From Spirochaetaceae bacterium (GTDB taxonomy: Bacteria > Spirochaetota > Leptospiria > Leptospirales > Leptonemataceae), in assembly GCA_002730875.1 (NCBI GenBank), contig PCBI01000005.1:806001-870000 (forward strand): 64,000 nt of DNA, given 5' to 3'. The notes beneath the pieces were generated by a model. That model saw only the letters and a list, made by a program, of their open reading frames with translations. It did not search any database and was not told the DNA's origin. Positions 1-64,000 of this stretch are shown here, in pieces. The translations under genes and the position numbers were made by a program. Within the stretch, counting starts at the first letter, position 1; every line of letters begins with the position of its first letter.

Positions 1-681
1 CACCGTTTTCGCGGCCAGTGTCAGGGGCCTGGCCGATCCTCCGGAGAACCCCAGAGCAGGCATGAGCGGCATTGTGAAGCTCTCGAAAGGAATGGTTTCC
101 ACGCGAAAGCCGCGACGTGTTTCATTATTATGGTCTTTGAGTTCGGAGCTGGGCGAATCGATGATGTTTACCAGTCCCCGTCCTCCGTCGCCAAAGTCCG
201 TCTGAAACAACTGCTTCATTTTTAGCGACAGGTTATCGCCCCACATTATGGAATCCCCGAAATGAAGGATCCGGACAACGTTGGGCTCCGCGGACTGCAG
301 GGACTGCCGATCGCCGTTGTTCGCCTGCCGGATTCTTTCCGCGTTTTGCAGTCGCTCAAAGAACGGCTTCAGGTATGCGAAGTCCTTACCGGAATCCAGA
401 ATGACCGCTCCTTTTTCGGATTCTTCGGTCGGCGCATCAGGCCCCGGTTTGTTTTTCTCGGAGGAGCGCTGGCGGTCGGGTTCCTCGCCCCTGTGTGATC
501 CTTCCATTTCCGTGTCCCGGCTTGTCCCTTCCGGCCGAAAAGAGCGCAGCGGATCCGAAGGAAGCAATTGGGCAAAGGTAGGAAAGATTCGGTAAGGCTC
601 AGGCAGCCGATCCTGGGTCAGGGCTGCCAGGGAAAACAGTGCCAGCAGGCTCAGAGTGAAAACCAGGAAGCGCCGTAGCAT
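1..681 (-). CDS. SGNH/GDSL-like exported protein, C-terminus outside window
   Basis: An open minus-strand frame runs from an ATG at 681 to the window edge (227 codons visible, no stop). An AGGAAG ribosome site lies just upstream. The N-terminus (residues 1-22) is a signal peptide or membrane anchor. It is followed by a charged, low-complexity linker to about residue 95 and then a segment with HFGDSIMWGD at 140-149, which resembles block I of SGNH/GDSL esterases; Ser144 would be the nucleophile. Related spirochaetal proteins are envelope-anchored and thought to act on acylated glycans, but the remaining SGNH blocks are off the edge, so the activity is inference. It starts 37 bases after the methyltransferase gene on the same strand and is probably co-transcribed with it. 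Confidence 0.6.
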   Translation of the reverse strand, partial: MLRRFLVFTLSLLALFSLAALTQDRLPEPYRIFPTFAQLLPSDPLRSFRPEGTSRDTEMEGSHRGEEPDRQRSSEKNKPGPDAPTEESEKGAVILDSGKDFAYLKPFFERLQNAERIRQANNGDRQSLQSAEPNVVRILHFGDSIMWGDNLSLKMKQLFQTDFGDGGRGLVNIIDSPSSELKDHNNETRRGFRVETIPFESFTMPLMPALGFSGGSARPLTLAAKTV

Positions 682-718
682 GGAGCTTCCTGGTTCTCAT
701 GCGGGCCCTCAGGGGCTA

Positions 719-1771
719 TCAAATTTTGCGAAAGCGGTAGTGACTCACGAACCATTCATTGCCATTGTTGGTTCCAAACAGCTCCTCGCAGGCCATGAAA
801 AAGATGCGCCAGTATTCCACCCATTTGGCGGCCTGGTCCGACCCGTACACTCCATTGAATAGATCCAGGACTTCCGCTTTGTGTTTGTCCATGTTATCCA
901 GCCAGGCTCGGGCGGTTTTTTCGTAGTTGGTGCCGTTTACTACCTGGTGATCTTCCAGTTGGAAGCCATCCGCGAAATACAGATATAGATGATTGGAAGG
1001 CATAATGCCGCCGCTAAAGAAATAGCGGCCCATCCAGTTCGATTCCCCTTCTTCTTCGAAGAAATAGCTGAATTCCTTATGCGCAAAGACATGAATGAAA
1101 AGCTTACCGTCCTTCTTTAGCCATCCGTGCACCCTGGAAAAGAGTTCCCGGTAGTTTCGCATATGCTCGAACATCTCAATCGAGATGACCCGGTCAAAGG
1201 TGGAGCGAATCTTAAAATCATTCATGTCGGCGGTGATGATCTTGATATTTTTCAGTCCTTTCTGTTTGGCCTGATTTTCTATGTACTGCTTCTGGCTGGC
1301 CGAGTTGGATACAGCCGTAATCTTCGATTTTGGCAGTTTCTCGGCCATATAAAGAGTTAAGCTGCCCCAGCCACAGCCCAGTTCCAGAATGGACTGGCCA
1401 TTCTTCAATTCGGCGCTGCGCAAATAGCGAGCCAACATGGCCTCTTCAGCGCCATCCAGGTCCCGGATGCCGCCTTCCCAGAGACAGGAGCTGTATTTTT
1501 TTCGCGCTCCCAGTACGTAGTCGTAGAACTTTGCAGGCACCTCATAGTGCTGCTCGTTGGCCGCCTCCGTTTTCACCGCAACCGGCGAGCGCTCCAGCTC
1601 TTCGCGAAAAGCCTGGAAGTGGGCCTGTTGCGCATCGGCGCTGCCTTTCCATTCCTCTCGTAGCCTGGCCCGGTTCAGGCTACGGATTCCCATACGGATC
1701 AAAAAGTCCGGGACTACGCCCCGGGCCAGCATACGATCCATGATTCCGGGGGAGTGTTGTTCAGAACTCAT
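719..1771 (-). CDS. SAM-dependent methyltransferase of the cyclopropane-fatty-acid synthase family
   Basis: A 350-residue protein. The SAM-binding motif I, LELGCGWGSL, is at about 129-138, and the family's substrate-side block (EQHYEVPAKFYDYVLG) is at 73-88. The rest matches the CFA/coclaurine-N-methyltransferase-like fold through to the C-terminus. The start at 1771 has an AGGAG site six bases upstream. Members modify unsaturated acyl chains of phospholipids or small amines, and the substrate cannot be read from sequence. It is transcribed divergently from the light/lipid gene train at 2197 onward and shares its 425-base control region, which suggests a role in the same lipid response. It is a second CFA-family enzyme, distinct from the one at 8937. 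Confidence 0.8.
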   Translation of the reverse strand: MSSEQHSPGIMDRMLARGVVPDFLIRMGIRSLNRARLREEWKGSADAQQAHFQAFREELERSPVAVKTEAANEQHYEVPAKFYDYVLGARKKYSSCLWEGGIRDLDGAEEAMLARYLRSAELKNGQSILELGCGWGSLTLYMAEKLPKSKITAVSNSASQKQYIENQAKQKGLKNIKIITADMNDFKIRSTFDRVISIEMFEHMRNYRELFSRVHGWLKKDGKLFIHVFAHKEFSYFFEEEGESNWMGRYFFSGGIMPSNHLYLYFADGFQLEDHQVVNGTNYEKTARAWLDNMDKHKAEVLDLFNGVYGSDQAAKWVEYWRIFFMACEELFGTNNGNEWFVSHYRFRKI

Positions 1772-1891
1772 TCTATTCTCCTGTTTGCTCGCTTATAGAT
1801 TCTCTTTGATTACGCCCTGGTTTTGAACGTCTGGAGCCTCCGGGGAGCCGAGAGAGCAGCATTTGCCGTCCTGCATCATCTCCTCGTGCTA

Positions 1892-2013
1892 TATGCCGCA
1901 ACTCCGAATCCCGGGAAATGATCCGCCCGCCGGGTACACGTCGGATTTTCGAAACTCGGGAGATGGTGCGGGCCCCCGGGCAACACCCGCAGTTCCGATT
2001 CTCGGGGAAACGG
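1892..2013. repeat. Three imperfect direct repeats, spacing about 44-46 bp
   Basis: The shared core can be followed in three places: CCGAATCCCGGGAAA (1904-1918), TTTCGAAACTCGGGAGA (1947-1963) and CCGATTCTCGGGGAAA (1995-2010). Each is preceded at a similar distance by a CCGCA- or CACGTCG-like block. Identity between copies is roughly two-thirds by eye. They lie in a promoter-bearing gap and could be protein sites or decayed repeat sequence. Confidence 0.45.
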
Positions 2014-2090
2014 ACAGGGGTCATGCCCTTGCTCGAATCGGCATCCATGGCTCGGTTTTGTTCCTCAAAACCTTCCCAAAAATAGCCAGT

Positions 2091-2141
2091 TTGTCCCGGG
2101 TTGTCAAAAGAAAAGTCAAAGGTTTGGCAAAAAGATTTGAC
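2091..2141 (+). promoter_or_regulatory. Candidate operator: head-to-tail GTC repeats upstream of the light/lipid gene train
   Basis: The motif TTGTC occurs at 2091 and 2101, followed by AAGTC at 2113 and TTGGC at 2124, so the spacings are 10, 12 and 11 bases. The last three copies are followed by an A-run. An inverted copy, TTTGAC, sits at 2136-2141. CarH-type B12 photoreceptor regulators are known to bind head-to-tail repeats of about 11 bp as tetramers, and a CarH-like gene lies downstream in this train. The match in spacing is seen directly; that this is its operator is inference. Confidence 0.35.
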
Positions 2142-2196
2142 GCTGGCCGGAAAAACCCTTTGCTTCGTCTCAGGTTTTCGTAAACTGTAGCAGGTT

Positions 2197-3678
2197 ATGA
2201 GTAGTAGCAGTCCAAGCTTTTTGCCGTTCAGGACCCGTATTGGATACGGGGCAGCGGAGATGGGAATCTTCGCTGTGGAAATGATGGTACGACTTCATCT
2301 GATGAAATTCTACACAGATGTGGCCGGCCTGAGCGCGCAGCTGGCAGGATTGGCCATTGCCGTAGCTATGTTCTGGGATGCATTTACCGATCCGGTGATG
2401 GGCATCCTGTCGGATCGAACCACTCGACCCTCCGGAAAGCGGAGGCCCTACCTGCTGCTGGGTAGTTTTGTGATGGCTCTGGCTTTCCTGGCCACGTTCA
2501 GGCCGCCCGTGCTGGAGGCCGAGAGTGGACGATTCGTTTTTCTACTTCTTAGCTACATCGTCCTGAACACATCCATGACGGTGCTGGCCGTGCCCCATTC
2601 AGCGCTGGGTGGCGAGCTTTCCTTTGATTCGAATGTGCGGACCTCGGTGTTTGCGTTCCGCCTCTTTTTCGGAAACATGGGCCTTCTGGCCGGTACCATT
2701 CTACCTATTGTATTTCTGGATACCATAGCCCCGGTGGGGGCCAGTGGAGAAAACCCGGGAATCAGAGACCCGGAAGCAGCCACAACGGCCTACTTTTATG
2801 CCGCCGCGGTCATTGCAGGGATCATCTTACTCACCGGATGGATTAGTTACCTGTCCACAGCCGGTCGGGACAAACCCGCCGAACCCCGACCTCCGCTTAA
2901 GGGCAAAGCCATCGCTCATGAAGTAGGTCGATTATTTCAGGTACTTCGTAACAAGGTATTCGTTGTCCTGCTGGCCTCCTACTTCATCGCCTACGTCGGG
3001 GTTTCCATCAATTCCACTCTGGCTCTCTACTATTACGAATACAGACTCCGGTTGGATAGTAACGCTGTAGGTTTGATTCTCGTCGTCTTTATCATCGTAT
3101 GGTCCGCTTCCCTGGCGTTCTGGACTTATCTTTCCAGGAAGGCGGGCAAGAAGTACCCAGGCTTTGCCGGCGTCTTTCTTCTGGGCGTGGCCACCTGCAT
3201 CACGTATCCATTCTTTCCTCCGGAAGAAGTAAAGTACCCTCTGATCATGTCCGTGCTCGGCGGCTTTCTTGTAGGAGCGATCGTCCTGCTGGACAGCCTG
3301 GTGGCGGACATCGTAGATTACGATGAGCTAAAGACCGGCGAACACCGGGAAGGCCTGTATTTTGGCTTCTGGAAAATGGCCATCAAAGCTTCCCGCGGCG
3401 TTTCCATGGCCTTTACCGGTACCTTGCTGGCGGCCATTGGTTTCAAGGCCAACCAGGTTCAGAGTCCAGAAGTTAGCGATCGAATTGCCTTTCTTTTTGG
3501 TCCGGGCGTAGGCGCATTCTTCCTCCTGGGCGCTCTGGTATTTCTGTTTCTGCCCTACAGCCGGGCCATCCATCATCGGGTGCAGGATCTTCTTGTGCGA
3601 AAACGCAGGATCCGAAACCGCTTGCATTCGAAATCCGGCCAGGTTCCCTCCACTGTGCAGACAGGAGGAAGGACATGA
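2197..3678 (+). CDS. MFS transporter, GPH (melibiose-carrier-like) family
   Basis: A 493-residue protein with about twelve hydrophobic segments. It carries the GPH/MFS_2 signature early in the chain: RIGYGAAEMG near residue 12, a FWDAFTDPVMGILSDRT loop near 65-82 and SGKRRPY at 86-92. The second half repeats the pattern with DSLVADIVDYDELKTGEHREG. Members are cation symporters for sugars or other small solutes; in light-responsive lipid clusters the cargo is unknown. Its stop overlaps the start of the cyclase gene by four bases (ATGA), so the two are translationally coupled. It is the first gene after the divergent control region. Confidence 0.85.
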   Translation: MSSSSPSFLPFRTRIGYGAAEMGIFAVEMMVRLHLMKFYTDVAGLSAQLAGLAIAVAMFWDAFTDPVMGILSDRTTRPSGKRRPYLLLGSFVMALAFLATFRPPVLEAESGRFVFLLLSYIVLNTSMTVLAVPHSALGGELSFDSNVRTSVFAFRLFFGNMGLLAGTILPIVFLDTIAPVGASGENPGIRDPEAATTAYFYAAAVIAGIILLTGWISYLSTAGRDKPAEPRPPLKGKAIAHEVGRLFQVLRNKVFVVLLASYFIAYVGVSINSTLALYYYEYRLRLDSNAVGLILVVFIIVWSASLAFWTYLSRKAGKKYPGFAGVFLLGVATCITYPFFPPEEVKYPLIMSVLGGFLVGAIVLLDSLVADIVDYDELKTGEHREGLYFGFWKMAIKASRGVSMAFTGTLLAAIGFKANQVQSPEVSDRIAFLFGPGVGAFFLLGALVFLFLPYSRAIHHRVQDLLVRKRRIRNRLHSKSGQVPSTVQTGGRT

Positions 3679-5411
3679 AGCTAAAGGAATTTCTGGAAAA
3701 GTATCCCTGGTCAAACTGGGGAATCAACCCGGCAAAGGAGCGAATCGTCGAGAACCTGTGGGTGTTTCCGGTGGACGTGAGCCGGGAAGAAATGTGGCCC
3801 TACATCGCCGATACATCGCGAACGAACAGCCTGTTGGGTCTGCCCGAAATGGAATTTCAGGAGCAAGAAGGAAAGTTGCTCGGGCGCACAAAATATGCCG
3901 GCATCCTACACGTCTGGGAAGAAGTGCCCTGGCAGTGGCGAAAACCGGAGGAGCTGATCTCCGTACGTCTCTATTCGAAGGGTCTGGGAAAAATGGTGCG
4001 CGGCATATTCTACCTTGAAGAGGCCGGAGAAAAGAAGACGAACATCCACATCTACTTTGGCTGGGTTACAGCTGGATTGTTCGGATCCCTGTTCTTGAAG
4101 ATCGGAACCGGAAGGATGCGATCCGGTTTTGAAAAGGTAATCAGACAGTACGAATCGGAAATAAAGCAAAAGGCCTCCGCCACACAATTCCAGGAAACCC
4201 GAATCGAAAAGCCTGTTATTGAGTTGGAAGACAAAGCCCGAACCATCGTGGACGCCACGCGTAAGCTCTGGGATAAGCAAGGCATTTCCTCTGAAATCTC
4301 AGAAAGCCTGGTGCGAATTGTTACTCGCTGGGATGACACTGATCTCTACAGGCTGCGGCCCATTGCCCTGTCCAAATTGCTGGGTGTGGATTCAAAACAG
4401 TTACTCCGCGCCCTTCTGTATGGATGCCAGTCAGGACTCTTCAACCTCACCTGGGATGTTATCTGTCCCCATTGCCGAGGCGTACGCGAAGAAAAAGGCA
4501 GCTTGATGAAGCTGGATGCTCGGGGTAGCTGCGATGTTTGCCAGATTGACTTCGATGCTACCGGCGAAGATAGCCTGGAAATCACATTCCATGTAAATCC
4601 TTCGGTGCGAAACGTCAAAAAGCAGTTCTTCTGTAGCGCCGAGCCCGCGCGAAAGCCCCACATAATTCTCCAGGATCGCCTGAACCCCGGCGAAGAAAAA
4701 GCGCTAAATCTTCCGCTGTCCGAAGGAAGGTACCGGGCTCGATTGCAGGGAAGTCAATCTTTCTTTTGGATGGAAACCGCTCAGTCAGAGACAAACTCCC
4801 GGTTTCGCTGGGAGGTGGGCGATACGCCGGCGCAATCCGTACGGCTGGCCTGCGAACCGGTTGTGGAGCTCAAGAATTCGGATCAGAAGCCCCATACCTT
4901 TGTAGTGGACATGACAGAACGCGATAACGAGGTACTGCGGCCCGGGGATCTGTTTCAGTTGCCCGAATACCGACACATGTTCCCGGATGAAAAGCTGCCG
5001 GACGATCTGAAGATCGACGTTGGAGTGCAAACCATTCTATTCACAGATATCGTGGGTTCTTCGCGGCTTTATAAGGAATTAGGCGATACCGGGGCCTTTC
5101 GCCGAGTTCGGGACCACTTTGCTGCCATCGGACAACTCATAGAAGACAGCAACGGGGCAGTCATCAAGACAGTGGGGGATGCGGTATTCGCGGTGTTTGG
5201 CAACCAGGTGGATGCCTTTGAAGCGGCCCTGGCGCTTCGCGCCGAGTTCGCCAAAAGCACTGCGCCTGTTGCCATCCGCATTTCTCTTCATACCGGCCCA
5301 TGTCTGGCGGTAAACCTGGACACAGGAATCGACTATTTTGGGAATACAGTGAATTTGAGCGCCAAACTACAGGCGCTGGCAGGCGCAGGGCAGATCGCAT
5401 TTACTGGATAG
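3675..5411 (+). CDS. DUF5939-like protein with C-terminal adenylate/guanylate cyclase domain; frame continues past a TAG
   Basis: 578 residues to the first stop. The N-terminal 150 residues look SRPBCC-like. The middle has two CxxC pairs (CPHC, CDVC, about 262-300) and resembles the DUF5939 region of Leptospira cyclases. The C-terminal class III cyclase domain begins at TILFTDIVGSSRLYKE (about 454-469), with the two metal-binding aspartates in FTDIVGS and VGDAVFAVF. It probably makes cAMP from ATP in the cytoplasm. The TAG at 5409-5411 interrupts the last strands of the domain: the same frame stays open for 37 more codons with family-like sequence. This is either a nonsense mutation, a read-through stop or a base error. 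Confidence 0.8.
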   Translation: MKLKEFLEKYPWSNWGINPAKERIVENLWVFPVDVSREEMWPYIADTSRTNSLLGLPEMEFQEQEGKLLGRTKYAGILHVWEEVPWQWRKPEELISVRLYSKGLGKMVRGIFYLEEAGEKKTNIHIYFGWVTAGLFGSLFLKIGTGRMRSGFEKVIRQYESEIKQKASATQFQETRIEKPVIELEDKARTIVDATRKLWDKQGISSEISESLVRIVTRWDDTDLYRLRPIALSKLLGVDSKQLLRALLYGCQSGLFNLTWDVICPHCRGVREEKGSLMKLDARGSCDVCQIDFDATGEDSLEITFHVNPSVRNVKKQFFCSAEPARKPHIILQDRLNPGEEKALNLPLSEGRYRARLQGSQSFFWMETAQSETNSRFRWEVGDTPAQSVRLACEPVVELKNSDQKPHTFVVDMTERDNEVLRPGDLFQLPEYRHMFPDEKLPDDLKIDVGVQTILFTDIVGSSRLYKELGDTGAFRRVRDHFAAIGQLIEDSNGAVIKTVGDAVFAVFGNQVDAFEAALALRAEFAKSTAPVAIRISLHTGPCLAVNLDTGIDYFGNTVNLSAKLQALAGAGQIAFTG

Positions 5412-5525
5412 GCATTGGATAACTCGCTGGTGCGCGAGGAGTTTCGCAGGGCCGGTCTAAAACCACAAGAAGTAACGCTTCCGGTTACCATGAACTGGAT
5501 ACCGGACAAGGTTTACCGAGTATGA
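5412..5525 (+). other. In-frame continuation of the cyclase gene after the TAG
   Basis: Reading on from 5412 in the cyclase frame gives 37 sense codons and then TGA at 5523-5525. The translation includes EEFRRAGLKPQEVTLPV and ends in KVYRV, which matches how class III cyclase domains of this type usually end. The full frame would be 617 codons (3675-5525), leaving a 10-base gap with a GGAAGG-type site before the next gene. This fits operon spacing much better than a gene ending at 5411. Confidence 0.65.
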
Positions 5526-5535
5526 GGGAAGGAAA

Positions 5536-6414
5536 ATGAAATATCTGATCAAGGATCTAAGCAAGCTAACCGGCTTTGACGGCGCAAGAATACGCAAATG
5601 GCAGGAGCGATATCGTATCCTGCGACCGGAGCGAGGCGCGAACGGCTATTGGTACTATGGGAATGAAGATTATATAGTGCTCACCAACATGAAGCGCCTT
5701 CTGGACAAAGGGGAAAAGCTTCAGTCCGTGGTCTCTCTGGGAAGGGAATACTTACTGGGCATGATGGGAGCCGATGACTTTTCGGAATCCGAAATGTCGC
5801 TAATTAAGCGAATCTCGAACAACGATTTCGCAAGCATTGAAAAGGACTTCGATGAAGAATATCAGCGAATGAACTTTGGTAGCTTTGTTCGGGGGCCCAT
5901 ACGTCAGGCTGTAGTCCTCACGGGAAGCGCCTGGGAAGCCGGCCTGCTTTCTGTGGCCGAAGAACATGCCTTTTCGCGGTGGCTGTTCACTTACATCTAC
6001 GGCAAGACCCGGGAACTGGGCATTCCCAGGGATCCAGTGTGGCTGGTTTGTGTCTTTCCGGGCGATCCCCATGAATTGGGAGCGCTTATGCATTATGCCC
6101 TGTTGATCTCCAAAAAAATCCCGGCGAAGTACGCCGGAACTCTGTCCATGGATCACATTGTAGATGAGTTAAAGCGAAACGGCTACCGAAACCTGAGTCT
6201 GTCCATGGTGATGCCTCAGTCCCTGGAAAAGATTGAAACCGTGCGAAAGAGGATCCTGGAGAAAAGCGGCGTGAATAAGGTCTTGATTGGTGGTCGTGGA
6301 TATCGTGCTGCCCTGGGGCCGGATTCGGACGAAGAAAAGCCTCAGTATTGCGAACCTCCGGTGATGAACAAGCGAAGGAAGAATGCCCTGGAGGAGATCA
6401 AGAAGCAATCATGA
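5536..6414 (+). CDS. MerR-family regulator with B12-binding photoreceptor domain (CarH/LitR-like)
   Basis: 292 residues. An N-terminal MerR winged helix (residues 3-70) is followed by a helical domain containing W133 and E143-H144. This is exactly the W-x9-EH motif that CarH uses to hold the adenosyl group of cobalamin. A Rossmann domain with D177-P-H179-E-L-G182, the DxHxxG cobalamin motif, follows; His179 would be the lower cobalt ligand. CarH/LitR proteins repress in the dark as AdoCbl-bound tetramers and let go when blue-green light breaks the Co-C bond. The residue after W133 is Glu, where Thermus CarH has the His that caps cobalt after photolysis. A GGAAGG site precedes the ATG. It probably controls the surrounding genes. 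Confidence 0.88.
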   Translation: MKYLIKDLSKLTGFDGARIRKWQERYRILRPERGANGYWYYGNEDYIVLTNMKRLLDKGEKLQSVVSLGREYLLGMMGADDFSESEMSLIKRISNNDFASIEKDFDEEYQRMNFGSFVRGPIRQAVVLTGSAWEAGLLSVAEEHAFSRWLFTYIYGKTRELGIPRDPVWLVCVFPGDPHELGALMHYALLISKKIPAKYAGTLSMDHIVDELKRNGYRNLSLSMVMPQSLEKIETVRKRILEKSGVNKVLIGGRGYRAALGPDSDEEKPQYCEPPVMNKRRKNALEEIKKQS

Positions 6415-6496
6415 GAGGGTTAATTGCGAAGAGGATGTGGCAAGAAGAATAGGGTCGCGCAAGAAACCTGTAAAGAACCATAAACAAATGGAAATC

Positions 6497-6511
6497 GCCG
6501 ACGAAGTCGGC
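6497..6511. promoter_or_regulatory. Short inverted repeat in the gap before the FAD gene
   Basis: GCCGAC and GTCGGC are separated by three bases, within the 278-base non-coding gap (6415-6692) between the MerR-like regulator and the FAD oxidoreductase. The gap is the longest inside the gene train and is the obvious place for an internal promoter. Whether this dyad is a protein site or a weak hairpin cannot be told. Confidence 0.25.
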
Positions 6512-6692
6512 ATGCATGCGGAATTTAAGCTGTAGCTCCTTTTGGCTGTGGCGGCTCAAGCAGTCGGCAACAGTGGAGCTCAGAAGAAAACAACATAAAA
6601 AGAATTGGGAAAGTTTGCCCGGCGGGGGAACGAGCGGGCTGCAAAAGAAATATGTGTCCGGAGATTTGCCGGACCTCAAAGGGAAAAGGAAA

Positions 6693-7970
6693 ATGAAAAT
6701 CGGAATTGTTGGAAGTGGAATCTCCGGGCTGGGTGCGGCCTATCATCTGAAAACCAAACTGGGCTACGATGTGGAGATCTTTGAGAAGAACGACTACGTC
6801 GGAGGCCATACCAATACCATTCTCCTGGAGGAAGAAGGTCGTTCGGTGCCCGTGGATACCGGATTCATTGTATTTAACAACAGGACGTATCCAGAGTTGA
6901 TCTCTTTGTTCGATGAGTTGGATGTAGAGTCGCAAGAGAGCGATATGTCTTTTAGCGTCTGGAACCTGAAGTCCGGTCTGGAATGGAGCGGGATCGGTTT
7001 CAAAGGGCTTTTTTCGCAGAAGCGAAACCTGCTGAATCCGGCCTTTGTTTCAATGTTGATGTCGGCGAAACGCTTCTTCAAGGAAGGAGCCCGGGACTTT
7101 GAAGGGCTGGACCCGGATCTCTCCATTGGCGATTATTTGAAGCAACGGGGCTACTCACAATACTTCTGCGATAACTTCGTGGTCCCGATGGCTTCGGCGG
7201 TCTGGTCAACCCCCATGCGCGAGATGCTCGATTTTCCGGCCGGATCCCTGCTTCGCTTCTTCAAGAATCATGGCATGCTGGATATTGAAAAGACAGTGGT
7301 CTGGCGTACGCTCATGGGCGGCTCCTGGAGCTACGTTAAGGCGATTCGCGAGCGAGCAGACCTCAAGATTCATACATCCACGCCTACCAGAGAAGTGCGA
7401 AAGACCGAAAATGGCGCCGCCATTGTTACCGACTCGGGTACGCATGAGTTCGACGCTGTGCTGATGGCCTGCCATTCCGATCAAGCTGTTAGACTCTACT
7501 CGGATATGCCCGAAAGCCACCGACGCATTCTGAGTTTGTTTAAATACCAGAAGAACCAGGCAATCCTGCACAGCGATGAAAAGGCCATGCCCACGCGAAA
7601 AAGCGCCTGGGCCTCCTGGAATTTTAAAGTCACCGATGACGAAAGAACCTGCACCGTATACTGGATGAACAAGCTGCAAAACCTTGAGCAGCAGGGAGCC
7701 CGTAAGAACTACATGGTTTCCATCAACGAATTCCAGGATCTGGACGAAAGCAAGATCCACCGAGTTATCGATTACGAGCATCCGCTATTCGACGTTCAGG
7801 CCGTCACTCATCAGAAGGACCTTTTGAGAATCAACCACGAGGGGCCGGTGCATTACTGCGGCGCTTACTTTCGCTACGGCTTCCATGAAGATGGATTCTG
7901 GTCCGGCTTGCAGGCGGCGAAAGCTCTGGACGAGAGATTGAAGAATCAAAGAACGCTGGCGGAGGCCTGA
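6693..7970 (+). CDS. FAD/NAD(P)-binding amine-oxidase-like oxidoreductase (COG2907 type)
   Basis: A 425-residue enzyme when started at ATG 6693, which follows an AAAGGA site and places the dinucleotide motif GIVGSGISGLGAAYHL at residue 4. An upstream in-frame start at 6516 would add 59 residues with no family character, so I rejected it. After the GxGxxG fold come the FEKNDYVGGHTNT FAD-contact block and a C-terminal segment ending YCGAYFRYGFHEDGFWSG, typical of COG2907. This family regularly sits beside DUF1365 and CFA-synthase genes in light- or singlet-oxygen-induced operons and is thought to dehydrogenate or otherwise oxidise modified acyl chains. The exact reaction here is inference. Confidence 0.85.
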   Translation: MKIGIVGSGISGLGAAYHLKTKLGYDVEIFEKNDYVGGHTNTILLEEEGRSVPVDTGFIVFNNRTYPELISLFDELDVESQESDMSFSVWNLKSGLEWSGIGFKGLFSQKRNLLNPAFVSMLMSAKRFFKEGARDFEGLDPDLSIGDYLKQRGYSQYFCDNFVVPMASAVWSTPMREMLDFPAGSLLRFFKNHGMLDIEKTVVWRTLMGGSWSYVKAIRERADLKIHTSTPTREVRKTENGAAIVTDSGTHEFDAVLMACHSDQAVRLYSDMPESHRRILSLFKYQKNQAILHSDEKAMPTRKSAWASWNFKVTDDERTCTVYWMNKLQNLEQQGARKNYMVSINEFQDLDESKIHRVIDYEHPLFDVQAVTHQKDLLRINHEGPVHYCGAYFRYGFHEDGFWSGLQAAKALDERLKNQRTLAEA

Positions 7971-7996
7971 AAGAGCAGGAACGCTTTCGAACTACG

Positions 7997-8950
7997 ATGA
8001 TGAGTACGAATTTTAACAGCCGATTGTATCGAGCCCAGGTCTATCATAAGCGACTTCAGGTGAAGGTACATGAGTTTCGCACATCCATGTACACCTGGTA
8101 TCTGGATCTGGATGAACTTGAGCGGCTTGGTAAGAAACATCCGATCCTGATTGGGATCAATCGTGCCCGGGTTTATACTTTTCGGGACAAAGATCACTTC
8201 CGGTTCTGGTCCGACGATGAGAAAAAGCGGGCGGCGGCTCCGGAGCTTTCGCTGTCTGATGCGGAGGGCCTGCCGGGCAAAAGGCGCTCCGGTGGAACAG
8301 GCAAGCCGCAATCAGATGCCCGAAGTCCGGAATCCGACCGGTTCGGCAATGTTCGGCGTTGGGTGAATCATTATTTCCGGGAAAAGGAGCTACCGGTTCC
8401 TCATAAGGTCTTTCTGCTTACAAACCTGCGCTATCTGGGATACGGGTTCAATCCGGTGAGTTTCTATTTCGCCCTGGACAAAGATGAGCGATTGTATGCG
8501 ATCCTGGCTGAAGTGAACAACACTTTCGGCGAACAGAAGCCCTACTTGATCATTCTGGATCAGCCAGTAAGCGAAAGCGAGGATAAGCGAATCTTTGCGC
8601 GCGCCTGGAAGAATTTCTACGTTTCTCCGTTTATTGACCGGGACCGGGAGTTCGTCTTCCGAATGAAGCTTCCTTCGGAGAAGCTAAGCCTGGGAATCGA
8701 TACCTACGAAGGCGCTACGCCCATTCTGAGGGCAGCCTATTCTGGGACGCGAAAACCCATCGCCACTTCCCAGATGCTGAGTAGCATGGCGCGCTTCCCG
8801 CTGGTTACATTAAAAGTGATTGTTTTGATTCACTGGCATGCGCTGCGACTCTTCCTGAAGAAGGTCCCCTATTTTGGCAAAGATGATACAGATGTACTGA
8901 TTCAAAAAGATGAACACAAAAGAAAAGAGGTTACCCATGCTACGGTATAA
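7997..8950 (+). CDS. DUF1365 family protein
   Basis: 317 residues matching the DUF1365 (COG3496) layout. The start is SRLYRAQVYHKRL. It is followed by FRTSMYTWYLDLDEL, the central TNLRYLGYGFNPVSFYFALD and AILAEVNNTFGE, and then KNFYVSPFI. The function of the family is not established. It almost always accompanies the FAD protein before it and the CFA-like enzyme after it, which suggests a partner step in unusual fatty-acid formation. The start at 7997 is an ATGATG pair 26 bases after the FAD gene. The 3' end overlaps the CFA-like gene, consistent with coupled translation. Confidence 0.87.
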   Translation: MMSTNFNSRLYRAQVYHKRLQVKVHEFRTSMYTWYLDLDELERLGKKHPILIGINRARVYTFRDKDHFRFWSDDEKKRAAAPELSLSDAEGLPGKRRSGGTGKPQSDARSPESDRFGNVRRWVNHYFREKELPVPHKVFLLTNLRYLGYGFNPVSFYFALDKDERLYAILAEVNNTFGEQKPYLIILDQPVSESEDKRIFARAWKNFYVSPFIDRDREFVFRMKLPSEKLSLGIDTYEGATPILRAAYSGTRKPIATSQMLSSMARFPLVTLKVIVLIHWHALRLFLKKVPYFGKDDTDVLIQKDEHKRKEVTHATV

Positions 8951-10229
8951 GCAGAACACAATTTCCCCCCGAAAGAAATCTGTAAGGAGTCCTGAAGCCC
9001 TGGCCAACTACCCCCGTGGCCTTTATCAGAAGGCTTTCCATCGCGTGCTGTCGCAGGCAACTGTAGGCCGGCTGGACCTTCAAATTGGCGAAGGAATCCA
9101 CTCCTACGGCGATCTGGAGAGCAAAGAAGCAGTTTCGCTTAGAATTCTGGATGAGCGATTCTTTAAACATGCGGTGCTGCATGGCGACATTGGATTTGGC
9201 GAAGCCTACGTGGAAAGCCTCTGGGATACGGATGATCTGCTGGCGGTTTTGGACTGGTTCTTGAAGAACGGAGATTCCAATCCTACCTTCGCCCAGGGCG
9301 CGGCCAGGAGCATCGTTGTGGGCGGGCTTAACTTTCTGGATCGAATCGGACATTCCTTTCGCCGAAATACCAAAGAGGGAAGCCTACGGAATATCAGCTA
9401 TCATTACGACATCTCGAACGACCTGTATCGTTTGATGCTGGATCCCACCATGGCCTATTCCTCCGGTAAGTATTCCGAAGGCGTGAGCGATTTGCAGGTG
9501 GCTCAGGAAAAGAAATACGAGACCATTTGCCGAAAGATGGCCCTGAAACCAGATCTGGAACTACTGGAAGTGGGTTCGGGCTGGGGAGGCTTTGCGCTCT
9601 ATGCTGCGCGTCATTATGGCTGCAAGGTCACTACCGTTACCATTTCCCGGCAGCAGTATGAGTATACTCGCGAACTCATTCAGGCAGAAGGAATGGAAGA
9701 CCGGATCAATGTAGTGCTTCAGGATTACCGTGATATCCAGGGCACCTATGACCGAATTGTTAGTATCGAAATGGTGGAAGCATTGGGACTTGAGTACCAT
9801 GATACCTTCTTCAAGAAAATGGATTCGCTACTTCGACCGCGAGGTATTATGCTCATACAGTGCATTACTTTTCCGGAGAGTTCCTACGAAAACTATGTGA
9901 GAAGTATCGACTGGATTGCGAAGCACATATTTCCTGGTTCTTTGTTGCTTTCTCAGTTCGAGGTAATGAAGTCACTGAAACGGGTCACCGATCTGAATAT
10001 TTACAGCATTGAGAGTCTGGGACTCAGCTACGCGAAAACCTTGAACGCCTGGGCCCGTCGGTTTAACGCCAATCTGGACCGGGTACGGGAGCTTGGATTT
10101 GACGAAACGTTTATCCGGCTCTGGAACTATTATCTGGCCTACTGCGAAGTGGGATTTGCCAACAGGTATATCAACGACGTTCACATAGTTTTTTCCCGAT
10201 CGCAGAATACAGAACTGCCCGACGGCTAG
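8937..10229 (+). CDS. Cyclopropane-fatty-acyl-phospholipid synthase family protein
   Basis: 430 residues from ATG 8937, which has an AGAGG site six bases upstream. An in-frame ATG at 8910 with a poorer site would add nine residues. Family marks are SYHYDISNDLYRLMLDPTMA (about 157-176), the SAM motif LLEVGSGWGGFALYAARHYG, and the C-terminal YAKTLNAWARRFNAN. These enzymes add a carbon from SAM to the double bond of membrane phospholipid acyl chains. Where the E. coli enzyme has YSCAYW, with the active-site Cys, this protein reads YSSGKY, so the product may be a methylated or methylenated chain rather than a cyclopropane. It is co-transcribed with the FAD and DUF1365 genes. Confidence 0.85.
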   Translation: MLRYKQNTISPRKKSVRSPEALANYPRGLYQKAFHRVLSQATVGRLDLQIGEGIHSYGDLESKEAVSLRILDERFFKHAVLHGDIGFGEAYVESLWDTDDLLAVLDWFLKNGDSNPTFAQGAARSIVVGGLNFLDRIGHSFRRNTKEGSLRNISYHYDISNDLYRLMLDPTMAYSSGKYSEGVSDLQVAQEKKYETICRKMALKPDLELLEVGSGWGGFALYAARHYGCKVTTVTISRQQYEYTRELIQAEGMEDRINVVLQDYRDIQGTYDRIVSIEMVEALGLEYHDTFFKKMDSLLRPRGIMLIQCITFPESSYENYVRSIDWIAKHIFPGSLLLSQFEVMKSLKRVTDLNIYSIESLGLSYAKTLNAWARRFNANLDRVRELGFDETFIRLWNYYLAYCEVGFANRYINDVHIVFSRSQNTELPDG

Positions 10230-10287
10230 AAATTAATAATGAAGAGAGCTCGGACAACGACGAGAACTGGAAGAATAGGAGGTTTAT

Positions 10288-10542
10288 ATGACCGATGACA
10301 CAGATCAGGATATGCTTGTTCGCAGCATGGAATCCCAGCTGATTACATTGTACGGCGAGAGGGAGCTATTGATGAATGAGGTGGGCGTGTGTAATGCCCA
10401 GGAGCTTATCTCATTGATCAAGAGCATGGAAGCCCAGCTTGCAGACCTGTACGCGGACCGGGAAAATGCAATCATTATCGACGGAAATCGAATAACGATT
10501 TCCGGACCAAAGAAGATATTCGTTCGAAAGAGTAAAAGTTAA
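10288..10542 (+). CDS. Small repeat protein upstream of PYP, unknown function
   Basis: 84 residues, with a very strong AGGAGG site seven bases before the ATG. It contains an internal duplication: SMESQLITLYGERE (13-26) and SMEAQLADLYADRE (46-59), offset by 33 residues and identical at 10 of 14 positions. The C-terminal tail IIIDGNRITISGPKKIFVRK (62-81) is strand-like and basic. A very similar tail ends the 165-residue protein encoded downstream at 12549. I recognise no family. Position between the lipid genes and PYP, and the shared tail, suggest a PYP-associated adaptor or partner; this is inference. Confidence 0.8.
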   Translation: MTDDTDQDMLVRSMESQLITLYGERELLMNEVGVCNAQELISLIKSMEAQLADLYADRENAIIIDGNRITISGPKKIFVRKSKS

Positions 10543-10575
10543 CCCTTGAGGGGAGCTTTACGATAGGAGGAAAAA

Positions 10576-11004
10576 ATGAGCGATGCAATAATGAAAAAAA
10601 TTCAGGAACAGGCGGCCTACTGGGCCCAGAGTAGCGCCCGCTTTGTTGAAGACAAGGTAGTGGATGAGATAGCGAACTATGATCGCAGTCAGATAGATCA
10701 GCTACCCTATGGAGTAATCAAGTTGGACGATGACGGCAAAATCTTGCTCTTCAATCGTCATGAATCGGAGAAGTCCGGCGTGGCCGTTTCGGATGCCGAA
10801 GGTAAGAGCTTCTTTAGTCAGGTGGCGCCCTGTACCAACAATGCCATCTTTCTGGGAAGCTTTCAAAAGGGTGTAGGCGAAGGTAGTATGGATTTGATTT
10901 TTCCTTACACATTCACCTACAAAATGAAGCCAACTCCGGTGAAGGTTCACCTCTATAGGAAGGAAGGAAGCTCCGATAACTGGGTCTTCGTAAAGTGGAG
11001 CTAG
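10576..11004 (+). CDS. pyp: Photoactive yellow protein (blue-light PAS photoreceptor)
   Basis: 142 residues that align without gaps to Halorhodospira PYP at a constant offset of 17 over the core. Cys86 in VAPCTN is the chromophore-binding Cys69. Also conserved are Glu63 (Glu46), Phe79 (Phe62), Tyr111 (Tyr94), Phe113 (Phe96), Met117 (Met100) and the terminal WVFVK. PYP binds p-coumarate as a thioester and photocycles under blue light. Differences in the pocket are Phe59 for Tyr42, Ser67 for Thr50 and Val69 for Arg52. The N-terminal extension of about 17 residues is helical in character. An AGGAGG site precedes the ATG. The p-coumarate ligase-like and ammonia-lyase genes follow, which makes the assignment very firm. 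Confidence 0.97.
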   Translation: MSDAIMKKIQEQAAYWAQSSARFVEDKVVDEIANYDRSQIDQLPYGVIKLDDDGKILLFNRHESEKSGVAVSDAEGKSFFSQVAPCTNNAIFLGSFQKGVGEGSMDLIFPYTFTYKMKPTPVKVHLYRKEGSSDNWVFVKWS

Positions 11005-11008
11005 TGAG

Positions 11009-12556
11009 TTGGAACTCGCGGTCGCCTGGAAAAAGCTACTCTACCGTCATCTAAAGGGACGGGCGGAGCCGCTTTTTTTGTTTCCCGAGCAGGCCGCATC
11101 GGCGGCCGCACTATGGATGGGTGTTCGTCTGTGGATGCAACGCTGGGAAACGGGCGACCCCATTGTATTCAGCGGGCTGCCTGCAGGACCTGAATACATC
11201 GAAGTGCTGGCGGCCACATTGGCTCGTCAGGGGACTTTCATAGCCGGTCATCCAGAGCGGGGAGCAGGGTTCCTTCTGAATGAAGTTCAGAGCTGGCAGC
11301 CGGACTATGTAGTGTTGCCCCGAGGATCTGACCTGGAGGTGCCCGGGTATCGCGTCTGCGAAGAAGTCAACGAACACCGAAATGCAGTACTCCTCGGTCG
11401 CCGGCCTGGCTACGAAGATTTGCAGATCAATCATCCGCTTCGACGCAGGCTTGCCAACACCGATCGCCGAATTGTGCTGGCTACTTCGGGAACCAGCGGC
11501 GGCAACGCCAAATGGAGTATCCTTTCCGATCGAAATCTATTCAGCGTTCTTCGCACCCACATCCCCGCCCTGGGTATCCGAAAACGGACCACGCTGAGCG
11601 TTCTTCCCTGGAACCATGCATTTGGCCTGGTGCTGGATTTGTTACCCTCATTGTTCGGCGCGCGGACCGTGGTTCGCGATAATCCATCGTCTATGCAACG
11701 CTTCGGCCACTTGCAGGACCGCTTTTCCATAGATTACATGAGCGCCGTGCCGGCCCTTCTGGAACGTTGGTTCGCCAGCGATTCAGTGCAGCGGATACAT
11801 AAATTCAAAGGGGGGCTACTCGGAGGCGCTCCCATTAACGTGGAGTTGGCGGAGCGGCTGCGTGGCTCCCGATTTAGAGTGGGGTATGGCCAGACGGAAG
11901 CATCGCCGGGAGTGACTCTGGGTCAGCCCGGACAATTCCACGAGGGGTTTCTGGGCAAGGCCCGGGGTTGCGAGGTGCGGCTCCAGGACGGACAGCTCGA
12001 GTATCGCGGACCCAACGTATGCTCGGCGCTGGTGTCCTTTCCCGGGACCATTTCAGAGCAGCCAGGGAGCAAATCGTTGAGTCAATCCCTCAGGGAGACG
12101 ATACAAAGCCGCATGGAAGCGTTGGACAACTCCATGACCCTTCGTAGCGCCGATCAATGGCAGAGAACCGGCGACATAGCCGAACTGCACGATGCAGGTT
12201 TCGTTTTCCTGGGAAGGGAGGATTACAACTTCAAACTCTCCAATGGCCGCTTCCTGGATGTCATCCATCTGGAAAGGCAACTGAGCGATAGCACCGGCCA
12301 CAGATGCTTTGTTGTGCCTTTGAACGGCGGAATGCAGATCTTCGTAGTTGCCGAGGATTCCTCGGACAGAGATTCCATTCTATCATCTCCAGAAATGAGA
12401 GCGGAAATGGAAACCCGGCTACGCGAACAGTTGGGTCGTCTTTCCGGATACATTCGCACGATTCATGTAATACCATCCAGTCGGTTGCCTTTGAACGCTA
12501 AAGGAATCGTGCTTCGAAGTGAATTACCAGCGATACGAGAGGTGAGCTATGCCTGA
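11009..12556 (+). CDS. Adenylate-forming acyl-CoA ligase, probable p-coumaryl:CoA ligase for PYP
   Basis: 515 residues starting at TTG 11009, four bases after the PYP stop and behind a GTGGAG site. ANL-superfamily motifs are in order: the phosphate loop TSGTSGGNAK (159-168), GYGQTEASPG (about 293-302), the hinge-side WQRTGD (about 388) and a C-terminal LPLNAKGIVLR block, where the usual G-K order is altered. The enzyme would activate p-coumarate with ATP and CoA to give the thioester donor that loads PYP. The sequence is divergent from plant-type 4CL. The substrate is inferred from position between PYP and the ammonia-lyase. It overlaps the next gene by eight bases. Confidence 0.85.
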   Translation: MELAVAWKKLLYRHLKGRAEPLFLFPEQAASAAALWMGVRLWMQRWETGDPIVFSGLPAGPEYIEVLAATLARQGTFIAGHPERGAGFLLNEVQSWQPDYVVLPRGSDLEVPGYRVCEEVNEHRNAVLLGRRPGYEDLQINHPLRRRLANTDRRIVLATSGTSGGNAKWSILSDRNLFSVLRTHIPALGIRKRTTLSVLPWNHAFGLVLDLLPSLFGARTVVRDNPSSMQRFGHLQDRFSIDYMSAVPALLERWFASDSVQRIHKFKGGLLGGAPINVELAERLRGSRFRVGYGQTEASPGVTLGQPGQFHEGFLGKARGCEVRLQDGQLEYRGPNVCSALVSFPGTISEQPGSKSLSQSLRETIQSRMEALDNSMTLRSADQWQRTGDIAELHDAGFVFLGREDYNFKLSNGRFLDVIHLERQLSDSTGHRCFVVPLNGGMQIFVVAEDSSDRDSILSSPEMRAEMETRLREQLGRLSGYIRTIHVIPSSRLPLNAKGIVLRSELPAIREVSYA

Positions 12557-13046
12557 AAAGGTGCAAACGATGAACGCTCTGGTCTCCGATGAATCCGTGG
12601 AGCACCTTTTAGAATATCTGTTTGACGATAGTCCGCTTTCTGAGCAGCAAAAAGAAGGACTGCGAACGGAAGCCTCTGGATACAAAAGCGATCTGTGTGA
12701 CCAGGCCAGGGTATTCGAGCAGACCGAACAGTTGGATTCCTATATCGCGCTCAAGTTCATTGAGCTTAAAGCCCGCTGGATCGTGCTGAATGCCCGAATT
12801 CAGGACTATAATCGCAATCTCACGGAGCCGGATCCCTATTTGTTGTATCAGTCTTCGATACTTAGCGGTATCCTGGGCATGCTGGAAGAAGGCCTGTCCG
12901 AGTCCGCCCTGCATATGATCAACGATACGCTGGCCAATCAGGCTTCTTCGCTGGATTCCGGCCCATATGTCATTATTGAGGGAGATCAGATCATTATTGA
13001 AGGGAAGCGAAAGGTGATGATCTACAAGCGAGGAAAGCATAGCTAG
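12549..13046 (+). CDS. Small PYP-cluster protein with tail shared with the 10288 protein, unknown function
   Basis: 165 residues, acidic and mostly helical, with no signal peptide or membrane segment. The final part, VIIEGDQIIIEGKRKVMIYK, parallels IIIDGNRITISGPKKIFVRK of the 84-residue protein: a hydrophobic strand, an acidic-Gly turn, a second strand, Gly, then a basic strand. The bodies of the two proteins do not obviously match. It overlaps the ligase gene by eight bases and stops one base before the ammonia-lyase start, so it is embedded in the chromophore-biosynthesis genes. I do not recognise a family. Confidence 0.8.
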   Translation: MPEKVQTMNALVSDESVEHLLEYLFDDSPLSEQQKEGLRTEASGYKSDLCDQARVFEQTEQLDSYIALKFIELKARWIVLNARIQDYNRNLTEPDPYLLYQSSILSGILGMLEEGLSESALHMINDTLANQASSLDSGPYVIIEGDQIIIEGKRKVMIYKRGKHS

Positions 13047-14801
13047 ATGATTTTGGATGAGAAATGTCCAACGCCCCAAACGCTGGAATCGTCGTTGGCA
13101 TCCATTCTGGAATCCGTTCCGGCGGCGGCAGGGAAGCTGGGCGCCAGTCTTGCCGCGGGGCTGGACAAGTCTCGAACTCTCCTGGAGCAATCCCTGGCGG
13201 CGGGCCGGCCAGTATACGGTTCAAACACTGGCTACGGGCCCTTTGTAGAGTTTGCAGCCGAAGACGATAAGGGCGAGGATCTGATAACCCACTTATTGGC
13301 CGGAAGCGGCTCGCCTTTGCCCGGAAACATTGTGATGGGCGCCATGTATCTGCGTGCCTGGACCATGTCCCGGGGGAAGTCCGGTGTGCGATTGCCGGTG
13401 ATCCAGGCATATCTGGATGCGCTAAAGCATTGTAGCGGCGAAAACGGCGAACAGTTCTATCCCTTCATCCCGTCGGTGGGTTCGCTGGGCGCCAGCGGCG
13501 ATCTGGTGCCCCTGGCACATTTACTGAATGCGATTCTCGGCAGGGGGCAATGGTTTCGGCACAAGGTAGGCATGAGCGCCGGATCCCTTTCTGCCGGGTC
13601 TCCAAAGCAGAGTTTTCTCGGCAGTCATACACTTGATCGTCGGGAAGCCCTGGCCTGCATCAACGGGATCAGCTTCAGCAAAGCCACGGCCAGTCTCGCC
13701 TACTGCAGACTGGAACGCCTGTTAAGAATCCAGGAGTTACTAACCGCAAGCGTTTTCGCGCTGTTGGATGCGAATCCCGAACATCTACATCCATCTCTGT
13801 TTCAATCCTCTACGACAGGCAATTCAGCTCGGCGCATTCGAGAAGCGCTTTCGCATGTCCTGGGGCTACCGAATAGCCCGAATAGCCCAGATGGGCCGGG
13901 AGCTGTGGATTCCATGGACATGGCGGCCCGGGATGCGTATTACTCCGAACTACTGAAAACCTCTGGCCCCCATTCCACTGACCCTGCGCGTGAAAGAACC
14001 GGTTACGGCCTGCAGGCCCCTTACAGCTTGCGGTGTGCGCCCCAGTTGCTCGGCGCCTGCAACCAGGCCCTGGAATCGGGTCTGGCGTCATTAATGCAGG
14101 ATCTGGAAACCGTAGACGATAATCCTATTCTGGACCCGGACAGCGGCACCATTGCCCATGGAGGGAATTTCTTTGGTCAGCCAACGGCTTTCGCATCGGA
14201 TCAGATGACCATGGTTGCTACACAGATCGGCGTTCTGGCAGAAAGGCAACTGGCTTTGTTGCTGGAGCCCGAAATTAACGGCGAAGCGGGCTTGATGCTG
14301 GCGGAGAAACCGGGGGCGGATAGCGGACTGGCTGGCGTGCAGCTAACGGCCACCGCTCTTGTGGCCGAATTGCGAAGTCTGGCGCAGATGCATAGCACGT
14401 TCAGTATTCCTACAAACGGAAAGAATCAGGACGTTGTGCCCATGTCATTGCTGGCCGCGCGAAAAGCTCTGGAATCCACCGAGCGCCTGGCGGCTCTGCT
14501 GGGCGCGGAGCTACTGGCCATTCGAAAGCTCTGGAGTTTCCGTGCCCGGCGCGGGCGGATGACGGGAGAGAGACCGATTCCCAGAGCGGGACCGATGTTA
14601 GAAACCGGCCGAACCGGAGACTTTCCTTTCTGGTCCGACTCCGTGCTGGAAGACCTGGGATCTCGCACCGTGGCCTGGGGACCTGTATCCGCCCTGGAGG
14701 CCAATCCGACGGGCTCTTTCGGAAAGAAACTTTCACTCTATCAATGTGCATTCTTAAGCAAGGACGTGCTGACCCATGAAAATCTATACTCTGGACACTG
14801 A
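13047..14801 (+). CDS. Tyrosine ammonia-lyase (aromatic amino acid lyase, MIO type)
   Basis: 584 residues of the HAL/PAL/TAL family. The Ala149-Ser150-Gly151 triad in GSLGASGDLVPL forms the MIO electrophile. Tyr57 in VYGSNTGYGP is the catalytic tyrosine. The substrate-selectivity pair aligns as His82-Leu83 (THLLAG), the combination found in Rhodobacter TAL and favouring tyrosine over phenylalanine. The reaction gives p-coumarate and ammonia in the cytoplasm. The ATG directly follows the previous stop, and the 3' end overlaps the SRPBCC gene by 26 bases. It is somewhat longer than typical bacterial TAL (about 510-530). The assignment is strongly supported by the neighbouring PYP and ligase genes. 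Confidence 0.92.
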   Translation: MILDEKCPTPQTLESSLASILESVPAAAGKLGASLAAGLDKSRTLLEQSLAAGRPVYGSNTGYGPFVEFAAEDDKGEDLITHLLAGSGSPLPGNIVMGAMYLRAWTMSRGKSGVRLPVIQAYLDALKHCSGENGEQFYPFIPSVGSLGASGDLVPLAHLLNAILGRGQWFRHKVGMSAGSLSAGSPKQSFLGSHTLDRREALACINGISFSKATASLAYCRLERLLRIQELLTASVFALLDANPEHLHPSLFQSSTTGNSARRIREALSHVLGLPNSPNSPDGPGAVDSMDMAARDAYYSELLKTSGPHSTDPARERTGYGLQAPYSLRCAPQLLGACNQALESGLASLMQDLETVDDNPILDPDSGTIAHGGNFFGQPTAFASDQMTMVATQIGVLAERQLALLLEPEINGEAGLMLAEKPGADSGLAGVQLTATALVAELRSLAQMHSTFSIPTNGKNQDVVPMSLLAARKALESTERLAALLGAELLAIRKLWSFRARRGRMTGERPIPRAGPMLETGRTGDFPFWSDSVLEDLGSRTVAWGPVSALEANPTGSFGKKLSLYQCAFLSKDVLTHENLYSGH

Positions 14802-15285
14802 TGTCGTTCTCAACGTGGATCTCAAGACCGCCTGGGATTTCTTCTCGGATCCCGGTAATCTAAAGAGGATCACTCCGCCGTCCATGGGATTCGAAATTAC
14901 GCATCAGGACGGATCGCAAATGTATGCGGGTATGATCGTCACCTACAAGGTGCGGCCCTTCGGAGGCATTCCCGTGAACTGGGTGACGGAGATTACGCAT
15001 GTGCAGGAACCGCATTACTTTGTGGACGAACAGCGGTTTGGTCCATACAGGCTCTGGCATCACAAGCATTTCTTTCGGGAAACGGATCGGGGCCTCTACT
15101 GCCGGGATCTGGTGCATTATGCGTTGCCTGGCGGAGCGGTAGGCCGGATGATTCATCCTATTCTGGTGCGGCCCAGGCTGGAGCAGATATTCAATTACAG
15201 GCAGAGGATTCTACTGGAAACCTTTGGCGGTTTTTCCGTAAATGGAGCGCAAACCATCCCGGAGCTTACGGAGGCGAAGTCATGA
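14776..15285 (+). CDS. SRPBCC-family (START-like) lipid/ligand-binding protein
   Basis: 169 residues. The opening TDVVLNVDLKTAWDFFSDPGN, with LKRITPPSMGF after it, is the classic start of cyclase/dehydrase-like SRPBCC proteins, and the central WVTEITHVQEPHYFVDEQRFGPYRLWHH segment also fits. Such proteins bind hydrophobic ligands in a helix-grip cavity. Members are commonly found in the same light-regulated lipid clusters as DUF1365 and CFA genes. There is no signal peptide. The start lies inside the end of the ammonia-lyase gene, and the stop overlaps the next ATG (ATGA), so it is clearly part of the same transcript. Confidence 0.8.
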   Translation: MKIYTLDTDVVLNVDLKTAWDFFSDPGNLKRITPPSMGFEITHQDGSQMYAGMIVTYKVRPFGGIPVNWVTEITHVQEPHYFVDEQRFGPYRLWHHKHFFRETDRGLYCRDLVHYALPGGAVGRMIHPILVRPRLEQIFNYRQRILLETFGGFSVNGAQTIPELTEAKS

Positions 15286-15773
15286 AATTATCCAGATACG
15301 GCTTTTTAGTATTTGTTGCAGCGTTGTGCTCTTTATCGTTTTCTTCGGTTCTGGCAGAGGAAACCTGGAAGAAGGGCGATACCTTCGATGCCATTCGGTA
15401 CGAAGATCAGCACGGAAGCATAAAGATCCTGGACGATTCGGTGCGGAACGTCATCTTTCTTGCGGACATGGATGCGAAAGATAGTCTGCACGAGGTCCTG
15501 GAAGAAAAAGGTCAGGATTACCTGGACAAGCATCAGGCCGTGGTCATTGCCGACATTCATCGAATGCCCTATCTCGTGAGCGTGATGTTTGCCCTGCCGG
15601 CCATGCGAGACTATTCCTACATCCTGCATCTAATCCGCGAAGCGGGACCGGGCGCCAGGTTTCCGCAAAAGCCGGGGCATTTGACTTTGATTCGCCTCGA
15701 GGATCGAAAGATTCAGTCGATCGAGTTACTACAGTCCGGAAAGTCTATGCTTACGGAACTGGAGTCTGATTAG
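15282..15773 (+). CDS. Exported protein, possibly thioredoxin-like, end of the light/lipid gene train
   Basis: 163 residues with a clear signal peptide (about 1-25, cleavage after SVLA), so it is secreted to the periplasm or outer surface. The mature part, with KKGDTFDAIRYEDQHG and a following VIFLADMDAKDS, resembles the opening strands of thioredoxin-fold peroxidase-like proteins, but no CxxC or peroxidatic Cys is present. Function is unknown. It overlaps the SRPBCC gene by four bases and is followed at once by an inverted repeat. Confidence 0.65.
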   Translation: MKLSRYGFLVFVAALCSLSFSSVLAEETWKKGDTFDAIRYEDQHGSIKILDDSVRNVIFLADMDAKDSLHEVLEEKGQDYLDKHQAVVIADIHRMPYLVSVMFALPAMRDYSYILHLIREAGPGARFPQKPGHLTLIRLEDRKIQSIELLQSGKSMLTELESD

Positions 15774-15807
15774 GGCCGGGCAAAGCGATTCGAAAGGCTC
15801 CCGGCCC
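15773..15807. terminator. Probable transcription stop hairpin between converging genes
   Basis: GGGCCGGG (15773-15780) pairs with CCCGGCCC (15800-15807) across a 19-base loop, immediately after the last plus-strand gene and 40 bases before the minus-strand MlaF stop. There is no strong T-run, so it is a weak or factor-dependent candidate. Confidence 0.4.
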
Positions 15808-15846
15808 ATAGGCCCATTGGGGGCCGGCAATGTACGTTCAAAGCGC

Positions 15847-16704
15847 CTATTTTTTCTGAGTGGTAGGGTCCCCGGCATCCAGGATCAGGGGGCCTTTGGT
15901 CTTTCCCTGAATGAACTGTTGAACTACCGGGTTGTCCGAGTTTCGGATCTCATCCGGCGTGCCCACCATTTCCACCTGACCCTGGTATAGAAATGTAATG
16001 CGATCCGCGATGAAGTAGGCGGATGCCATGTCATGGGTTACTACCACCTGGGTAACGCCCAGTTCCCGCTGAAGCTTTCGCACGAGCTCATTAAACACCT
16101 GACTCAGGACCGGATCCAGACCGGATGTAGGTTCATCGTAGAGAAGGATCTCCGGGTTGGTTGTAAGAGCGCGTGCGATGCCGGCCCTTTTCTTCATACC
16201 GCCGGAGATATTCGAAGGTAGCAGGTTCATGGCCGGCATCAACCCCATGTACTTAAGCTTTTCCTTTACGATGGCATCTATGTCTTCTTCCTTCACCAAT
16301 CTGTGTTCGCGCAAAGGGAGGGCCACGTTATCATACACGGAAAGCCAGTTGATGAGCGCCCCGCTCTGAAAAAGAACTCCCATCCGGCCTCGCAGTTTCT
16401 CCATTCTACTTTTTGAGGCGTGCACCATGGATTCGCCTTCGATGAGTACGTCTCCCTGGTCCGGTTTCAGAAGACCGATGATATGACGGATACTTACCGA
16501 CTTGCCGGTTCCGGAGCCTCCCAGAAGCACCATAACCTCCCCTCGGTTCACCTGAATATCCACGCCTTTTAGGATCTCTCTTTCGCCAAAGCCTTTGTGA
16601 ATACCCTTCATCTCTATGACTATATCGCCGTTGGAAGATGAGCCGGGGGTATTGTTGCTCTGATGGCTTTTTTCGGCCTTTTGGTTTTCTTCGTAAGGGT
16701 TCAT
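15847..16704 (-). CDS. mlaF: MlaF-type ABC transporter ATP-binding protein
   Basis: 285 residues with a complete ABC ATPase: Walker A GGSGTGKS (about 58-65), Q-loop [17 protein letters not shown] (diagnostic of the Mla/Mkl/Ttg2A group), signature [15 protein letters not shown] and Walker [14 protein letters not shown], with VVTHDM as the H-loop. It would drive phospholipid movement between the inner and outer membranes together with MlaE and MlaD encoded just upstream. The N-terminal 25 residues are polar and low in complexity. It is the last gene of the minus-strand run that begins at 19950. Confidence 0.93.
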
Positions 16705-16858
16705 GTTCTATTTCCCGGATGCAGGTTTGGAAGCCAATGGAAGAGCGTTTGGTTTCCCGCCGTTCGACTTTGCCTGTGCCCTTCCGGGTGCCCCTGCATA
16801 CGACCCGGCAAGTCGCGAAAGCAAAGTGGAAAGTCGAGAAAGTAAATTCGCTCTACCA

Positions 16859-17701
16859 TCATAGCGGCGCTCCAGCGGCCAATCGCAGCATGGTAATCAG
16901 ATAGGCTTCCAGAAAGGAGACAGGAGCCTGGCTTTCACGTAGATCTTCGGCCAGGAGTCTGCCTTCGCGAAGGACCACAAGCAGGTCTCGCATGGATGCA
17001 TTCGTACGGTCCAGTAGTTCGGGGTCATGCAGTAGCAAACTCACGGTTCCTGTGCCCGGTGTGTTCATTGTATCTGTGGTCTGGGCAATGTTTCGCACGA
17101 TTCGTCGAATATCGCCACGGTTTTCGTTTACTACATCCGCAACAATTGTGAGCGGATCGTCGTAGTTGGAAGCCTGGACCAAACGACCGATGGGGCCATT
17201 GCCGCCGGGAAGGCTGCCAGTCTTTCTGAAGAAGAGCATTTCCTGGGAATTCCAGATTATCGGGTTCTGCGCCTCTCCGGCTTCTTTGCTTCCCGGTCGA
17301 ATATCGATGATCTTGTCGGAAATCACCGCAGGATAGCGGGTGTAGATTCGATGGTCCGGAAACAGAACGGGCTGAGTACGCATATTCAGAACAGCGATGA
17401 CCACCTGGCTTTCGCTGGGCCGGGCTGCCGCCGGGTCATCATCCAGAATGATTCGCCCCTTTGCGTCCAGCGGTGTGTAGCGCAGATAATTCACGTACCC
17501 TTGATCCACTCCCAGAACCTGGACCCGAGAGCCGATCCGGATTCCTTCCGCCGAACGTAGCACCACCGGGAAGTAGTACTGTAGGCCCCGGTCCTTTTCG
17601 GCAGGCATGAGTATGGTGATGCTCATCAGCCCAATAACCAGAACCCAGAACACAGTGCCGAATATTCCCACTGCAGATTTATGTAACCATTCAGGAATCA
17701 T
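16859..17701 (-). CDS. mlaD: MlaD-type MCE-domain substrate-binding protein
   Basis: 280 residues. One N-terminal transmembrane helix (about 10-32) anchors a periplasmic MCE domain beginning YYFPVVLRSAEGIRIGSRVQVLGVDQGYV (about 42-70). The rest is a helical tail. MCE proteins of this type form hexameric lipid conduits with MlaE/MlaF. The gene follows mlaE by 18 bases. A short ORF bridges its stop and the mlaF start. It is longer than E. coli MlaD (183 residues), mainly because of an insertion around the FPDHRIYTRYPAVISDKIIDI segment and the longer C-terminus. Confidence 0.88.
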   Translation of the reverse strand: MIPEWLHKSAVGIFGTVFWVLVIGLMSITILMPAEKDRGLQYYFPVVLRSAEGIRIGSRVQVLGVDQGYVNYLRYTPLDAKGRIILDDDPAAARPSESQVVIAVLNMRTQPVLFPDHRIYTRYPAVISDKIIDIRPGSKEAGEAQNPIIWNSQEMLFFRKTGSLPGGNGPIGRLVQASNYDDPLTIVADVVNENRGDIRRIVRNIAQTTDTMNTPGTGTVSLLLHDPELLDRTNASMRDLLVVLREGRLLAEDLRESQAPVSFLEAYLITMLRLAAGAPL

Positions 17702-17719
17702 TGATACTGGATACGCTCA

Positions 17720-18496
17720 TTAACGATAGAAAAGGGCCGTAGTGAAGTAACCGAATATAATGACAAAGAGATAGGATAGTACCACGGATTGTCGCACGGC
17801 CACACCGACGCCAATGGCTCCGCCGGTGGCGGTGAGCCCCTGCTGACAGGAAATGGCCGAAATTGTCAGGCCAAAGATCAAAGCCTTAAAGTTGCCTACC
17901 CATATGTCCTTTAGACCGGTGGTTCCAAGCAGCACCTCCATTACCAGGTTGAAATAAGTGGAGGTGTCCACCCCCAGCTGTGTTTTCGCCACCAGGGAAC
18001 CGCCCAGGACGCCCAGCAAGCTGGCATAGTTGGCAAGCACCGGAGTCATGATGCTGAACCCCACTACCCTCGGAAGAACCAGATATCTTACCGGGTTGAT
18101 GGACATCACTTCCAGTGCATCGATTTCTTCCGATACAGTCATGGTTCCGATTTCCGCCGCCATGGCCGAACCTACGGCCGCGGAAAGGATTAGCGCGGTC
18201 ATAAAGGGAGCCATTTCCCGGGTTAGGGCCACAACAATTACGTTCCCGATTTGCTCTTCCTGTCCGAAATCCTTCAGCGCCAGGCCAGTTTGTAGCGACA
18301 GAATCATGCCGGTAAACGTTGCCACCACACTCACTACGAAAAGGGATTTCAGGCCGGCCACATACATTTGCCGCAGGGTTTCCCGTCTCTTGAACCAGAG
18401 AAAGGGAAGCTGCAGGAACGTGCGAAACAGAAGCATCAAAGTGCTTCCGGCCCCCATTATCGGATCATAGATGTAGGTTCTTAGTAGCCAGATCAT
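17720..18496 (-). CDS. mlaE: MlaE-type ABC transporter permease
   Basis: 258 residues with five or six hydrophobic segments and the MlaE marks: [12 protein letters not shown], the cytoplasmic loop [28 protein letters not shown] (about 116-143) that docks on MlaF, and the C-terminal [28 protein letters not shown]. It is the inner-membrane core of the phospholipid transporter. Its start overlaps the stop of the envelope protein gene upstream by four bases, so these two are translationally coupled. Confidence 0.93.
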
Positions 18497-19950
18497 AACT
18501 TGAACCAGAGTAGATTTAGGTAATGTCGCATGGTCCCTTCTTCATCCGGAATGTGGCTATAGCCCAGCAGTCCGCCCAGCAATAGAAACTCCGTTCTACG
18601 CGGGGCATCGTGGTAGTCAAACCCTGCGAAAAAAACATGATTCTCATCTTTGTTCCATCGTTGCGAGTAAAGCCTGAATAGCATGCCAAAATACTTATCC
18701 CCGTTGCTTTCCCTTCTCCATTCCACAATGGAATACAACGGCCCCCAGATGCGGTCCATGGTATCGTCTGGAAAAGGCCAGAGCGAAATGGTCTGCCAGC
18801 CGGTGCCTCGGGCCGGATCGTCATAGTAGTGGAAGAGCGGCCAGACTTTGAGCGAATGAGCCTGCAGATTCTCCCGGGGATAGAATCTGTCATGGTTGTA
18901 GTAGAACGGAATTAGAAAATCGTACTCGGAACGAACGCTGTTGGATGTAGTGCTCAGTTGACCGGCCAGAAGCAGGTAGAAGTCCATGGTCTTCTGGTAG
19001 GGCAACTCTTCGTTTCCATACCTGTAGGAAGCGTAGAATGGAAAGATCACACGCTTGGAAATATACGGATTCTTGCCTTCTATGTCCTGGTAGAGAAACC
19101 AGAGGGCTCGAAACTCGCTGGCTTCTCTTTGTTTGTCGTAGCCCCAGGCGACCAGGGAAAAGGGATAGAGTATAGAATGAGAGGACATGTCTCCCGAGTC
19201 CGACCACTTTCGCGCGTAGAAAGGGAAGAACATGAAATGATGACGGGGATCTTTCTTGTGTAGATCCGTGCTGCCCCATTGGAATATGGGCCACAGAACC
19301 GACTTGTAATCGTAGGATCCTCTGTGCAGTTTCCTGGAATAGAACGGAAGAAACCGGAAATCCGAACGGACCCTTCCATCCCCGCCCCACATAATTAGCG
19401 GCCACAGGATGGAATGAGCGCTGTAGCGGCGATGCGACCAGTTCGTATAAAGCGGAAAGGCGACGAAACCGATTTCGGACCAGCCGAGCTTATTTCTGAT
19501 TCTACCATAGATGGGAAAGATGCTGAAGTATTGCTCCCTTTCCGTGTTCCCGTAACCCCAGTAGAATAGCGGGGCCAGAAACAAATCCGAATCCTGTTTT
19601 TCCTTCTCCCGGTACCGGTCCTCTCCAGTAAAAAGGAAGAGGAAAGTCCATTTCCTCCAGTAGTTCGTTCCGTGCTCATAGAAGATCGGATAAAGAACGG
19701 TGTTAAAATCGTAGGCCTTCTCGTCGGATTCGTAGGTGGAATAAAGCGGATGGATGGTCCATTCCAACTGGCCCGGGCTGGATGTATGATCGTAGAGAAA
19801 TAGAAATTGATAGTAATCCCGGGAGGCCTCGCCTTCGATCTGAACTGGCATTCGGGCCTGCAGAGACTCCGCGCTCATCAGAAGGACCATCAATGCCGGG
19901 AAAAGAAAGCCGGCTCGTAGCCCGAAGAACGCTGCCAGTGCTGATCTCAC
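18493..19950 (-). CDS. Exported envelope protein with repeated aromatic motifs, Mla operon
   Basis: 485 residues starting at GTG 19950, with a signal peptide of about 32 residues (cleavage near SLQA). The mature part is unusually rich in Trp, Tyr and Phe and is built of irregular repeats of the type [14 protein letters not shown], [13 protein letters not shown] and [15 protein letters not shown], alternating with FxFFPFYxRK strands. This suggests a beta-rich outer-membrane or periplasmic protein. I do not recognise a characterised family. It is translationally coupled to mlaE, which suggests it is the outer-membrane partner, or a surface component, of the phospholipid transport system in this lineage. 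Confidence 0.7.
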
Positions 19951-20192
19951 AGGACATTACTGAAAGGAGCAGTCCTTAACGTAAACGGAAAATCCACAGG
20001 TTAATCTCCCGGTTGCTGTTTTATGGCCTTCCAGGGTTGCTGTGCCCACGGTGGAAATCATGCTGCGCTCCGTCGTTGTCTCCGCTTCTAAAGGAGGCCC
20101 GGTTACGGGTTGCGCCGAAAAGATCTCTAGTGTACGCACTGAATTCTAACAGAATCGCAGTTCTCAAGAAATAAAGCCGAAAGCCATCTCAA

Positions 20193-21971
20193 TCAAGGAC
20201 GAACCCTGCCGATGCCCGGATGCCGCAGTAGTGTGCGAAAAACGCCTTCGTCGAATGTTACGATTTGCCAATCCTCCCAGAAGCCCTGGAAGCGAATGGC
20301 GCTTTCCTCGTTGGAGGGCTCCGGTGGCCACATGTAGATATGGACCGTTCGCTCTTTCATGTAATCCAGCGAAGCTTCCTTTTCGTGGCCGATCTTACCC
20401 CTTTCAGAGAGGACCTGCCGCGCCAGTTTTCGGTCTGTAAGTCCGGTGGAGGCTTCCAGAGCATACACGGGATCCATGTAATAAATGATGAACGCCGCTC
20501 CGCCATGGAAAGCCAGGCGAAGCCCAGATCCTCGGACCACGTCTCTGTATTGGCGGGCTCGACTGGAAAGTTCTTCCAAGACCTCTCTGGGATAATACAG
20601 TCTTTCTTCTACGATGCCATGAATATCAGGCGCCCTTTTGGATGCGCGAAGTTCCTTATAGGGGTCTATGCGAAGCAACGGCATTAAAGCCAGGAGGAAT
20701 ACCAGTGTGAAGAAAGCGGAACCCGTCAGGATCGGTTGCCGGGAATCAATCTTTACCAGTATGGACCGGAGTCCCAGGGAAAGGCCGGATCCTATGAAGA
20801 AGCATAGAGGCGCAAGTACAGGGATCAGAAATCGTGCGAACATAAAATCCCCACCTACAAAAATGATATAGCCGTGCCAGGCAACTACGGTCAAAAGCAG
20901 AGGGCGGAGGCCGTGGGGTAATTGTCGCTTTCGGAGAAAGGCCAGGGTCGCAATCGCCATCAAAACAGGTAGATAAAAATAGGAAGAGTAGAAAAGCGCC
21001 AGGTAGCGAACTCCTTGATCGGGGTAAGGATCGTACGCGGATTTCGCATAGAAAGTGTTGGGAAAAAAGGACTGATAGTAATAAAGCCGCCAGCTCTGGT
21101 ATAGAATCAGAACAATAAGGGGCCCGGCAAGTAGTGCTATCGTGGCACCGGACAACCAGCGCCATCGGGAGGGATCGGTTCGCCTTCGTTGGGGTTCGTT
21201 CCCCGGGCCAGTTTCAGTCATTGTCTTCGGCCGCTCGGACCGCTCAGGCAGCTTTGACGGCTGCGCCTCCGGTGGCTTCCCGGCAAGGTTAATCAGAATT
21301 CGTCGGAACAAATTATCGCTACTTAATCGCTGTACAAGAATTCCAGAGGATACGGAGAGATAGCCGAATGCCAGAAAGATCACCCCGTCCGGCCGCAGTA
21401 AACAGGCCAGAGTTAGAAGCCAGAGCCCCGCCGCCTGGCGGTTTCGCACCCAGAGGGAATAGATCCCCGCCCACACGCAGGCAGCAAAGGCCATGGTTTC
21501 CAGACCCGATGTAGCGAAGACATGCATATGGTGGATGCCCGCCAGAAGGAGTGTCGTTATGAGCAGGGCAACCGATTGCATTTCATTGTCTTGCCTTCGG
21601 CCATGAACCGGGCCAGTCTGCGGAGCTTTCGCGGGTCTGCCCGTCCGAAAACCAGCCCAGGCCAGACCGGAAAGCAGAAGTAAATACATAGTTATCGAAA
21701 TCGCATTACTGAATTGTTCGGCGGGAAGCCCCAGGGCCAGTCCGCAGAAGACCGCCAGAGTCCAGAGAAAGTTAGTGAAGCCTTCGACGAATTCCCCTGC
21801 ATTGAAAACCAGTCCCTGGCCTCGGAGCAGATGGAGCGCGTAGCGGAAAGAGATAAAGGCGTCATCGCTGACCCAGCGCAGTCGGATCGCTTCGTAGACC
21901 GCCCGGCCCAGATACAGGGCCATAAATCCAATGAGCGCTACCTTAAGAATTCGATGCTTACCGTTATGCAT
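20193..21971 (-). CDS. GT-C-like polytopic membrane protein (arabinosyltransferase/AftB-like)
   Basis: 592 residues with about ten membrane segments. The first periplasmic loop reads SDDAFISFRYALHLL (about 35-49), followed by GQGLVFNAGEFVEGFTNFLW. This Asp-Asp motif is shared by lipid-phosphosugar-dependent GT-C glycosyltransferases of the AftB/PMT superfamily. A long polar insertion lies around residues 225-275. The C-terminal soluble region (after about 420) has RDVVRGSGLRLAFHGGAAFI. It probably adds sugars to a cell-envelope glycan; donor and acceptor are unknown. An AAAGG site precedes the ATG at 21971. It is divergent from the acyltransferase at 22196. Confidence 0.7.
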   Translation of the reverse strand: MHNGKHRILKVALIGFMALYLGRAVYEAIRLRWVSDDAFISFRYALHLLRGQGLVFNAGEFVEGFTNFLWTLAVFCGLALGLPAEQFSNAISITMYLLLLSGLAWAGFRTGRPAKAPQTGPVHGRRQDNEMQSVALLITTLLLAGIHHMHVFATSGLETMAFAACVWAGIYSLWVRNRQAAGLWLLTLACLLRPDGVIFLAFGYLSVSSGILVQRLSSDNLFRRILINLAGKPPEAQPSKLPERSERPKTMTETGPGNEPQRRRTDPSRWRWLSGATIALLAGPLIVLILYQSWRLYYYQSFFPNTFYAKSAYDPYPDQGVRYLALFYSSYFYLPVLMAIATLAFLRKRQLPHGLRPLLLTVVAWHGYIIFVGGDFMFARFLIPVLAPLCFFIGSGLSLGLRSILVKIDSRQPILTGSAFFTLVFLLALMPLLRIDPYKELRASKRAPDIHGIVEERLYYPREVLEELSSRARQYRDVVRGSGLRLAFHGGAAFIIYYMDPVYALEASTGLTDRKLARQVLSERGKIGHEKEASLDYMKERTVHIYMWPPEPSNEESAIRFQGFWEDWQIVTFDEGVFRTLLRHPGIGRVRP

Positions 21972-22195
21972 GAAAAAGCCTTTCTGTGTTTAACTGCGAG
22001 ACATAGCTCTGCAGCGGGTGGGCGGCGCTGGAAACCGGACCATTCTCCCGGTTTAGCGATCCCCGGTTCTTATTGGGAGCGCCTTTGAGGGCGCATTGAC
22101 CCGACGGCAGAAGTCTCTTTTTTGCTCGACCCATGGACATTGGCTGCATTCTTCGAATGATACCAGATTCTCAGACGGGGATGATACATTCAATG

Positions 22196-23434
22196 CAGAA
22201 GTGGAAGGATTATTTCTTTGGAGTTTTCTATACCGATCCCCGAGAAATAGGCAGTCTGAACGGCATTCGCAGTCTGGCCATTTTCATGCTCTTCTATGTG
22301 CATCTGTTTCGGTTTCTGCCCAATGTAGACCAGAGTCAGGGGTGGTTGCGGAACTTCCTGGATAATGGCTCCCAGAGTATCGATATGTTTTTCGTGCTCA
22401 GCGGATTTTTGATTTCCGGCCCGCTTATGCGTCAGCTGGATCGAAAAGGCACCCTGGATCTTAAGAACTTCTACTTGAAGCGATCCCTTCGAATTTTTCC
22501 GCCTTATTTCATTTTCTGTGCGATACAGTACTTCGTATTTATCCCCGCAGCGGCCAAATGGAACCCCGCCTATGGCGAAAACAGCTGGAGAATCATTTTT
22601 GATATTCTCTATGTTAGCAATTACTGGCACGGAACCATTTTTCATGGCTGGTCCCTTTCTCTGGAGGAGCAGTTCTATCTGCTATTTCCCTTCCTGCTTC
22701 TTCTGGTTTTTCCCCGACTGGGCAAACGAGGCAGGCTTGCATTCCTGGTAACCTTTACCGCCATCCCTCTGGTTTTTCGCGCAATCTATCTATATTCCGT
22801 TATCCTCGCCGCTCCGGAAGCGCAACACATTGACCTATACAACAAGGGTATCTATTATCCTTTCCATGGTCATTATGACTCCATCTTCATTGGAATCATT
22901 CTGGCCTATCTATACGACAATTACCGGGATTGGATGAACCAGTTGTTCACCAACAACGTAATTTTCTATTCGGTGCAAACGGTGGCCTGGCTGGGAATCA
23001 TCGCGTATTCCTTTCTGGTTTTTGAATTCAAAACATCAATCGAGAGCATGGTGATTCGGTTTCCTCTTTTCAGCACTCTATGGGCCCTGGTGATGCTCAC
23101 CAGTATGAAGGAAGGCACAATCATAAATCGGCTACTGTCCTTTAAGATTTACAGTCCCATCGCCAAGCTCTCATACTGCGCTTATCTCATTCACATTGCC
23201 ATAATGACTCCTCTGATCCGAAAATGGTTTGTGGAGCGCGGAGAGGACGGATTACCGCGGTTTGTGTACGTGCAGCAATGGGAGGTGCTTCCCTATTCCG
23301 TGGTCATGGGGTTGATCATTCTGGGCGCTGCCTACTTGTATCATCTGGTTGCGGAGCGTCCCTTCATGATCCTGAAAGAGAAATATGCCGGTAAACAGAT
23401 CAGTTTTGAAAAGGTGCAGGGCGCCGGAAGTTGA
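22196..23434 (+). CDS. Acyltransferase family 3 (OafA/YrhL-like) membrane protein
   Basis: 412 residues from ATG 22196. I chose this start because MQKWKDYFFGVF then lines up with the first residues of the paralogue at 25231 (MSGLRSYFFDVF); an upstream start at 22133 would add 21 unrelated residues. Family marks are SLNGIRSLAIFMLFYVHLFRF (the active-site region, in which this subfamily carries YVH/YSH), FFVLSGFLISG, and FHGWSLSLEEQFYLLFP. Ten or so membrane helices follow. These proteins O-acylate sugars in peptidoglycan, LPS or polysaccharide from acyl-CoA. Two short inverted repeats (22032-22054 and 22079-22094) lie in the gap upstream. Confidence 0.85.
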   Translation, partial: QKWKDYFFGVFYTDPREIGSLNGIRSLAIFMLFYVHLFRFLPNVDQSQGWLRNFLDNGSQSIDMFFVLSGFLISGPLMRQLDRKGTLDLKNFYLKRSLRIFPPYFIFCAIQYFVFIPAAAKWNPAYGENSWRIIFDILYVSNYWHGTIFHGWSLSLEEQFYLLFPFLLLLVFPRLGKRGRLAFLVTFTAIPLVFRAIYLYSVILAAPEAQHIDLYNKGIYYPFHGHYDSIFIGIILAYLYDNYRDWMNQLFTNNVIFYSVQTVAWLGIIAYSFLVFEFKTSIESMVIRFPLFSTLWALVMLTSMKEGTIINRLLSFKIYSPIAKLSYCAYLIHIAIMTPLIRKWFVERGEDGLPRFVYVQQWEVLPYSVVMGLIILGAAYLYHLVAERPFMILKEKYAGKQISFEKVQGAGS

Positions 23435-23500
23435 AATAGTCGGGCATTTTTACTCGACCCGGCAGGCACCGATCAAATCATTTCCCCCGAGGAGCCAACC

Positions 23501-25189
23501 ATGCCATTGAATCTGGAAAACCCACTGAAAAATAGACCAAATACACAAAGCCCGGACAACGGAAGTTCCAAAACAACCGTTACCACTCAGGCAAAGAGCA
23601 GCCATCCAGATTCCCCTTACGAAAAGGCGCTGAAGATGGGCCAGGATCTGGTGGAGCGTCCCTACCGTGGCGGCGGTACCCGAAGGATCACGGTTCAACA
23701 CTCAAAAGACCGAATGACCGTGTTCGAACGGATCAAAGTGCTTACACAGCAGGAACCCAATCTGATTTTCCAGAACTGGGGAAATCAACTGGATGGGGCC
23801 AGCATTGTTACAGGAATACTAAAAATCGGTAATCGCGATGTAGCCATCTATGGTCATGACTTTACGAACCGCGCCGGCTCCATGGATGCGACTAACGGCG
23901 CAAAATTGGCGCGATTGATCTACATGGCCGGCGAAAAAGGCATTCCCCTTATCGGCATGAACGACTCGGCGGGCGCATTCGTTCCGGCCGGCGTTGGCGG
24001 ACTGGATGGTTACTCCGAAGCTTTTGCTGCGCTGCGGCGAGTTTCCGGCGTTGTGCCTTCGATCATGCTGATGTTTGGCTTCAATGCCGGTGGGGGATCT
24101 TATCTGCCCCGTCAGGGTAGCTTCATGATCCAGCACCATGACACCTTTTTCGGTCTTACCGGACCGCAGGTTGTGAAGGACGTTCTGGGCGAAGAAGTGA
24201 CTCCCGATGAACTGGGCGGTCCCGGAGTCCATGGAAAAAGCGGCGTTGTAGACATTGTGGCCAACGATGAGCTGGGAGCTCTACGAAAAGCCCTGCGTCT
24301 GCTTAGCTACATTCCGGACAATAACCACAGCCTGGCCCCGTTCCACGAAACCAGCGATCCCACCGATCGATTCATTTACGAAGAGGACATTCTTCTTAGA
24401 AGAACCTTTAACTCGCCGGCGGGCTTCAACACTCCGTTTGACATTACTCTGATGATTCAGAACATTTTTGACCACGGCGAATACTTCGAAATGCAGCCCC
24501 AGCGCGCGCGTAACCTGATCACATGCTTCGGTCGACTGGGTGGGCATGTTGTTGGAATTCTTGCCAACAACTCCGCCGTGGCCAGTGGACAAATCGATAT
24601 CGATGCAGCTTTCAAAGGGGCGCGATTTACTCGTTTCTGCAACCTGTATAACATTCCTGTGATCTTCTTCGAAGACACCACAGGGTTCTTGCCCGGAAAA
24701 GAGCAAGAGTCCGGAGGGATTGTTCAGGCCGGTAGAGCGCTGCTGGATTCCATTATCGACCTGCGGGTTCCGCGATTCCTGGTAATTGTGCGAAATGCCT
24801 TTGGCGGGGCGTACGCAACCTGGAACTCCTATCACGTGGGCGCGGACATGGTCTTTACTTTGCCTACCGCACGGGTGGCTGTTATGGGACCTGCAGGAAA
24901 GGAATTCGTTTACAAGAAGGAAATGCAGGAAGCCCGAAAAGAGGCGGCTGCGCTGCAGAAAGAAGGTAAAGCCGAAGAGGCGAAAGCGCATCTGGATCGC
25001 ATCACTAAAGAGCTTACCGACCGATATGAAGCGGATCTGATGAACCCCAAGGAAGCTCTGTCCCTGGGCTCCATTTCCAGGGTAATGATGCCCGGGGAGA
25101 GCCGAAAGCTTCTGGCTTCCAATCTGGACTTCTACATGCGTCACTATGAGCCATCGGCTATGTCCGGTCCTCAGCGCGAATTCCATTAA
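23501..25189 (+). CDS. Acyl-CoA carboxylase carboxyltransferase (beta) subunit
   Basis: 562 residues with a GAGGAG site nine bases before the ATG. It has the double crotonase-fold arrangement of propionyl-/methylcrotonyl-CoA carboxylase beta chains. The N-half holds [22 protein letters not shown] (about 151-172) and [17 protein letters not shown], and the C-half holds [19 protein letters not shown] and [21 protein letters not shown] with the conserved oxyanion glycines. It transfers CO2 from biotin to an acyl-CoA. No biotin carboxylase or biotin-carrier gene is in the window, so partners must be elsewhere. It lies between two paralogous acyltransferase genes, with 66 and 41 bases either side. 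Confidence 0.9.
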
Positions 25190-25230
25190 TCTGCGCTGTC
25201 AGACAAATTAGCTATTGGTCGGGGGTATCT

Positions 25231-26445
25231 ATGTCCGGATTGCGTTCATACTTCTTTGATGTGTTCAAAGCGCATCCGGCGGAGATACTTAGCCTGAATG
25301 GCATTCGTAGCGTTTCCTTTTTCATGGTAATCTATAGCCATCTGTATCGCAGTTATGCCACTCGAATAGCCAGCGACGAAAACCAGTGGATTACCAATTT
25401 CCTGATGAATGGCTCCCTTTGCATGGATGCCTTCTTTGTTCTCAGCGGTTTCCTCATTGGCGGTCAATTGATTCGGGAAATCCGGGATACCCAGGGGATC
25501 AAGCTGGGGAAATTCTTTCTTAAGCGCGTTATTCGAATCTTTCCTCCCTATTATCTATTCCTTCTGATTCAGTACCTGCTCCTCTCGAACGCCGCAAAGA
25601 GCGCCCCGCCGGAACTGGCCGCACAGATTGCCGAAGGCCTGGATCGCATGATCTATGACTGGCTCTATTTGACTGATTACATTCACGGAATCATGATTCA
25701 TGGTTGGTCGCTCAGCGTTGAAGAGAAGTTTTATTTAACGTTACCGTTCTTGCTCCTCCTCATAGGACGGATCCAGAACCCCAGGTTTCAAATCGGCGCT
25801 TTGATGGGACTGTTCACGATTCCAACAATCATCCGTGCCGTCTCTTTCGTTTTGCTGGCTAACGATGGCACCATCAGTCACGAGCATTACAATCAATTCG
25901 TATACTATCCCTATCATAGCCGCATGGATTCGCTCTTTCTGGGCGTGGCGCTGGCTGCAGTTTACGTGTATTATCCGGACGCGCTGCAGGAATTCATAAA
26001 CAGCAAAAAGAACCAGATCCTGGGTCGACTGGCTGTGGCCCTCATTCTGCTGCTTATGGTAATAACCGACGAAACGAATGCCGGGATCTTTACCGCCATC
26101 TTTCGACTGCCGGTATCCGCATTTGCCTGGTTGGCTTTGATTCTGCTGACTTTCCGAAAGGACAGTTGGCTGGGTAAGTTCTTCTCCCTTCGTATATTTG
26201 TTCCCATAGCCCGGGTTTCCTATTGTAGCTACATAATTCACCTGGCTCTCCTGGGAGTCCTTGCCCGGATCTTTATCGGCTACGAAAGCATTACCTATAC
26301 TCAGATCTTTATCTGGTTCATTCCGCTGGGCGCGCTGATTCTTTCTATCGGTTACCTTTACTACCTATTTGCCGAAAGACCGTTTCTGGCTCTCAAGGAA
26401 AAGGCGTTCGGAAGAAAGCCGGCCTTGAACCGTCTGCCTTCTTGA
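25231..26445 (+). CDS. Acyltransferase family 3 (OafA-like), paralogue of the 22196 gene
   Basis: 404 residues behind a GGGGG-type site. It matches the protein at 22196 along its length: SLNGIRSVSFFMVIYSHLYR, then FFVLSGFLIGGQLIREI, then IHGWSLSVEEKFYLTLPFLLL, then a shared C-terminal LFAERPFLALKEK. It is a polytopic inner-membrane protein likely to O-acylate an envelope glycan. The two copies flank the carboxyltransferase gene and probably arose by duplication; they have diverged well beyond recent copies. Confidence 0.85.
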   Translation: MSGLRSYFFDVFKAHPAEILSLNGIRSVSFFMVIYSHLYRSYATRIASDENQWITNFLMNGSLCMDAFFVLSGFLIGGQLIREIRDTQGIKLGKFFLKRVIRIFPPYYLFLLIQYLLLSNAAKSAPPELAAQIAEGLDRMIYDWLYLTDYIHGIMIHGWSLSVEEKFYLTLPFLLLLIGRIQNPRFQIGALMGLFTIPTIIRAVSFVLLANDGTISHEHYNQFVYYPYHSRMDSLFLGVALAAVYVYYPDALQEFINSKKNQILGRLAVALILLLMVITDETNAGIFTAIFRLPVSAFAWLALILLTFRKDSWLGKFFSLRIFVPIARVSYCSYIIHLALLGVLARIFIGYESITYTQIFIWFIPLGALILSIGYLYYLFAERPFLALKEKAFGRKPALNRLPS

Positions 26446-26573
26446 TTCCGCTCTGTTCGGCGACGAATGTTTCCAGAAGGAGTTCATGGCACAGCTTCGC
26501 AGATGCGCCCGGTAGTGTTCTTGAGCTACCCTTGCTGTGCTTGCGGACCGAGTGAATCGCTGGTCCCAGGTGC

Positions 26574-28274
26574 TTACGGGCGATTATCTGTGCGATAAAT
26601 TCGCACGCTGGAGTCCTTTAGAGCCTTTCTCTCAAGCAATTCCAGTCGCGAATCGAATAAGCTTTGAATCTTTTCGCTTCGATCCTTGTCGCGAAGTACC
26701 TGGCTTTGTACCTCTTCCGGGGAGCCCTTCAATTCATAGTCCAGCGTATACAGCGCGACCGTCCCGACATCGCTTTCTTTCATCTTCTGGATCAATCCAT
26801 CTATCTGCTCCAGGGAAGCGTCCTCCAGTACCAGCACCGGGGTTTCCACCAGTCGCGTAGAAAGCTGGCCCGCATGAAACTTGCTAACGAAGATCCGATA
26901 ATCGGCCTTAACAGTCAGGATTTCCTTCTGCATTACTTTGATTTTACGCGGGGGCTGCGAGATCAGGGCTGTAAATAGAATGGTCACAAGCACGGAATAA
27001 ACCAGCAGAATGATTGCAACCACTCGAACTGTGATCCGGAGCGCCGATTTGCTTTGTCTTTCTTGCGAATCGGCGGAGTCTTTTCCCGAAAACATGCCCA
27101 AAAATGGGGAAACAAAAAAAGCAAAGGGAAATAACAGCTGATTCAGATACCGACTGCCCCAATCTATATTTGAGTCATTGGGAGCGAGCAGGGCAAGTAT
27201 GAAAGGGCCGGTGGCAAAGAGCAAAAAAAGTGTCAGCGCTTGCGGGTTCGCCCGCTGAATCCAATTCCTGCGAAGGGCCGCGAAGGCGAGGAAAAGGAGC
27301 ATCAGGGGCATATAACCGAAGAATCCCAGGCGCATGGAGCCGCCCAGAAGCACGCCTACGAATATATCCCATTTCGCAGCGAAGCTTTGAATGCCCCCCT
27401 GGTTGTAAAGAAAACGACTGCCCAGCCAGTGACCATATTGGTTTTCATTGAAGAGAAAGAATGGAATCAGCATTAGGCCAAAGCCGACCAGAGCGTAAGC
27501 GGACCGTATCGTTGTTCTTCTTAATGCGTTGTCGGCCTTCCATCGGGTTTCGCCCAGAAGCAAGGCAGATATCGGAAAATAGAGTATGGCGAGCGAGGCG
27601 ATTATTGCAGTCTCCATCCTAAACCAGACCGCAATTCCAAACAGAGCCCCGGCAAAGAGGGAGGCTGCCTTTGATGCGTAGTCAGGATAGTCCGAACCGG
27701 ATAAGCCATCGTTGCTTCTTTCTGCCAGTCCCTTTTTCAAGGAAGGCCCCTTCAGAAGCAGGCTCAAGGCCAGAACGGACAGAGTGCTGGCCAGTGCCAC
27801 ATCGCCAAAACCCAGATACTGGTATAGAAACGGCGAAGCGAACACCAGAAACAGAATACCACCGGCACCGAGATTGAGCTTGTATCGAAGAAGTAAGAGC
27901 GATGCCAGAGCCAGAAGAAGCGAAAAAGCGTAAATCCAGGAAGGCGAACCAACGGTGAGAACCAGCGCCGATATATATCCGTAGGCTACAGGAAACGGAG
28001 AGATGAGTCGATCGAAACCGGTAACGGTCATGTAGGGCACAAAATCGTGGTTCGGATCCAATGAACCGGCGGGGTAGTGGAGCTCTTCAGATTGGAAGGC
28101 ATTGGCCTTTATCGAATAGGCCTGGACATACTTATCCAGGGAATCTCCGAAGAAAGCGTGTTCCAAACGAAGCGATGCAAAGAATACCAGGGCCCCCAGG
28201 ACCACAGCGCTCCAAAGAAGGATCTCTTTCCGAATGTTTATGCCGGTTGTATTCACTGTCTGATTGCTCCGCAC
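26574..28274 (-). CDS. Large polytopic membrane protein, putative glycosyltransferase (Leptospira-type)
   Basis: 566 residues starting at GTG 28274; a second GTG at 28256 with a GGAG site nine bases upstream is an equally good start. About eleven membrane segments are followed by a soluble C-terminal domain of some 130 residues (from about 435). The first loop has HAFFGDSLDKYVQAYSI, with an acidic pair typical of GT-C enzymes. It resembles the family annotated as putative glycosyltransferase in Leptospira (LA_3751-like), but I recall this only by pattern. The substrate is unknown. It converges with the acyltransferase gene at 25231. Confidence 0.6.
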   Translation of the reverse strand: MRSNQTVNTTGINIRKEILLWSAVVLGALVFFASLRLEHAFFGDSLDKYVQAYSIKANAFQSEELHYPAGSLDPNHDFVPYMTVTGFDRLISPFPVAYGYISALVLTVGSPSWIYAFSLLLALASLLLLRYKLNLGAGGILFLVFASPFLYQYLGFGDVALASTLSVLALSLLLKGPSLKKGLAERSNDGLSGSDYPDYASKAASLFAGALFGIAVWFRMETAIIASLAILYFPISALLLGETRWKADNALRRTTIRSAYALVGFGLMLIPFFLFNENQYGHWLGSRFLYNQGGIQSFAAKWDIFVGVLLGGSMRLGFFGYMPLMLLFLAFAALRRNWIQRANPQALTLFLLFATGPFILALLAPNDSNIDWGSRYLNQLLFPFAFFVSPFLGMFSGKDSADSQERQSKSALRITVRVVAIILLVYSVLVTILFTALISQPPRKIKVMQKEILTVKADYRIFVSKFHAGQLSTRLVETPVLVLEDASLEQIDGLIQKMKESDVGTVALYTLDYELKGSPEEVQSQVLRDKDRSEKIQSLFDSRLELLERKALKDSSVRIYRTDNRP

Positions 28275-28581
28275 ATAGACTGGCCCGAGGCTCGCACCGC
28301 CCCGGAAAAAAGAGCAAATCGGTAGAACGTCTTCGTCTCAATGAGCAGGCGCATAGGAGCCAGGCCCCGAACTCGGGCCGCATCAAAACAACCCGCAGAG
28401 GCGGCACCCGGTAGATCTCCTTTCGCCATAGGTTCGGAGCCGCTGGTTTCGCCCACGATGAGTCTACCCAGGAGGCCTTCCCTATCAGGAAGTGTAAACG
28501 AATTTTTCCCCTGTGACACTGTTTACCAGGAAGGAATCATTTCTAATTGCTACGCCGTCGGTAGTTTCGTATCTTACTACA
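28275..28581. other. Intergenic gap, nothing coding seen
   Basis: This divergent gap lies between the membrane protein gene and the epimerase gene. It carries a small dyad (GGCCC at 28363-28367, GGGCC at 28375-28379). ORFs crossing it lack ribosome sites and family character. Promoters for both neighbours must be here, but none stands out. Confidence 0.5.
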
Positions 28582-29499
28582 ATGAAATGTGCGGTGATTA
28601 CCGGTGTAAGCGGTCTGGTGGGAAAGGAACTATCCGAAATTCTACTGGCGGACGGCTATGAGGTCCGGGGCCTGTCCCGGAGCCCGAAGCGACTACCTTC
28701 GCCGATCAAAGGCTTCTACTGGGATCCGGACAAAGACGAACTGGATGAAGCCTGCCTGGACGGGGCGTCCACACTGATCCATCTGGCCGGAGAGAATATT
28801 GCCGACGGTCGCTGGACGGAGAAACGAAAACGCGAAATCATCGATAGTAGAACCCGGTCTTGCAACCTTCTGGCGGATGCTCTGCAGCGAACGAATCCCG
28901 GCAAGCGGCCGCAATCTGTTATCCTTGCCAGCGCCATTGGATATTACGGGGACCGTGGCGATGAACTGCTCAATGAGGAATCTGCGCCCGGGCAGGGCTT
29001 TTTGTCGGAGACCACCCTTGAATGGGAGAAGGCCGGCTCCTTCCCGGAATCGGTCCGAGAGGTTCGATTGCGAATTGGCGTCGTATTGTCGCCGGAAGGA
29101 GGCGCATTACCGGAGATGGAGCGCCCTTTAAAGCTTTTTGCCGGCGCCGTTCCCGGTAGCGGTAAGCAATATCTCAGCTGGATTCATCATACGGACCTGG
29201 CCCGGCTGATTCAGTTTGCAATGGAGAATGATTCAGTAAAAGGGTTGTACAATGCGGTGGCGCCGGATCCCCGGACCATGGATTCGTTCATGAAGTCCCT
29301 TGGAAAAGCCATTGGTAGACCGGTGTATCTTCCTAACGTTCCTGGTTTCGCGTTGAAGCTAATGCTGGGCGAAATGTCCGAGATGATTCTGGGCGGATCG
29401 CGGGTTTCCAGCGCAAAAATCGAGAAGGCCGGTTTTCGGTTTCATTTCGGCAACCTGGAGCAGGCCCTGGAAGACCTGTACAAGCGTAAGGCCAGTTGA
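28582..29499 (+). CDS. TIGR01777-family NAD(P)-dependent epimerase (SDR39U1-like)
   Basis: 305 residues from ATG 28582, which puts the nucleotide motif TGVSGLVGKELSEILLADG at residue 7, as usual for the family. A longer frame from 28513 adds 23 residues of no family character. Other marks are the GLSRSPKRLPSP stretch, the ENIADGRWTEKRKREIIDSR block, ASAIGYYGDRGDELLNEES and PGSGKQYLSWIHHTDLARLI. This is an atypical SDR of the sugar-nucleotide-epimerase type whose substrate is not established in bacteria. It is followed at 29541 by a small hairpin. Confidence 0.88.
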   Translation: MKCAVITGVSGLVGKELSEILLADGYEVRGLSRSPKRLPSPIKGFYWDPDKDELDEACLDGASTLIHLAGENIADGRWTEKRKREIIDSRTRSCNLLADALQRTNPGKRPQSVILASAIGYYGDRGDELLNEESAPGQGFLSETTLEWEKAGSFPESVREVRLRIGVVLSPEGGALPEMERPLKLFAGAVPGSGKQYLSWIHHTDLARLIQFAMENDSVKGLYNAVAPDPRTMDSFMKSLGKAIGRPVYLPNVPGFALKLMLGEMSEMILGGSRVSSAKIEKAGFRFHFGNLEQALEDLYKRKAS

Positions 29500-29540
29500 C
29501 TTGACGACGGAGCAGCTTGCCTGGCGGGCCTGTTCGCTGG

Positions 29541-29557
29541 CCTCGGCGGAGCCGAGG
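29541..29557. terminator. Candidate terminator hairpin after the epimerase gene
   Basis: CCTCGGC (29541-29547) pairs perfectly with GCCGAGG (29551-29557) over a GGA loop, 41 bases after the epimerase stop. A moderately T-rich stretch follows (GTTTTGTT from 29568), but not directly, so termination strength is uncertain. Confidence 0.35.
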
Positions 29558-29841
29558 AGCTATGTCCGTTTTGTTCGACGAACATGTAGTTTTGCGCAGG
29601 AACCCTGGAAGCGATGGCCGGCCAGGATAAGGAGAGAAAGCTGGGACGAAAGAGGCGAATCAGACGATACCGGAAGCAATTTGCGAAGCAGTTTTCCTCG
29701 CAGAAGGCAAAGTCAGGAAAGCGGCGGACTGGGCCTATGGACGTCTCCTCCCGGAGGACGAATGCTTCGGCGGCGAACGGACTGACTTCGCTAAACGGAC
29801 CTCCGGAAACTCCTTCCCGTCCGCCGCGAAAGAAAGAAGTT
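29558..29841. other. Gap with an Arg/Lys-rich open frame upstream of the ferredoxin-like gene
   Basis: The frame of the ferredoxin-like protein is open upstream to an ATG at 29614, which would give a 76-residue basic, low-complexity extension. I treat it as non-coding because the family needs no such extension and a better start exists at 29842. No RNA gene or repeat was seen. Confidence 0.4.
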
Positions 29842-30210
29842 ATGAAAGACCAAGACAAGAAATTGCAGAAAATCGCAGATAGCCTGAAGATTCAGAAAGT
29901 GCAAAGGCACATCTTCCTGTGCTGCGATCAAACCAAGGATAAATGCTGCAGTAGAAGCGAAAGTCTGAAGTCCTGGGACTACTTGAAGTCCCGGCTAAAA
30001 GAAGAAGGACTGGCCGAATCCGGTTCCGGGGAGGTGTTTCGCACAAAAGCAAATTGTCTACGAGTTTGCAAGGAGGGCCCCATTGCTGTGGTCTATCCCG
30101 AGGCGGTGTGGTACCATAGCTGTACTCCCCGGGTTCTGGAAGAAATCATACAGAAGCATCTGAAAGAAGGCCAGCCTGTGGAAGAGTACCGAATCCAGAT
30201 GCCCGACTGA
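29842..30210 (+). CDS. Thioredoxin-like [2Fe-2S] ferredoxin family protein
   Basis: 122 residues from ATG 29842, preceded by a purine-rich AAGAAAGAAG stretch. The family pattern is clear: [19 protein letters not shown] at about 22-40 carries the first cysteines, and [18 protein letters not shown] at about 75-92 carries the second pair. The C-terminal [18 protein letters not shown] is also typical. These small proteins hold a 2Fe-2S cluster on a thioredoxin fold and pass electrons to unknown partners. The first Cys pairs are doubled (CC and CC). A longer start at 29614 is possible but less likely. Confidence 0.8.
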
Positions 30211-30479
30211 TTGGCTCTGATCCCAGCGCAACGCGCCACCGCGCATGGGCATCCGGGCCTCTACAATCCGATACCCGAATGAATGCACACCGAGTGCGGC
30301 CGGGCTGGCGGCAAGGCGAGGAAAGCGTAGCCTCCGTCCACGAAACTTCCCCGGTGGCGGGCGGCGCGGCGCAATTCTACTGTTTGCGGCGATGGGCCGA
30401 TTGAAATTCCGGGGAGCATGGTTTCTTTCCCCGTCTGTGAATCGGTTGCCGGCGTTGCCAGCGACTCTATCCTGGCGCG

Positions 30480-31280
30480 ATGAGTTCCAGAAGATCCGAC
30501 TATGCGCTTTTTGACCTGGACTTCACTCTGATAGGTCATGATACGCTGCTTCTGTTCTGTAATTATATTCTGAAGAAGCATCCTTACCGGGTTCTCTATC
30601 TGCCCTTTTTTGTTCCGGCGGCCATCCTGGCGGCTCCAGGCTGGATTTCTTCCGGCACATTGAAGCGATTCTTCCTGGGCTTTCTCTGGGGGATACCTGC
30701 CGAGAAACTGCGCTTCTATGCCCGAGACTTTGTTCAGAAATCTGTTTTGCCCAGGATGTATCCGGCGATGCTCGAGGTACTGAGGGATCATCAGCAAGCG
30801 GGCCGAACCGTGGTCTTGAACACAGCGGCCCCGGACATTTATGCGCCTTACATTGCGGAGGCGCTGGGAGTGGAACATTGCTATTCGACTCGAATATTGA
30901 TTCCGGACCGAATGCCTCTTCTATGCAAAATGCAGGGAAAGAACAATAAGAATCTGGAAAAGATACATCGAATGAAAGAAATTCTTCCGGAGGAGACGGC
31001 CCGGGCCCTGACGCCAGATCTAGACTGGAAGCGTCCGGAATACGCTCCCGAAGCTGTCTTATCGGGCAGCTATAGTTATTCTGACTCTCCGGCGGATCTG
31101 CCCCTTCTACGGCTGACCGAATTTGCCGCCGTTGTTAACCCGGAATCTGCTTCTTACATACAGGAGGCCAAAAATAAGGGCTGGGAATTCCTCTATCCGG
31201 CCAAAGACTTTCGTAGCAAGACAGGCAAAGTATGGTTGATGTTCAGACAGATTCTGGGTCTTTATCCATTGGAGCCCTGA
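30480..31280 (+). CDS. HAD-superfamily hydrolase, subfamily IB (SerB/phosphatase-like)
   Basis: 266 residues. Motif I is FDLDFTLIGHDT (about 11-22), where the first Asp would be the phosphoryl acceptor. Motif II is VLNTAAPDIYAPYIAEALG (Thr in place of the common Ser), and motif IV is SYSYSDSPADLPLL. Between them a hydrophobic stretch (about 34-60) forms a membrane-associated cap, as in HAD-IB acyltransferase-linked phosphatases. It probably dephosphorylates a lipid or small metabolite. No clear ribosome site is seen. The 269-base gap before it (30211-30479) holds nothing I can assign. Confidence 0.78.
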   Translation: MSSRRSDYALFDLDFTLIGHDTLLLFCNYILKKHPYRVLYLPFFVPAAILAAPGWISSGTLKRFFLGFLWGIPAEKLRFYARDFVQKSVLPRMYPAMLEVLRDHQQAGRTVVLNTAAPDIYAPYIAEALGVEHCYSTRILIPDRMPLLCKMQGKNNKNLEKIHRMKEILPEETARALTPDLDWKRPEYAPEAVLSGSYSYSDSPADLPLLRLTEFAAVVNPESASYIQEAKNKGWEFLYPAKDFRSKTGKVWLMFRQILGLYPLEP

Positions 31281-31461
31281 CAGGCACAGTATTCAGGCCA
31301 ATGGTACTCGGCTTTGGCGCCGCCTGTAGATGCGGCAAGCGACTACCGAGATGCGAGCAAGACTCAGACAGGATTTGCCAGGGCTTCTCTGCCAGAATTC
31401 TGTCGATGTCCACCAGGCAGGGTGATGCGAAATGGCAATGAGGACACGGTTTAGGGAAAAT

Positions 31462-31968
31462 ATGTTACGGTTACGCAGACAGCTGAAGCAGGCGCTGGTT
31501 CTACTGGGTTCGATCCTGGTGGCTTCCAGTTGCACCAATTACTCCAGCGACCCTTATCCACCGTCAACGCCCGTGCTTCTTGGGCTGAGTCCGAGTGGTA
31601 ATACCAGTTCCAATATCCAGGCCATTCAGACCTATGGAAACGGGCATAAGATCCGGGTGGCGGCTCAGAACTATGAGCCCGGATTTCAGGGGTACCGACT
31701 CTTTACCGGTACAACGGAAGATGCGGTTCGCACCGCGGATTCAACTACTGGCATTGACTGCGGTCCATTGCTTCAGACCCCGGTGCTGGGGACCGTATAC
31801 ACAATCGAGGTGCGGACGGACTCTATAGCCTCCGAATCCACGGCTCTTTGCGTTGTGCCCCTGGTATTGACTTCCGGCAATTTTGTGGCTCTAAGGGCCG
31901 TGTATTTTCGCGGAATTCTAGACCCTCAGTCCACCGGCCCTTCATCGAATGCGTTGCAGGTGCCTTGA
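31462..31968 (+). CDS. Putative lipoprotein, unknown function
   Basis: 168 residues from ATG 31462, behind an AGGGAAA site. This start gives a compact lipoprotein signal, positively charged then hydrophobic, ending VASSC with Cys24 as the lipidation site. An in-frame ATG at 31432 would add ten residues. The mature part has TPVLLGLSPSG and VRVAAQNYEPGFQGYRLFTG-like segments that look like a fibronectin- or Ig-type beta fold. I recognise no named family. Its last 27 bases overlap the end of the minus-strand GNAT gene. Confidence 0.7.
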   Translation: MLRLRRQLKQALVLLGSILVASSCTNYSSDPYPPSTPVLLGLSPSGNTSSNIQAIQTYGNGHKIRVAAQNYEPGFQGYRLFTGTTEDAVRTADSTTGIDCGPLLQTPVLGTVYTIEVRTDSIASESTALCVVPLVLTSGNFVALRAVYFRGILDPQSTGPSSNALQVP

Positions 31969-32562
31969 GAGATTCTTAATTCTCTTTTTTCCGCCTTTTT
32001 CCTCATGTTCCGAACCCGGCTGCGAAAGCCATCTATGTAGCAGGTAGCGGCGACCCGACTTCTGGTATCGGTCCACTTCCATGAAGCCATTTCTGCCCAG
32101 GATCTTTCGGGAGGCTGTGTAGTCCTCCCGGGTTATAGCGCGTAGCTGGGTGTACCCCAGGCGCGGCGCCATGACGAGCATCTCTTTGAGTAGCTGAGTA
32201 CCCAGACCGCGGTGCTTGCCTCCAATCCAGTAGCCAATCTCCGCATCGTCCTTACAGGACTTGAAAGAGAAGCAGCCGGCCGGCGCCGAATCTTTGAGAA
32301 TCATGAAGGTTCGAGCCCGGTTGTGGATCCAGTCATCCACGGCCAGAGCAAGAAAATTCCGCGCATCCTTTTCCGTGTAGCGGCCCTGAAAGGAAAGCCC
32401 GGCATCCTCCAGAAGTCGAAGGATGTCGGCCTCATTCACGATCTGCATAAAGCGAGACACAAAGGAATCTGATAAATAGGTCGAAACAACAGGTAGCACT
32501 CGGTACTCACTGCCGTTGTCCTTATGGAATAATGAAATCTCCAGTTCTTCCGGAACGTCCAT
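31942..32562 (-). CDS. GNAT-family N-acetyltransferase
   Basis: 206 residues with the GNAT core between about 60 and 165. RTFMILKDSAPAGCFSF forms the central strands, EIGYWIGGKHRGLGTQLLKEM is the acetyl-CoA-binding motif A (the pyrophosphate loop reads HRGLGT), and RAITREDYTASRKILGRNGFMEV is the RimJ/RimL-like C-terminal block in which an Asn/Ser contacts CoA. It would acetylate an amine, perhaps a ribosomal-protein N-terminus or small molecule. The C-terminal 20 residues are basic. It lies upstream of nothing else on its strand and converges with the lipoprotein gene. Confidence 0.82.
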   Translation of the reverse strand: MDVPEELEISLFHKDNGSEYRVLPVVSTYLSDSFVSRFMQIVNEADILRLLEDAGLSFQGRYTEKDARNFLALAVDDWIHNRARTFMILKDSAPAGCFSFKSCKDDAEIGYWIGGKHRGLGTQLLKEMLVMAPRLGYTQLRAITREDYTASRKILGRNGFMEVDRYQKSGRRYLLHRWLSQPGSEHEEKGGKKRIKNLSRHLQRIR

Positions 32563-32597
32563 TGTCTCCCTTTTCTTTTAGATTTTAGTTGTTTGAG

Positions 32598-33080
32598 TTA
32601 GTGCTGGTGTCCGCCGGGACCGTGCACATGCCCGTGGGCCAGTTCTTCTTCGGTAGCGTCCCTTACATCTCTTACAGTAACGTCGAAATGCAGCGTTTCC
32701 CCGGCCAGCGGATGATTGCCATCGATCTTTACCTGCTCTCCCTCTACGGAGACTACTGTGAAGATCTGAACTCCGGCTTCCGTTTGCGCTTGAAACTGCA
32801 TGCCCGACTCAATCTTGTCAACGCCCTGGAACATGCTTTTTTCTACATTCTGCACCAGCGCATCGTTTCTGAGTCCGTAGCCTTTCTCAGGCGGTACAGA
32901 TACCTGAATACTGTCGCCGGAGCCCTTTCCTTCGAGCGCCTCTTCCAGACCCGCAATCAGGTTTCCATTTCCATGGAGATAGTACAGCGGGTCGCGGCCC
33001 TCCGAAGAGTCCAGTACACTGCCTGATTTGTCCGTTAGTTTATAGTCGATGCTGGCGACTTTATCTTTAGCAATCTGCAT
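32598..33080 (-). CDS. slyD: SlyD-like FKBP-type peptidyl-prolyl isomerase
   Basis: 160 residues. The FKBP halves are IDYKLTDKSGSVLDSSEGRD (10-29) with YYLHGNGNLIAGLEEALEGK (33-52), and a C-terminal NHPLAGETLHFDVTVRDV (about 122-139). The chaperone insert-in-flap domain lies between them. The tail HGHVHGPGGHQH is histidine-rich and would bind nickel or other metals, as in SlyD. The protein acts in the cytoplasm as a folding helper and metallochaperone. It ends 35 bases before the GNAT gene start on the same strand and may be co-transcribed with it. Confidence 0.92.
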   Translation of the reverse strand: MQIAKDKVASIDYKLTDKSGSVLDSSEGRDPLYYLHGNGNLIAGLEEALEGKGSGDSIQVSVPPEKGYGLRNDALVQNVEKSMFQGVDKIESGMQFQAQTEAGVQIFTVVSVEGEQVKIDGNHPLAGETLHFDVTVRDVRDATEEELAHGHVHGPGGHQH

Positions 33081-33386
33081 TTCTTATCCTGATAGACTTA
33101 TTCCAATGCCATACGGGCATTTTCGGTAACATAGTGATCCGGAAGTGTACTTCAAGAACTTTTCCAGGCAAAACTACCGGAACCCGAGCCCGCGTTACTC
33201 GCTGAGTGCGCGAAGCGCTGTCGCGGAGTGTACGCCTCTGCGCAGCAATTCTTAGTATCCAGACGTTGCGCAGGTGTACCCTGTTGTACGGGAAGCGCGA
33301 CCGAGAAGCGTTCGCAGGCCGAAATGGGGCGAAACGCTGATCCGGGCTTCCGGGACTCCCGGAAGCCCCGGCCTCTCAACGGCCTG
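33081..33386. other. Intergenic gap with a perfect hairpin
   Basis: This gap lies between slyD and the histidine phosphatase gene, both on the minus strand. It contains the inverted repeat described at 33344-33368 and a GC-rich stretch; ORFs across it on both strands have no recognisable content. The slyD promoter should lie near 33081-33130, where the sequence turns AT-richer. Confidence 0.5.
33344..33368 (-). terminator. Perfect 11-bp hairpin after the histidine phosphatase gene
   Basis: GGGCTTCCGGG (33344-33354) and CCCGGAAGCCC (33358-33368) are exact reverse complements around an ACT loop, 18 bases past the phosphatase stop on the minus strand. No T-run follows, so it could be a factor-dependent stop or an mRNA 3'-end stabiliser. 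Confidence 0.45.
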
Positions 33387-34013
33387 TCAGGGTTTGCGGA
33401 ACGTTCGGATTTCCAGATATCGCATGGGCCTTGTATGCTCGCACTGCCAGCCTCGTCGCATGAGCTCATGAGTTAGCATATACAAGAAGAAACCATGAGA
33501 AAAAAGGCTTACAGGATGTCGGGACTCATGGTCTTCCAGTACATCCGCCGCCCGCCGCGCTCGCTTGCGGGCTTCGGCCTTTGGTTCGGCGGAACTCTTA
33601 CCCGCGTACCAGAGTAACCGTGCAAGATACAGGTGCCAATAAGCCGGCAATCTCAGGAAATGGGGAACGGTGGGTAAGGGCACTTCCCGGAAAAGAGGCA
33701 TGGATTTGACTTCGCTACTCGGTCCCAGGATCAATGTGGCTGTTTCCCGGGCTCGGATGAGATCGGAGCTCAGGGGGTGCGAGTCTTGAATGCTGGCAAT
33801 TATATCCGGGTTGTGTTTTTCAAGCCGTTGTCGATTCCAGTGCGGGTTAAGCGACGACTGGTCGTACTGACTGGAAAGTCGATTAAACTCGCTTCCCCAG
33901 ATCCAGCGACGTGGCTCATTCGAGTAGGGGAACTCCGGTTTTCCATGCCGAATCAAGAAGATTCTTCCCGTGGCAATACTTCGCTTTCTTTTTTCTGTTA
34001 ATGGCGCTCCCAT
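33387..34013 (-). CDS. Histidine phosphatase (phosphoglycerate-mutase-like) family protein
   Basis: 208 residues. The catalytic motif is FLIRHGKPEF (about 19-28), where His23 would be phosphorylated. The second basic cluster is SSDLIRARETATLIL (about 81-95) and the second catalytic His is in SLFSHGFFLYML (about 169-180). The substrate range is wide (phosphosugars, proteins, small phosphates) and cannot be set by eye. The middle part (105-150) is more hydrophobic than usual. There are no obvious operon partners. Confidence 0.85.
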   Translation of the reverse strand: MGAPLTEKRKRSIATGRIFLIRHGKPEFPYSNEPRRWIWGSEFNRLSSQYDQSSLNPHWNRQRLEKHNPDIIASIQDSHPLSSDLIRARETATLILGPSSEVKSMPLFREVPLPTVPHFLRLPAYWHLYLARLLWYAGKSSAEPKAEARKRARRAADVLEDHESRHPVSLFSHGFFLYMLTHELMRRGWQCEHTRPMRYLEIRTFRKP

Positions 34014-34228
34014 AAATCTGGAAAAACCTCAAAGGCGAATCGAATGGTTCGACCCTGAGAGATCCCAATCCTGACATTGACTGTCTTTCACGGACCGGGA
34101 AATGACCGAAATGCTTCGCCCTCTGCTGGAGGATTCGGCCCGGCAATTTATAATTCCAGAAAAACAGAGCGGTTCCCAGGCCGCACCCCAATTTTTTTGC
34201 GCCGTATCTTCGAGCCCCTATTCGGTCC

Positions 34229-35236
34229 CTAGCCAATTTTCACTTCGTTTTTCGCTTCTTTGCCCGTTTCCAGGTCTTTAAGGTTTTGTAGCGTAACGTG
34301 CGCAATTTCGCGCAGAGCGTTTTCGGTGAAGAAGGCCTGATGACCGGTGATCAGAACATTGGGAAATGTTAGAAGTCTTGCGATGTCATCGTCCATTAGA
34401 ACATCGGCGGAGTGGTCGGCGAAGAAAAGGTCATCTTCCTGTTCGTAAACATCGATTCCCAGCGAGCCCACAATTCCCTGCTTCAGACCTCGGATTACAG
34501 CGGGAGTATCGATGATCAGGCCCCGGCTTGTATTAATGATCATCACTCCGGGCTTCATCTGCATAATGGCTTCTTCGCCGATTAGATGACGGGTTTGCTC
34601 GGTTAGCGGGCAATGCAGGGAAATGATGTCCGCCTTCGAATACAGGGTCGGCAGGTCCACGAATTGAATCTTACGTCCCAGGGCATCTTGCTCCAGGTGC
34701 GTCTCCTGAAGCGGATCATAGGCCAGGACCGAACAACCGAAGCCCAGCATAATGTTTGCGAAGACCGATCCGATTTTGCCCATCCCGATAACGCCCACCA
34801 CCTTCTGATTCAGATCAAAACCCACAAGGCCATCCAGGGCAAAGTTGCTTTCGCGAACCCGGTTATAGGCTTTGTGCGTTTTTCGGTTCAGCGTCAATAT
34901 CAGGGCTACGGCATGTTCGGCCACGGCATGCGGCGAGTAGGCAGGAACCCGGACCACTGTTATTCCCCGGGCCGCCGCTGCCTTAAGATCCACATTGTTG
35001 AAGCCGGCGCACCTGAGAGCGATAGCGCTCACCCCCACATTCGAAAGCTCTTCGATGGTTTCTGCATCCAGGCGGTCATTTACAAAAACGCACACGGCCT
35101 GATGCCCCCTGGCCAGCGAGGCGGTAAGAGGACTCAGGGAGGCATCCAGATAGGTTATTTCATGGCCGTAATCCGGATTCATGCGATTGAAGAACTGTTT
35201 ATCGTAGCTTCGCGTGCTGAAAAAGGCAATCTTCAT
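34229..35236 (-). CDS. ldhA: D-lactate dehydrogenase (2-hydroxyacid dehydrogenase family)
   Basis: 335 residues from ATG 35236. This start gives MKIAFFSTRSYDKQFF, which matches the start of E. coli LdhA; a GTG nine bases upstream is less likely. Family marks are ALRCAGFNNVDLKAA (about 74-88), VPAYSPHAVAEHAVALIL, the NAD motif VGVIGMGKIGSVFA (about 146-159), SLHCPLTEQTRHLI, and INTSRGLIIDTPA. The catalytic His is in ITGHQAFFTENAL. It reduces pyruvate to D-lactate with NADH. It follows the ABC-F gene by 33 bases on the same strand. Confidence 0.92.
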   Translation of the reverse strand: MKIAFFSTRSYDKQFFNRMNPDYGHEITYLDASLSPLTASLARGHQAVCVFVNDRLDAETIEELSNVGVSAIALRCAGFNNVDLKAAAARGITVVRVPAYSPHAVAEHAVALILTLNRKTHKAYNRVRESNFALDGLVGFDLNQKVVGVIGMGKIGSVFANIMLGFGCSVLAYDPLQETHLEQDALGRKIQFVDLPTLYSKADIISLHCPLTEQTRHLIGEEAIMQMKPGVMIINTSRGLIIDTPAVIRGLKQGIVGSLGIDVYEQEDDLFFADHSADVLMDDDIARLLTFPNVLITGHQAFFTENALREIAHVTLQNLKDLETGKEAKNEVKIG

Positions 35237-35269
35237 GGTCGTCACTTAAGGAGCCGGGCCGCCATTCTG

Positions 35270-36721
35270 TCAAGAGGGGAACGTCCATGCCCGGTGAGGA
35301 TTGAGCTCTCTGGCGAAAACAGCATCGTGGCTTACGAAAAGAACGGCTCCCGCGTATTGTCGCAAGGTTTCCAGCAATTCTTCGGTGGCCACCAGGTCCA
35401 GGTTTTGTTCGGGTTCGTCGAGCACCAGAATTCCGGGCTCCAGTATGGCCGCCATGGTAAGCATCACTTTCATTCTTTCGCCACCGCTCAAGGTGCTTGC
35501 GCTCCGCTTGATCGTATCGGCGGGAATCCCGGCATATCCCAGGAGGTTCCTCCAGTCCTTCTGTGCTTGCGGCCCCGGAAAACCACTACCGGGACAACAA
35601 ATCGTCCAGAAATCCATAAGCATTTCTTCCACCGATCGCTCGGTACCGAAATGCTCCAGATTCTGCGGCAAATAGAAGGGAACCGTGCCCAATCGCACCT
35701 TGCCTTTGTAGCGGCGAAGCCCCAGTACCGACTCCAGAAAGGTGCTTTTTCCTGCGCCGTTCTTTCCCTGCAGCCAGACCACTTCGCCTCGTTCCACCTG
35801 CAGATTCAGATCCGGGATGGCCACCGTCGAGAAAGAGCTAGCCTCTTCCTGGTTTTCCCTTGCCCGGGTAGCGCCAAAGTCCAGGCCCAGGTTTTCAACC
35901 ACAAGAGCATGTTTCTTGCCCGGGCCGCAGGGAATGCGAACGATTCCTCCCGGTTCGGACTCAAGAGTCTTGAGCTTTTCATAGGCTTCCTTCTGCTGCC
36001 GTTCCAGGATTCGGGACTTTCGCTCGGTGGCGCCGTTTAGTCGCGCCGCCGTCTTTTCGGCTCGATTCTTTTGCTTATTGATGAAGGAACGCGGAATGTT
36101 CTGCGTTTCATTGTCGGCCACCGCCTTTTTGGTGCGATGACTCTGGCGCTGATTTATCTCTTTGCTTTTCTTTCTGTTCTCGTGCAGGCGATTCCGTAGG
36201 GCTTCCGACTGTCTTCGCCGGGCCTGCCGCTGTCGCTGTCGTTCCATGCGATAGAAATCCAGGTTGCCTCCGTAGGATTCAAGAAAGCCATTTTGTAGAT
36301 GATAGATCCGGTTCGCACCCTGTAGTAAATCCATATCGTGGCTTACAATGAGCCGATACCCCGGAACGGAGCGCAGAAAAGACAGGGCTTTACGGCGAAA
36401 GTCCGTATCCAGGTGTCTGAATGGCTCATCCAATAACAGAATCGACTCCGAATGAAAGCCCAGTTCCATCCATTCCAGCCAGCGAAGCATCTGCTTCTGG
36501 CCTTCGCTCAACGCGGATCCAGGCGGCGACTGCGGCGCATAGATTACGGAGTAGCCGGCCTCCAGGGCTCGTACATTCAGCAAACGAAGCAACGTCGATT
36601 TGCCCGCCCCGTTGGGTCCGGTGAGAACAGTCAGTTCATTGGAGCCCAGGAACAGATCCATATTTTCAAATAGTTCCAGGGAATCACAGATATCCTGCGA
36701 ATTAAGATTCGAATAAAGCAT
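35270..36721 (-). CDS. ABC-F family ATPase (compact first nucleotide domain)
   Basis: 483 residues with two ABC ATPase units and no membrane segments. The first is short: Walker A GPNGAGKST (35-43), Q-loop YAPQ (61-64), signature LSEGQ (71-75) and Walker B ILLLDEP (94-100). The usual helical/arm part is missing. A highly basic coiled linker with many Arg/Lys/Gln residues (about 155-265) corresponds to the P-site tRNA interaction motif region. The second unit has GKNGAGKSTF, LSGGERMKVML and ILVLDEPEQNLDL. ABC-F proteins act on ribosomes, in translation quality control or antibiotic protection. A GGGAGG site lies nine bases upstream, next to a hairpin-forming leader. Confidence 0.85.
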   Translation of the reverse strand: MLYSNLNSQDICDSLELFENMDLFLGSNELTVLTGPNGAGKSTLLRLLNVRALEAGYSVIYAPQSPPGSALSEGQKQMLRWLEWMELGFHSESILLLDEPFRHLDTDFRRKALSFLRSVPGYRLIVSHDMDLLQGANRIYHLQNGFLESYGGNLDFYRMERQRQRQARRRQSEALRNRLHENRKKSKEINQRQSHRTKKAVADNETQNIPRSFINKQKNRAEKTAARLNGATERKSRILERQQKEAYEKLKTLESEPGGIVRIPCGPGKKHALVVENLGLDFGATRARENQEEASSFSTVAIPDLNLQVERGEVVWLQGKNGAGKSTFLESVLGLRRYKGKVRLGTVPFYLPQNLEHFGTERSVEEMLMDFWTICCPGSGFPGPQAQKDWRNLLGYAGIPADTIKRSASTLSGGERMKVMLTMAAILEPGILVLDEPEQNLDLVATEELLETLRQYAGAVLFVSHDAVFARELNPHRAWTFPS

Positions 36722-36722
36722 A

Positions 36723-36788
36723 CTAAACCTCCCGGCAAAAGCCGTGATTACTGTCTGTTGCAGACATTGAGGGAATGGTAAGGTTTAG
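36723..36788 (-). promoter_or_regulatory. Possible attenuator/leader structure of the ABC-F gene
   Basis: CTAAACCT (36723-36730) and AGGTTTAG (36781-36788) form a perfect 8-bp stem that includes the end of the GGGAGG ribosome site. Nested inside is TGTCTG-TTG-CAGACA (36752-36766). The outer stem would hide part of the ribosome site in the minus-strand mRNA. Antibiotic-responsive ABC-F genes are often controlled by such leaders; here that is inference. Confidence 0.4.
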
Positions 36789-36910
36789 CTGCGCATAGAT
36801 AGGTCCGTGGACCTGAGAAGAATAGACGAAAGTTCCCGGGGAAAGTCAACGATTTTTCCCGAGGCTCGGAGCTATTGATTGTAAACCGACTGGTTCGAAG
36901 CCTTTGCTCG

Positions 36911-36930
36911 GGTTGCCACCGGTGGCAACC
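36911..36930. promoter_or_regulatory. Perfect 20-bp palindrome, likely regulator binding site
   Basis: GGTTGCCACC is followed directly by GGTGGCAACC, an exact 20-bp palindrome with no loop. Perfect uninterrupted palindromes of this length in a divergent promoter gap usually bind a dimeric repressor. It is 120 bases upstream of the lipoprotein start and 190 from the ABC-F start; the regulator is unknown. Confidence 0.5.
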
Positions 36931-37050
36931 GATCGCCTGGGAAGGCCTTTTGCGCTAGACTGCGGGCTCGTTGTTACTACCACCGGCATTTCAATTCTGG
37001 CCTAATTTGCTTTACAGAGCCGGGATGGGAATCACCCTGCGGGAAGCCGA

Positions 37051-37725
37051 ATGAAAATCGCATCCAAGATTCCACTGGTATTGGTGAAAAGCCTTACGTC
37101 CCGTACATTTCTGAAATCCTCCCTGGTGACGCTACTAATCCTGGTATCCGTCCAATGCGGGAGCCCTCCCATGCCGAGCCCAGAAGCCGAAAGTATGAAA
37201 GAGTGTTTGCAGCAGTGGCACCTGGAACGTCACAATAGCCCCTGGCGTCGCGTTTCCGCTGAATCGGACGGAGCGATTGCGTTGATTCGGGATCTGACCG
37301 GGATGAAGCCCGTTCCCGGTTTGCACGCGTATGCAATAGCGCCGGCCGGCCCGCTTCTTGCTCTGGACGAAGAGGGGGACCGTCTGGTGGCCAATGGCTA
37401 TGTCTTTGAGAGTTTGCGCCGGGTGGATGCTACAAGTGTGACCGGGCCAGAAGCCGTTGGTATCTTAAGCGACCTCGGCCTTGAGTCGATTTCAGGACAG
37501 AGGATGGTATCCTTCCTTCTGGAAAGCGAAATCATTCAAACCTATGCGCATATGGAATCTACGCTGTGTCTGATAGAACAGGCTGATACCGATGACATTT
37601 ATCGAGCTGATCTCAAAGGAAGTCATATCTACTTTACGAATGAAAGAAATGAAGCTCCTCTTTCGTTTTCGATTCTCATCAATAGAGGTAACGGCGAAAT
37701 TCAGGTACTTCCCCGCGACATTTAA
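37051..37725 (+). CDS. Putative lipoprotein, unknown function
   Basis: 224 residues behind a GGGAAG site. The N-terminus is long (35 residues, basic then hydrophobic) and ends LVSVQC with Cys36 as the likely lipidation site, a spirochaetal-type lipobox. The mature part begins with a Pro/Ser-rich stretch and contains ECLQQWHLERHNSPW and two Val/Leu-rich strands. I recognise no domain. The C-terminus (ILINRGNGEIQVLPRD) is strand-like. It is downstream of the 20-bp palindrome. No co-transcribed neighbour is seen on its strand. Confidence 0.7.
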   Translation: MKIASKIPLVLVKSLTSRTFLKSSLVTLLILVSVQCGSPPMPSPEAESMKECLQQWHLERHNSPWRRVSAESDGAIALIRDLTGMKPVPGLHAYAIAPAGPLLALDEEGDRLVANGYVFESLRRVDATSVTGPEAVGILSDLGLESISGQRMVSFLLESEIIQTYAHMESTLCLIEQADTDDIYRADLKGSHIYFTNERNEAPLSFSILINRGNGEIQVLPRDI

Positions 37726-37901
37726 TCGGAGATTTCGACGAGCGGAACGGGAACAAGGAACGGCCGGCTCGCCTGAAGCATCATGAATTATCTCGGGTCA
37801 TTTGATCGGGATCTTCACCAGACCTTTTCCGATACGAGACCGGTAGTGTAGCCAGCGTGCCGCGAGGGCTATGCCCACCGGTTGCCCGCGAGGCGACTCA
37901 T

Positions 37902-37980
37902 CAACAAAGCGACTCGGAAGCGAAGCGATTCGTCAACAAAGCGACTCGGAAGCGAAGCGATTCGTCAACGAAGCCGCTCG
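37902..37980. repeat. Tandem repeat, 32-bp unit, two exact copies plus partials
   Basis: The unit begins CAACAAAGCGACTCGG and ends GCGATTCGT. Copy one is 37902-37933, copy two 37934-37965, and a degraded third starts at 37966 (CAACGAAGCCGCTCG). A partial copy precedes the first (GGCGACTCAT from 37892). The unit itself contains the inverted halves GCGACTCG and GCGATTCG. Confidence 0.85.
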
Positions 37981-38014
37981 TCGTTGCAAAGATCCTGCTG
38001 CGCCCGAAAAAAGG

Positions 38015-38039
38015 AAAAGCCCGGCCAGGCCGGGCTTTT
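38015..38039. terminator. Strong bidirectional Rho-independent terminator
   Basis: AAAAGCCCGGCC (38015-38026) and GGCCGGGCTTTT (38028-38039) are exact reverse complements around a single A. The stem is GC-rich, with A/T runs on each flank, so it should stop transcription from both the lipoprotein gene and the 3-hydroxyacyl-CoA dehydrogenase gene. Confidence 0.88.
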
Positions 38040-38126
38040 GTTTGAACAAATTCCAAACTTCGCAGATGGGAACCCTTTGTTTGTGAAAGCTACGGTTTTT
38101 CGGTTCCGTAGATCCGCCACTGCGAA

Positions 38127-39434
38127 TCAGGATCCGCGGAATAGCTGGCGATAATCCAGCTTATGCTGCAGCTTATACACAGGCGATCCGGAAAGGGAGT
38201 TCAGATGCTCCGGTACCGGAATGCCAGCCTTATCGATGAACTTTTTGGTTTCATCGGCGCCACCCAGTAGGTCCACCCAGGCGGACGGTGGTACCCAGTT
38301 AAAACCGAATCCCATGGCTCCATCCACCCCGTCTTGATCGGTTACGTCCGGGATCAGCGAGTAAGAATAGGAGATATAGCGAGCAATGAATCGACGAACC
38401 AGGTCCGCCTCTTCGCTCTTATCGGTTTTTAACAGATCCGCGAAGTGGAAATACTGCGATTCGTGAATCAGGGCGGCAGCCTTCTTCTTGAAAGACAGGT
38501 CCAGCTTAGGTAGTTCTTCGTAGTTGCCGGTCTTGATGTCGTAAACCTTCTTAAGGCTCTTGCCATCCGCGGTCTTTTCGCGCATGTAGAGGCCTTTACC
38601 CTTCTTATTTCCCAGAGCGCCCTGATCAATTAGCTTCTGCATGTAGCCAGGCATCTTGAAGGTTTCATGCGCTGCATCTTTTGTGTTTTCGTAGATGTTG
38701 TCTACAATCGCCTTGTGCACATCCAGTCCCACCAGGTCGGCGGTGGCCAGAGGGGCCATGGCACGTCCGGTATAGCCAGAAAGTAGCTGATCCACCAGGT
38801 GGATTCCGCCTTTGTCGGCCATTTTCTCTGCGTAAATGGCGGCTTCGTTCATGAACTGGAAACCAATTCGGTTACCGGCGAAGCCAGGTCGGTCGTTGGC
38901 GATAATTACGTGACGATGGAGTTTATTTTCCAGGTAATTGGCCAGTTCCTTTGTGTAGGCTTCATCGTTCTTTGGATGAACGATTAGCTCGCAAAGTACC
39001 AGCTTGTAAGGAGGATTGAAGAAGTGAGTGCCGTAGTAGTGCTTCTGTCCGTCTTCGTCCAGATGCGATGCCAATCGCTCAATGGAAAGACCGGAGCTTA
39101 CTGTGGACACCAGGGTTCCAGGCTTTCGAGCCGCTGCAATTCGCTTCATCAGGGGCTCTTTTACTTCATAGGTTTCGGCTACCAGTTCGAATACCCAGTC
39201 CGATTCGGACACTGCCTTTTCCAGGTCATCGTCATAGGTGCCCGGGATCAGCTTATCGGTAAATACGCCGGAGCGCACAGATGCCACTGCTGTTTGGATT
39301 CCCTCTTTTGCCTTATCCAGGGTTCGGGCCAGCATGTACACTTTGGCGCCTCCGAAGGCAGCTACAATGGCGGCGCTGTTTGCGCCCATGGTTCCGTTTG
39401 CACCCAGGACCGTTACTGTCTTAAAATCCTTCAT
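38127..39434 (-). CDS. 3-hydroxyacyl-CoA dehydrogenase family protein
   Basis: 435 residues. The NAD-binding start is [19 protein letters not shown] (about 7-25); the second glycine of GxGxxG is Asn. It continues with [34 protein letters not shown] and [20 protein letters not shown], which carries the catalytic His. [13 protein letters not shown] marks the start of the C-terminal helical domain, followed by [17 protein letters not shown]. It oxidises L-3-hydroxyacyl-CoA in fatty-acid beta-oxidation. The N-terminal enoyl-CoA hydratase part of FadB is absent. The carboxy-terminal domain is duplicated in character. It stands alone on its strand between terminator and divergent gene. Confidence 0.88.
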
Positions 39435-39641
39435 AGCGATTCTCTTTCTCCTGGCGCCACTGCCTCCGGCAGAAAGCGCGAATTTATGATTCCGGGCCCT
39501 GCGGGCCTCCCGCTTACCTGAAACAATCCGGTAAACGCCCCTGAGATCCGGGGCCTGGACAGCTTCCGGTGACGGGTTTCAGAGTCAAATCCTTTGGATT
39601 AGCACTTTACCCCGGTTTCAGCCATGGCAGGGTGGCCGGCA

Positions 39642-40028
39642 ATGTTTCACAGGGACTACATCCTGCGATTGATCCAGGAATTCAGCGTCTTTTTGGCCCG
39701 GCTTGCCGGCCTCAAGGATCGCAACGACCCTGAAGTGATCTTTCTGGAACTGGAGCGATCGTTCCGGCAGTTTCTGGGTTACGATTCGCCCCTTCTGGAA
39801 AGCCTGGGCGCCGAAGGAGCGCTTTCTGTGCTTTCCGCTGCCGATGGCGGCAACCCGGACCGGCTGGCCATGGCCGCTATTTTGTTTCGAGAGAAATCGA
39901 AGAATTACTCGGTATACGGGGATGAAGGAAAAGCCGTGAAATGTATGCAGATGTCTGATCGATTCAAAGCGGCCATAGGGAACCGAACTGTATCAGAAGA
40001 GATCAGGAAGGTCCTGCAGACCGAATGA
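39642..40028 (+). CDS. DUF6483-like small cytoplasmic protein
   Basis: 128 residues from ATG 39642, behind an AGGGTGG site; an ATG at 39624 would add six residues. The start FHRDYILRLIQEFSVFLARL is typical of a family of small helical proteins (DUF6483-like) found in Firmicutes and spirochaetes. The rest is helical, with a KNYSVYGDEGKAVKCMQMSDRF segment resembling a TPR-type repeat. No function is known. It has no operon partners and converges with the envelope protein gene ending at 40256. Confidence 0.6.
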   Translation: MFHRDYILRLIQEFSVFLARLAGLKDRNDPEVIFLELERSFRQFLGYDSPLLESLGAEGALSVLSAADGGNPDRLAMAAILFREKSKNYSVYGDEGKAVKCMQMSDRFKAAIGNRTVSEEIRKVLQTE

Positions 40029-40255
40029 TAGCACTCGACGGGTCTAATGAGCTACCGGCGCACCCCGGAGGCACCTGCTCCTGCCGTTTCTTAATTGGAC
40101 GTGGACCGTGTTTTAGAACACCTGATCCAAAAAGGGATGGGGCCCTAAAACCTATCCACCAGAAGCAATCCGGGCGCAGCGACCAAAGCGAAGTCGCGCA
40201 ACGGAGGCCGCCCACCAGGGACTCGGGCTCCTCCCGAACGTTGTGTTGAGCAGTC

Positions 40256-41815
40256 CTATTGGAGGTCCAATAGATATTCGGCGCCAAAGCTGATTCGGGC
40301 ATGGTGGTCTCTCAGTCCTCCCAGCTTCAGATTCTGATTAAAGTCCTGCAGCAAGAAATAGGTCTGCAGTGGGTCAAATCCGCCAAAATTCTGGGCCACG
40401 TTTGAGTTACTGACATTGGCCAGGCCAGTCTGACCGGCCAGCCCGATGTACACCCTCCATCCAGGGAATACCTGGTAGTACAGGGTGGATTCCAGAGAAG
40501 TTCCTTCGTAGAATATTTCCGGATCGACTTTAAAGGTTTGCTGCCCTTGATAGATGCCGGTTACGTTGAAAACATTTGCCCGGGAGTCTGATATGGCTGA
40601 TCCTTGAAGCTGCACGGCTCCGGCCCGCACCTTCCACTGAAAGTTCTGACCCAGCAGCTGGAAGTCATAGAGTACTTCCAGACTGCCGCGCACTCCCCGT
40701 AGCCACATTCTGTTGGATGTGCTTCCGAAATTTATCGAGTCCAGCGCGGAAGTCTGAAAGTTGAACGAGGTTCTGTCGTTGTTAGATCTTGTAAACTGAC
40801 CAATGTATTCCGCTACTGGCCGGACCTCCAGGAATTCGTTCGAGTAGACAGTGAATCCCAGCGCGAAGGAATGCTCCACCCGGCTCAGGTCCCGGGCATA
40901 ATCCAGGTCCAAAAAGAATGAGTCCGTAGGCAATCCGGTGAGATCATCCGTAGTGGTTCCCATTTCATATGTGGCCCGACTGTACGCGCTTTCCAGTCTT
41001 CGAGAGGACAGTCGCACCATGAACCGGTCGTAGAAATACTCGATTTCGCCTCCATAGGAAGCGCCGTCCAGATAGGAGGCCGGAGAGGATGTGATGGATT
41101 TGTTACTCTGTAAGCCTCTCAAGCCATTGAATTGCTCCGCATAGGGCACAAAGGCCGGTCGTACGCGGCCGCCTCCTCCATCCAGTCTAAAGCGAATTTC
41201 GTGCCGGTTTACTTCCTCGCCAATGATAGTACGCAACAGCCCGTCGGTCCAGGAGGTCTGCTCTATCTGGTTTTGCTGATTTCTTCGCTCCTGCTCTCTT
41301 CTTTCAGCCTCCTCACGTGCCTTGCGCTCTTCCTCTTCCCGGGCTTTGCGCTCTGTTTCCTCTCTTGTCTGTTGCTCTTTCTGCTCTTCTTCGATCTGAT
41401 TCAGAATTTCCTGTTGTCGCTTCTCTTCCTGACGGCGCTGTTCTTCCAAACGCTTCCGGCGTTCTTCTTCGATCCGCTTTTGACGTTCGGCTTCTTCTCG
41501 TTTGCGCTGCTCTTCCAGGCGCTTCTGACGCTCTTCTTCCTGTTTTCTACGCTCATCTTCGGCGTCGTCGCCGTAGTTATTGTTATAGAGAATTCGCGCA
41601 ATGCCGGACTTCTGGATTACTCTTCTTCGATTTCCAGAAACGATTACAATGCTGGCCTGGTTTTGTTGAATAATGCGACCATTGATCTGAGTGCCGTCGC
41701 GAAGCAATACGGTGTCTGCCAGAAGGGATAGCGGCAGAAATACCAGAAGCAGTAGGATTGGAAGAATCCCTGGACAATGCTTTCGTTTGCCAGGTATTGA
41801 TATGAGTCTTTTCAT
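40256..41815 (-). CDS. Outer-membrane-type protein with SmrA-like start, long charged coiled coil and C-terminal barrel
   Basis: 519 residues. The signal peptide (about 1-33) is followed by DTVLLRDGTQINGRIIQQNQ, a small beta unit common in spirochaete envelope proteins. Next is a highly charged coiled coil of about 110 residues rich in Glu/Arg/Lys/Gln (about 85-195). The rest is alternating strands with aromatic residues, from about 220 to a final AEYLLDLQ, consistent with a beta-barrel. It probably spans the outer membrane with the coiled coil in the periplasm. The strands carry YFYDRFMVRLSSRRLES and similar turns. A TPR protein gene lies just upstream on the same strand with a 15-base gap. 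Confidence 0.65.
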   Translation of the reverse strand: MKRLISIPGKRKHCPGILPILLLLVFLPLSLLADTVLLRDGTQINGRIIQQNQASIVIVSGNRRRVIQKSGIARILYNNNYGDDAEDERRKQEEERQKRLEEQRKREEAERQKRIEEERRKRLEEQRRQEEKRQQEILNQIEEEQKEQQTREETERKAREEEERKAREEAERREQERRNQQNQIEQTSWTDGLLRTIIGEEVNRHEIRFRLDGGGGRVRPAFVPYAEQFNGLRGLQSNKSITSSPASYLDGASYGGEIEYFYDRFMVRLSSRRLESAYSRATYEMGTTTDDLTGLPTDSFFLDLDYARDLSRVEHSFALGFTVYSNEFLEVRPVAEYIGQFTRSNNDRTSFNFQTSALDSINFGSTSNRMWLRGVRGSLEVLYDFQLLGQNFQWKVRAGAVQLQGSAISDSRANVFNVTGIYQGQQTFKVDPEIFYEGTSLESTLYYQVFPGWRVYIGLAGQTGLANVSNSNVAQNFGGFDPLQTYFLLQDFNQNLKLGGLRDHHARISFGAEYLLDLQ

Positions 41816-41830
41816 TGCACTTAGCCCGTA

Positions 41831-42955
41831 TTAATCCGAGATCGCCTGGGCTTTCGCAAGCCTTTGCAGCACTTCTCTTTGTTTTTCCAGGTCTTTCCGA
41901 CTATTCTCCAGAAAGAACGGGGCCGAGGGGTTGGCCAGTAATATATTTAATTGCTCCAGAGCCCGGCGATAGTCCCGGGAATCCCTGTAGATTTTTGCCA
42001 GATAATAATGAAGCGAAAGATCGTAGTCCTGTCTACGTTCGCCGGTCAACGATTCTGTGGGAATGCTTTCCAGAAGCACTCGGGCTCGCAGTCGGTCGCC
42101 GGATTGCAAATGTAGCCGGGCCATACCAATCTTCATTCTCGAGTCCGCAGGAAAATCCCGCAATCCCTGTTTCAAATAGATCTCCGCCTGTGGTCGCCTA
42201 TCGGTTTCAAGATAATAGATGCCCAGGGCATAAATGGCATCCGGGCGCAATGGCGCTTTTTCGTGGGCCTTCTTGTAGTAGTGAACCACACAGCGATGTT
42301 CCTGCAGTTCCTCGCAGGCTTTTCCAATGTTCAGGTAAGGCCCGGGATCGTCCGGTATTAAACCGCTTGCTCGTTCGAACAATCGTATGGCCTCTTCGAA
42401 ATCTCGCTGTAGCAAATTGAGTCTGGCCGAATTATACAGAAACGGGTAGAACTGAGGATCTGCTTTCAACCCGGCTTCAAACCGTTCCAGAGCAAGGGAT
42501 TGGTTCTCGTCATTGGATGGATCTCGAATGAACTCCTGTATGGTTTCGTTGTTGAAGCGGGCCACACTGTTGAAAGTATTTCCCTGCCATTCAATGGGCG
42601 AGCTACCCTCCGGACCAGGTCCCTGGAAATCCTTGCCGGCGCATACCAGGAAGTCCTGTGCATTTCTGAGGAACGTGCCCTCCGGGGTCGGATTCCCGGG
42701 AAGGGGACTGCCGTTTTCTGGTAGCAAAAGATCCGGAAATGACTCCGGAGACTGGGCTCCCAGTGGTACCATGAAGATTAGGGCGAAGACCAGCGCCGGA
42801 ATTTGCGCGTAGCGGGTTTGCCAGTGCCAGAAGCCAGTAGCTGACCGCGCGCTGGCAGGATGCCCGGTTTGATTCGACGTCCGGGAAACGGGGAAAATCG
42901 GGAGCTTCGGGCCCGGATTCTGCCACCAGCGATTTGCTGAAGCGCACATATCCAA
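41831..42955 (-). CDS. Exported TPR-repeat protein
   Basis: 374 residues. The membrane/signal segment (IPALVFALIFMVPLGAQS, about 52-69) is preceded by roughly 50 polar residues, so either the true start lies later at an unusual codon or the protein has a long leader. From about 150 to 370 there are TPR-like units: ALERFEAGLKADPQFYPFLY, AIRLFERASGLIPDDPGPY, VVHYYKKAHEKAPLRPDAIY and AEIYLKQGLRDFPADSR. TPR proteins scaffold complexes, and this one probably works with the envelope barrel protein that follows it on the same strand. Confidence 0.65.
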   Translation of the reverse strand: MDMCASANRWWQNPGPKLPIFPVSRTSNQTGHPASARSATGFWHWQTRYAQIPALVFALIFMVPLGAQSPESFPDLLLPENGSPLPGNPTPEGTFLRNAQDFLVCAGKDFQGPGPEGSSPIEWQGNTFNSVARFNNETIQEFIRDPSNDENQSLALERFEAGLKADPQFYPFLYNSARLNLLQRDFEEAIRLFERASGLIPDDPGPYLNIGKACEELQEHRCVVHYYKKAHEKAPLRPDAIYALGIYYLETDRRPQAEIYLKQGLRDFPADSRMKIGMARLHLQSGDRLRARVLLESIPTESLTGERRQDYDLSLHYYLAKIYRDSRDYRRALEQLNILLANPSAPFFLENSRKDLEKQREVLQRLAKAQAISD

Positions 42956-43166
42956 GTTATCGGACGATTCTGGCGGACACTTTGTTTAACTTTATCGGCT
43001 CTGAACCCGCGATACTCGCGCTCGACTGGTAGGGCCGCAACGGTCCGTTTAGTCTGTTCAATGCAGGTAAGGCGCCCGGTGGCTATAGCCGGTTCATGGG
43101 AATTCAGCGCCCTTCGCCGCCGCTGTAGTTTGTGGGGTCGGGTTTCGGTCCGTTAGGAAGGCAGGG

Positions 43167-43703
43167 TCAGGTATCCAATTCTAGAATATCCTGCAAAAAG
43201 AAAGCCGCCAGGTCATGCCTGCCGGTCATTCCGGCCTTATCGTACAGAGCCTGGCTTTGATTTCGAACGGTCTTCTCTTTCTTGTCCAGCTGTGCTGCAA
43301 TCTCCTTAAAGCTGTACCCCTGTATAAGCTTTTCCGCTACCTGGATCTCACCCGGTGTAAAGCCCCAGCGCTGAAACTGGTCCTGAACAGCATTTCTGTA
43401 GTCCTGCATCAATCCCCGGTTTTTCTGTCGGAATCGGTCCAGTTCTTCACGTACCTCTGTCAGTTCCTGGGCGGCCCGGCTGAACTCCTGATCCGCAGAG
43501 CTTCTCATGGCCAGTATGATCACAGCCATTCCCAGAAGGAAGACGCCTTCCAGCACGGCATGCGCGGTTACCCGTCCCTCTTCCTTGAGATGGTGGGCAA
43601 TATCGTAAACAGTAAATATCGAAATCAGTACTGCGATGATCAGACCAATTCTTCGCAGGGTTCTTTGAACATCGGATTGCAGCCATCGGGACAAATGACC
43701 CAT
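43167..43703 (-). CDS. Membrane-bound LuxR-type transcriptional regulator
   Basis: 178 residues from ATG 43703, with a GGAG site nine bases upstream; a longer frame from 43805 overlaps the divergent gene and I reject it. Two hydrophobic helices (about 15-35 and 48-65) anchor it in the membrane, followed by a coiled linker. The C-terminal HTH (about 118-172) reads FTPGEIQVAEKLIQGYSFKEIAAQLDK and KEKTVRNQSQALYDKAGMTG, typical of the LuxR/GerE fold. It lacks a response-regulator domain. It is divergent from the TolC-RND pair, which it may control. Confidence 0.75.
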   Translation of the reverse strand: MGHLSRWLQSDVQRTLRRIGLIIAVLISIFTVYDIAHHLKEEGRVTAHAVLEGVFLLGMAVIILAMRSSADQEFSRAAQELTEVREELDRFRQKNRGLMQDYRNAVQDQFQRWGFTPGEIQVAEKLIQGYSFKEIAAQLDKKEKTVRNQSQALYDKAGMTGRHDLAAFFLQDILELDT

Positions 43704-43729
43704 TGCAAATTCTCCAAAACTAGTGTTAA

Positions 43730-45187
43730 ATGCTACGTATGGTTCAAGAAAATTCCATACTCCGATCCGGCCATCCAGAAAAGCGCTGCGTAGCGCCTGG
43801 CTCACCGAAATTGAAACCAGGTATCAGGAAACTCTTCTCCATCCGGTACACAGCATTTCTGTCCTTTGCGTTATGGCCAATGCTTTATTTGAGCGCGGGG
43901 CTTTCCGGGCTGTCTGCAGAGCCAACCGGACCGCTTTCCTACGAGCAGGCTTTGCAACGGGCCTACGAAAATGCTCCGGAGGTCAAGAAAGCCCGGGCCG
44001 ATCTTTCCATTGCGGAAAAGGAGTTGGAAAAAGCGGATTTTCTTGTTTCCGAAGCGCCGGAGCTGGAAGCCTCCATTACTCGAGGAACCTCAAAGGATTC
44101 GATTGAGGTGCTGGACTACAATTACAGCGCGCTCGTGCATAACAAAGAGGTTCCGGTGCGGGGCTGGGAACTGGGTCTTTCGCAAAAAGTGGAGCTGGGC
44201 GGACAGCGCGGTTTGCGCATCGAACAGAAAACTGCGGAGAAGGACTACTTTGAGGCCAGAGAAACCCTGACCCGGTTGGAGGCCCGTGCGAAGGCCCGGG
44301 AACTCTATATACAGGCCGCCCTCCTGCAGGAATGGGAAGAGCATCTGACCGAGCATTTGAACCGATTCTACCGGCTCCGGGCCCGATTTGGCGCAGGCTA
44401 CATCGACCGAAGGCTGGGTAACTACAGTCTCGTGGCCCTTAACATGGGCATTCAGACATTGAAATCTGAAAGGGATGAGGTATCCATTCTAAAACGAAAG
44501 CTGATCCGGGAGCTTTCGCTCATGGTAGGGCTGGCGCCGGAATCTATAAAACTACAAAGCGCCGATTCGATCAAAATGCCAGGATTACCTCCTCTGGAAG
44601 AACTATCCAGGGATATGGAACAGGGGGCTGTTCTAAAGGAACGAGAAGCCCTACTGAAGTCCCGTGAAAAAGAGCAGGATCTGGAATCCCGTAAGCTATG
44701 GCCTTCGCCATCGCTCTTTCTATATGGTGGCGAACGAACCTCCAATACGGATGCGATGGTTTCTGTATATCCTGGAAACAGAGAAACCTATATGCGTGCC
44801 GGGATTCGCCTGCCTCTGGGATTTCTGGGCCCGGAGAGAAAATCGTCGGATATCGCCGCGCAGAGGGCGGAAAAAGCCAGGGTGGAACTGGAAACAGCCA
44901 CCGATCGATCCAGGGTTCAATTGAAGGCCTCCTATCAGAATTATGAATCCCTGAAGGGCCAGTATTTACAGATGAATCGTTTTTTGATCCAGGCCGAGAG
45001 ATTTCTTCCCGCTCTGGACCAGGCCTTGATGGGGAGGCGAATCAGCTACTTCGAGTTCTGGGGAGAACACGAAAGATATCATGCATTGTTCCAGAGAAGT
45101 CTGGATGTTCGCCTCAATGCCGCAAAGGCGCTGAGCGAAATGGAACTACTGACCGGCCGGGTGCTGGACGGAGAAAAAGGAGAATAG
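43730..45187 (+). CDS. TolC/CzcC-family outer-membrane efflux protein
   Basis: 485 residues. A hydrophobic signal region (about 41-63) follows a polar N-terminus, so the true start may be internal. The mature part has the two-fold TolC repeat: LSYEQALQRAYENAPEVKKARADL and ASITRG strands in the first half, and LRARAKARELYIQAALLQEW-type helices. It ends with LNAAKALSEMELLTGRVLDG. It would form the outer-membrane channel of the RND pump encoded one base downstream. The ATG at 43730 lies close to the divergent regulator start, so the shared promoter gap is very short. Confidence 0.85.
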   Translation: MLRMVQENSILRSGHPEKRCVAPGSPKLKPGIRKLFSIRYTAFLSFALWPMLYLSAGLSGLSAEPTGPLSYEQALQRAYENAPEVKKARADLSIAEKELEKADFLVSEAPELEASITRGTSKDSIEVLDYNYSALVHNKEVPVRGWELGLSQKVELGGQRGLRIEQKTAEKDYFEARETLTRLEARAKARELYIQAALLQEWEEHLTEHLNRFYRLRARFGAGYIDRRLGNYSLVALNMGIQTLKSERDEVSILKRKLIRELSLMVGLAPESIKLQSADSIKMPGLPPLEELSRDMEQGAVLKEREALLKSREKEQDLESRKLWPSPSLFLYGGERTSNTDAMVSVYPGNRETYMRAGIRLPLGFLGPERKSSDIAAQRAEKARVELETATDRSRVQLKASYQNYESLKGQYLQMNRFLIQAERFLPALDQALMGRRISYFEFWGEHERYHALFQRSLDVRLNAAKALSEMELLTGRVLDGEKGE

Positions 45188-45188
45188 A

Positions 45189-48100
45189 ATGCTGCATAAA
45201 TGGATTGAGTCCTCTCTAAGAAACCCGGTCTGGGTTCTGTTTTTGCTTTCGCTTCTAGGGCTTCTGGGTCTGAGAAGTGCGGTACAGCTTCCCGTGGACG
45301 CTGTGCCAGACATCACCGGAGTGCAGGTGATGGTGGCCACGCATACCGGCGCCATGGATCCTGAAGAGATCGAAACCACGGTCACCTATCCCATTGAAGC
45401 CGAGTTGGCCGGTATCCAGAGTGTTTCCGAGATTCGGAGCATTACGAAATACGGCCTGAGTCAGGTAAATGTAATCTTCGATGATTCCATGGATGTGTAC
45501 TTCGCGCGCCAGTTAATAGCGGAAAGGTTACAGTCCGTGGCCGCGACGCTTCCAGAAGGATTGAAGCCGGAAATGGGGGCTGTGACCACCGGTCTGGGGG
45601 AAGTGGTGATGTATTCCGTAGAGGCCAAACCAGGTAGCGAGCTGGCAAGCAAGCCCGCCCAGGAAAGACTGCGATACCTGCGAACGGTTCAGGAGTGGGC
45701 GATTCGGCCTGTGCTGAAGACCGTGCCCGGAGTGGCGGAAGTGGACTCCAACGGTGGATTCCAGAAAGCCATTTTTATTAACTTTGATCCTGCAAGACTC
45801 ATTGCCCAGGGGATTGGTCCTGTGGCTCTCGTAGGGCTTCTCCAGGAGTCCGGAATGAACCGGGGCGGAGGCTACATCGAACGGGACGAAAAGCGTATCA
45901 TAGTAAAGAACAATGCCCGATTTCAGAGTTTGAGCCAGATTCAGTCCTTTCCCGTGCGAATCCATGCCATTGGCGCTCCGGAGCGATTGTCCGAACTTGC
46001 CACAGTTCAGGAAGGCAACCGACCGCGAGTGGGATCCGCTACACACAATGCACAGGAAACGGTACTGGGCACCATTTTGATGCGAACCGGGGCGAACAGT
46101 AGAACCGTTGCCCATGAATCCATAGAGAAGATCAAAACCCTGGATCTTCCGGAAGATGTGAAAGTGGAAGTACTCTATGCCAGAAGTTACCTGGTGGATG
46201 CAACCATTCAAACCGTGGCGAAAAACCTGATCGAAGGTGGCGTACTAGTAATTCTTGTACTGCTGCTGATCGCAGGTAACTTCCGGGCAGCCCTCATTGT
46301 ATCCATGGCCATTCCATTGTCCATGCTGGCCGCTCTTCTTGGTATGGAACGGTTCGGTATATCCGCGAACCTCATGAGTCTGGGGGCCATTGATTTTGGG
46401 CTCATCGTAGATGGTTCTGTAGTAGTCATCGAAAACATTCTGCGAAAGATGGAGGAAGAGCCCAACGCCGTTCAGGAAAGGGGAAAGCTTCAGGTCATTC
46501 TGGAAGCCATGAAGGAAGTAACCGGCCCGGTGGTTACCGGACTGAGCATCATAATGATCGTCTATGTTCCTATTCTGCTTTTGACCGGTATTGAAGGTAA
46601 GATGTTTCGCCCCATGGCTTTGACCGTGCTTCTTGCTCTGGCAGCTTCCCTGGTGATAGCTTTGCTGGTGATGCCGGCTCTTTCTCTGCTCTTTTTGAAG
46701 CAGCCAAAGCCGCACAAGTCTTCGGTTTTCGGTTACATTAGCAATGCCTTTGAACCTGTGCTGGAGTACTCCATCCGCCACCCGTACAGAATCGTTAGCG
46801 GCAGTGCAGGGTTGTTCTTCGTATCGCTTATGCTGTTTTTCACTCTGGGGGCGAACTTTCTGCCTGAATTTGACGAAAGAGACCTGGTGATCGGGCTTAC
46901 TCGAAACGCAGATATAAGCATGGAAGCCACCCTGGAACACCAGAAGAAAAGCGAAAAGGCCATTATGGAGTTTCCCGAAGTAGAAACGGTATTCTCCCGA
47001 ATCGGAACCCCCGAATCTGCCACCGATCCTATGGGCATCCACCTTTCCGATACGTTCGTTATCCTCAAGAAAGACTATGATGAATGGCCGGAAAGAGTGG
47101 ATGGACGAAGGTTTACCAAGTCCGAGCTATTCGAAGCTATGAGTACCAAGATCGAAGAGGCCTCCCCGGGTCAGGAACATTCGCCTACCCAGCCCATTGC
47201 CATGCGATTCAACGAAATGCTGGAAGGTTCCCGCGCGGACCTTTCCCTGCGAATCTTTGGGCCCGATCTCCAAAGCCTGATGGAGTACATTCAAAAGTCC
47301 GAAGAAATCCTTCGAAGCATCGACGGAGTGGTGGAAGTGAGCGCAGACGCTCTTACAGCTCTGCGAAAGAGTCCGGTGCTGGAGTTTCGTCCACGACCTC
47401 AGGATATGACTTACTGGGGAATTGACTCTGCTGGTATTGGTCAGGCGTTCGAAATCGCCATGGCCGGCCATACCATTGCCAGCTACTACGAAAACGACCG
47501 TCGGTTTCCTATCATACTTCGAATGCGAGAAGATCACAGAAATAATATGGAAAGGGCCGCTCGGTTGCCGGTGGATCTTCCGGACGGAGGGGTGGTGCCT
47601 CTTTCGGATGTGGCCAATCTGCAGCTAATGGAGCAGGTAACTACTATTTCCAGAATCAATTCCAGAAGATACTCAAGTCTTGCGATTTATATCCAGGACA
47701 GAGACATTGAATCGGTGGTAGAGGAAGCGGATAGCAGGATTCGAGAAGAGCTCAATATGCCCGAGAATTTTAGTATTGAATGGGCAGGACAGTATAAGAA
47801 TCTGCAAAGGGCCCGCTTAAGGATTCTCACCATCATTCCGTTGACCCTGATTCTGATTTTTCTGCTCCTCTACCAGAGTCTGAAGAGTTTGAAGCAATCC
47901 ATGCTGGTCCTCAGTTGTATCCCCATGGCCATTTCGGGAGGGATACTTCTTCTCTGGTTAAGAGACATTCCATTTAGCGTCTCTGCTTCGGTGGGTATGA
48001 TTGCGCTTTCCGGAATTGCCATACTAAACGGAACGGTTCTGGTGAATTTCTTCAACGACCTTCGCAGAGATGGGCATTCCCTGATGGACGCGGTGTTTCG

Positions 48101-48308
48101 AGGAACGTTGATTCGACTGCGCCCGGTGCTCATGACCGGTTTAGTGGCAGGTCTGGGCTTCATACCCATGGCCTTCAACACCGGCACAGGCGCCGAGGTG
48201 CAACGCCCCCTGGCCACTGTTGTGGTAGGAGGCCTGATTACAGCCACGCTACTGACTCTACTGGTGGTTCCTACGCTATACTATCGCCTGGAAAAGAATC
48301 ATGAATGA
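45189..48308 (+). CDS. RND efflux pump, heavy-metal (CzcA/CusA) family
   Basis: 1039 residues behind an AAGGAG site, one base after the TolC-like stop. It is a full-length RND protein: twelve membrane segments and two periplasmic loops. The N-terminus RNPVWVLFLLSLLGLLGLRS and the motif PDITGVQVMVATHTGAMDP are family-typical. The fourth helix carries the charged GLIVDGSVVVIENI with the proton-relay Asp. The C-terminal half ends GLVAGLGFIPMAFNTGTGAEVQ. It should export a metal ion or other cation using proton influx. No membrane-fusion (CzcB/CusB) gene is adjacent, which is unusual. Confidence 0.92.
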   Translation: MLHKWIESSLRNPVWVLFLLSLLGLLGLRSAVQLPVDAVPDITGVQVMVATHTGAMDPEEIETTVTYPIEAELAGIQSVSEIRSITKYGLSQVNVIFDDSMDVYFARQLIAERLQSVAATLPEGLKPEMGAVTTGLGEVVMYSVEAKPGSELASKPAQERLRYLRTVQEWAIRPVLKTVPGVAEVDSNGGFQKAIFINFDPARLIAQGIGPVALVGLLQESGMNRGGGYIERDEKRIIVKNNARFQSLSQIQSFPVRIHAIGAPERLSELATVQEGNRPRVGSATHNAQETVLGTILMRTGANSRTVAHESIEKIKTLDLPEDVKVEVLYARSYLVDATIQTVAKNLIEGGVLVILVLLLIAGNFRAALIVSMAIPLSMLAALLGMERFGISANLMSLGAIDFGLIVDGSVVVIENILRKMEEEPNAVQERGKLQVILEAMKEVTGPVVTGLSIIMIVYVPILLLTGIEGKMFRPMALTVLLALAASLVIALLVMPALSLLFLKQPKPHKSSVFGYISNAFEPVLEYSIRHPYRIVSGSAGLFFVSLMLFFTLGANFLPEFDERDLVIGLTRNADISMEATLEHQKKSEKAIMEFPEVETVFSRIGTPESATDPMGIHLSDTFVILKKDYDEWPERVDGRRFTKSELFEAMSTKIEEASPGQEHSPTQPIAMRFNEMLEGSRADLSLRIFGPDLQSLMEYIQKSEEILRSIDGVVEVSADALTALRKSPVLEFRPRPQDMTYWGIDSAGIGQAFEIAMAGHTIASYYENDRRFPIILRMREDHRNNMERAARLPVDLPDGGVVPLSDVANLQLMEQVTTISRINSRRYSSLAIYIQDRDIESVVEEADSRIREELNMPENFSIEWAGQYKNLQRARLRILTIIPLTLILIFLLLYQSLKSLKQSMLVLSCIPMAISGGILLLWLRDIPFSVSASVGMIALSGIAILNGTVLVNFFNDLRRDGHSLMDAVFRGTLIRLRPVLMTGLVAGLGFIPMAFNTGTGAEVQRPLATVVVGGLITATLLTLLVVPTLYYRLEKNHE

Positions 48309-48388
48309 TCCGGACGAATGGAGAAGTAGTTAAAGAGAAGTAGTTGGCTGGAAGCGGCCGGGTACGGCCCACGACGGCCGAAGAGAGC

Positions 48389-48410
48389 GGGAGGCCGCAC
48401 CCGGCCTCCC
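48389..48410. terminator. Terminator hairpin between the RND pump and HU-like genes
   Basis: GGGAGGCCG (48389-48397) and CGGCCTCCC (48402-48410) are exact reverse complements around CACC. It lies in the gap between converging genes (stops at 48308 and 48427). There is no T-run, but the 9-bp stem is very stable. Confidence 0.5.
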
Positions 48411-48426
48411 ATAAGGGGAGGAGAAT

Positions 48427-48837
48427 CTACCAGTTCTTCTTATTTGCGAAGGTTTCTTTCAGGCTCTTGGGAAAGGACCATCTGGGCTTCTTGCTTGCGG
48501 GTCGCGCAGACACAGTCATCTCTTCGCCGGTAAATGGATTCATTTGCTTTCCGGCTTTCCTGGCTTTCACTTCGCTTCGCACCAATGCGCCGATGGCCGG
48601 GAAACGAACTCGTTGTCCGCTTGCCGCTGCCTTACCGGCTTTTTCGAAAGATGATTCAAGAACTGCCTTTAAATCGGTTTTCTTGATCTTCGCCTGACCT
48701 TTCTTGTCTACCTGAATGACTTCATGTAGCTCTTCCAGGAGATCGTCTATGAATGAATACTTGCCGTTGGAGGACGCTTTCACAGCGCTCTTCTTCGCGG
48801 TTTTCTTTGCAGATTTCTTAGCTGCTTTCTTTGCCAT
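48427..48837 (-). CDS. HU/IHF-like DNA-binding protein with Lys/Ala-rich N-terminus
   Basis: 136 residues from ATG 48837. Upstream in-frame starts at 48861 and 48897 are also possible but give tails without family character. The first 25 residues are an AKK/SAKK-type repeat of the kind seen in histone-H1-like tails. The core from about 30 fits HU: FIDDLLEELHEVIQVDKKGQ, LESSFEKAGKAAASGQRVRFPAIGALV and a final RKAGKQMNPFTGEEMTV with the DNA-binding arm motif. It would bend and compact DNA. The RND pump gene converges on it. Confidence 0.82.
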   Translation of the reverse strand: MAKKAAKKSAKKTAKKSAVKASSNGKYSFIDDLLEELHEVIQVDKKGQAKIKKTDLKAVLESSFEKAGKAAASGQRVRFPAIGALVRSEVKARKAGKQMNPFTGEEMTVSARPASKKPRWSFPKSLKETFANKKNW

Positions 48838-48959
48838 AATCGGTGAATAATGCGACATAATATCGTATGTCCAGTAAAAATAGGCCTCGGGAATCAAAAA
48901 TGGCCAATTTTGCCTGTTTTTTGGCTTTAAAGCCTTCTTTCAACGTCAGAGCATATACA

Positions 48960-50456
48960 ATGCGGCACTTCAAAGATAATGTTGGATTTCGGTTTGTGGT
49001 CGTTGCCCTGCTCCTTTCCGGCGGGCTGGCTTTCCTGACTACAGTGGCTCTGGCTCGTTCTCCGCAAAGAGTGCGGACCGGGGCCCCGGAGACGCAACCA
49101 CCCAATGAGATTTCTTCGGCCCCCTGGTTTTTCTCTGCACGTAGCTTGCAGGTTAATGCGGGCAACCGGAAAGCAGTGGCTCAATTCTACAGGGATAATT
49201 ATGTGCCCCACGACAAAGTGCACAACGGTTGGTCGGGAAGCACAACCGGGTGCAATCCGGGAAAGAATAGCGATGCCTACGATTCTGCCACGCTACAGAA
49301 CTTGAAGTACTATCGCGCTATGGCCGGCGTGCCCACGGACATAAGCTTCGACGAAAAGTACAACCGTCATGCCCGGGCCGCCGCTTTGATGATGGAGGCA
49401 AAGAACGATTTAAGTCATGGCCCGGGCCCGGATTGGCCCTGCTACACCGATGACGGCAAAAAGGGGGCCGGTTCCTCCAACCTTTGCCTCGGATGTGTAG
49501 GGCCCACCGCTATCGACGCCTATGTCCAGGACTCCGGCGTCAGTGGCGTCGGGCACAGGCAATGGGCTCTTCATCCCCGGCAGCGAGTACTGGGTAACGG
49601 AAGTAGCAAGCGAGCCAATGCGCTGTATGTTTTTGGCGACTGGCGTCCAGAAGAAGAGGTGGCACATATCAAGAAAGTGGCATGGCCTCCCGAAGGATTC
49701 GTCCCTTATCGCTTTGGCCTGGATTCCGGGCATCCCTGGTCCTATACGGTTTTTGGAAGCGATGAGGATCTTAAAAACGCAAAAGTCTCAATGACAATGA
49801 ATGGAACGGCGGTTGCCGTTCAGCAAGAGGAAGGCCGTCCCGATTTGCTGGTCTGGTATCCAACCGGTCTGCCCCGCGCTACGCATGAGAATGACTATAA
49901 TCGTCCGAAGCAGGATGTAAGCATCCAGGTGGAAATATCCAATGCGGTGGTAGATGGAAAAAGAACGACTTTGCGATACTCGGTAGTCTTTATTGATCCC
50001 GCTGCCGTGCTTGCGGAGGAAAACTCGGAGCAAGTGGACGGAGATACGGACAACGATTCCGAGAACAATCCAGATAATGTTCCGGACTCAGAAACCGATG
50101 ACTCAGAGGAAAACCAGGTAGCGATAGACTCTACCTTGAACGGTCCGTTGCTTCAGGCCATTTATCAGGGAAAGGTAGGCCCGGCCCTGGATTTGCTATC
50201 TCGAGGGGCCGATCCGAATGCCCGGTATCAGGACCGTTGGACGGCGCTGATGTATGCCGCCTATTTCGGCCATACAAAAATCGTAGAAGATCTACTGCGA
50301 AGAGGCGCGGATGCATCGGTAACGCTGGAAGGATGGGATGCCAGAGCCATGGCAAAGTCTCAAGGTCATGATGCCATCGCGACCATTCTGGCTAAAGCTA
50401 CGAACCAATCCGTGCAGGTTCCGCGAACCAGAGGACTGTCGCCGCCCGCCCCCTGA
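48960..50456 (+). CDS. Exported CAP-domain (SCP/PR-1-like) protein with C-terminal ankyrin repeats
   Basis: 498 residues from ATG 48960, which gives a clean signal peptide (about 1-32); the frame is open upstream to 48867 but with no membrane leader. The CAP region (about 80-240) has LKYYRAMAGVPTDISFDEKYN, ALMMEAKNDLSHGPGP and VGHRQWALHPRQRVLGNG, which carry the family's His residues. An acidic Asp/Asn/Glu linker follows (about 375-410). Two ankyrin repeats come next: LLQAIYQGKVGPALDLLSRG and ALMYAAYFGHTKIVEDLLRR. CAP proteins are secreted adhesion or hydrolytic proteins. Fusion to ankyrin repeats is uncommon. Confidence 0.8.
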   Translation: MRHFKDNVGFRFVVVALLLSGGLAFLTTVALARSPQRVRTGAPETQPPNEISSAPWFFSARSLQVNAGNRKAVAQFYRDNYVPHDKVHNGWSGSTTGCNPGKNSDAYDSATLQNLKYYRAMAGVPTDISFDEKYNRHARAAALMMEAKNDLSHGPGPDWPCYTDDGKKGAGSSNLCLGCVGPTAIDAYVQDSGVSGVGHRQWALHPRQRVLGNGSSKRANALYVFGDWRPEEEVAHIKKVAWPPEGFVPYRFGLDSGHPWSYTVFGSDEDLKNAKVSMTMNGTAVAVQQEEGRPDLLVWYPTGLPRATHENDYNRPKQDVSIQVEISNAVVDGKRTTLRYSVVFIDPAAVLAEENSEQVDGDTDNDSENNPDNVPDSETDDSEENQVAIDSTLNGPLLQAIYQGKVGPALDLLSRGADPNARYQDRWTALMYAAYFGHTKIVEDLLRRGADASVTLEGWDARAMAKSQGHDAIATILAKATNQSVQVPRTRGLSPPAP

Positions 50457-50542
50457 GATCATCGCCGGTAAATAGCGCGGTCTGCGGCGAAGTCTCGATC
50501 GGATGGGCCGATGCGGACTCGAGTAGAAGCTCGGGTTGATTA

Positions 50543-51541
50543 TCAAGGAGTGATCAAAACTTTGCCGCCACTCATTCGCTCGCTGTAATCGGCTACCGCT
50601 TGTTGCGCATCGTCTACGGAGTACCTCTGACGCACCTCGGATTTTAGTTCGCTGCCCAGCAGTTTCTGTACCCTTTTCGACAGTCGGATGATGCTCAGCG
50701 GTCCTTTGGAGCCCAGGTAGCTGGAAAGCCAGTAACCATGAATCGTTTGACCCTGAAAAATGAGACTGCCTGGATGCACTTCGCAGGCCGTGCCTGCCAG
50801 ACCGCCGTAGACGATAACGTGGGACCCGTTGGGCATGCAACCGGCCAGGGTTCCGGTAATCTCCCCGCCAACGGCATCGAATGCCACGGTAACGTTGAGT
50901 TTCTTTGCGCTTACCCGCAAGTCTCGTTCAAACTTCGGACCGCTAACAATTACGTTTTCGAATCCCTGTTCGGTGAGAGCTTCCTTTTGGTCATCGCGCC
51001 TGACGATATCGATAATATTCAGTCCTTCTTTTCTGGCCAATCTATGAATCATCTGGCCCAGAGCGCCGGCGGCCGCCGTCTGCATGACTCCTTTTGCGCC
51101 CAGGTTTTTGGCCATTTCGATGAGGCTCAAAGCCGTAAGCGGATTCACAATGGCCATTGAGCCCTGCTCCAGATCGATGCTCTTCTTCAACGGCAAGCAG
51201 AGTTGGGCCGGGACTTTCATGTACTCCGCCCAGGTTCCGTCGCCAGTGGGAGATGCGCTGCACGCTACATTCTTTCCTTTGAGATAGTTGGCGTAGAATC
51301 CCCCGCCACTGGCTACTACAGTCCCGGAGGCTTCGAATCCCGGTATGCAGGGCAGCTTCTTCTTGATTCCATATTGTCCCTTCAGAAAAGCCAGGTCCGA
51401 GGGGTTGATGGGCGATGCAGCGATCTTGACCAGCACCTCACCTTTTTCCAGTTCAGTTCTTTCCTTTTGTACCACATGAAACGCTGGTAGCCCGTCGGTG
51501 TATTCGCGTAGCTCTACGGCCCTGTAGGAAGTTGGTATCAT
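50543..51541 (-). CDS. Zinc-independent quinone-oxidoreductase-like MDR dehydrogenase
   Basis: 332 residues behind an AAGGAG site. It fits the medium-chain dehydrogenase/reductase superfamily: VLVKIAASPINPSDLAFLKGQYG (about 36-58), LPCIPGFEASGTVVASGGGF, GTWAEYMKVPAQLCLPL and the nucleotide motif MQTAAAGALGQMIHRLARKEGLN (about 153-175). The residues that bind zinc in alcohol dehydrogenases are not apparent, as in quinone oxidoreductases. It probably reduces quinones or enals with NADPH. It sits alone, convergent with the CAP protein gene. Confidence 0.82.
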   Translation of the reverse strand: MIPTSYRAVELREYTDGLPAFHVVQKERTELEKGEVLVKIAASPINPSDLAFLKGQYGIKKKLPCIPGFEASGTVVASGGGFYANYLKGKNVACSASPTGDGTWAEYMKVPAQLCLPLKKSIDLEQGSMAIVNPLTALSLIEMAKNLGAKGVMQTAAAGALGQMIHRLARKEGLNIIDIVRRDDQKEALTEQGFENVIVSGPKFERDLRVSAKKLNVTVAFDAVGGEITGTLAGCMPNGSHVIVYGGLAGTACEVHPGSLIFQGQTIHGYWLSSYLGSKGPLSIIRLSKRVQKLLGSELKSEVRQRYSVDDAQQAVADYSERMSGGKVLITP

Positions 51542-51754
51542 TAAATCTCCTTGGAATTGTGGTTTGCCCTGACAGGCGAAAAATGCCGGAAGCGGCCTCG
51601 TCGCGCCTGGATGCGCTGGCCAACGGACAGAAATAACGTGTCTATCGAGTTTCGTGGCTCAAGAAAGAAGGTTACATTGCCCTCTTCCGGTTCCATACTG
51701 GAATTTCTGCTGATCCCACTGCATGCGGCATTGACATTTCTTGAGCGCCGCAAA

Positions 51755-54184
51755 TCAGCCGTTTTTGTCGGCTTCCGGAATCATACGACCATAGTATTCC
51801 AGCATCACAGGTTGTGTGCTCAGTATCTTGTCTTTGTCGTCACGGATGAGTTTTCGGGAACGGAGATCTTTCCGGCCCATTTTCAGGATTTTTCCGGGAT
51901 CCGTAGTTACGTAATTGAGTCGGTTGACCTGAATGAATTGTGCGATCTGCTTTTCCGCTTCTTTGAGATCCAGCGATCCCTGGTTCTCAGTTAGCAGTCG
52001 AGCAAGGATAAAATGGGGCTGTACCCGGAAGTTTCTTCGCCATGAGCCCAGAACGGCATCGGCCACGGCTGCCGTGGGATCGCTGTTCTTGATGTGGTTA
52101 CTTACCAGAATTGGTCGGCCAAAGTCCAGATACACTTTTCGCCGTCTTCGCACAAAGCGCATGAACGATGTATTCGGAGTCAGATTATTGAATTCCAGGT
52201 CCTCAGGAGTCCATTTATGGCTGATAGCCATGGGAACTACGATGATTTCCTGGCCGGAACTTCTGAACGCATCGATGGCTGTGGATAGTAGACCTGTCTT
52301 AATGGCCTGGAATCCGCCGCTTCTGCTTCGCGTGCCTTCAGGATAAGCCAGCGCCGGGATACCGGCTTCCAGCATGAGTATAGAGTACTGCGTCAAAGTT
52401 TCGAGATAGAGAATGTTTCGGGTGTTTTCCCGGTCTACCGAGTAAGCGCCCATGGATTTGAGGAACTTTCCCCAGAGAGGATTGCTCATCAAAATACTGG
52501 CAGCGGCAAAGCGGGGTAACGGTAGTCGGCTCAAATACAGAGCATAGGCCAGCTCCACCGAGTCGATATGCGTCTTGTGTGTGGGCGCATAGAACACCGG
52601 ATAGTAGTTAGCCAGCCTTCGAACCTCGGCAACCGGTCCGCCGATGACCGGCGCCACGGAGCCTCGACGAAAGCCTCCCAGGATGAACCTGAATGGCGCA
52701 ATCAGGTTCATCAAAGTTCCGCGAATCACAGGCACGTAGCTATCCGCGATATTGGAGACGTAAAACTGAACGATTCGATCCAGGTGGATGGTTTCGCTTT
52801 CTTCCGGGGATGCGGCCAGGCCTTTCCAGAGCTCCAATTCGGTTCGGAAATTGGCGGCATCGTTTTTGAGTCTTCGTCGTTCGGCTTTCTGAATTCGTTT
52901 CTCCAGGGAGGATATGACGTGGCCGGATTGCTTCTTGATTCGCGCCTGCATACCCCTGGTGCTGGATATTTCACGCAGAATGCGTTCCTGCAATGCCTGG
53001 CCCAGGGCTTTACCGGAAGTTACCAGATCCAGGCGGGCCCGCTTCTTGGTCACCGGAATGGCGGTGTCGGTGTTCATTCCGGTGAGCTGATCTACAAATG
53101 CATTGGGGGATTGCCTTCGCGACAGAATATCGAACAACGTCTGAAATAGCGGTAGCTCTACGTTTTTTTCTTTGGCAATATCCAGTACGGTACTGATGGT
53201 AAGTCCGCCCTCGTGCAATTCGCGGCTCTGATGAACCTCTTTTTCGATGAACCTTCCGGGAAAAAGCAGCAGTTCGATTCTTTCCAGAAAGTCTGGCTCG
53301 ATTTCGCCGGATTGGATTCGCTCCATGAAACGGCGGCCGTAACTACGGTTTCTACTGTCCGGCGAAAAGGCATTGGCCGCCAGATCAGAAAGACCGGATC
53401 GACCCATCAGGGTTTCCGGGCGGGCGCCCAGGGCGGTACCCAATCGCATAATTTCGTTGAAGCCCCGGGCTACCAGTTCCCCTTTCAGGCTGGAGCCGGC
53501 ATCAGGTAGGAAATCGGACATTCCGCTGATAATCGCCACCGGGTTCTTTAAAATGCCGCCCAGTTCTACGCCTACCATATCTTTGCTTCTTTCCCAGTGC
53601 AGATGGGGCGCTTCGAAAAGCTTCTCTACCAGGGTTTGCATTTCCGCTTCTTTGCTTCCGAGCGCAAAAAAGCAATGCCGGCCTGCGTGTAGATCGGCAA
53701 GAAGACTGGGGCCCGTGGCTACCGCTACGTGCGCTTTCAGCTGGTAGGCTTCCATGGTCTTGACGAGAAATTCGCTGAAGGTGGCCACCTGATACTTCCG
53801 TCGGCCCACCGCCGAAAGAAAGCCCTTGGAAAAGGTAACAATGGCGTGCTGGTTGGTGCGATTCATGTGGGTGATCACATGCTCGTGCACTTCTTCGAAC
53901 TGGCGGGCCGGAACTACTGAAGCTATAAAATGAGAACCCTGCTGAAAAAGTCGGTAACCTGAAATAATCTTAACGTTAGAGGGAATCTCAAAATCCAGGT
54001 TCAGGAGCCGGATGTGCTTTCTTCCGGCCCACTGATTGGCCATGGACGATTCCGGAAGCCATAAAAGCACCCGGTCCACGTTCTTTGCGAGGATAGCGGC
54101 CAGCATCAGGCCCATGGGTCCGCCGCCCATCACGGTATAGTGGTCAAAGCTAGCGGGTATGTGTTGGTTTTGTTCTTCGCTCAT
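51755..54184 (-). CDS. Fusion of glycerol-3-phosphate dehydrogenase (GpsA-like) and glycerolipid acyltransferase
   Basis: 809 residues in two halves. The N-terminal half (about 15-365) is GpsA-like: YTVMGGGPMGLMLAAILAKN is the NAD motif, HVAVATGPSLLADLHAGR the linker, and KDMVGVELGGILKNPVAIIS with GLSDLAANAFSPDSRNRSYG the catalytic domain. The C-terminal half (about 490-730) is a PlsC/PlsB-type acyltransferase with the H-x4-D box in THKTHIDSVE (near 535) and YPEGTRSRSG (near 613). It would reduce DHAP to glycerol-3-phosphate and acylate it or its lysophosphatidate. Its start overlaps the deacetylase stop by four bases. Confidence 0.85.
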   Translation of the reverse strand: MSEEQNQHIPASFDHYTVMGGGPMGLMLAAILAKNVDRVLLWLPESSMANQWAGRKHIRLLNLDFEIPSNVKIISGYRLFQQGSHFIASVVPARQFEEVHEHVITHMNRTNQHAIVTFSKGFLSAVGRRKYQVATFSEFLVKTMEAYQLKAHVAVATGPSLLADLHAGRHCFFALGSKEAEMQTLVEKLFEAPHLHWERSKDMVGVELGGILKNPVAIISGMSDFLPDAGSSLKGELVARGFNEIMRLGTALGARPETLMGRSGLSDLAANAFSPDSRNRSYGRRFMERIQSGEIEPDFLERIELLLFPGRFIEKEVHQSRELHEGGLTISTVLDIAKEKNVELPLFQTLFDILSRRQSPNAFVDQLTGMNTDTAIPVTKKRARLDLVTSGKALGQALQERILREISSTRGMQARIKKQSGHVISSLEKRIQKAERRRLKNDAANFRTELELWKGLAASPEESETIHLDRIVQFYVSNIADSYVPVIRGTLMNLIAPFRFILGGFRRGSVAPVIGGPVAEVRRLANYYPVFYAPTHKTHIDSVELAYALYLSRLPLPRFAAASILMSNPLWGKFLKSMGAYSVDRENTRNILYLETLTQYSILMLEAGIPALAYPEGTRSRSGGFQAIKTGLLSTAIDAFRSSGQEIIVVPMAISHKWTPEDLEFNNLTPNTSFMRFVRRRRKVYLDFGRPILVSNHIKNSDPTAAVADAVLGSWRRNFRVQPHFILARLLTENQGSLDLKEAEKQIAQFIQVNRLNYVTTDPGKILKMGRKDLRSRKLIRDDKDKILSTQPVMLEYYGRMIPEADKNG

Positions 54185-55071
54185 TTCAGCCCATGATCGG
54201 GCCCTTCTTCTACCTGCGCCACCTCAGCGGAGCTGTACTTCTGCCGCGCATAGGCGATCTGCTTGTAGAACATGGCCATAGGATCATCTACATATTCCTT
54301 TTGAATGGTGTATCTGTCCATAATTCCAGTAAAATTTGAAGTTAAATCTACCGGGTTGGCATCTACAGTGAGAATCAGGTCGTAACCCGCCTCTCTAACT
54401 CTGGATTCCAGGTAGGGACTGTAATAGCCCATGGGATAGGCGAAGGCCCAGATTTTGTTTCCGGGAAGGTTTTGCTCCAGGATTTCTCGGGATGTAACCA
54501 CTTCCTGGGTAACCCGGGCCGCGAACTGATCCTTCGATTCAAAAGGCCGTGGTTCATGAAAGGCAGTGTGCGTATGGGAATGGTTTTGCACATCGAAGCC
54601 TTCGGCCAGAAGGCGCTTCAAGTCTTCCCAGGCCATGCCGCCCCGCGGATGCTTGTTAATGTCCCTTGTGTATACGAAGAAGGTGGCCGGGTAATCGTAC
54701 TCGCGCAGGATGGGGGCGGCCACCCGGGCAATGTTTTCGAAGTCATCGTCGATGGTTATGGCCATGGTAGGCTGTTCCATGAGCCGGTTTTGCCGATGGT
54801 ACTCCATGATCTTCTTCAATGGCCAGACCCGGATATTCTCTTTTTTGAGGATGTCCAGGTAGGTTCTGAACTCCTGGATGCTAACGGAATACGGACCGGC
54901 GCCGTTCACATCGTGAAAGCAGAGGATGGGAACCAGGTTATAGCCGGTGCGTTCCTTTTCGGACTTCTGAGTGAGGTCTTGCCAGAGCGATGGCTTTCCC
55001 GAAAGGAGCAGCCATCCGGAAAGGCAGGCCAGAAATACGGGCAGGGAGATGAGCAAACGTTTCCGCATCAT
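54181..55071 (-). CDS. Membrane-anchored polysaccharide deacetylase
   Basis: 296 residues. An N-terminal signal/anchor (about 5-25) precedes the NodB-type domain. Motif I is AITIDDDFEN (104-113), with the catalytic base and metal Asp in DDD; motif II is QNHSHTHTAF (162-171), whose two histidines bind zinc. FAYPMGYYSPYLESRVREAGYDLIL is motif III-IV. It deacetylates N-acetylated sugars in the envelope. It precedes the GpsA-acyltransferase gene with a four-base overlap. The start MMRKR is an ATG pair with no strong ribosome site. Confidence 0.85.
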   Translation of the reverse strand: MMRKRLLISLPVFLACLSGWLLLSGKPSLWQDLTQKSEKERTGYNLVPILCFHDVNGAGPYSVSIQEFRTYLDILKKENIRVWPLKKIMEYHRQNRLMEQPTMAITIDDDFENIARVAAPILREYDYPATFFVYTRDINKHPRGGMAWEDLKRLLAEGFDVQNHSHTHTAFHEPRPFESKDQFAARVTQEVVTSREILEQNLPGNKIWAFAYPMGYYSPYLESRVREAGYDLILTVDANPVDLTSNFTGIMDRYTIQKEYVDDPMAMFYKQIAYARQKYSSAEVAQVEEGPDHGLK

Positions 55072-55380
55072 GGAAATTATCGGTTTCTGGCTGAAGCAAA
55101 ATCAAAGCGCAATTCTTTTCTTCTTTCGTTCAAGGAGGCCGCCAAAAAAGTGATGTAAGAATGGCAAAAGACCGTTTTTCTAAAGTAAGAAGTCGTCCTT
55201 TGTAACTGAACAATCTCTGTTGTCGGGTCAAGTTGCCGGGGATCCCCGATAGAGATAAGGTTTCGGGTCTTTCGATATGGCAATTGCTCATAAAGGGAAA
55301 GAGAGTCCCAGAGAGCCCGAAGAAACCAGAAGGAGCTAATCCGAGTTATCATCTCTGTTTGAAGAATAAAGAGCCTGCTT
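55072..55380. other. Divergent gap and leader of citramalate synthase
   Basis: This gap holds two short open frames with ATG starts on the plus strand (55161-55205, 14 codons, and 55276-55338, 20 codons) and a GGGGATCCCC palindrome at 55239-55248. The peptides are not rich in isoleucine, so a classical attenuator is not supported. No strong ribosome site is seen before the citramalate synthase ATG. Confidence 0.4.
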
Positions 55381-56934
55381 ATGTCGCAAAAGATAGAAAT
55401 CATGGACACCACCCTTCGAGACGGGGAACAAACGGACGGCGTATCCTTCTCTGCTTTCGAGAAGTTGCAAATCGCCCGTTTCCTTCTGGAGAAGCTCAAT
55501 GTGAACCGCATTGAGGTGGCCAGCGCTCGGGTCTCGGCCGGCGAACAGGAAAGCGTTAAGGCGATTTTTGATTGGGCAAAAGGCAAGGATCTGGATAAGC
55601 GAATCGAGATCCTTGGTTTTGTGGACCATAGAGCCAGCGTGGACTGGATCCAGTCTGCCGGAGGCTCGGTCATCAACCTGCTAACGAAAGGGTCTCGCAA
55701 GCATTGCGAGTTACAGCTGGGTAAGAATCTATCCGAGCACATCGCCGACATTGAACGCACAGTAACCTACGCATCGGACCAGGGCGTCACCGTAAATGTG
55801 TATCTGGAGGACTGGTCCAATGGATTTCTGCATTCGCCGGACTACGTTCTGGAGCTGCTTCGCGCACTGCGTACCATGCCCGTGCATCGCTTCCTGTTTC
55901 CGGATACCCTGGGAATCATGTCCCCGGACGAGGTGAAAGCCGGCATTTCGCATGCGTTGAATGCTTATCCCGAGCTGGCCATCGACTTTCATGGTCATAA
56001 CGATTATGGCCTGGCTACCGCCAACTGTCTGGCCGCGGTACAATCCGGCGTCAAAGGAGTGCACGTTGCCGTAAACGGTCTGGGCGAAAGGGCGGGCAAC
56101 GCGCCCCTTGAGGCCGTAGTTACTGCGCTCCACGATAAGCTGGGTGTAGAGACATCCGTGGTGGAAGCCGCCATTACCGACGCCTCCCGTCTCGTGGAAA
56201 CATTCAGTCGAAAGCGAATCTCCTCGAATCGTCCGATTGTAGGTACCGACGTCTTCACTCAAACCGCCGGCATCCATGCCGACGGTGACAAAAAGCATAA
56301 TCTATATGCGAATCCTATCCTGCCGGAGCGATTTGGCCGTCAGCGAGTCTACGCCCTCGGTAAACTGGCCGGGAAGGCTTCTGTGGCCAATAATCTTACT
56401 TCTCTGGGGATTGAGCTTCCTCCGGAGCAAGAAAAGGCTCTGCTCGAAAAGATCAAAGAACTGGGCGAAAGAAAAGAAACTGTAACTGCGGATGATCTTC
56501 CTTTCCTTATCGAAGACCTGTTTGGCGGATTGCAGACCAGGTTTGTTCGAATCACCGACATTCGCATCCTGACCGAGATCAATCAATCGCCTTCGGCAGA
56601 GTTAGCTCTGGAGTTGGATGGCAAGGAATATCGGGCATCCTCCAGCGGGGATGGCGGCTACGATGCCTTCATGAACGCTCTGGGCGAAATTGCTTCGCAG
56701 ATTAACCTGATCCTTCCGGAGCTTGTAGACTACGAAGTTCGCATTCCTCCGGGCGGAAAGACCGATGCCCTGGTAGAAACCGTAATTACCTGGAAGACAA
56801 AAGATGGCGCCTCGGCCTTTCGTACTGTGGGCGTGGATAGCGATCAGATGATTGCCGCGGTCAAAGCCACCGAGAAAATGTTGAACCGTCTGTTTATCGC
56901 CAACCCGGCCGTTGTAGGAAAGGCGGCGGAGTAG
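55381..56934 (+). CDS. cimA: (R)-citramalate synthase, Leptospira type
   Basis: 517 residues, close in length and sequence to the L. interrogans enzyme. The catalytic start is MDTTLRDGEQTDGVSFS (8-24), with the metal site in FHGHNDYGLATANCLAA and VNGLGERAGNAPLEAVV. The C-terminal regulatory domain contains GDGGYDAFMNALGEI and the near-invariant DYEVRIPPGGKTDALVETVI. It condenses pyruvate with acetyl-CoA to (R)-citramalate, the first step of the pyruvate route to isoleucine, and is normally feedback-inhibited by isoleucine. This is the strongest taxonomic marker in the window. A long leader lies upstream. Confidence 0.95.
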   Translation: MSQKIEIMDTTLRDGEQTDGVSFSAFEKLQIARFLLEKLNVNRIEVASARVSAGEQESVKAIFDWAKGKDLDKRIEILGFVDHRASVDWIQSAGGSVINLLTKGSRKHCELQLGKNLSEHIADIERTVTYASDQGVTVNVYLEDWSNGFLHSPDYVLELLRALRTMPVHRFLFPDTLGIMSPDEVKAGISHALNAYPELAIDFHGHNDYGLATANCLAAVQSGVKGVHVAVNGLGERAGNAPLEAVVTALHDKLGVETSVVEAAITDASRLVETFSRKRISSNRPIVGTDVFTQTAGIHADGDKKHNLYANPILPERFGRQRVYALGKLAGKASVANNLTSLGIELPPEQEKALLEKIKELGERKETVTADDLPFLIEDLFGGLQTRFVRITDIRILTEINQSPSAELALELDGKEYRASSSGDGGYDAFMNALGEIASQINLILPELVDYEVRIPPGGKTDALVETVITWKTKDGASAFRTVGVDSDQMIAAVKATEKMLNRLFIANPAVVGKAAE

Positions 56935-57082
56935 CCGGCCCGAACTATGCCGCGCTTCGCGGGGTTCCGGTGGGCCATCGACGCCATCTTCCAAATTGAG
57001 CTCAACGTCTCTACGGTTTTTACATTGAACGCCCGGTTGTTGTACCGGCGTTTCTGTTTCAGGCTTCTCCCCGTAGAATTCC

Positions 57083-60000
57083 ATGGATAGCGCATCCAAT
57101 TTAGACAACCTTCAACGCATCATACTACGGGCCAGTGACGGCGCTCTACGAAGAGGCCGGGACTATTTCCGCGGGCGGTTGGTAAACATTTCCGATCAGG
57201 TGGAGCAGAACTACATCGGTTATGCCCGCGGCACAGACATCTACACCGTATCTGTGGACGTTTCTTCCCGACGATTCAGTTGCACCTGTCCGGCAAGCAA
57301 ACCCTGCAAGCATATAGTGGCCTTCTGTTTACTGATTTCCGAGCAGATAAAAGAGAATTCCGTTGGGATACCTTCGGATCCTGGTAAAGCTTCTGTTTCG
57401 TCCGACAGCGAAAACAGCCAGACGTTTCTTGAGCTTAGTTGGATTCTTAATGAAAAGAAAGAGGTTATTCGACCCGACCAGCGCCTTCTGCACCGTCCGG
57501 GAAGTCTGGACCAGGAGCTGGTACCCGAGCACTCCGAGGTTTGGCGCGATTTGATAAAGCGATATTCCTTTCCCTTTGAAGTGCCCCTGAGCGAAGCCGT
57601 ACACTGGCAGAAGATTCGTCCGACCATTGAGATCCGGGATCTAAATGATCGAAGGATTGATTACGCGGGCACTGAAAAAGCCAGGCTTTATCTGCGGGAG
57701 TTCAGCAATAGATTGGATGCCAGGCGCATTCCGGTGCCCTACCTGGAAATCGAAAACAAAGAACACTGGCTGCGTCCGGACCAGTCAGTTGTAATTGAGC
57801 CTGGTGGAGCCCGGCGGATTCGACGCTACTGGATTGTAGATTACCCGGAATGGGGCGTAACTGTAAAAAGCCTGATGTACCGCGCTCTTTCGGCGGAAGG
57901 CGTTGTATCGCAGAAAAGGGCCCTTAAGAAGGCTTCCGTGGGAGGGCTGGAGATTTTCGAGAACGTCTATGGTTTCGGTCCCACACTTCGCATTACTCTG
58001 GATTACGATATAGACACGGATATCTGGCTTCATGGCCAGATGGATCTAGTATACGCGAAGAGCGGAAAGGACATGGAACTGGAGGATCTGGAAAAGCAGC
58101 CGGACCTGGAAGTCCACCGGCCGGTGTACAGGTCGGGAGCCGATCTGGCCTCTGTGCGAATCCCTTTCGAGGAAATTGATGCGGAGCCCGGCTACGCCAT
58201 GAGCGAAGAAGGGCATCTGGTTCGCAGTAGCCTGACCGGCCTCAAAAGGTTCCGCAAGCAATACGCGAAGGCTCTGGAAGCTCTTGGCGGACAGGAGCCC
58301 GATGCGGACGGCTACTTTGCCCTGGAGGGGGATGGCTTGCATGAATTCCTCGTCAATGCCCTGCCTGGTTTGATCCAGCAGGGCATCCGAGTGGAATTTG
58401 ATCGCGAGTTGGCCCGTCTGTTTCGCCCTGCGCCAAAAGCTCGTTTTCGCATTGACACAAGTTCCGGAATAGACTGGTTTTCCGGCGAGCTTGAGATCAT
58501 CGGTATTAGCGAAGAAGAAAAGGAAAAACTGCTTCGGGCCTACCGCGAGAATCAATCCTTCGCCCGGTTGTCCAATGGTCAATGGGTACACCTACGGTCC
58601 TCGAAACTCTTCCGGAAGCTGGAAGCCCTTTCGGAGCTCGGCCTCAAGCCCGATTCCGATATTCAATTACGAAAGGGACATCTCATCGCTCTGGATAACG
58701 AATTGGGCGAAGGATTGCAGGTGCACCAGAGGCAACAGGAATTGCTTCGTTCCTCGGAGCGAACGGTTCCGTCCATCCCCTCTCCGGGCTTGAAAGCCAA
58801 TCCGCGATCCTACCAGGTGGAGGGGGCCCGGTATCTGGGCAATTTGTACCGACTGGGCGTAGGTGGAATCCTGGGCGATGAAATGGGCCTGGGAAAAACT
58901 CTGCAGGCCTTGATATTCATACAGGCGCTGCAAAGATCCCGTAGCCAGCATCCGGGACCGGTGCTTGTGGTGGCGCCTGTTTCTGCGGTATCGGTGTGGC
59001 ATTCAGAAGCCGGCAAATTCTGTCCGGATCTTCCGGTCACTGTATGGCATGGGCCCGAGCGAAAAGGCGAACTTCCGGATCGTGGCATTCTAATCACAAC
59101 TTATTCGCTGCTGCATCGAGATCTGAAGCGTTTACAGGAGAAAGAGTATTCCTGCATTTTCCTTGATGAGGCGCAAAATGTGCGAAATGCCGGAACAAAG
59201 GCGGCCAGGGCGCTACGTGAACTCATGGCACGCTCCGTATTCTGTCTAACAGGCACACCGTTGGAGAATCGTTTGCTGGATTACTGGGCTTTGATGGATC
59301 TTTCTGTCCCTGGTTTGCTCGGAACATCCCAGTCCTTTAAACGCAGGTTCGACGGTAATCCTGATAGAATTCGACGCTTGCGCGAAATTACAGCCCCTTT
59401 CATTCTTAGACGGACCAAGGATCAAGTAGCTGCCGAACTCCCGGAGAAAACCGAAATTGCGATTCCCGTTTCCATGAATAAGGAGCAAGCATCGATCTAC
59501 GAATCCGTAAGACAGGAAGCGCGGCGATACCTGGAAGAAGCCGGCAAAGACTATCTGATGCGAATGCTACCGTATCTCATGCAGCTACGTCGCATAGCGT
59601 GCCATCCATTTCTGGGCAAGAAGGACTGCGACTTTTCTGACTCCGGTAAATTTGAATACCTCCATGAACTGCTTCGCGAAATCCGGGACGGGGAGTCTGC
59701 GGCGCTCATATTCAGTCAGTTTACCGACGTTCTGGATGTTGCCGCAATGGTTGCCGACTCCCTGGCTATGGAATACTTCAGAATCGACGGATCCACTTCC
59801 CAGAAGTCTCGTCAGAGGCAAGTTGAGCAGTTCCAGGCCGGAAAACGTTCTGTCTTTCTGATCAGTTTGAAAGCCGGGGGAACGGCCCTTACGCTACATC
59901 GAGCCGACAGGGTGATTCATATGGATCCCTGGTGGAATCCGGCAGCCGAAGCGCAGGCCACGGACCGGGCCCATCGTATTGGTCAAAAAAATCATATATT

Positions 60001-60151
60001 CATTTACAAGTTATTCTCCCGAGGTACAGTGGAAGAGAGGGTTCTGGAGTTGCAGGCGAAAAAGAAGCGGCTTTTCGATAGCCTGTTTGATGGAAGGTCA
60101 ACCAGAGCTCCGGAGATCACCCGTCAGGAGCTGCTGGATATCCTCCAGTGA
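57083..60151 (+). CDS. SWIM zinc-finger SNF2-family helicase
   Basis: 1022 residues. An N-terminal SWIM finger, FSCTCPASKPCKHIVAF (about 68-84), with the CxC-xn-CxH zinc pattern, is followed by a long middle region of unknown fold. The SNF2 ATPase begins at LGDEMGLGKTLQALIFIQ (about 597), with LDEAQNVRNAG (DExx box, about 693), CLTGTPLENRL, and the second RecA-like part RIDGSTSQKSRQRQVEQFQ, DPWWNPAAEAQATDRAHRIGQ (about 961). It moves along or remodels DNA, probably in repair or transcription recovery. It stands alone on its strand with a 148-base gap to citramalate synthase. Confidence 0.93.
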   Translation: MDSASNLDNLQRIILRASDGALRRGRDYFRGRLVNISDQVEQNYIGYARGTDIYTVSVDVSSRRFSCTCPASKPCKHIVAFCLLISEQIKENSVGIPSDPGKASVSSDSENSQTFLELSWILNEKKEVIRPDQRLLHRPGSLDQELVPEHSEVWRDLIKRYSFPFEVPLSEAVHWQKIRPTIEIRDLNDRRIDYAGTEKARLYLREFSNRLDARRIPVPYLEIENKEHWLRPDQSVVIEPGGARRIRRYWIVDYPEWGVTVKSLMYRALSAEGVVSQKRALKKASVGGLEIFENVYGFGPTLRITLDYDIDTDIWLHGQMDLVYAKSGKDMELEDLEKQPDLEVHRPVYRSGADLASVRIPFEEIDAEPGYAMSEEGHLVRSSLTGLKRFRKQYAKALEALGGQEPDADGYFALEGDGLHEFLVNALPGLIQQGIRVEFDRELARLFRPAPKARFRIDTSSGIDWFSGELEIIGISEEEKEKLLRAYRENQSFARLSNGQWVHLRSSKLFRKLEALSELGLKPDSDIQLRKGHLIALDNELGEGLQVHQRQQELLRSSERTVPSIPSPGLKANPRSYQVEGARYLGNLYRLGVGGILGDEMGLGKTLQALIFIQALQRSRSQHPGPVLVVAPVSAVSVWHSEAGKFCPDLPVTVWHGPERKGELPDRGILITTYSLLHRDLKRLQEKEYSCIFLDEAQNVRNAGTKAARALRELMARSVFCLTGTPLENRLLDYWALMDLSVPGLLGTSQSFKRRFDGNPDRIRRLREITAPFILRRTKDQVAAELPEKTEIAIPVSMNKEQASIYESVRQEARRYLEEAGKDYLMRMLPYLMQLRRIACHPFLGKKDCDFSDSGKFEYLHELLREIRDGESAALIFSQFTDVLDVAAMVADSLAMEYFRIDGSTSQKSRQRQVEQFQAGKRSVFLISLKAGGTALTLHRADRVIHMDPWWNPAAEAQATDRAHRIGQKNHIFIYKLFSRGTVEERVLELQAKKKRLFDSLFDGRSTRAPEITRQELLDILQ

Positions 60152-60194
60152 CGTCGAAGTTTTTGTCGGGCGTCCTCAGGAGAGGAGTATCCAG

Positions 60195-60935
60195 ATGCTA
60201 TTCAGGCAAATTAATTCTCCAGGCGGCCATTTCATGGCACTGGCCGGCCGAATACTATTCCCCATGATTCTGACTGGCGCATTCACGGTTCAGTGCCTGG
60301 CCCATCCTCTCGTGCAGGATGCTGTGGAAGCGGAGGTCGTGGCTGATCTTTCCCCGGTATATGCGCTGCTTGCCGCGCCTCAGAGCGACCAGGATGCCGG
60401 TCCGGGTATTAAGCGGATCTTTCTGACGCAAGCCTCTACAGACGGCGATTTCAGCGATCTGGGTGGAGGCACACCGATTGAGAACATCGATGCCTTCTGC
60501 GCCTCGGATGCAAACAATCCGGATCCAGGCGCAACCTGGAAGGCAATGATACATGCAGGCGCTTCTGGCGGCCGTCGGGGACCCTGCAGCACGTCCTATT
60601 GTTCGGGAGGGGCAACCGAGCATGTGGACTGGGTACTTTCTACTAATACCGAATACCGACGTGCGGACGGAGTCACCGTCATCGGCCGAACAAGACCTGA
60701 TCTCGCGCTTTTCGACTTTGGGGCCGGGGATCTGGATGCATCCTTCGCAAGTAGTGGAGGCACCTACTGGTCCGGCATTGCCACAGACTGGAGAGAGGAC
60801 TCGAATTGCAGTAAATGGATCGACTCCGGCGGAGTTGGGCGACTGGGGGATGCGGGGGCTACAAGCATTTTCGCCGTGTCCGCTCCGGGATTCCTATGTA
60901 GCGCGGATCGAGCGATCCTTTGTGTGGAACAGTAG
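60195..60935 (+). CDS. DUF1554-like surface lipoprotein (Leptospira type)
   Basis: 246 residues from ATG 60195, preceded by GGAGAGGAG. A longer frame from 59979 overlaps the helicase and is rejected. The N-terminal signal is long, ends FTVQC, and Cys34 would be lipidated by the loose spirochaetal rule. The mature part has IKRIFLTQASTDGDFSDLGG, followed by ENIDAFCASDANNPDPGATWKAMI, the DUF1554 pattern of secreted, lectin/collagen-like Leptospira proteins. Several Cys pairs and WSGIATDW, DSNCSKW near the end fit too. Function is unknown; it is probably exposed on the outer surface. Confidence 0.75.
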   Translation: MLFRQINSPGGHFMALAGRILFPMILTGAFTVQCLAHPLVQDAVEAEVVADLSPVYALLAAPQSDQDAGPGIKRIFLTQASTDGDFSDLGGGTPIENIDAFCASDANNPDPGATWKAMIHAGASGGRRGPCSTSYCSGGATEHVDWVLSTNTEYRRADGVTVIGRTRPDLALFDFGAGDLDASFASSGGTYWSGIATDWREDSNCSKWIDSGGVGRLGDAGATSIFAVSAPGFLCSADRAILCVEQ

Positions 60936-61263
60936 TCGAGTTCGTTGCATCCCGTCATTCGGCCTCCGGGCCATCATTTACACGAATTCTCCCGGACCTT
61001 TCCTGGATTCTCTCAATCTTCAGGCCTTTGCGCAAATGGAAAGCTGTGATTCGTTGGCGCGGATCGTCAGTTAATTGACAGATCTACCGGACATGGCCGC
61101 CAACTGACTGGACCCGAGGTAAAGAAATCAGCTTCATGCGCGGGAGCTCATGTTGCGTTCGGGAAGAAATGAGAGAACTTCCAATGTATTCCTACCGGTA
61201 AACTAGAGGCATCAAGGGAAAAATATGGTAGATAATAAGAATAAGTATGCATATAGAATATAG
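60936..61263. other. Intergenic gap with AT-rich promoter-like stretch
   Basis: An AT-rich run (61223-61263) sits just before the NHL-lipoprotein ATG and contains TAGATAATAAGAAT, a plausible -10 region. The upstream part is not notable. A plus-strand ORF across 60553-61074 is a shadow of the DUF1554 gene. Confidence 0.45.
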
Positions 61264-62253
61264 ATGAATTGTATCCGTACTATCTTTTTATTTTTGTGCT
61301 TATCAGCTTGCACCAAACATGGTGGCGACCAGAGCCTTGCTTTGATGGCGCTTCTGGGCTCTGCGGCTGCGGGTGATGGTTCCGGAACCTCTGTCAATGC
61401 TCATCCCTGCATACCTGTTGGATTAAGGCCGAATTGCGAGCTGAACCTGTCCATGGATGTCATCACCCTTGCAGGTTCTGGTTCGCGGGGGAATGCGGAT
61501 GGCACGGGTGCAGATGCATCTTTTGATTATCCCAGAGGATTGGGTACCGATGGCCGGAAGTTATACATTACGGAGTCAGCAAATCATGCAGTCCGTCGTC
61601 TGGACCTGGAGAGCACATTCGTGGAAACCCTGGCTGGCAGTGGCTCCAGCGGAGACTCGACGGGAATTGGCATGGCCGCCGAGTTCAATGTGCCCACGCG
61701 CACAACAACGGACGGCACATACGTGTATGTAGCAGATACCGGAAATCATCGCATCAAGAGGATTGACCCGGAGACGAAAGAAGTGGTTATCCTGGCTGGA
61801 TCAGGTTCCCCCGGAGGCGATGACGGTTTCGGTGAATTCGCTACCTTTGATGGTCCCAGAGGTATTACCACCGACGGAACCCATCTCTTCGTTGCCGATC
61901 AACAGGGCAATACAGTTCGACGCATAGATCTATCCACCCGACAGGTGATAACCTTTGCCGGCTCCGGTTCGTTCGCTACAACGGATGGGACAGGAACCAG
62001 CGCCGAGTTTAAATTTCCCAGAGATGTTACTACCGATGGAGAATATCTTTACGTTACAGATGGGGCCAACCTGATCCGGAGAATCCATATCGGTACGGCA
62101 GTGGTGGATACGATTGCGGGTACCGGATCGGAAGGCCACTCGGATGGTAATGGCACATCGGCTTCCTTTGATTTTCCGAACGGAATCACCACAGACGGCA
62201 CTTACCTTTACATCGCTGATTTTAAGAACCAGGTGATAAGAAGAATCGAATGA
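61264..62253 (+). CDS. NHL-repeat lipoprotein
   Basis: 329 residues. The signal sequence ends LCLSAC with Cys16 as the lipid anchor. After a low-complexity stretch, residues 66-329 form about five NHL-type units of roughly 53 residues, each with AGSGS, a short Gly/Asp loop, FxxPRGIxTDG, LYVADxxNxxIRRID. This suggests a beta-propeller exposed on the cell surface. Similar proteins are abundant in Leptospira. The repeats are clearly related to one another but not identical. An AT-rich promoter-like stretch precedes the ATG. It converges with the BCCT transporter gene, with a 21-base gap. Confidence 0.85.
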   Translation: MNCIRTIFLFLCLSACTKHGGDQSLALMALLGSAAAGDGSGTSVNAHPCIPVGLRPNCELNLSMDVITLAGSGSRGNADGTGADASFDYPRGLGTDGRKLYITESANHAVRRLDLESTFVETLAGSGSSGDSTGIGMAAEFNVPTRTTTDGTYVYVADTGNHRIKRIDPETKEVVILAGSGSPGGDDGFGEFATFDGPRGITTDGTHLFVADQQGNTVRRIDLSTRQVITFAGSGSFATTDGTGTSAEFKFPRDVTTDGEYLYVTDGANLIRRIHIGTAVVDTIAGTGSEGHSDGNGTSASFDFPNGITTDGTYLYIADFKNQVIRRIE

Positions 62254-62274
62254 TCCTGTTGTGACAATGCGGAA

Positions 62275-63792
62275 TCAGGTGGTTGAGTGACCCTTTGATT
62301 CGTCGCTTCGTAGTCCCCGATAAAGTGCCCATCCTGCGAATACCAGAAGCACTGCCATGGGAAGTCCGGAAGATAGTGAGGCCGTGCGAAGGGCCGAAAG
62401 CCCTCCGGCCATCAAGAGTGTAATAGCTACTCCGCCTTCGGCCAGGGCCCAGAATAATCGAAGCGCCCGGGGAGGATCAGGATTACCGCCCGATGTTACC
62501 ATGTCATCCACCAGCGATCCGCTGTCTGAGGACGTGATGAAGAAAATCGTAATCAAGAGTGTGGTTAGCACTGACATCCCGGACGTCACTGGATATGCCC
62601 TGAGCAGGGTATGCAGCGCCAGGGCCGGTTTGTCTGCTACTACTGTTGCCAGTTCATCGAGTCCGCCGTTGTAAGCTTCCAGCCCGGCCACACCGAAAAC
62701 AGACATCCAGAGTATCACCGCTGCCGTGGGAACCAGTAACACGCCGGCGATGTACTCACGCACGGTTCGACCTCTGGAAATCCGGGCGGTAAAAACCCCG
62801 ACAAAAGGCGACCAGGAAATCCACCAGCTCCAGTAGAACAGTGTGTAGTCCCTTTGCCACTGGCTGGTTTCGCCGGGGCGAATGAAGAAGCTGGTCTCCA
62901 GCAAATGCTGCAAGTAGACGCCCGTAGACGAGACCATGTTTTCAACGATCGAAAGTGTGGGCCCCATAACAAAAACGAACAGAAGAAGGGCGATGGCCAG
63001 AACCATATTGATTCGACTTAGAACCGAGATGCCGCTGTGCAGCCCCAGAAGAACCGAGGTAGTTGCGAAACCTGTAATGATGGTGATAAGCGCTACCTGG
63101 GTAGTTATGCTGAACTCCAAATCTGAAATCTGCGAAAGGCCCGCGTTGATCTGCTGCGCGCCGAATCCCAGGGAAGTGGCTACGCCAAACAGCGTGCCGA
63201 CTGTGCAAAGGATATCCGTACCATGCCCGATAGGTCCATAGATGCGATTCCCAATTAAGGGGTAGAGCATGGATCGGGGCGCCAACGGAAGTCCGCGGCG
63301 AAAATGAAAATAGGACAGGGAGAGACCCACAAGTACGTAAATGGCCCAGGGATGCAGACCCCAGTGGAAGAACGAATACATCAGTGCATTGGATCGGGCT
63401 CCGGAGTCCACGAGAGTTCTGGGCGGAGGCGAAAGCACATGCTGCATTGGTTCCACAACCCCGAAGAAAACCAGGCCGGTACCCATACCGGCAGCGAATA
63501 CCATGGTAAACCAGGCGAAAGGGGAAAACTCGGGTTTGCTATCCGGCGATCCCAGGCGAATAGCGCCGAAAGGACTGACCATCAAAAAAAGAACAAGGAA
63601 TAGCGCGCCCGCCGCGGTAAGGACAAAGAACCAGCCAAAATGAATCACAATCCATTGATGAACCACCGAGAAGCTTTCTCTGGCATGGTTGGTGGCCAGG
63701 GTTCCATACAGTAAAAATGCGATGATCATACCTGCCGAGCCATACCATACCGGCGGATTCATGTGATTCTGAAGTTTGCGAAGATACTTCAT
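62275..63792 (-). CDS. BCCT-family (betaine/choline/carnitine) transporter
   Basis: 505 residues from ATG 63792; the frame is open to a TTG at 63843, which I judge less likely. Twelve hydrophobic segments and family marks are seen: FSPFAWFTMVFAAGMGTGLVFFGVVEPM (the GMGxG loop), FFHWGLHPWAIYVLVGLSLSYF, DYTLFYWSWWISWSPFVGVFTARISRGRTVREYIAG (the Trp-rich substrate box), and ITSSDSGSLVDDMVTSGG. It imports a quaternary-amine osmolyte with Na+ or H+. In the GMGxG loop the sequence GMGTG is intact, as in Na+-coupled members. Confidence 0.9.
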   Translation of the reverse strand: MKYLRKLQNHMNPPVWYGSAGMIIAFLLYGTLATNHARESFSVVHQWIVIHFGWFFVLTAAGALFLVLFLMVSPFGAIRLGSPDSKPEFSPFAWFTMVFAAGMGTGLVFFGVVEPMQHVLSPPPRTLVDSGARSNALMYSFFHWGLHPWAIYVLVGLSLSYFHFRRGLPLAPRSMLYPLIGNRIYGPIGHGTDILCTVGTLFGVATSLGFGAQQINAGLSQISDLEFSITTQVALITIITGFATTSVLLGLHSGISVLSRINMVLAIALLLFVFVMGPTLSIVENMVSSTGVYLQHLLETSFFIRPGETSQWQRDYTLFYWSWWISWSPFVGVFTARISRGRTVREYIAGVLLVPTAAVILWMSVFGVAGLEAYNGGLDELATVVADKPALALHTLLRAYPVTSGMSVLTTLLITIFFITSSDSGSLVDDMVTSGGNPDPPRALRLFWALAEGGVAITLLMAGGLSALRTASLSSGLPMAVLLVFAGWALYRGLRSDESKGHSTT

Positions 63793-64000
63793 AGAAGCCT
63801 GGGCCTTTAGGGCCGATTCACCAGAGAAGCCGACTGAATGCAAATCCGCGATAGATGCGTAAGCCGGATGTTACCGGAGGCGAATCAATGCCAGGAACTG
63901 ACATTCACCGTTCAAGGTTAGCGTTTGCAGAAAGACCTTTCAAACAGCTTAAAGGTGGACAAAGAAAATGTCAAGGGCCAGGATCGGGTCTTCGGAATCA

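Follow-up and report, generated by a model that had tools for sequence, protein, structure and literature searches.

Photoactive yellow protein (PYP) is a model photoreceptor and the structural prototype of PAS domains. In recent papers, the signaling chain or partner downstream of it is described as still unknown (PMC9664959, PMC12826048, PMC13250908). The window analyzed here, a stretch of 64,000 nucleotides from a spirochete genome of the family Leptonemataceae, encodes a PYP in a run of genes that also holds candidate enzymes for its chromophore and two small genes, referred to below as modules A and B (Table 1). The question raised by this locus is what these two genes do next to a light sensor.

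Table 1. Genes of the PYP run and of the cassette upstream, with positions in the window.
Feature	Position	Strand	Evidence
DUF5939-guanylate cyclase family protein, upstream of CarH	3675-5411	+	Pfam, reading frame comparison
CarH-type MerR regulator	5536-6414	+	PDB CarH match E 1.4e-17, W-x9-EH, cobalamin His
FAD amine-oxidase-like protein	6693-7970	+	PF01593 E 6e-22; ORF opens at 6516
DUF1365 protein, light-response cassette	7997-8950	+	PF07103 E 8.5e-66
Cyclopropane-fatty-acid-synthase-like methyltransferase	8910-10229	+	PF02353 E 5e-81
Module A, upstream PYP partner gene	10288-10542	+	84 aa, two "QLxxLYxEkE" helices and β tail
PYP	10576-11004	+	142 aa; TIGR02373 and PDB matches, alignment, pocket table, tree
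Candidate p-coumarate:CoA ligase (AMP-binding), TTG start	11009-12556	+	PF00501 E 3.6e-19, motifs
Module B, PYP-linked partner gene	12549-13046	+	165-aa helix bundle and β tail
Candidate tyrosine ammonia-lyase	13047-14801	+	PF00221 Lyase_aromatic E 4e-99, PDB alignment, motif table
SRPBCC (Polyketide_cyc-like) protein, end of run, overlaps lyase	14776-15285	+	PF03364 E 9.8e-06

The PYP gene and its chromophore pocket

The first-pass annotation had read the gene as a PYP with its chromophore cysteine at position 86, encoded by a spirochete, and both parts of this reading held up. The protein matched the NCBIfam PYP model TIGR02373 (E 3.4e-32, 111 bits) as well as solved PYPs (E 4e-28, with residues 23 to 140 aligned), and its nearest relatives were found in Leptospiraceae metagenome-assembled genomes (MAGs). 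The alignment placed Cys86 on the chromophore-carrying Cys69 of Halorhodospira halophila (Hhal) PYP, Glu63 on Glu46, Phe59 on Tyr42, and Ser67 on Thr50. In Hhal numbering, the residues retained are Cys69, Glu46, Ile31, Phe62, Val66, Ala67, Pro68, Tyr94, Phe96, and Met100, while Tyr42 is replaced by Phe, Thr50 by Ser, and Arg52 by Val. Glu46 is present in 97.1% of published PYPs, and Phe42 is a minority form. In the window PYP and most of the other Phe42 PYPs examined, Phe42 was paired with Ser50, the others with this pair being three relatives from the same genus and the Salinibacter-like PYPs. Published Ser50 PYPs absorb at 432 to 434 nm, whereas the Y42F variant of Hhal PYP shows species near 446 and 400 nm in equilibrium (PMC12826048), so the color of the window PYP is not confidently predictable.

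Since the score of 111 bits lies under the curated cutoff of TIGR02373 (143 bits), the protein is not filed under this narrower, Hhal-type equivalog. Together with Phe in place of Tyr42, the low score could be taken as the mark of a nonfunctional PAS domain unable to bind p-coumarate. We consider this highly improbable, as the remaining pocket residues all match, the cutoff is missed by every PYP of the class, Phe42 occurs in 8.9% of published PYPs, and a ligase and a lyase adjoin the gene. A generic PAS domain was likewise rejected for this gene on its pocket residues and partner enzymes. What did not stand was the suggestion that a PYP is unusual in a spirochete. Sixteen of the 48 genomes of the class encode one, Leptospira PYPs make up much of the published clade B (Xing et al. 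2022, PMC9664959), and the PYP of L. biflexa has been purified and characterized (457 nm and 0.35 s, as quoted from Mix 2016 in PMC12826048).

Chromophore enzymes and layout of the run

The earlier claim that PYP, ligase, and lyase together form a full set for making the chromophore is borne out by gene identities and motifs. The candidate ligase contains the core motifs of adenylate-forming enzymes and the catalytic lysine, which lies in a "KG..R" setting ("KG" and not "GK") common to PYP-linked ligases, as seen among the nonfused ligases of related PYP loci that have that region present. The candidate lyase contains the Ala-Ser-Gly (MIO) triad, and its best curated name was a histidine ammonia-lyase (HAL) subfamily, far under the cutoff of that model. 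Its selectivity site holds a His-Leu pair where HAL has Ser-His. By alignment through HAL, the histidine falls at the site of His89 of the R. sphaeroides tyrosine ammonia-lyase (TAL), in which a change of His89 to Phe switches the substrate to phenylalanine (PMC9002059), and the pair at this site points to tyrosine as the likely substrate of the window enzyme.

The three genes had also been described as one run with near-zero gaps. This is correct for PYP and the ligase, separated by 4 bp, but the ligase and the lyase are not adjacent. Module B lies between them, sharing 8 bp with the ligase gene and directly abutting the lyase, and module A precedes PYP; both had been overlooked in the list of genes. 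The order is kept in the sister genomes, where synonymous sites have reached saturation and replacement divergence is low, which argues that this layout is not due to chance. The SRPBCC protein that closes the run has a counterpart at the PYP locus of G019, a genome of another genus. In 19 of 79 loci (from the best 80 of 435 matches), PYP had both a ligase and a lyase nearby, and TAL is uncommon in published pyp operons (7 of 113). Two loci contain a ligase-lyase fusion in a single frame of about 1,000 codons (L056:10354-13323, from an Armatimonadota MAG, and L058:12381-15503, from an unplaced MAG).

Modules A and B

Neither module matched a Pfam or NCBIfam family or gave a match in PDB sequence searches, and the predicted fold of module B had no PDB fold match at an E value of ≤0.001. 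AlphaFold predicted B as a six-helix bundle with strands (pLDDT 88.8, pTM 0.75) and A as a helical hairpin with strands in a β-meander (pLDDT 81 but pTM 0.39), and a similar β tail ends both proteins. In comparisons with the sister genomes, replacement divergence was 0.09 to 0.18 for A and about 0.34 for B, while synonymous sites were saturated or nearly so, indicating that A and B are real genes. The window genome contained one strong match to B and one weak match.

The distribution of the modules was screened in three groups for B (306 genomes) and in two for A (162 genomes). In the class of the window genome, A was found in all 16 genomes with PYP and in none of the 32 without it, and B was found in 13 of the 16 compared to 0 of the 32. 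A 14th PYP-containing genome (G004) had only a weak match to B, and of the three genomes that have PYP but no convincing B, two have a PYP-bearing contig that stops partway through the ligase gene. Within an order of Rhodothermota (114 genomes), A was present in 20 of 21 PYP-containing genomes versus 0 of 93 without PYP, and B in 21 of 21 versus 1 of 93. The single PYP-less genome of that order with a B match is G101 (G101:C312:8941-9342, on L166; E 3.9e-27). In a class of Bdellovibrionota (144 genomes), B was present in all five genomes with PYP and in none of the other 139. Fisher P values for the class of the window genome and the Rhodothermota order ranged from 3e-9 to 5e-22 and are descriptive only, as they ignore shared ancestry. 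The model of A was built without any Rhodothermota sequence, which makes this test of A independent; in the spirochete and Bdellovibrionota tests, several positive genomes had contributed to the models, and what is informative there is the lack of matches in genomes without PYP. In Salinibacter-type genomes, A is distant from PYP yet still co-occurs with it, and in at least two of them it is located beside an AMP-binding ligase. In G039, B adjoins a lyase.

A split within the PYP family

A tree of 88 PYP domains set an Hhal-type group apart at 99/94 and placed the window PYP with those of its own genus at 100/98. On these two groupings, we rejected the idea that the gene was recently acquired from the H. 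halophila-type clade. The distribution of the modules differed between the two sides of the split: A or B was found in 0 of 10 loci of the Hhal-type clade versus A and/or B in 66 of the 69 loci outside it (79 loci, from the best 80 of 435 matches). These matches were ordered by their similarity to the alignment used as the query, and the set is biased toward the side of the family to which the window PYP belongs. Locus lengths vary, some being short, so that single absences of A or B mean little.

Fusions and gene neighbors

In one open reading frame from Planctomycetota, an A unit is fused to a PYP that has the chromophore cysteine, and in L061 modules B and A are fused to each other. In Bdellovibrionota, B forms the C terminus of CheA-type kinases with an Hpt-HATPase(-CheW) arrangement, while elsewhere it is the N terminus of proteins that end in a CheW-like domain, with several of the CheW matches of B fusions falling under the curated cutoff. 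Chemoreceptors without a recognized sensor domain adjoin A in three spirochetes, consistent with the chemoreceptor reported next to the PYP of Leptospira (Xing et al. 2022, PMC9664959).

Rhodothermota also encode giant proteins made of A units, up to 1,266 aa in length (L096:5306-9106, L083:8062-9753, L107:7143-9836, and L108:6739-9624), which end in a PYP-like domain and are found beside a genuine PYP. In this terminal domain the cysteine is changed to Ser, Gly, or Ala, or the motif is lost altogether, and it is possible that the domain serves as a blind dimer partner of PYP.

A probable light-response cassette upstream of PYP

The genes upstream of module A, previously taken for a lipid-modification operon, are best read as a CarH-type light-response cassette. 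This reading is based on the CarH-type regulator, on the recurrence of the cassette in relatives and beside the PYP of G019, and on the LitR regulons of Pseudomonas, in which a photolyase is joined by UfaM, an enzyme for furan fatty acids (PMC9758184). Pfam recognized the MerR domain alone in the window regulator, and the NCBIfam CarH model covered residues 3 to 256 with 82 bits against a cutoff of 400. Judging from its alignment to CarH, its cobalamin histidine, and its W-x9-EH motif, the regulator is probably itself a B12 photoreceptor, and the run probably encodes two photoreceptors, PYP and CarH. In relatives with and without PYP, a CarH-type regulator was found beside the FAD gene, mostly together with DUF1365, in stretches of less than 4 kb. 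CarH was absent from the PYP locus in most PYP-containing relatives. In G019, the CarH cassette, with a photolyase, is followed by the order A-PYP-A-PYP-ligase-B. The MerR-B12 regulator and fatty-acid methyltransferase of the window are also found in the CarH/LitR cassettes of Pseudomonas, Thermus, and Myxococcus, and the photolyase of such cassettes is present in G019; the window differs by the PYP module inserted in the run.

The start of the FAD gene was set at the ATG at 6693, from the sequence and from the extent of tblastn matches in relatives. The spacing between the cyclase and CarH genes is 9 bp in two sister genomes, which suggests that the transcription unit probably starts upstream of CarH, and the cyclase is possibly part of it. 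A promoter and terminator scan gave nothing above shuffled sequences. Neither the DNA ahead of CarH nor the spacer between CarH and the FAD gene yielded a significant repeat, and no significant promoter was found in this spacer. The cyclase frame of the window ends at a TAG codon (5409-5411) at which two sisters read on. Beyond it, the frame stays open for another 38 codons and closes immediately ahead of CarH, and it looks as if the gene had been recently truncated or as if a base of the TAG were an error. The gap between CarH and the FAD gene (6415-6692) is about 270 bp, compared to 38 to 51 bp in two sisters. The run is flanked by another cyclopropane-fatty-acid-synthase-like methyltransferase (719-1771, minus strand) and an MFS_2-type transporter (2197-3678, plus strand), and similar methyltransferase and transporter genes flank the PYP locus of G019.

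A possible route for the light signal

We consider it reasonably probable that this light operon carries a blue-light module, in which PYP is supplied by its own enzymes, A and B act as its partners into chemosensory-type signaling, and CarH provides control. In such a module, the lyase would convert tyrosine to p-coumarate, the ligase would activate it as a CoA thioester, and PYP would take it up on Cys86, as can be expected from the conserved catalytic residues. Light would then bring the holoprotein into a partly unfolded signaling state, which is proposed to change how PYP contacts A and/or B; B, or A and B jointly, would then relay the signal to complexes of CheA, CheW, and receptors. The CarH-type repressor with AdoB12 would keep the operon repressed in the dark and release it in the light. 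The presence of B on CheA and CheW proteins and of A beside sensorless chemoreceptors indicates that plugging PYP into chemosensory-type signaling is the most likely role of the modules, and A and B are probably the long-sought signaling partners of PYP. For the family as a whole, we lean toward A and B being undescribed families and obligate partners of most PYPs outside the Hhal type, bridging them to CheA, CheW, and chemoreceptors. The window PYP locus itself contains no chemoreceptor and no CheA kinase, which, like the single strong B match in the window genome, weighs against this model. In this genus, the target of A and B may be an array whose genes lie elsewhere, or it may be the neighboring cyclase or CarH.

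A direct action of PYP with A and B on CarH or on the nucleotide cyclase, instead of on chemosensory proteins, would fit the position of both genes, which precede PYP on the same strand in the window and its sisters. A cyclase gene in divergent orientation to A-PYP-B is found in G023 as well, and in P. mendocina a short LOV photoreceptor acts through a class II LitR (PMC9758184), a precedent for PYP acting on CarH. We regard this as unlikely, however, since the window CarH retains a light-sensing motif of its own, CarH lies off the PYP locus in most of the relatives with PYP, and the cyclase, intact in two sisters, has an early stop in the window. It is also possible to see A and B as helpers in making or loading the chromophore, i.e., chaperones of apo-PYP or of the ligase and lyase, and not as signal carriers. 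Such a role would agree with the location of B between the two enzymes in the window, with A beside the AMP-binding ligase in Salinibacter-type genomes, and with B next to the lyase in G039, but it is also unlikely given the fusions of B to CheA kinases and CheW-domain proteins and the lack of both modules at Hhal-type loci (0 of 10). The chemoreceptors adjoining A speak against it as well, and Hhal PYP requires TAL and ligase only (PMC12826048).

Comparison with known systems

The closest known PYPs are those of clade B from Leptospira and Salinibacter, with characterized members in L. biflexa and S. ruber, which fall on the same side of the PYP tree as the window PYP; the Salinibacter-like ones also have Phe42/Ser50 in common with it. 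In Leptospira a chemoreceptor is found next door to PYP, whereas the window PYP is encoded together with ligase and lyase inside a CarH cassette. In the PYP literature surveyed, A and B were not found described for the PYPs of Leptospira or Salinibacter. The pyp-pCL-TAL operon of H. halophila brings PYP, ligase, and lyase together in an order identical to that of the window, but it lacks the modules, which in the window lie before PYP (A) and between the enzymes (B), and it belongs to the opposite side of the 99/94 split. The PAS protein and chemoreceptor pair CetA/CetB of Campylobacter jejuni, used by Xing et al. as the model for Leptospira PYP (PMC9664959), is likewise a case of a soluble PAS protein feeding a sensorless receptor. 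In contrast to CetA/CetB, two dedicated extra proteins would stand here between the sensor and the receptor or kinase, and the window locus has no receptor. Finally, the PYP-binding protein of R. capsulatus (Kim et al. 2021) is a reported partner of a PYP and in this respect resembles A and B as proposed here. Should it turn out to be a homolog of either module, A and B would lose some of their novelty and the partner model would be strengthened.

As small, expressible proteins that co-occur with PYP, modules A and B open the question of the PYP partner to direct tests by binding and by gene deletion. A light-dependent pair of partners could double as an optogenetic tool. If the proposed connection is true, A and B would supply the step that is still missing from the signaling chain of PYP.
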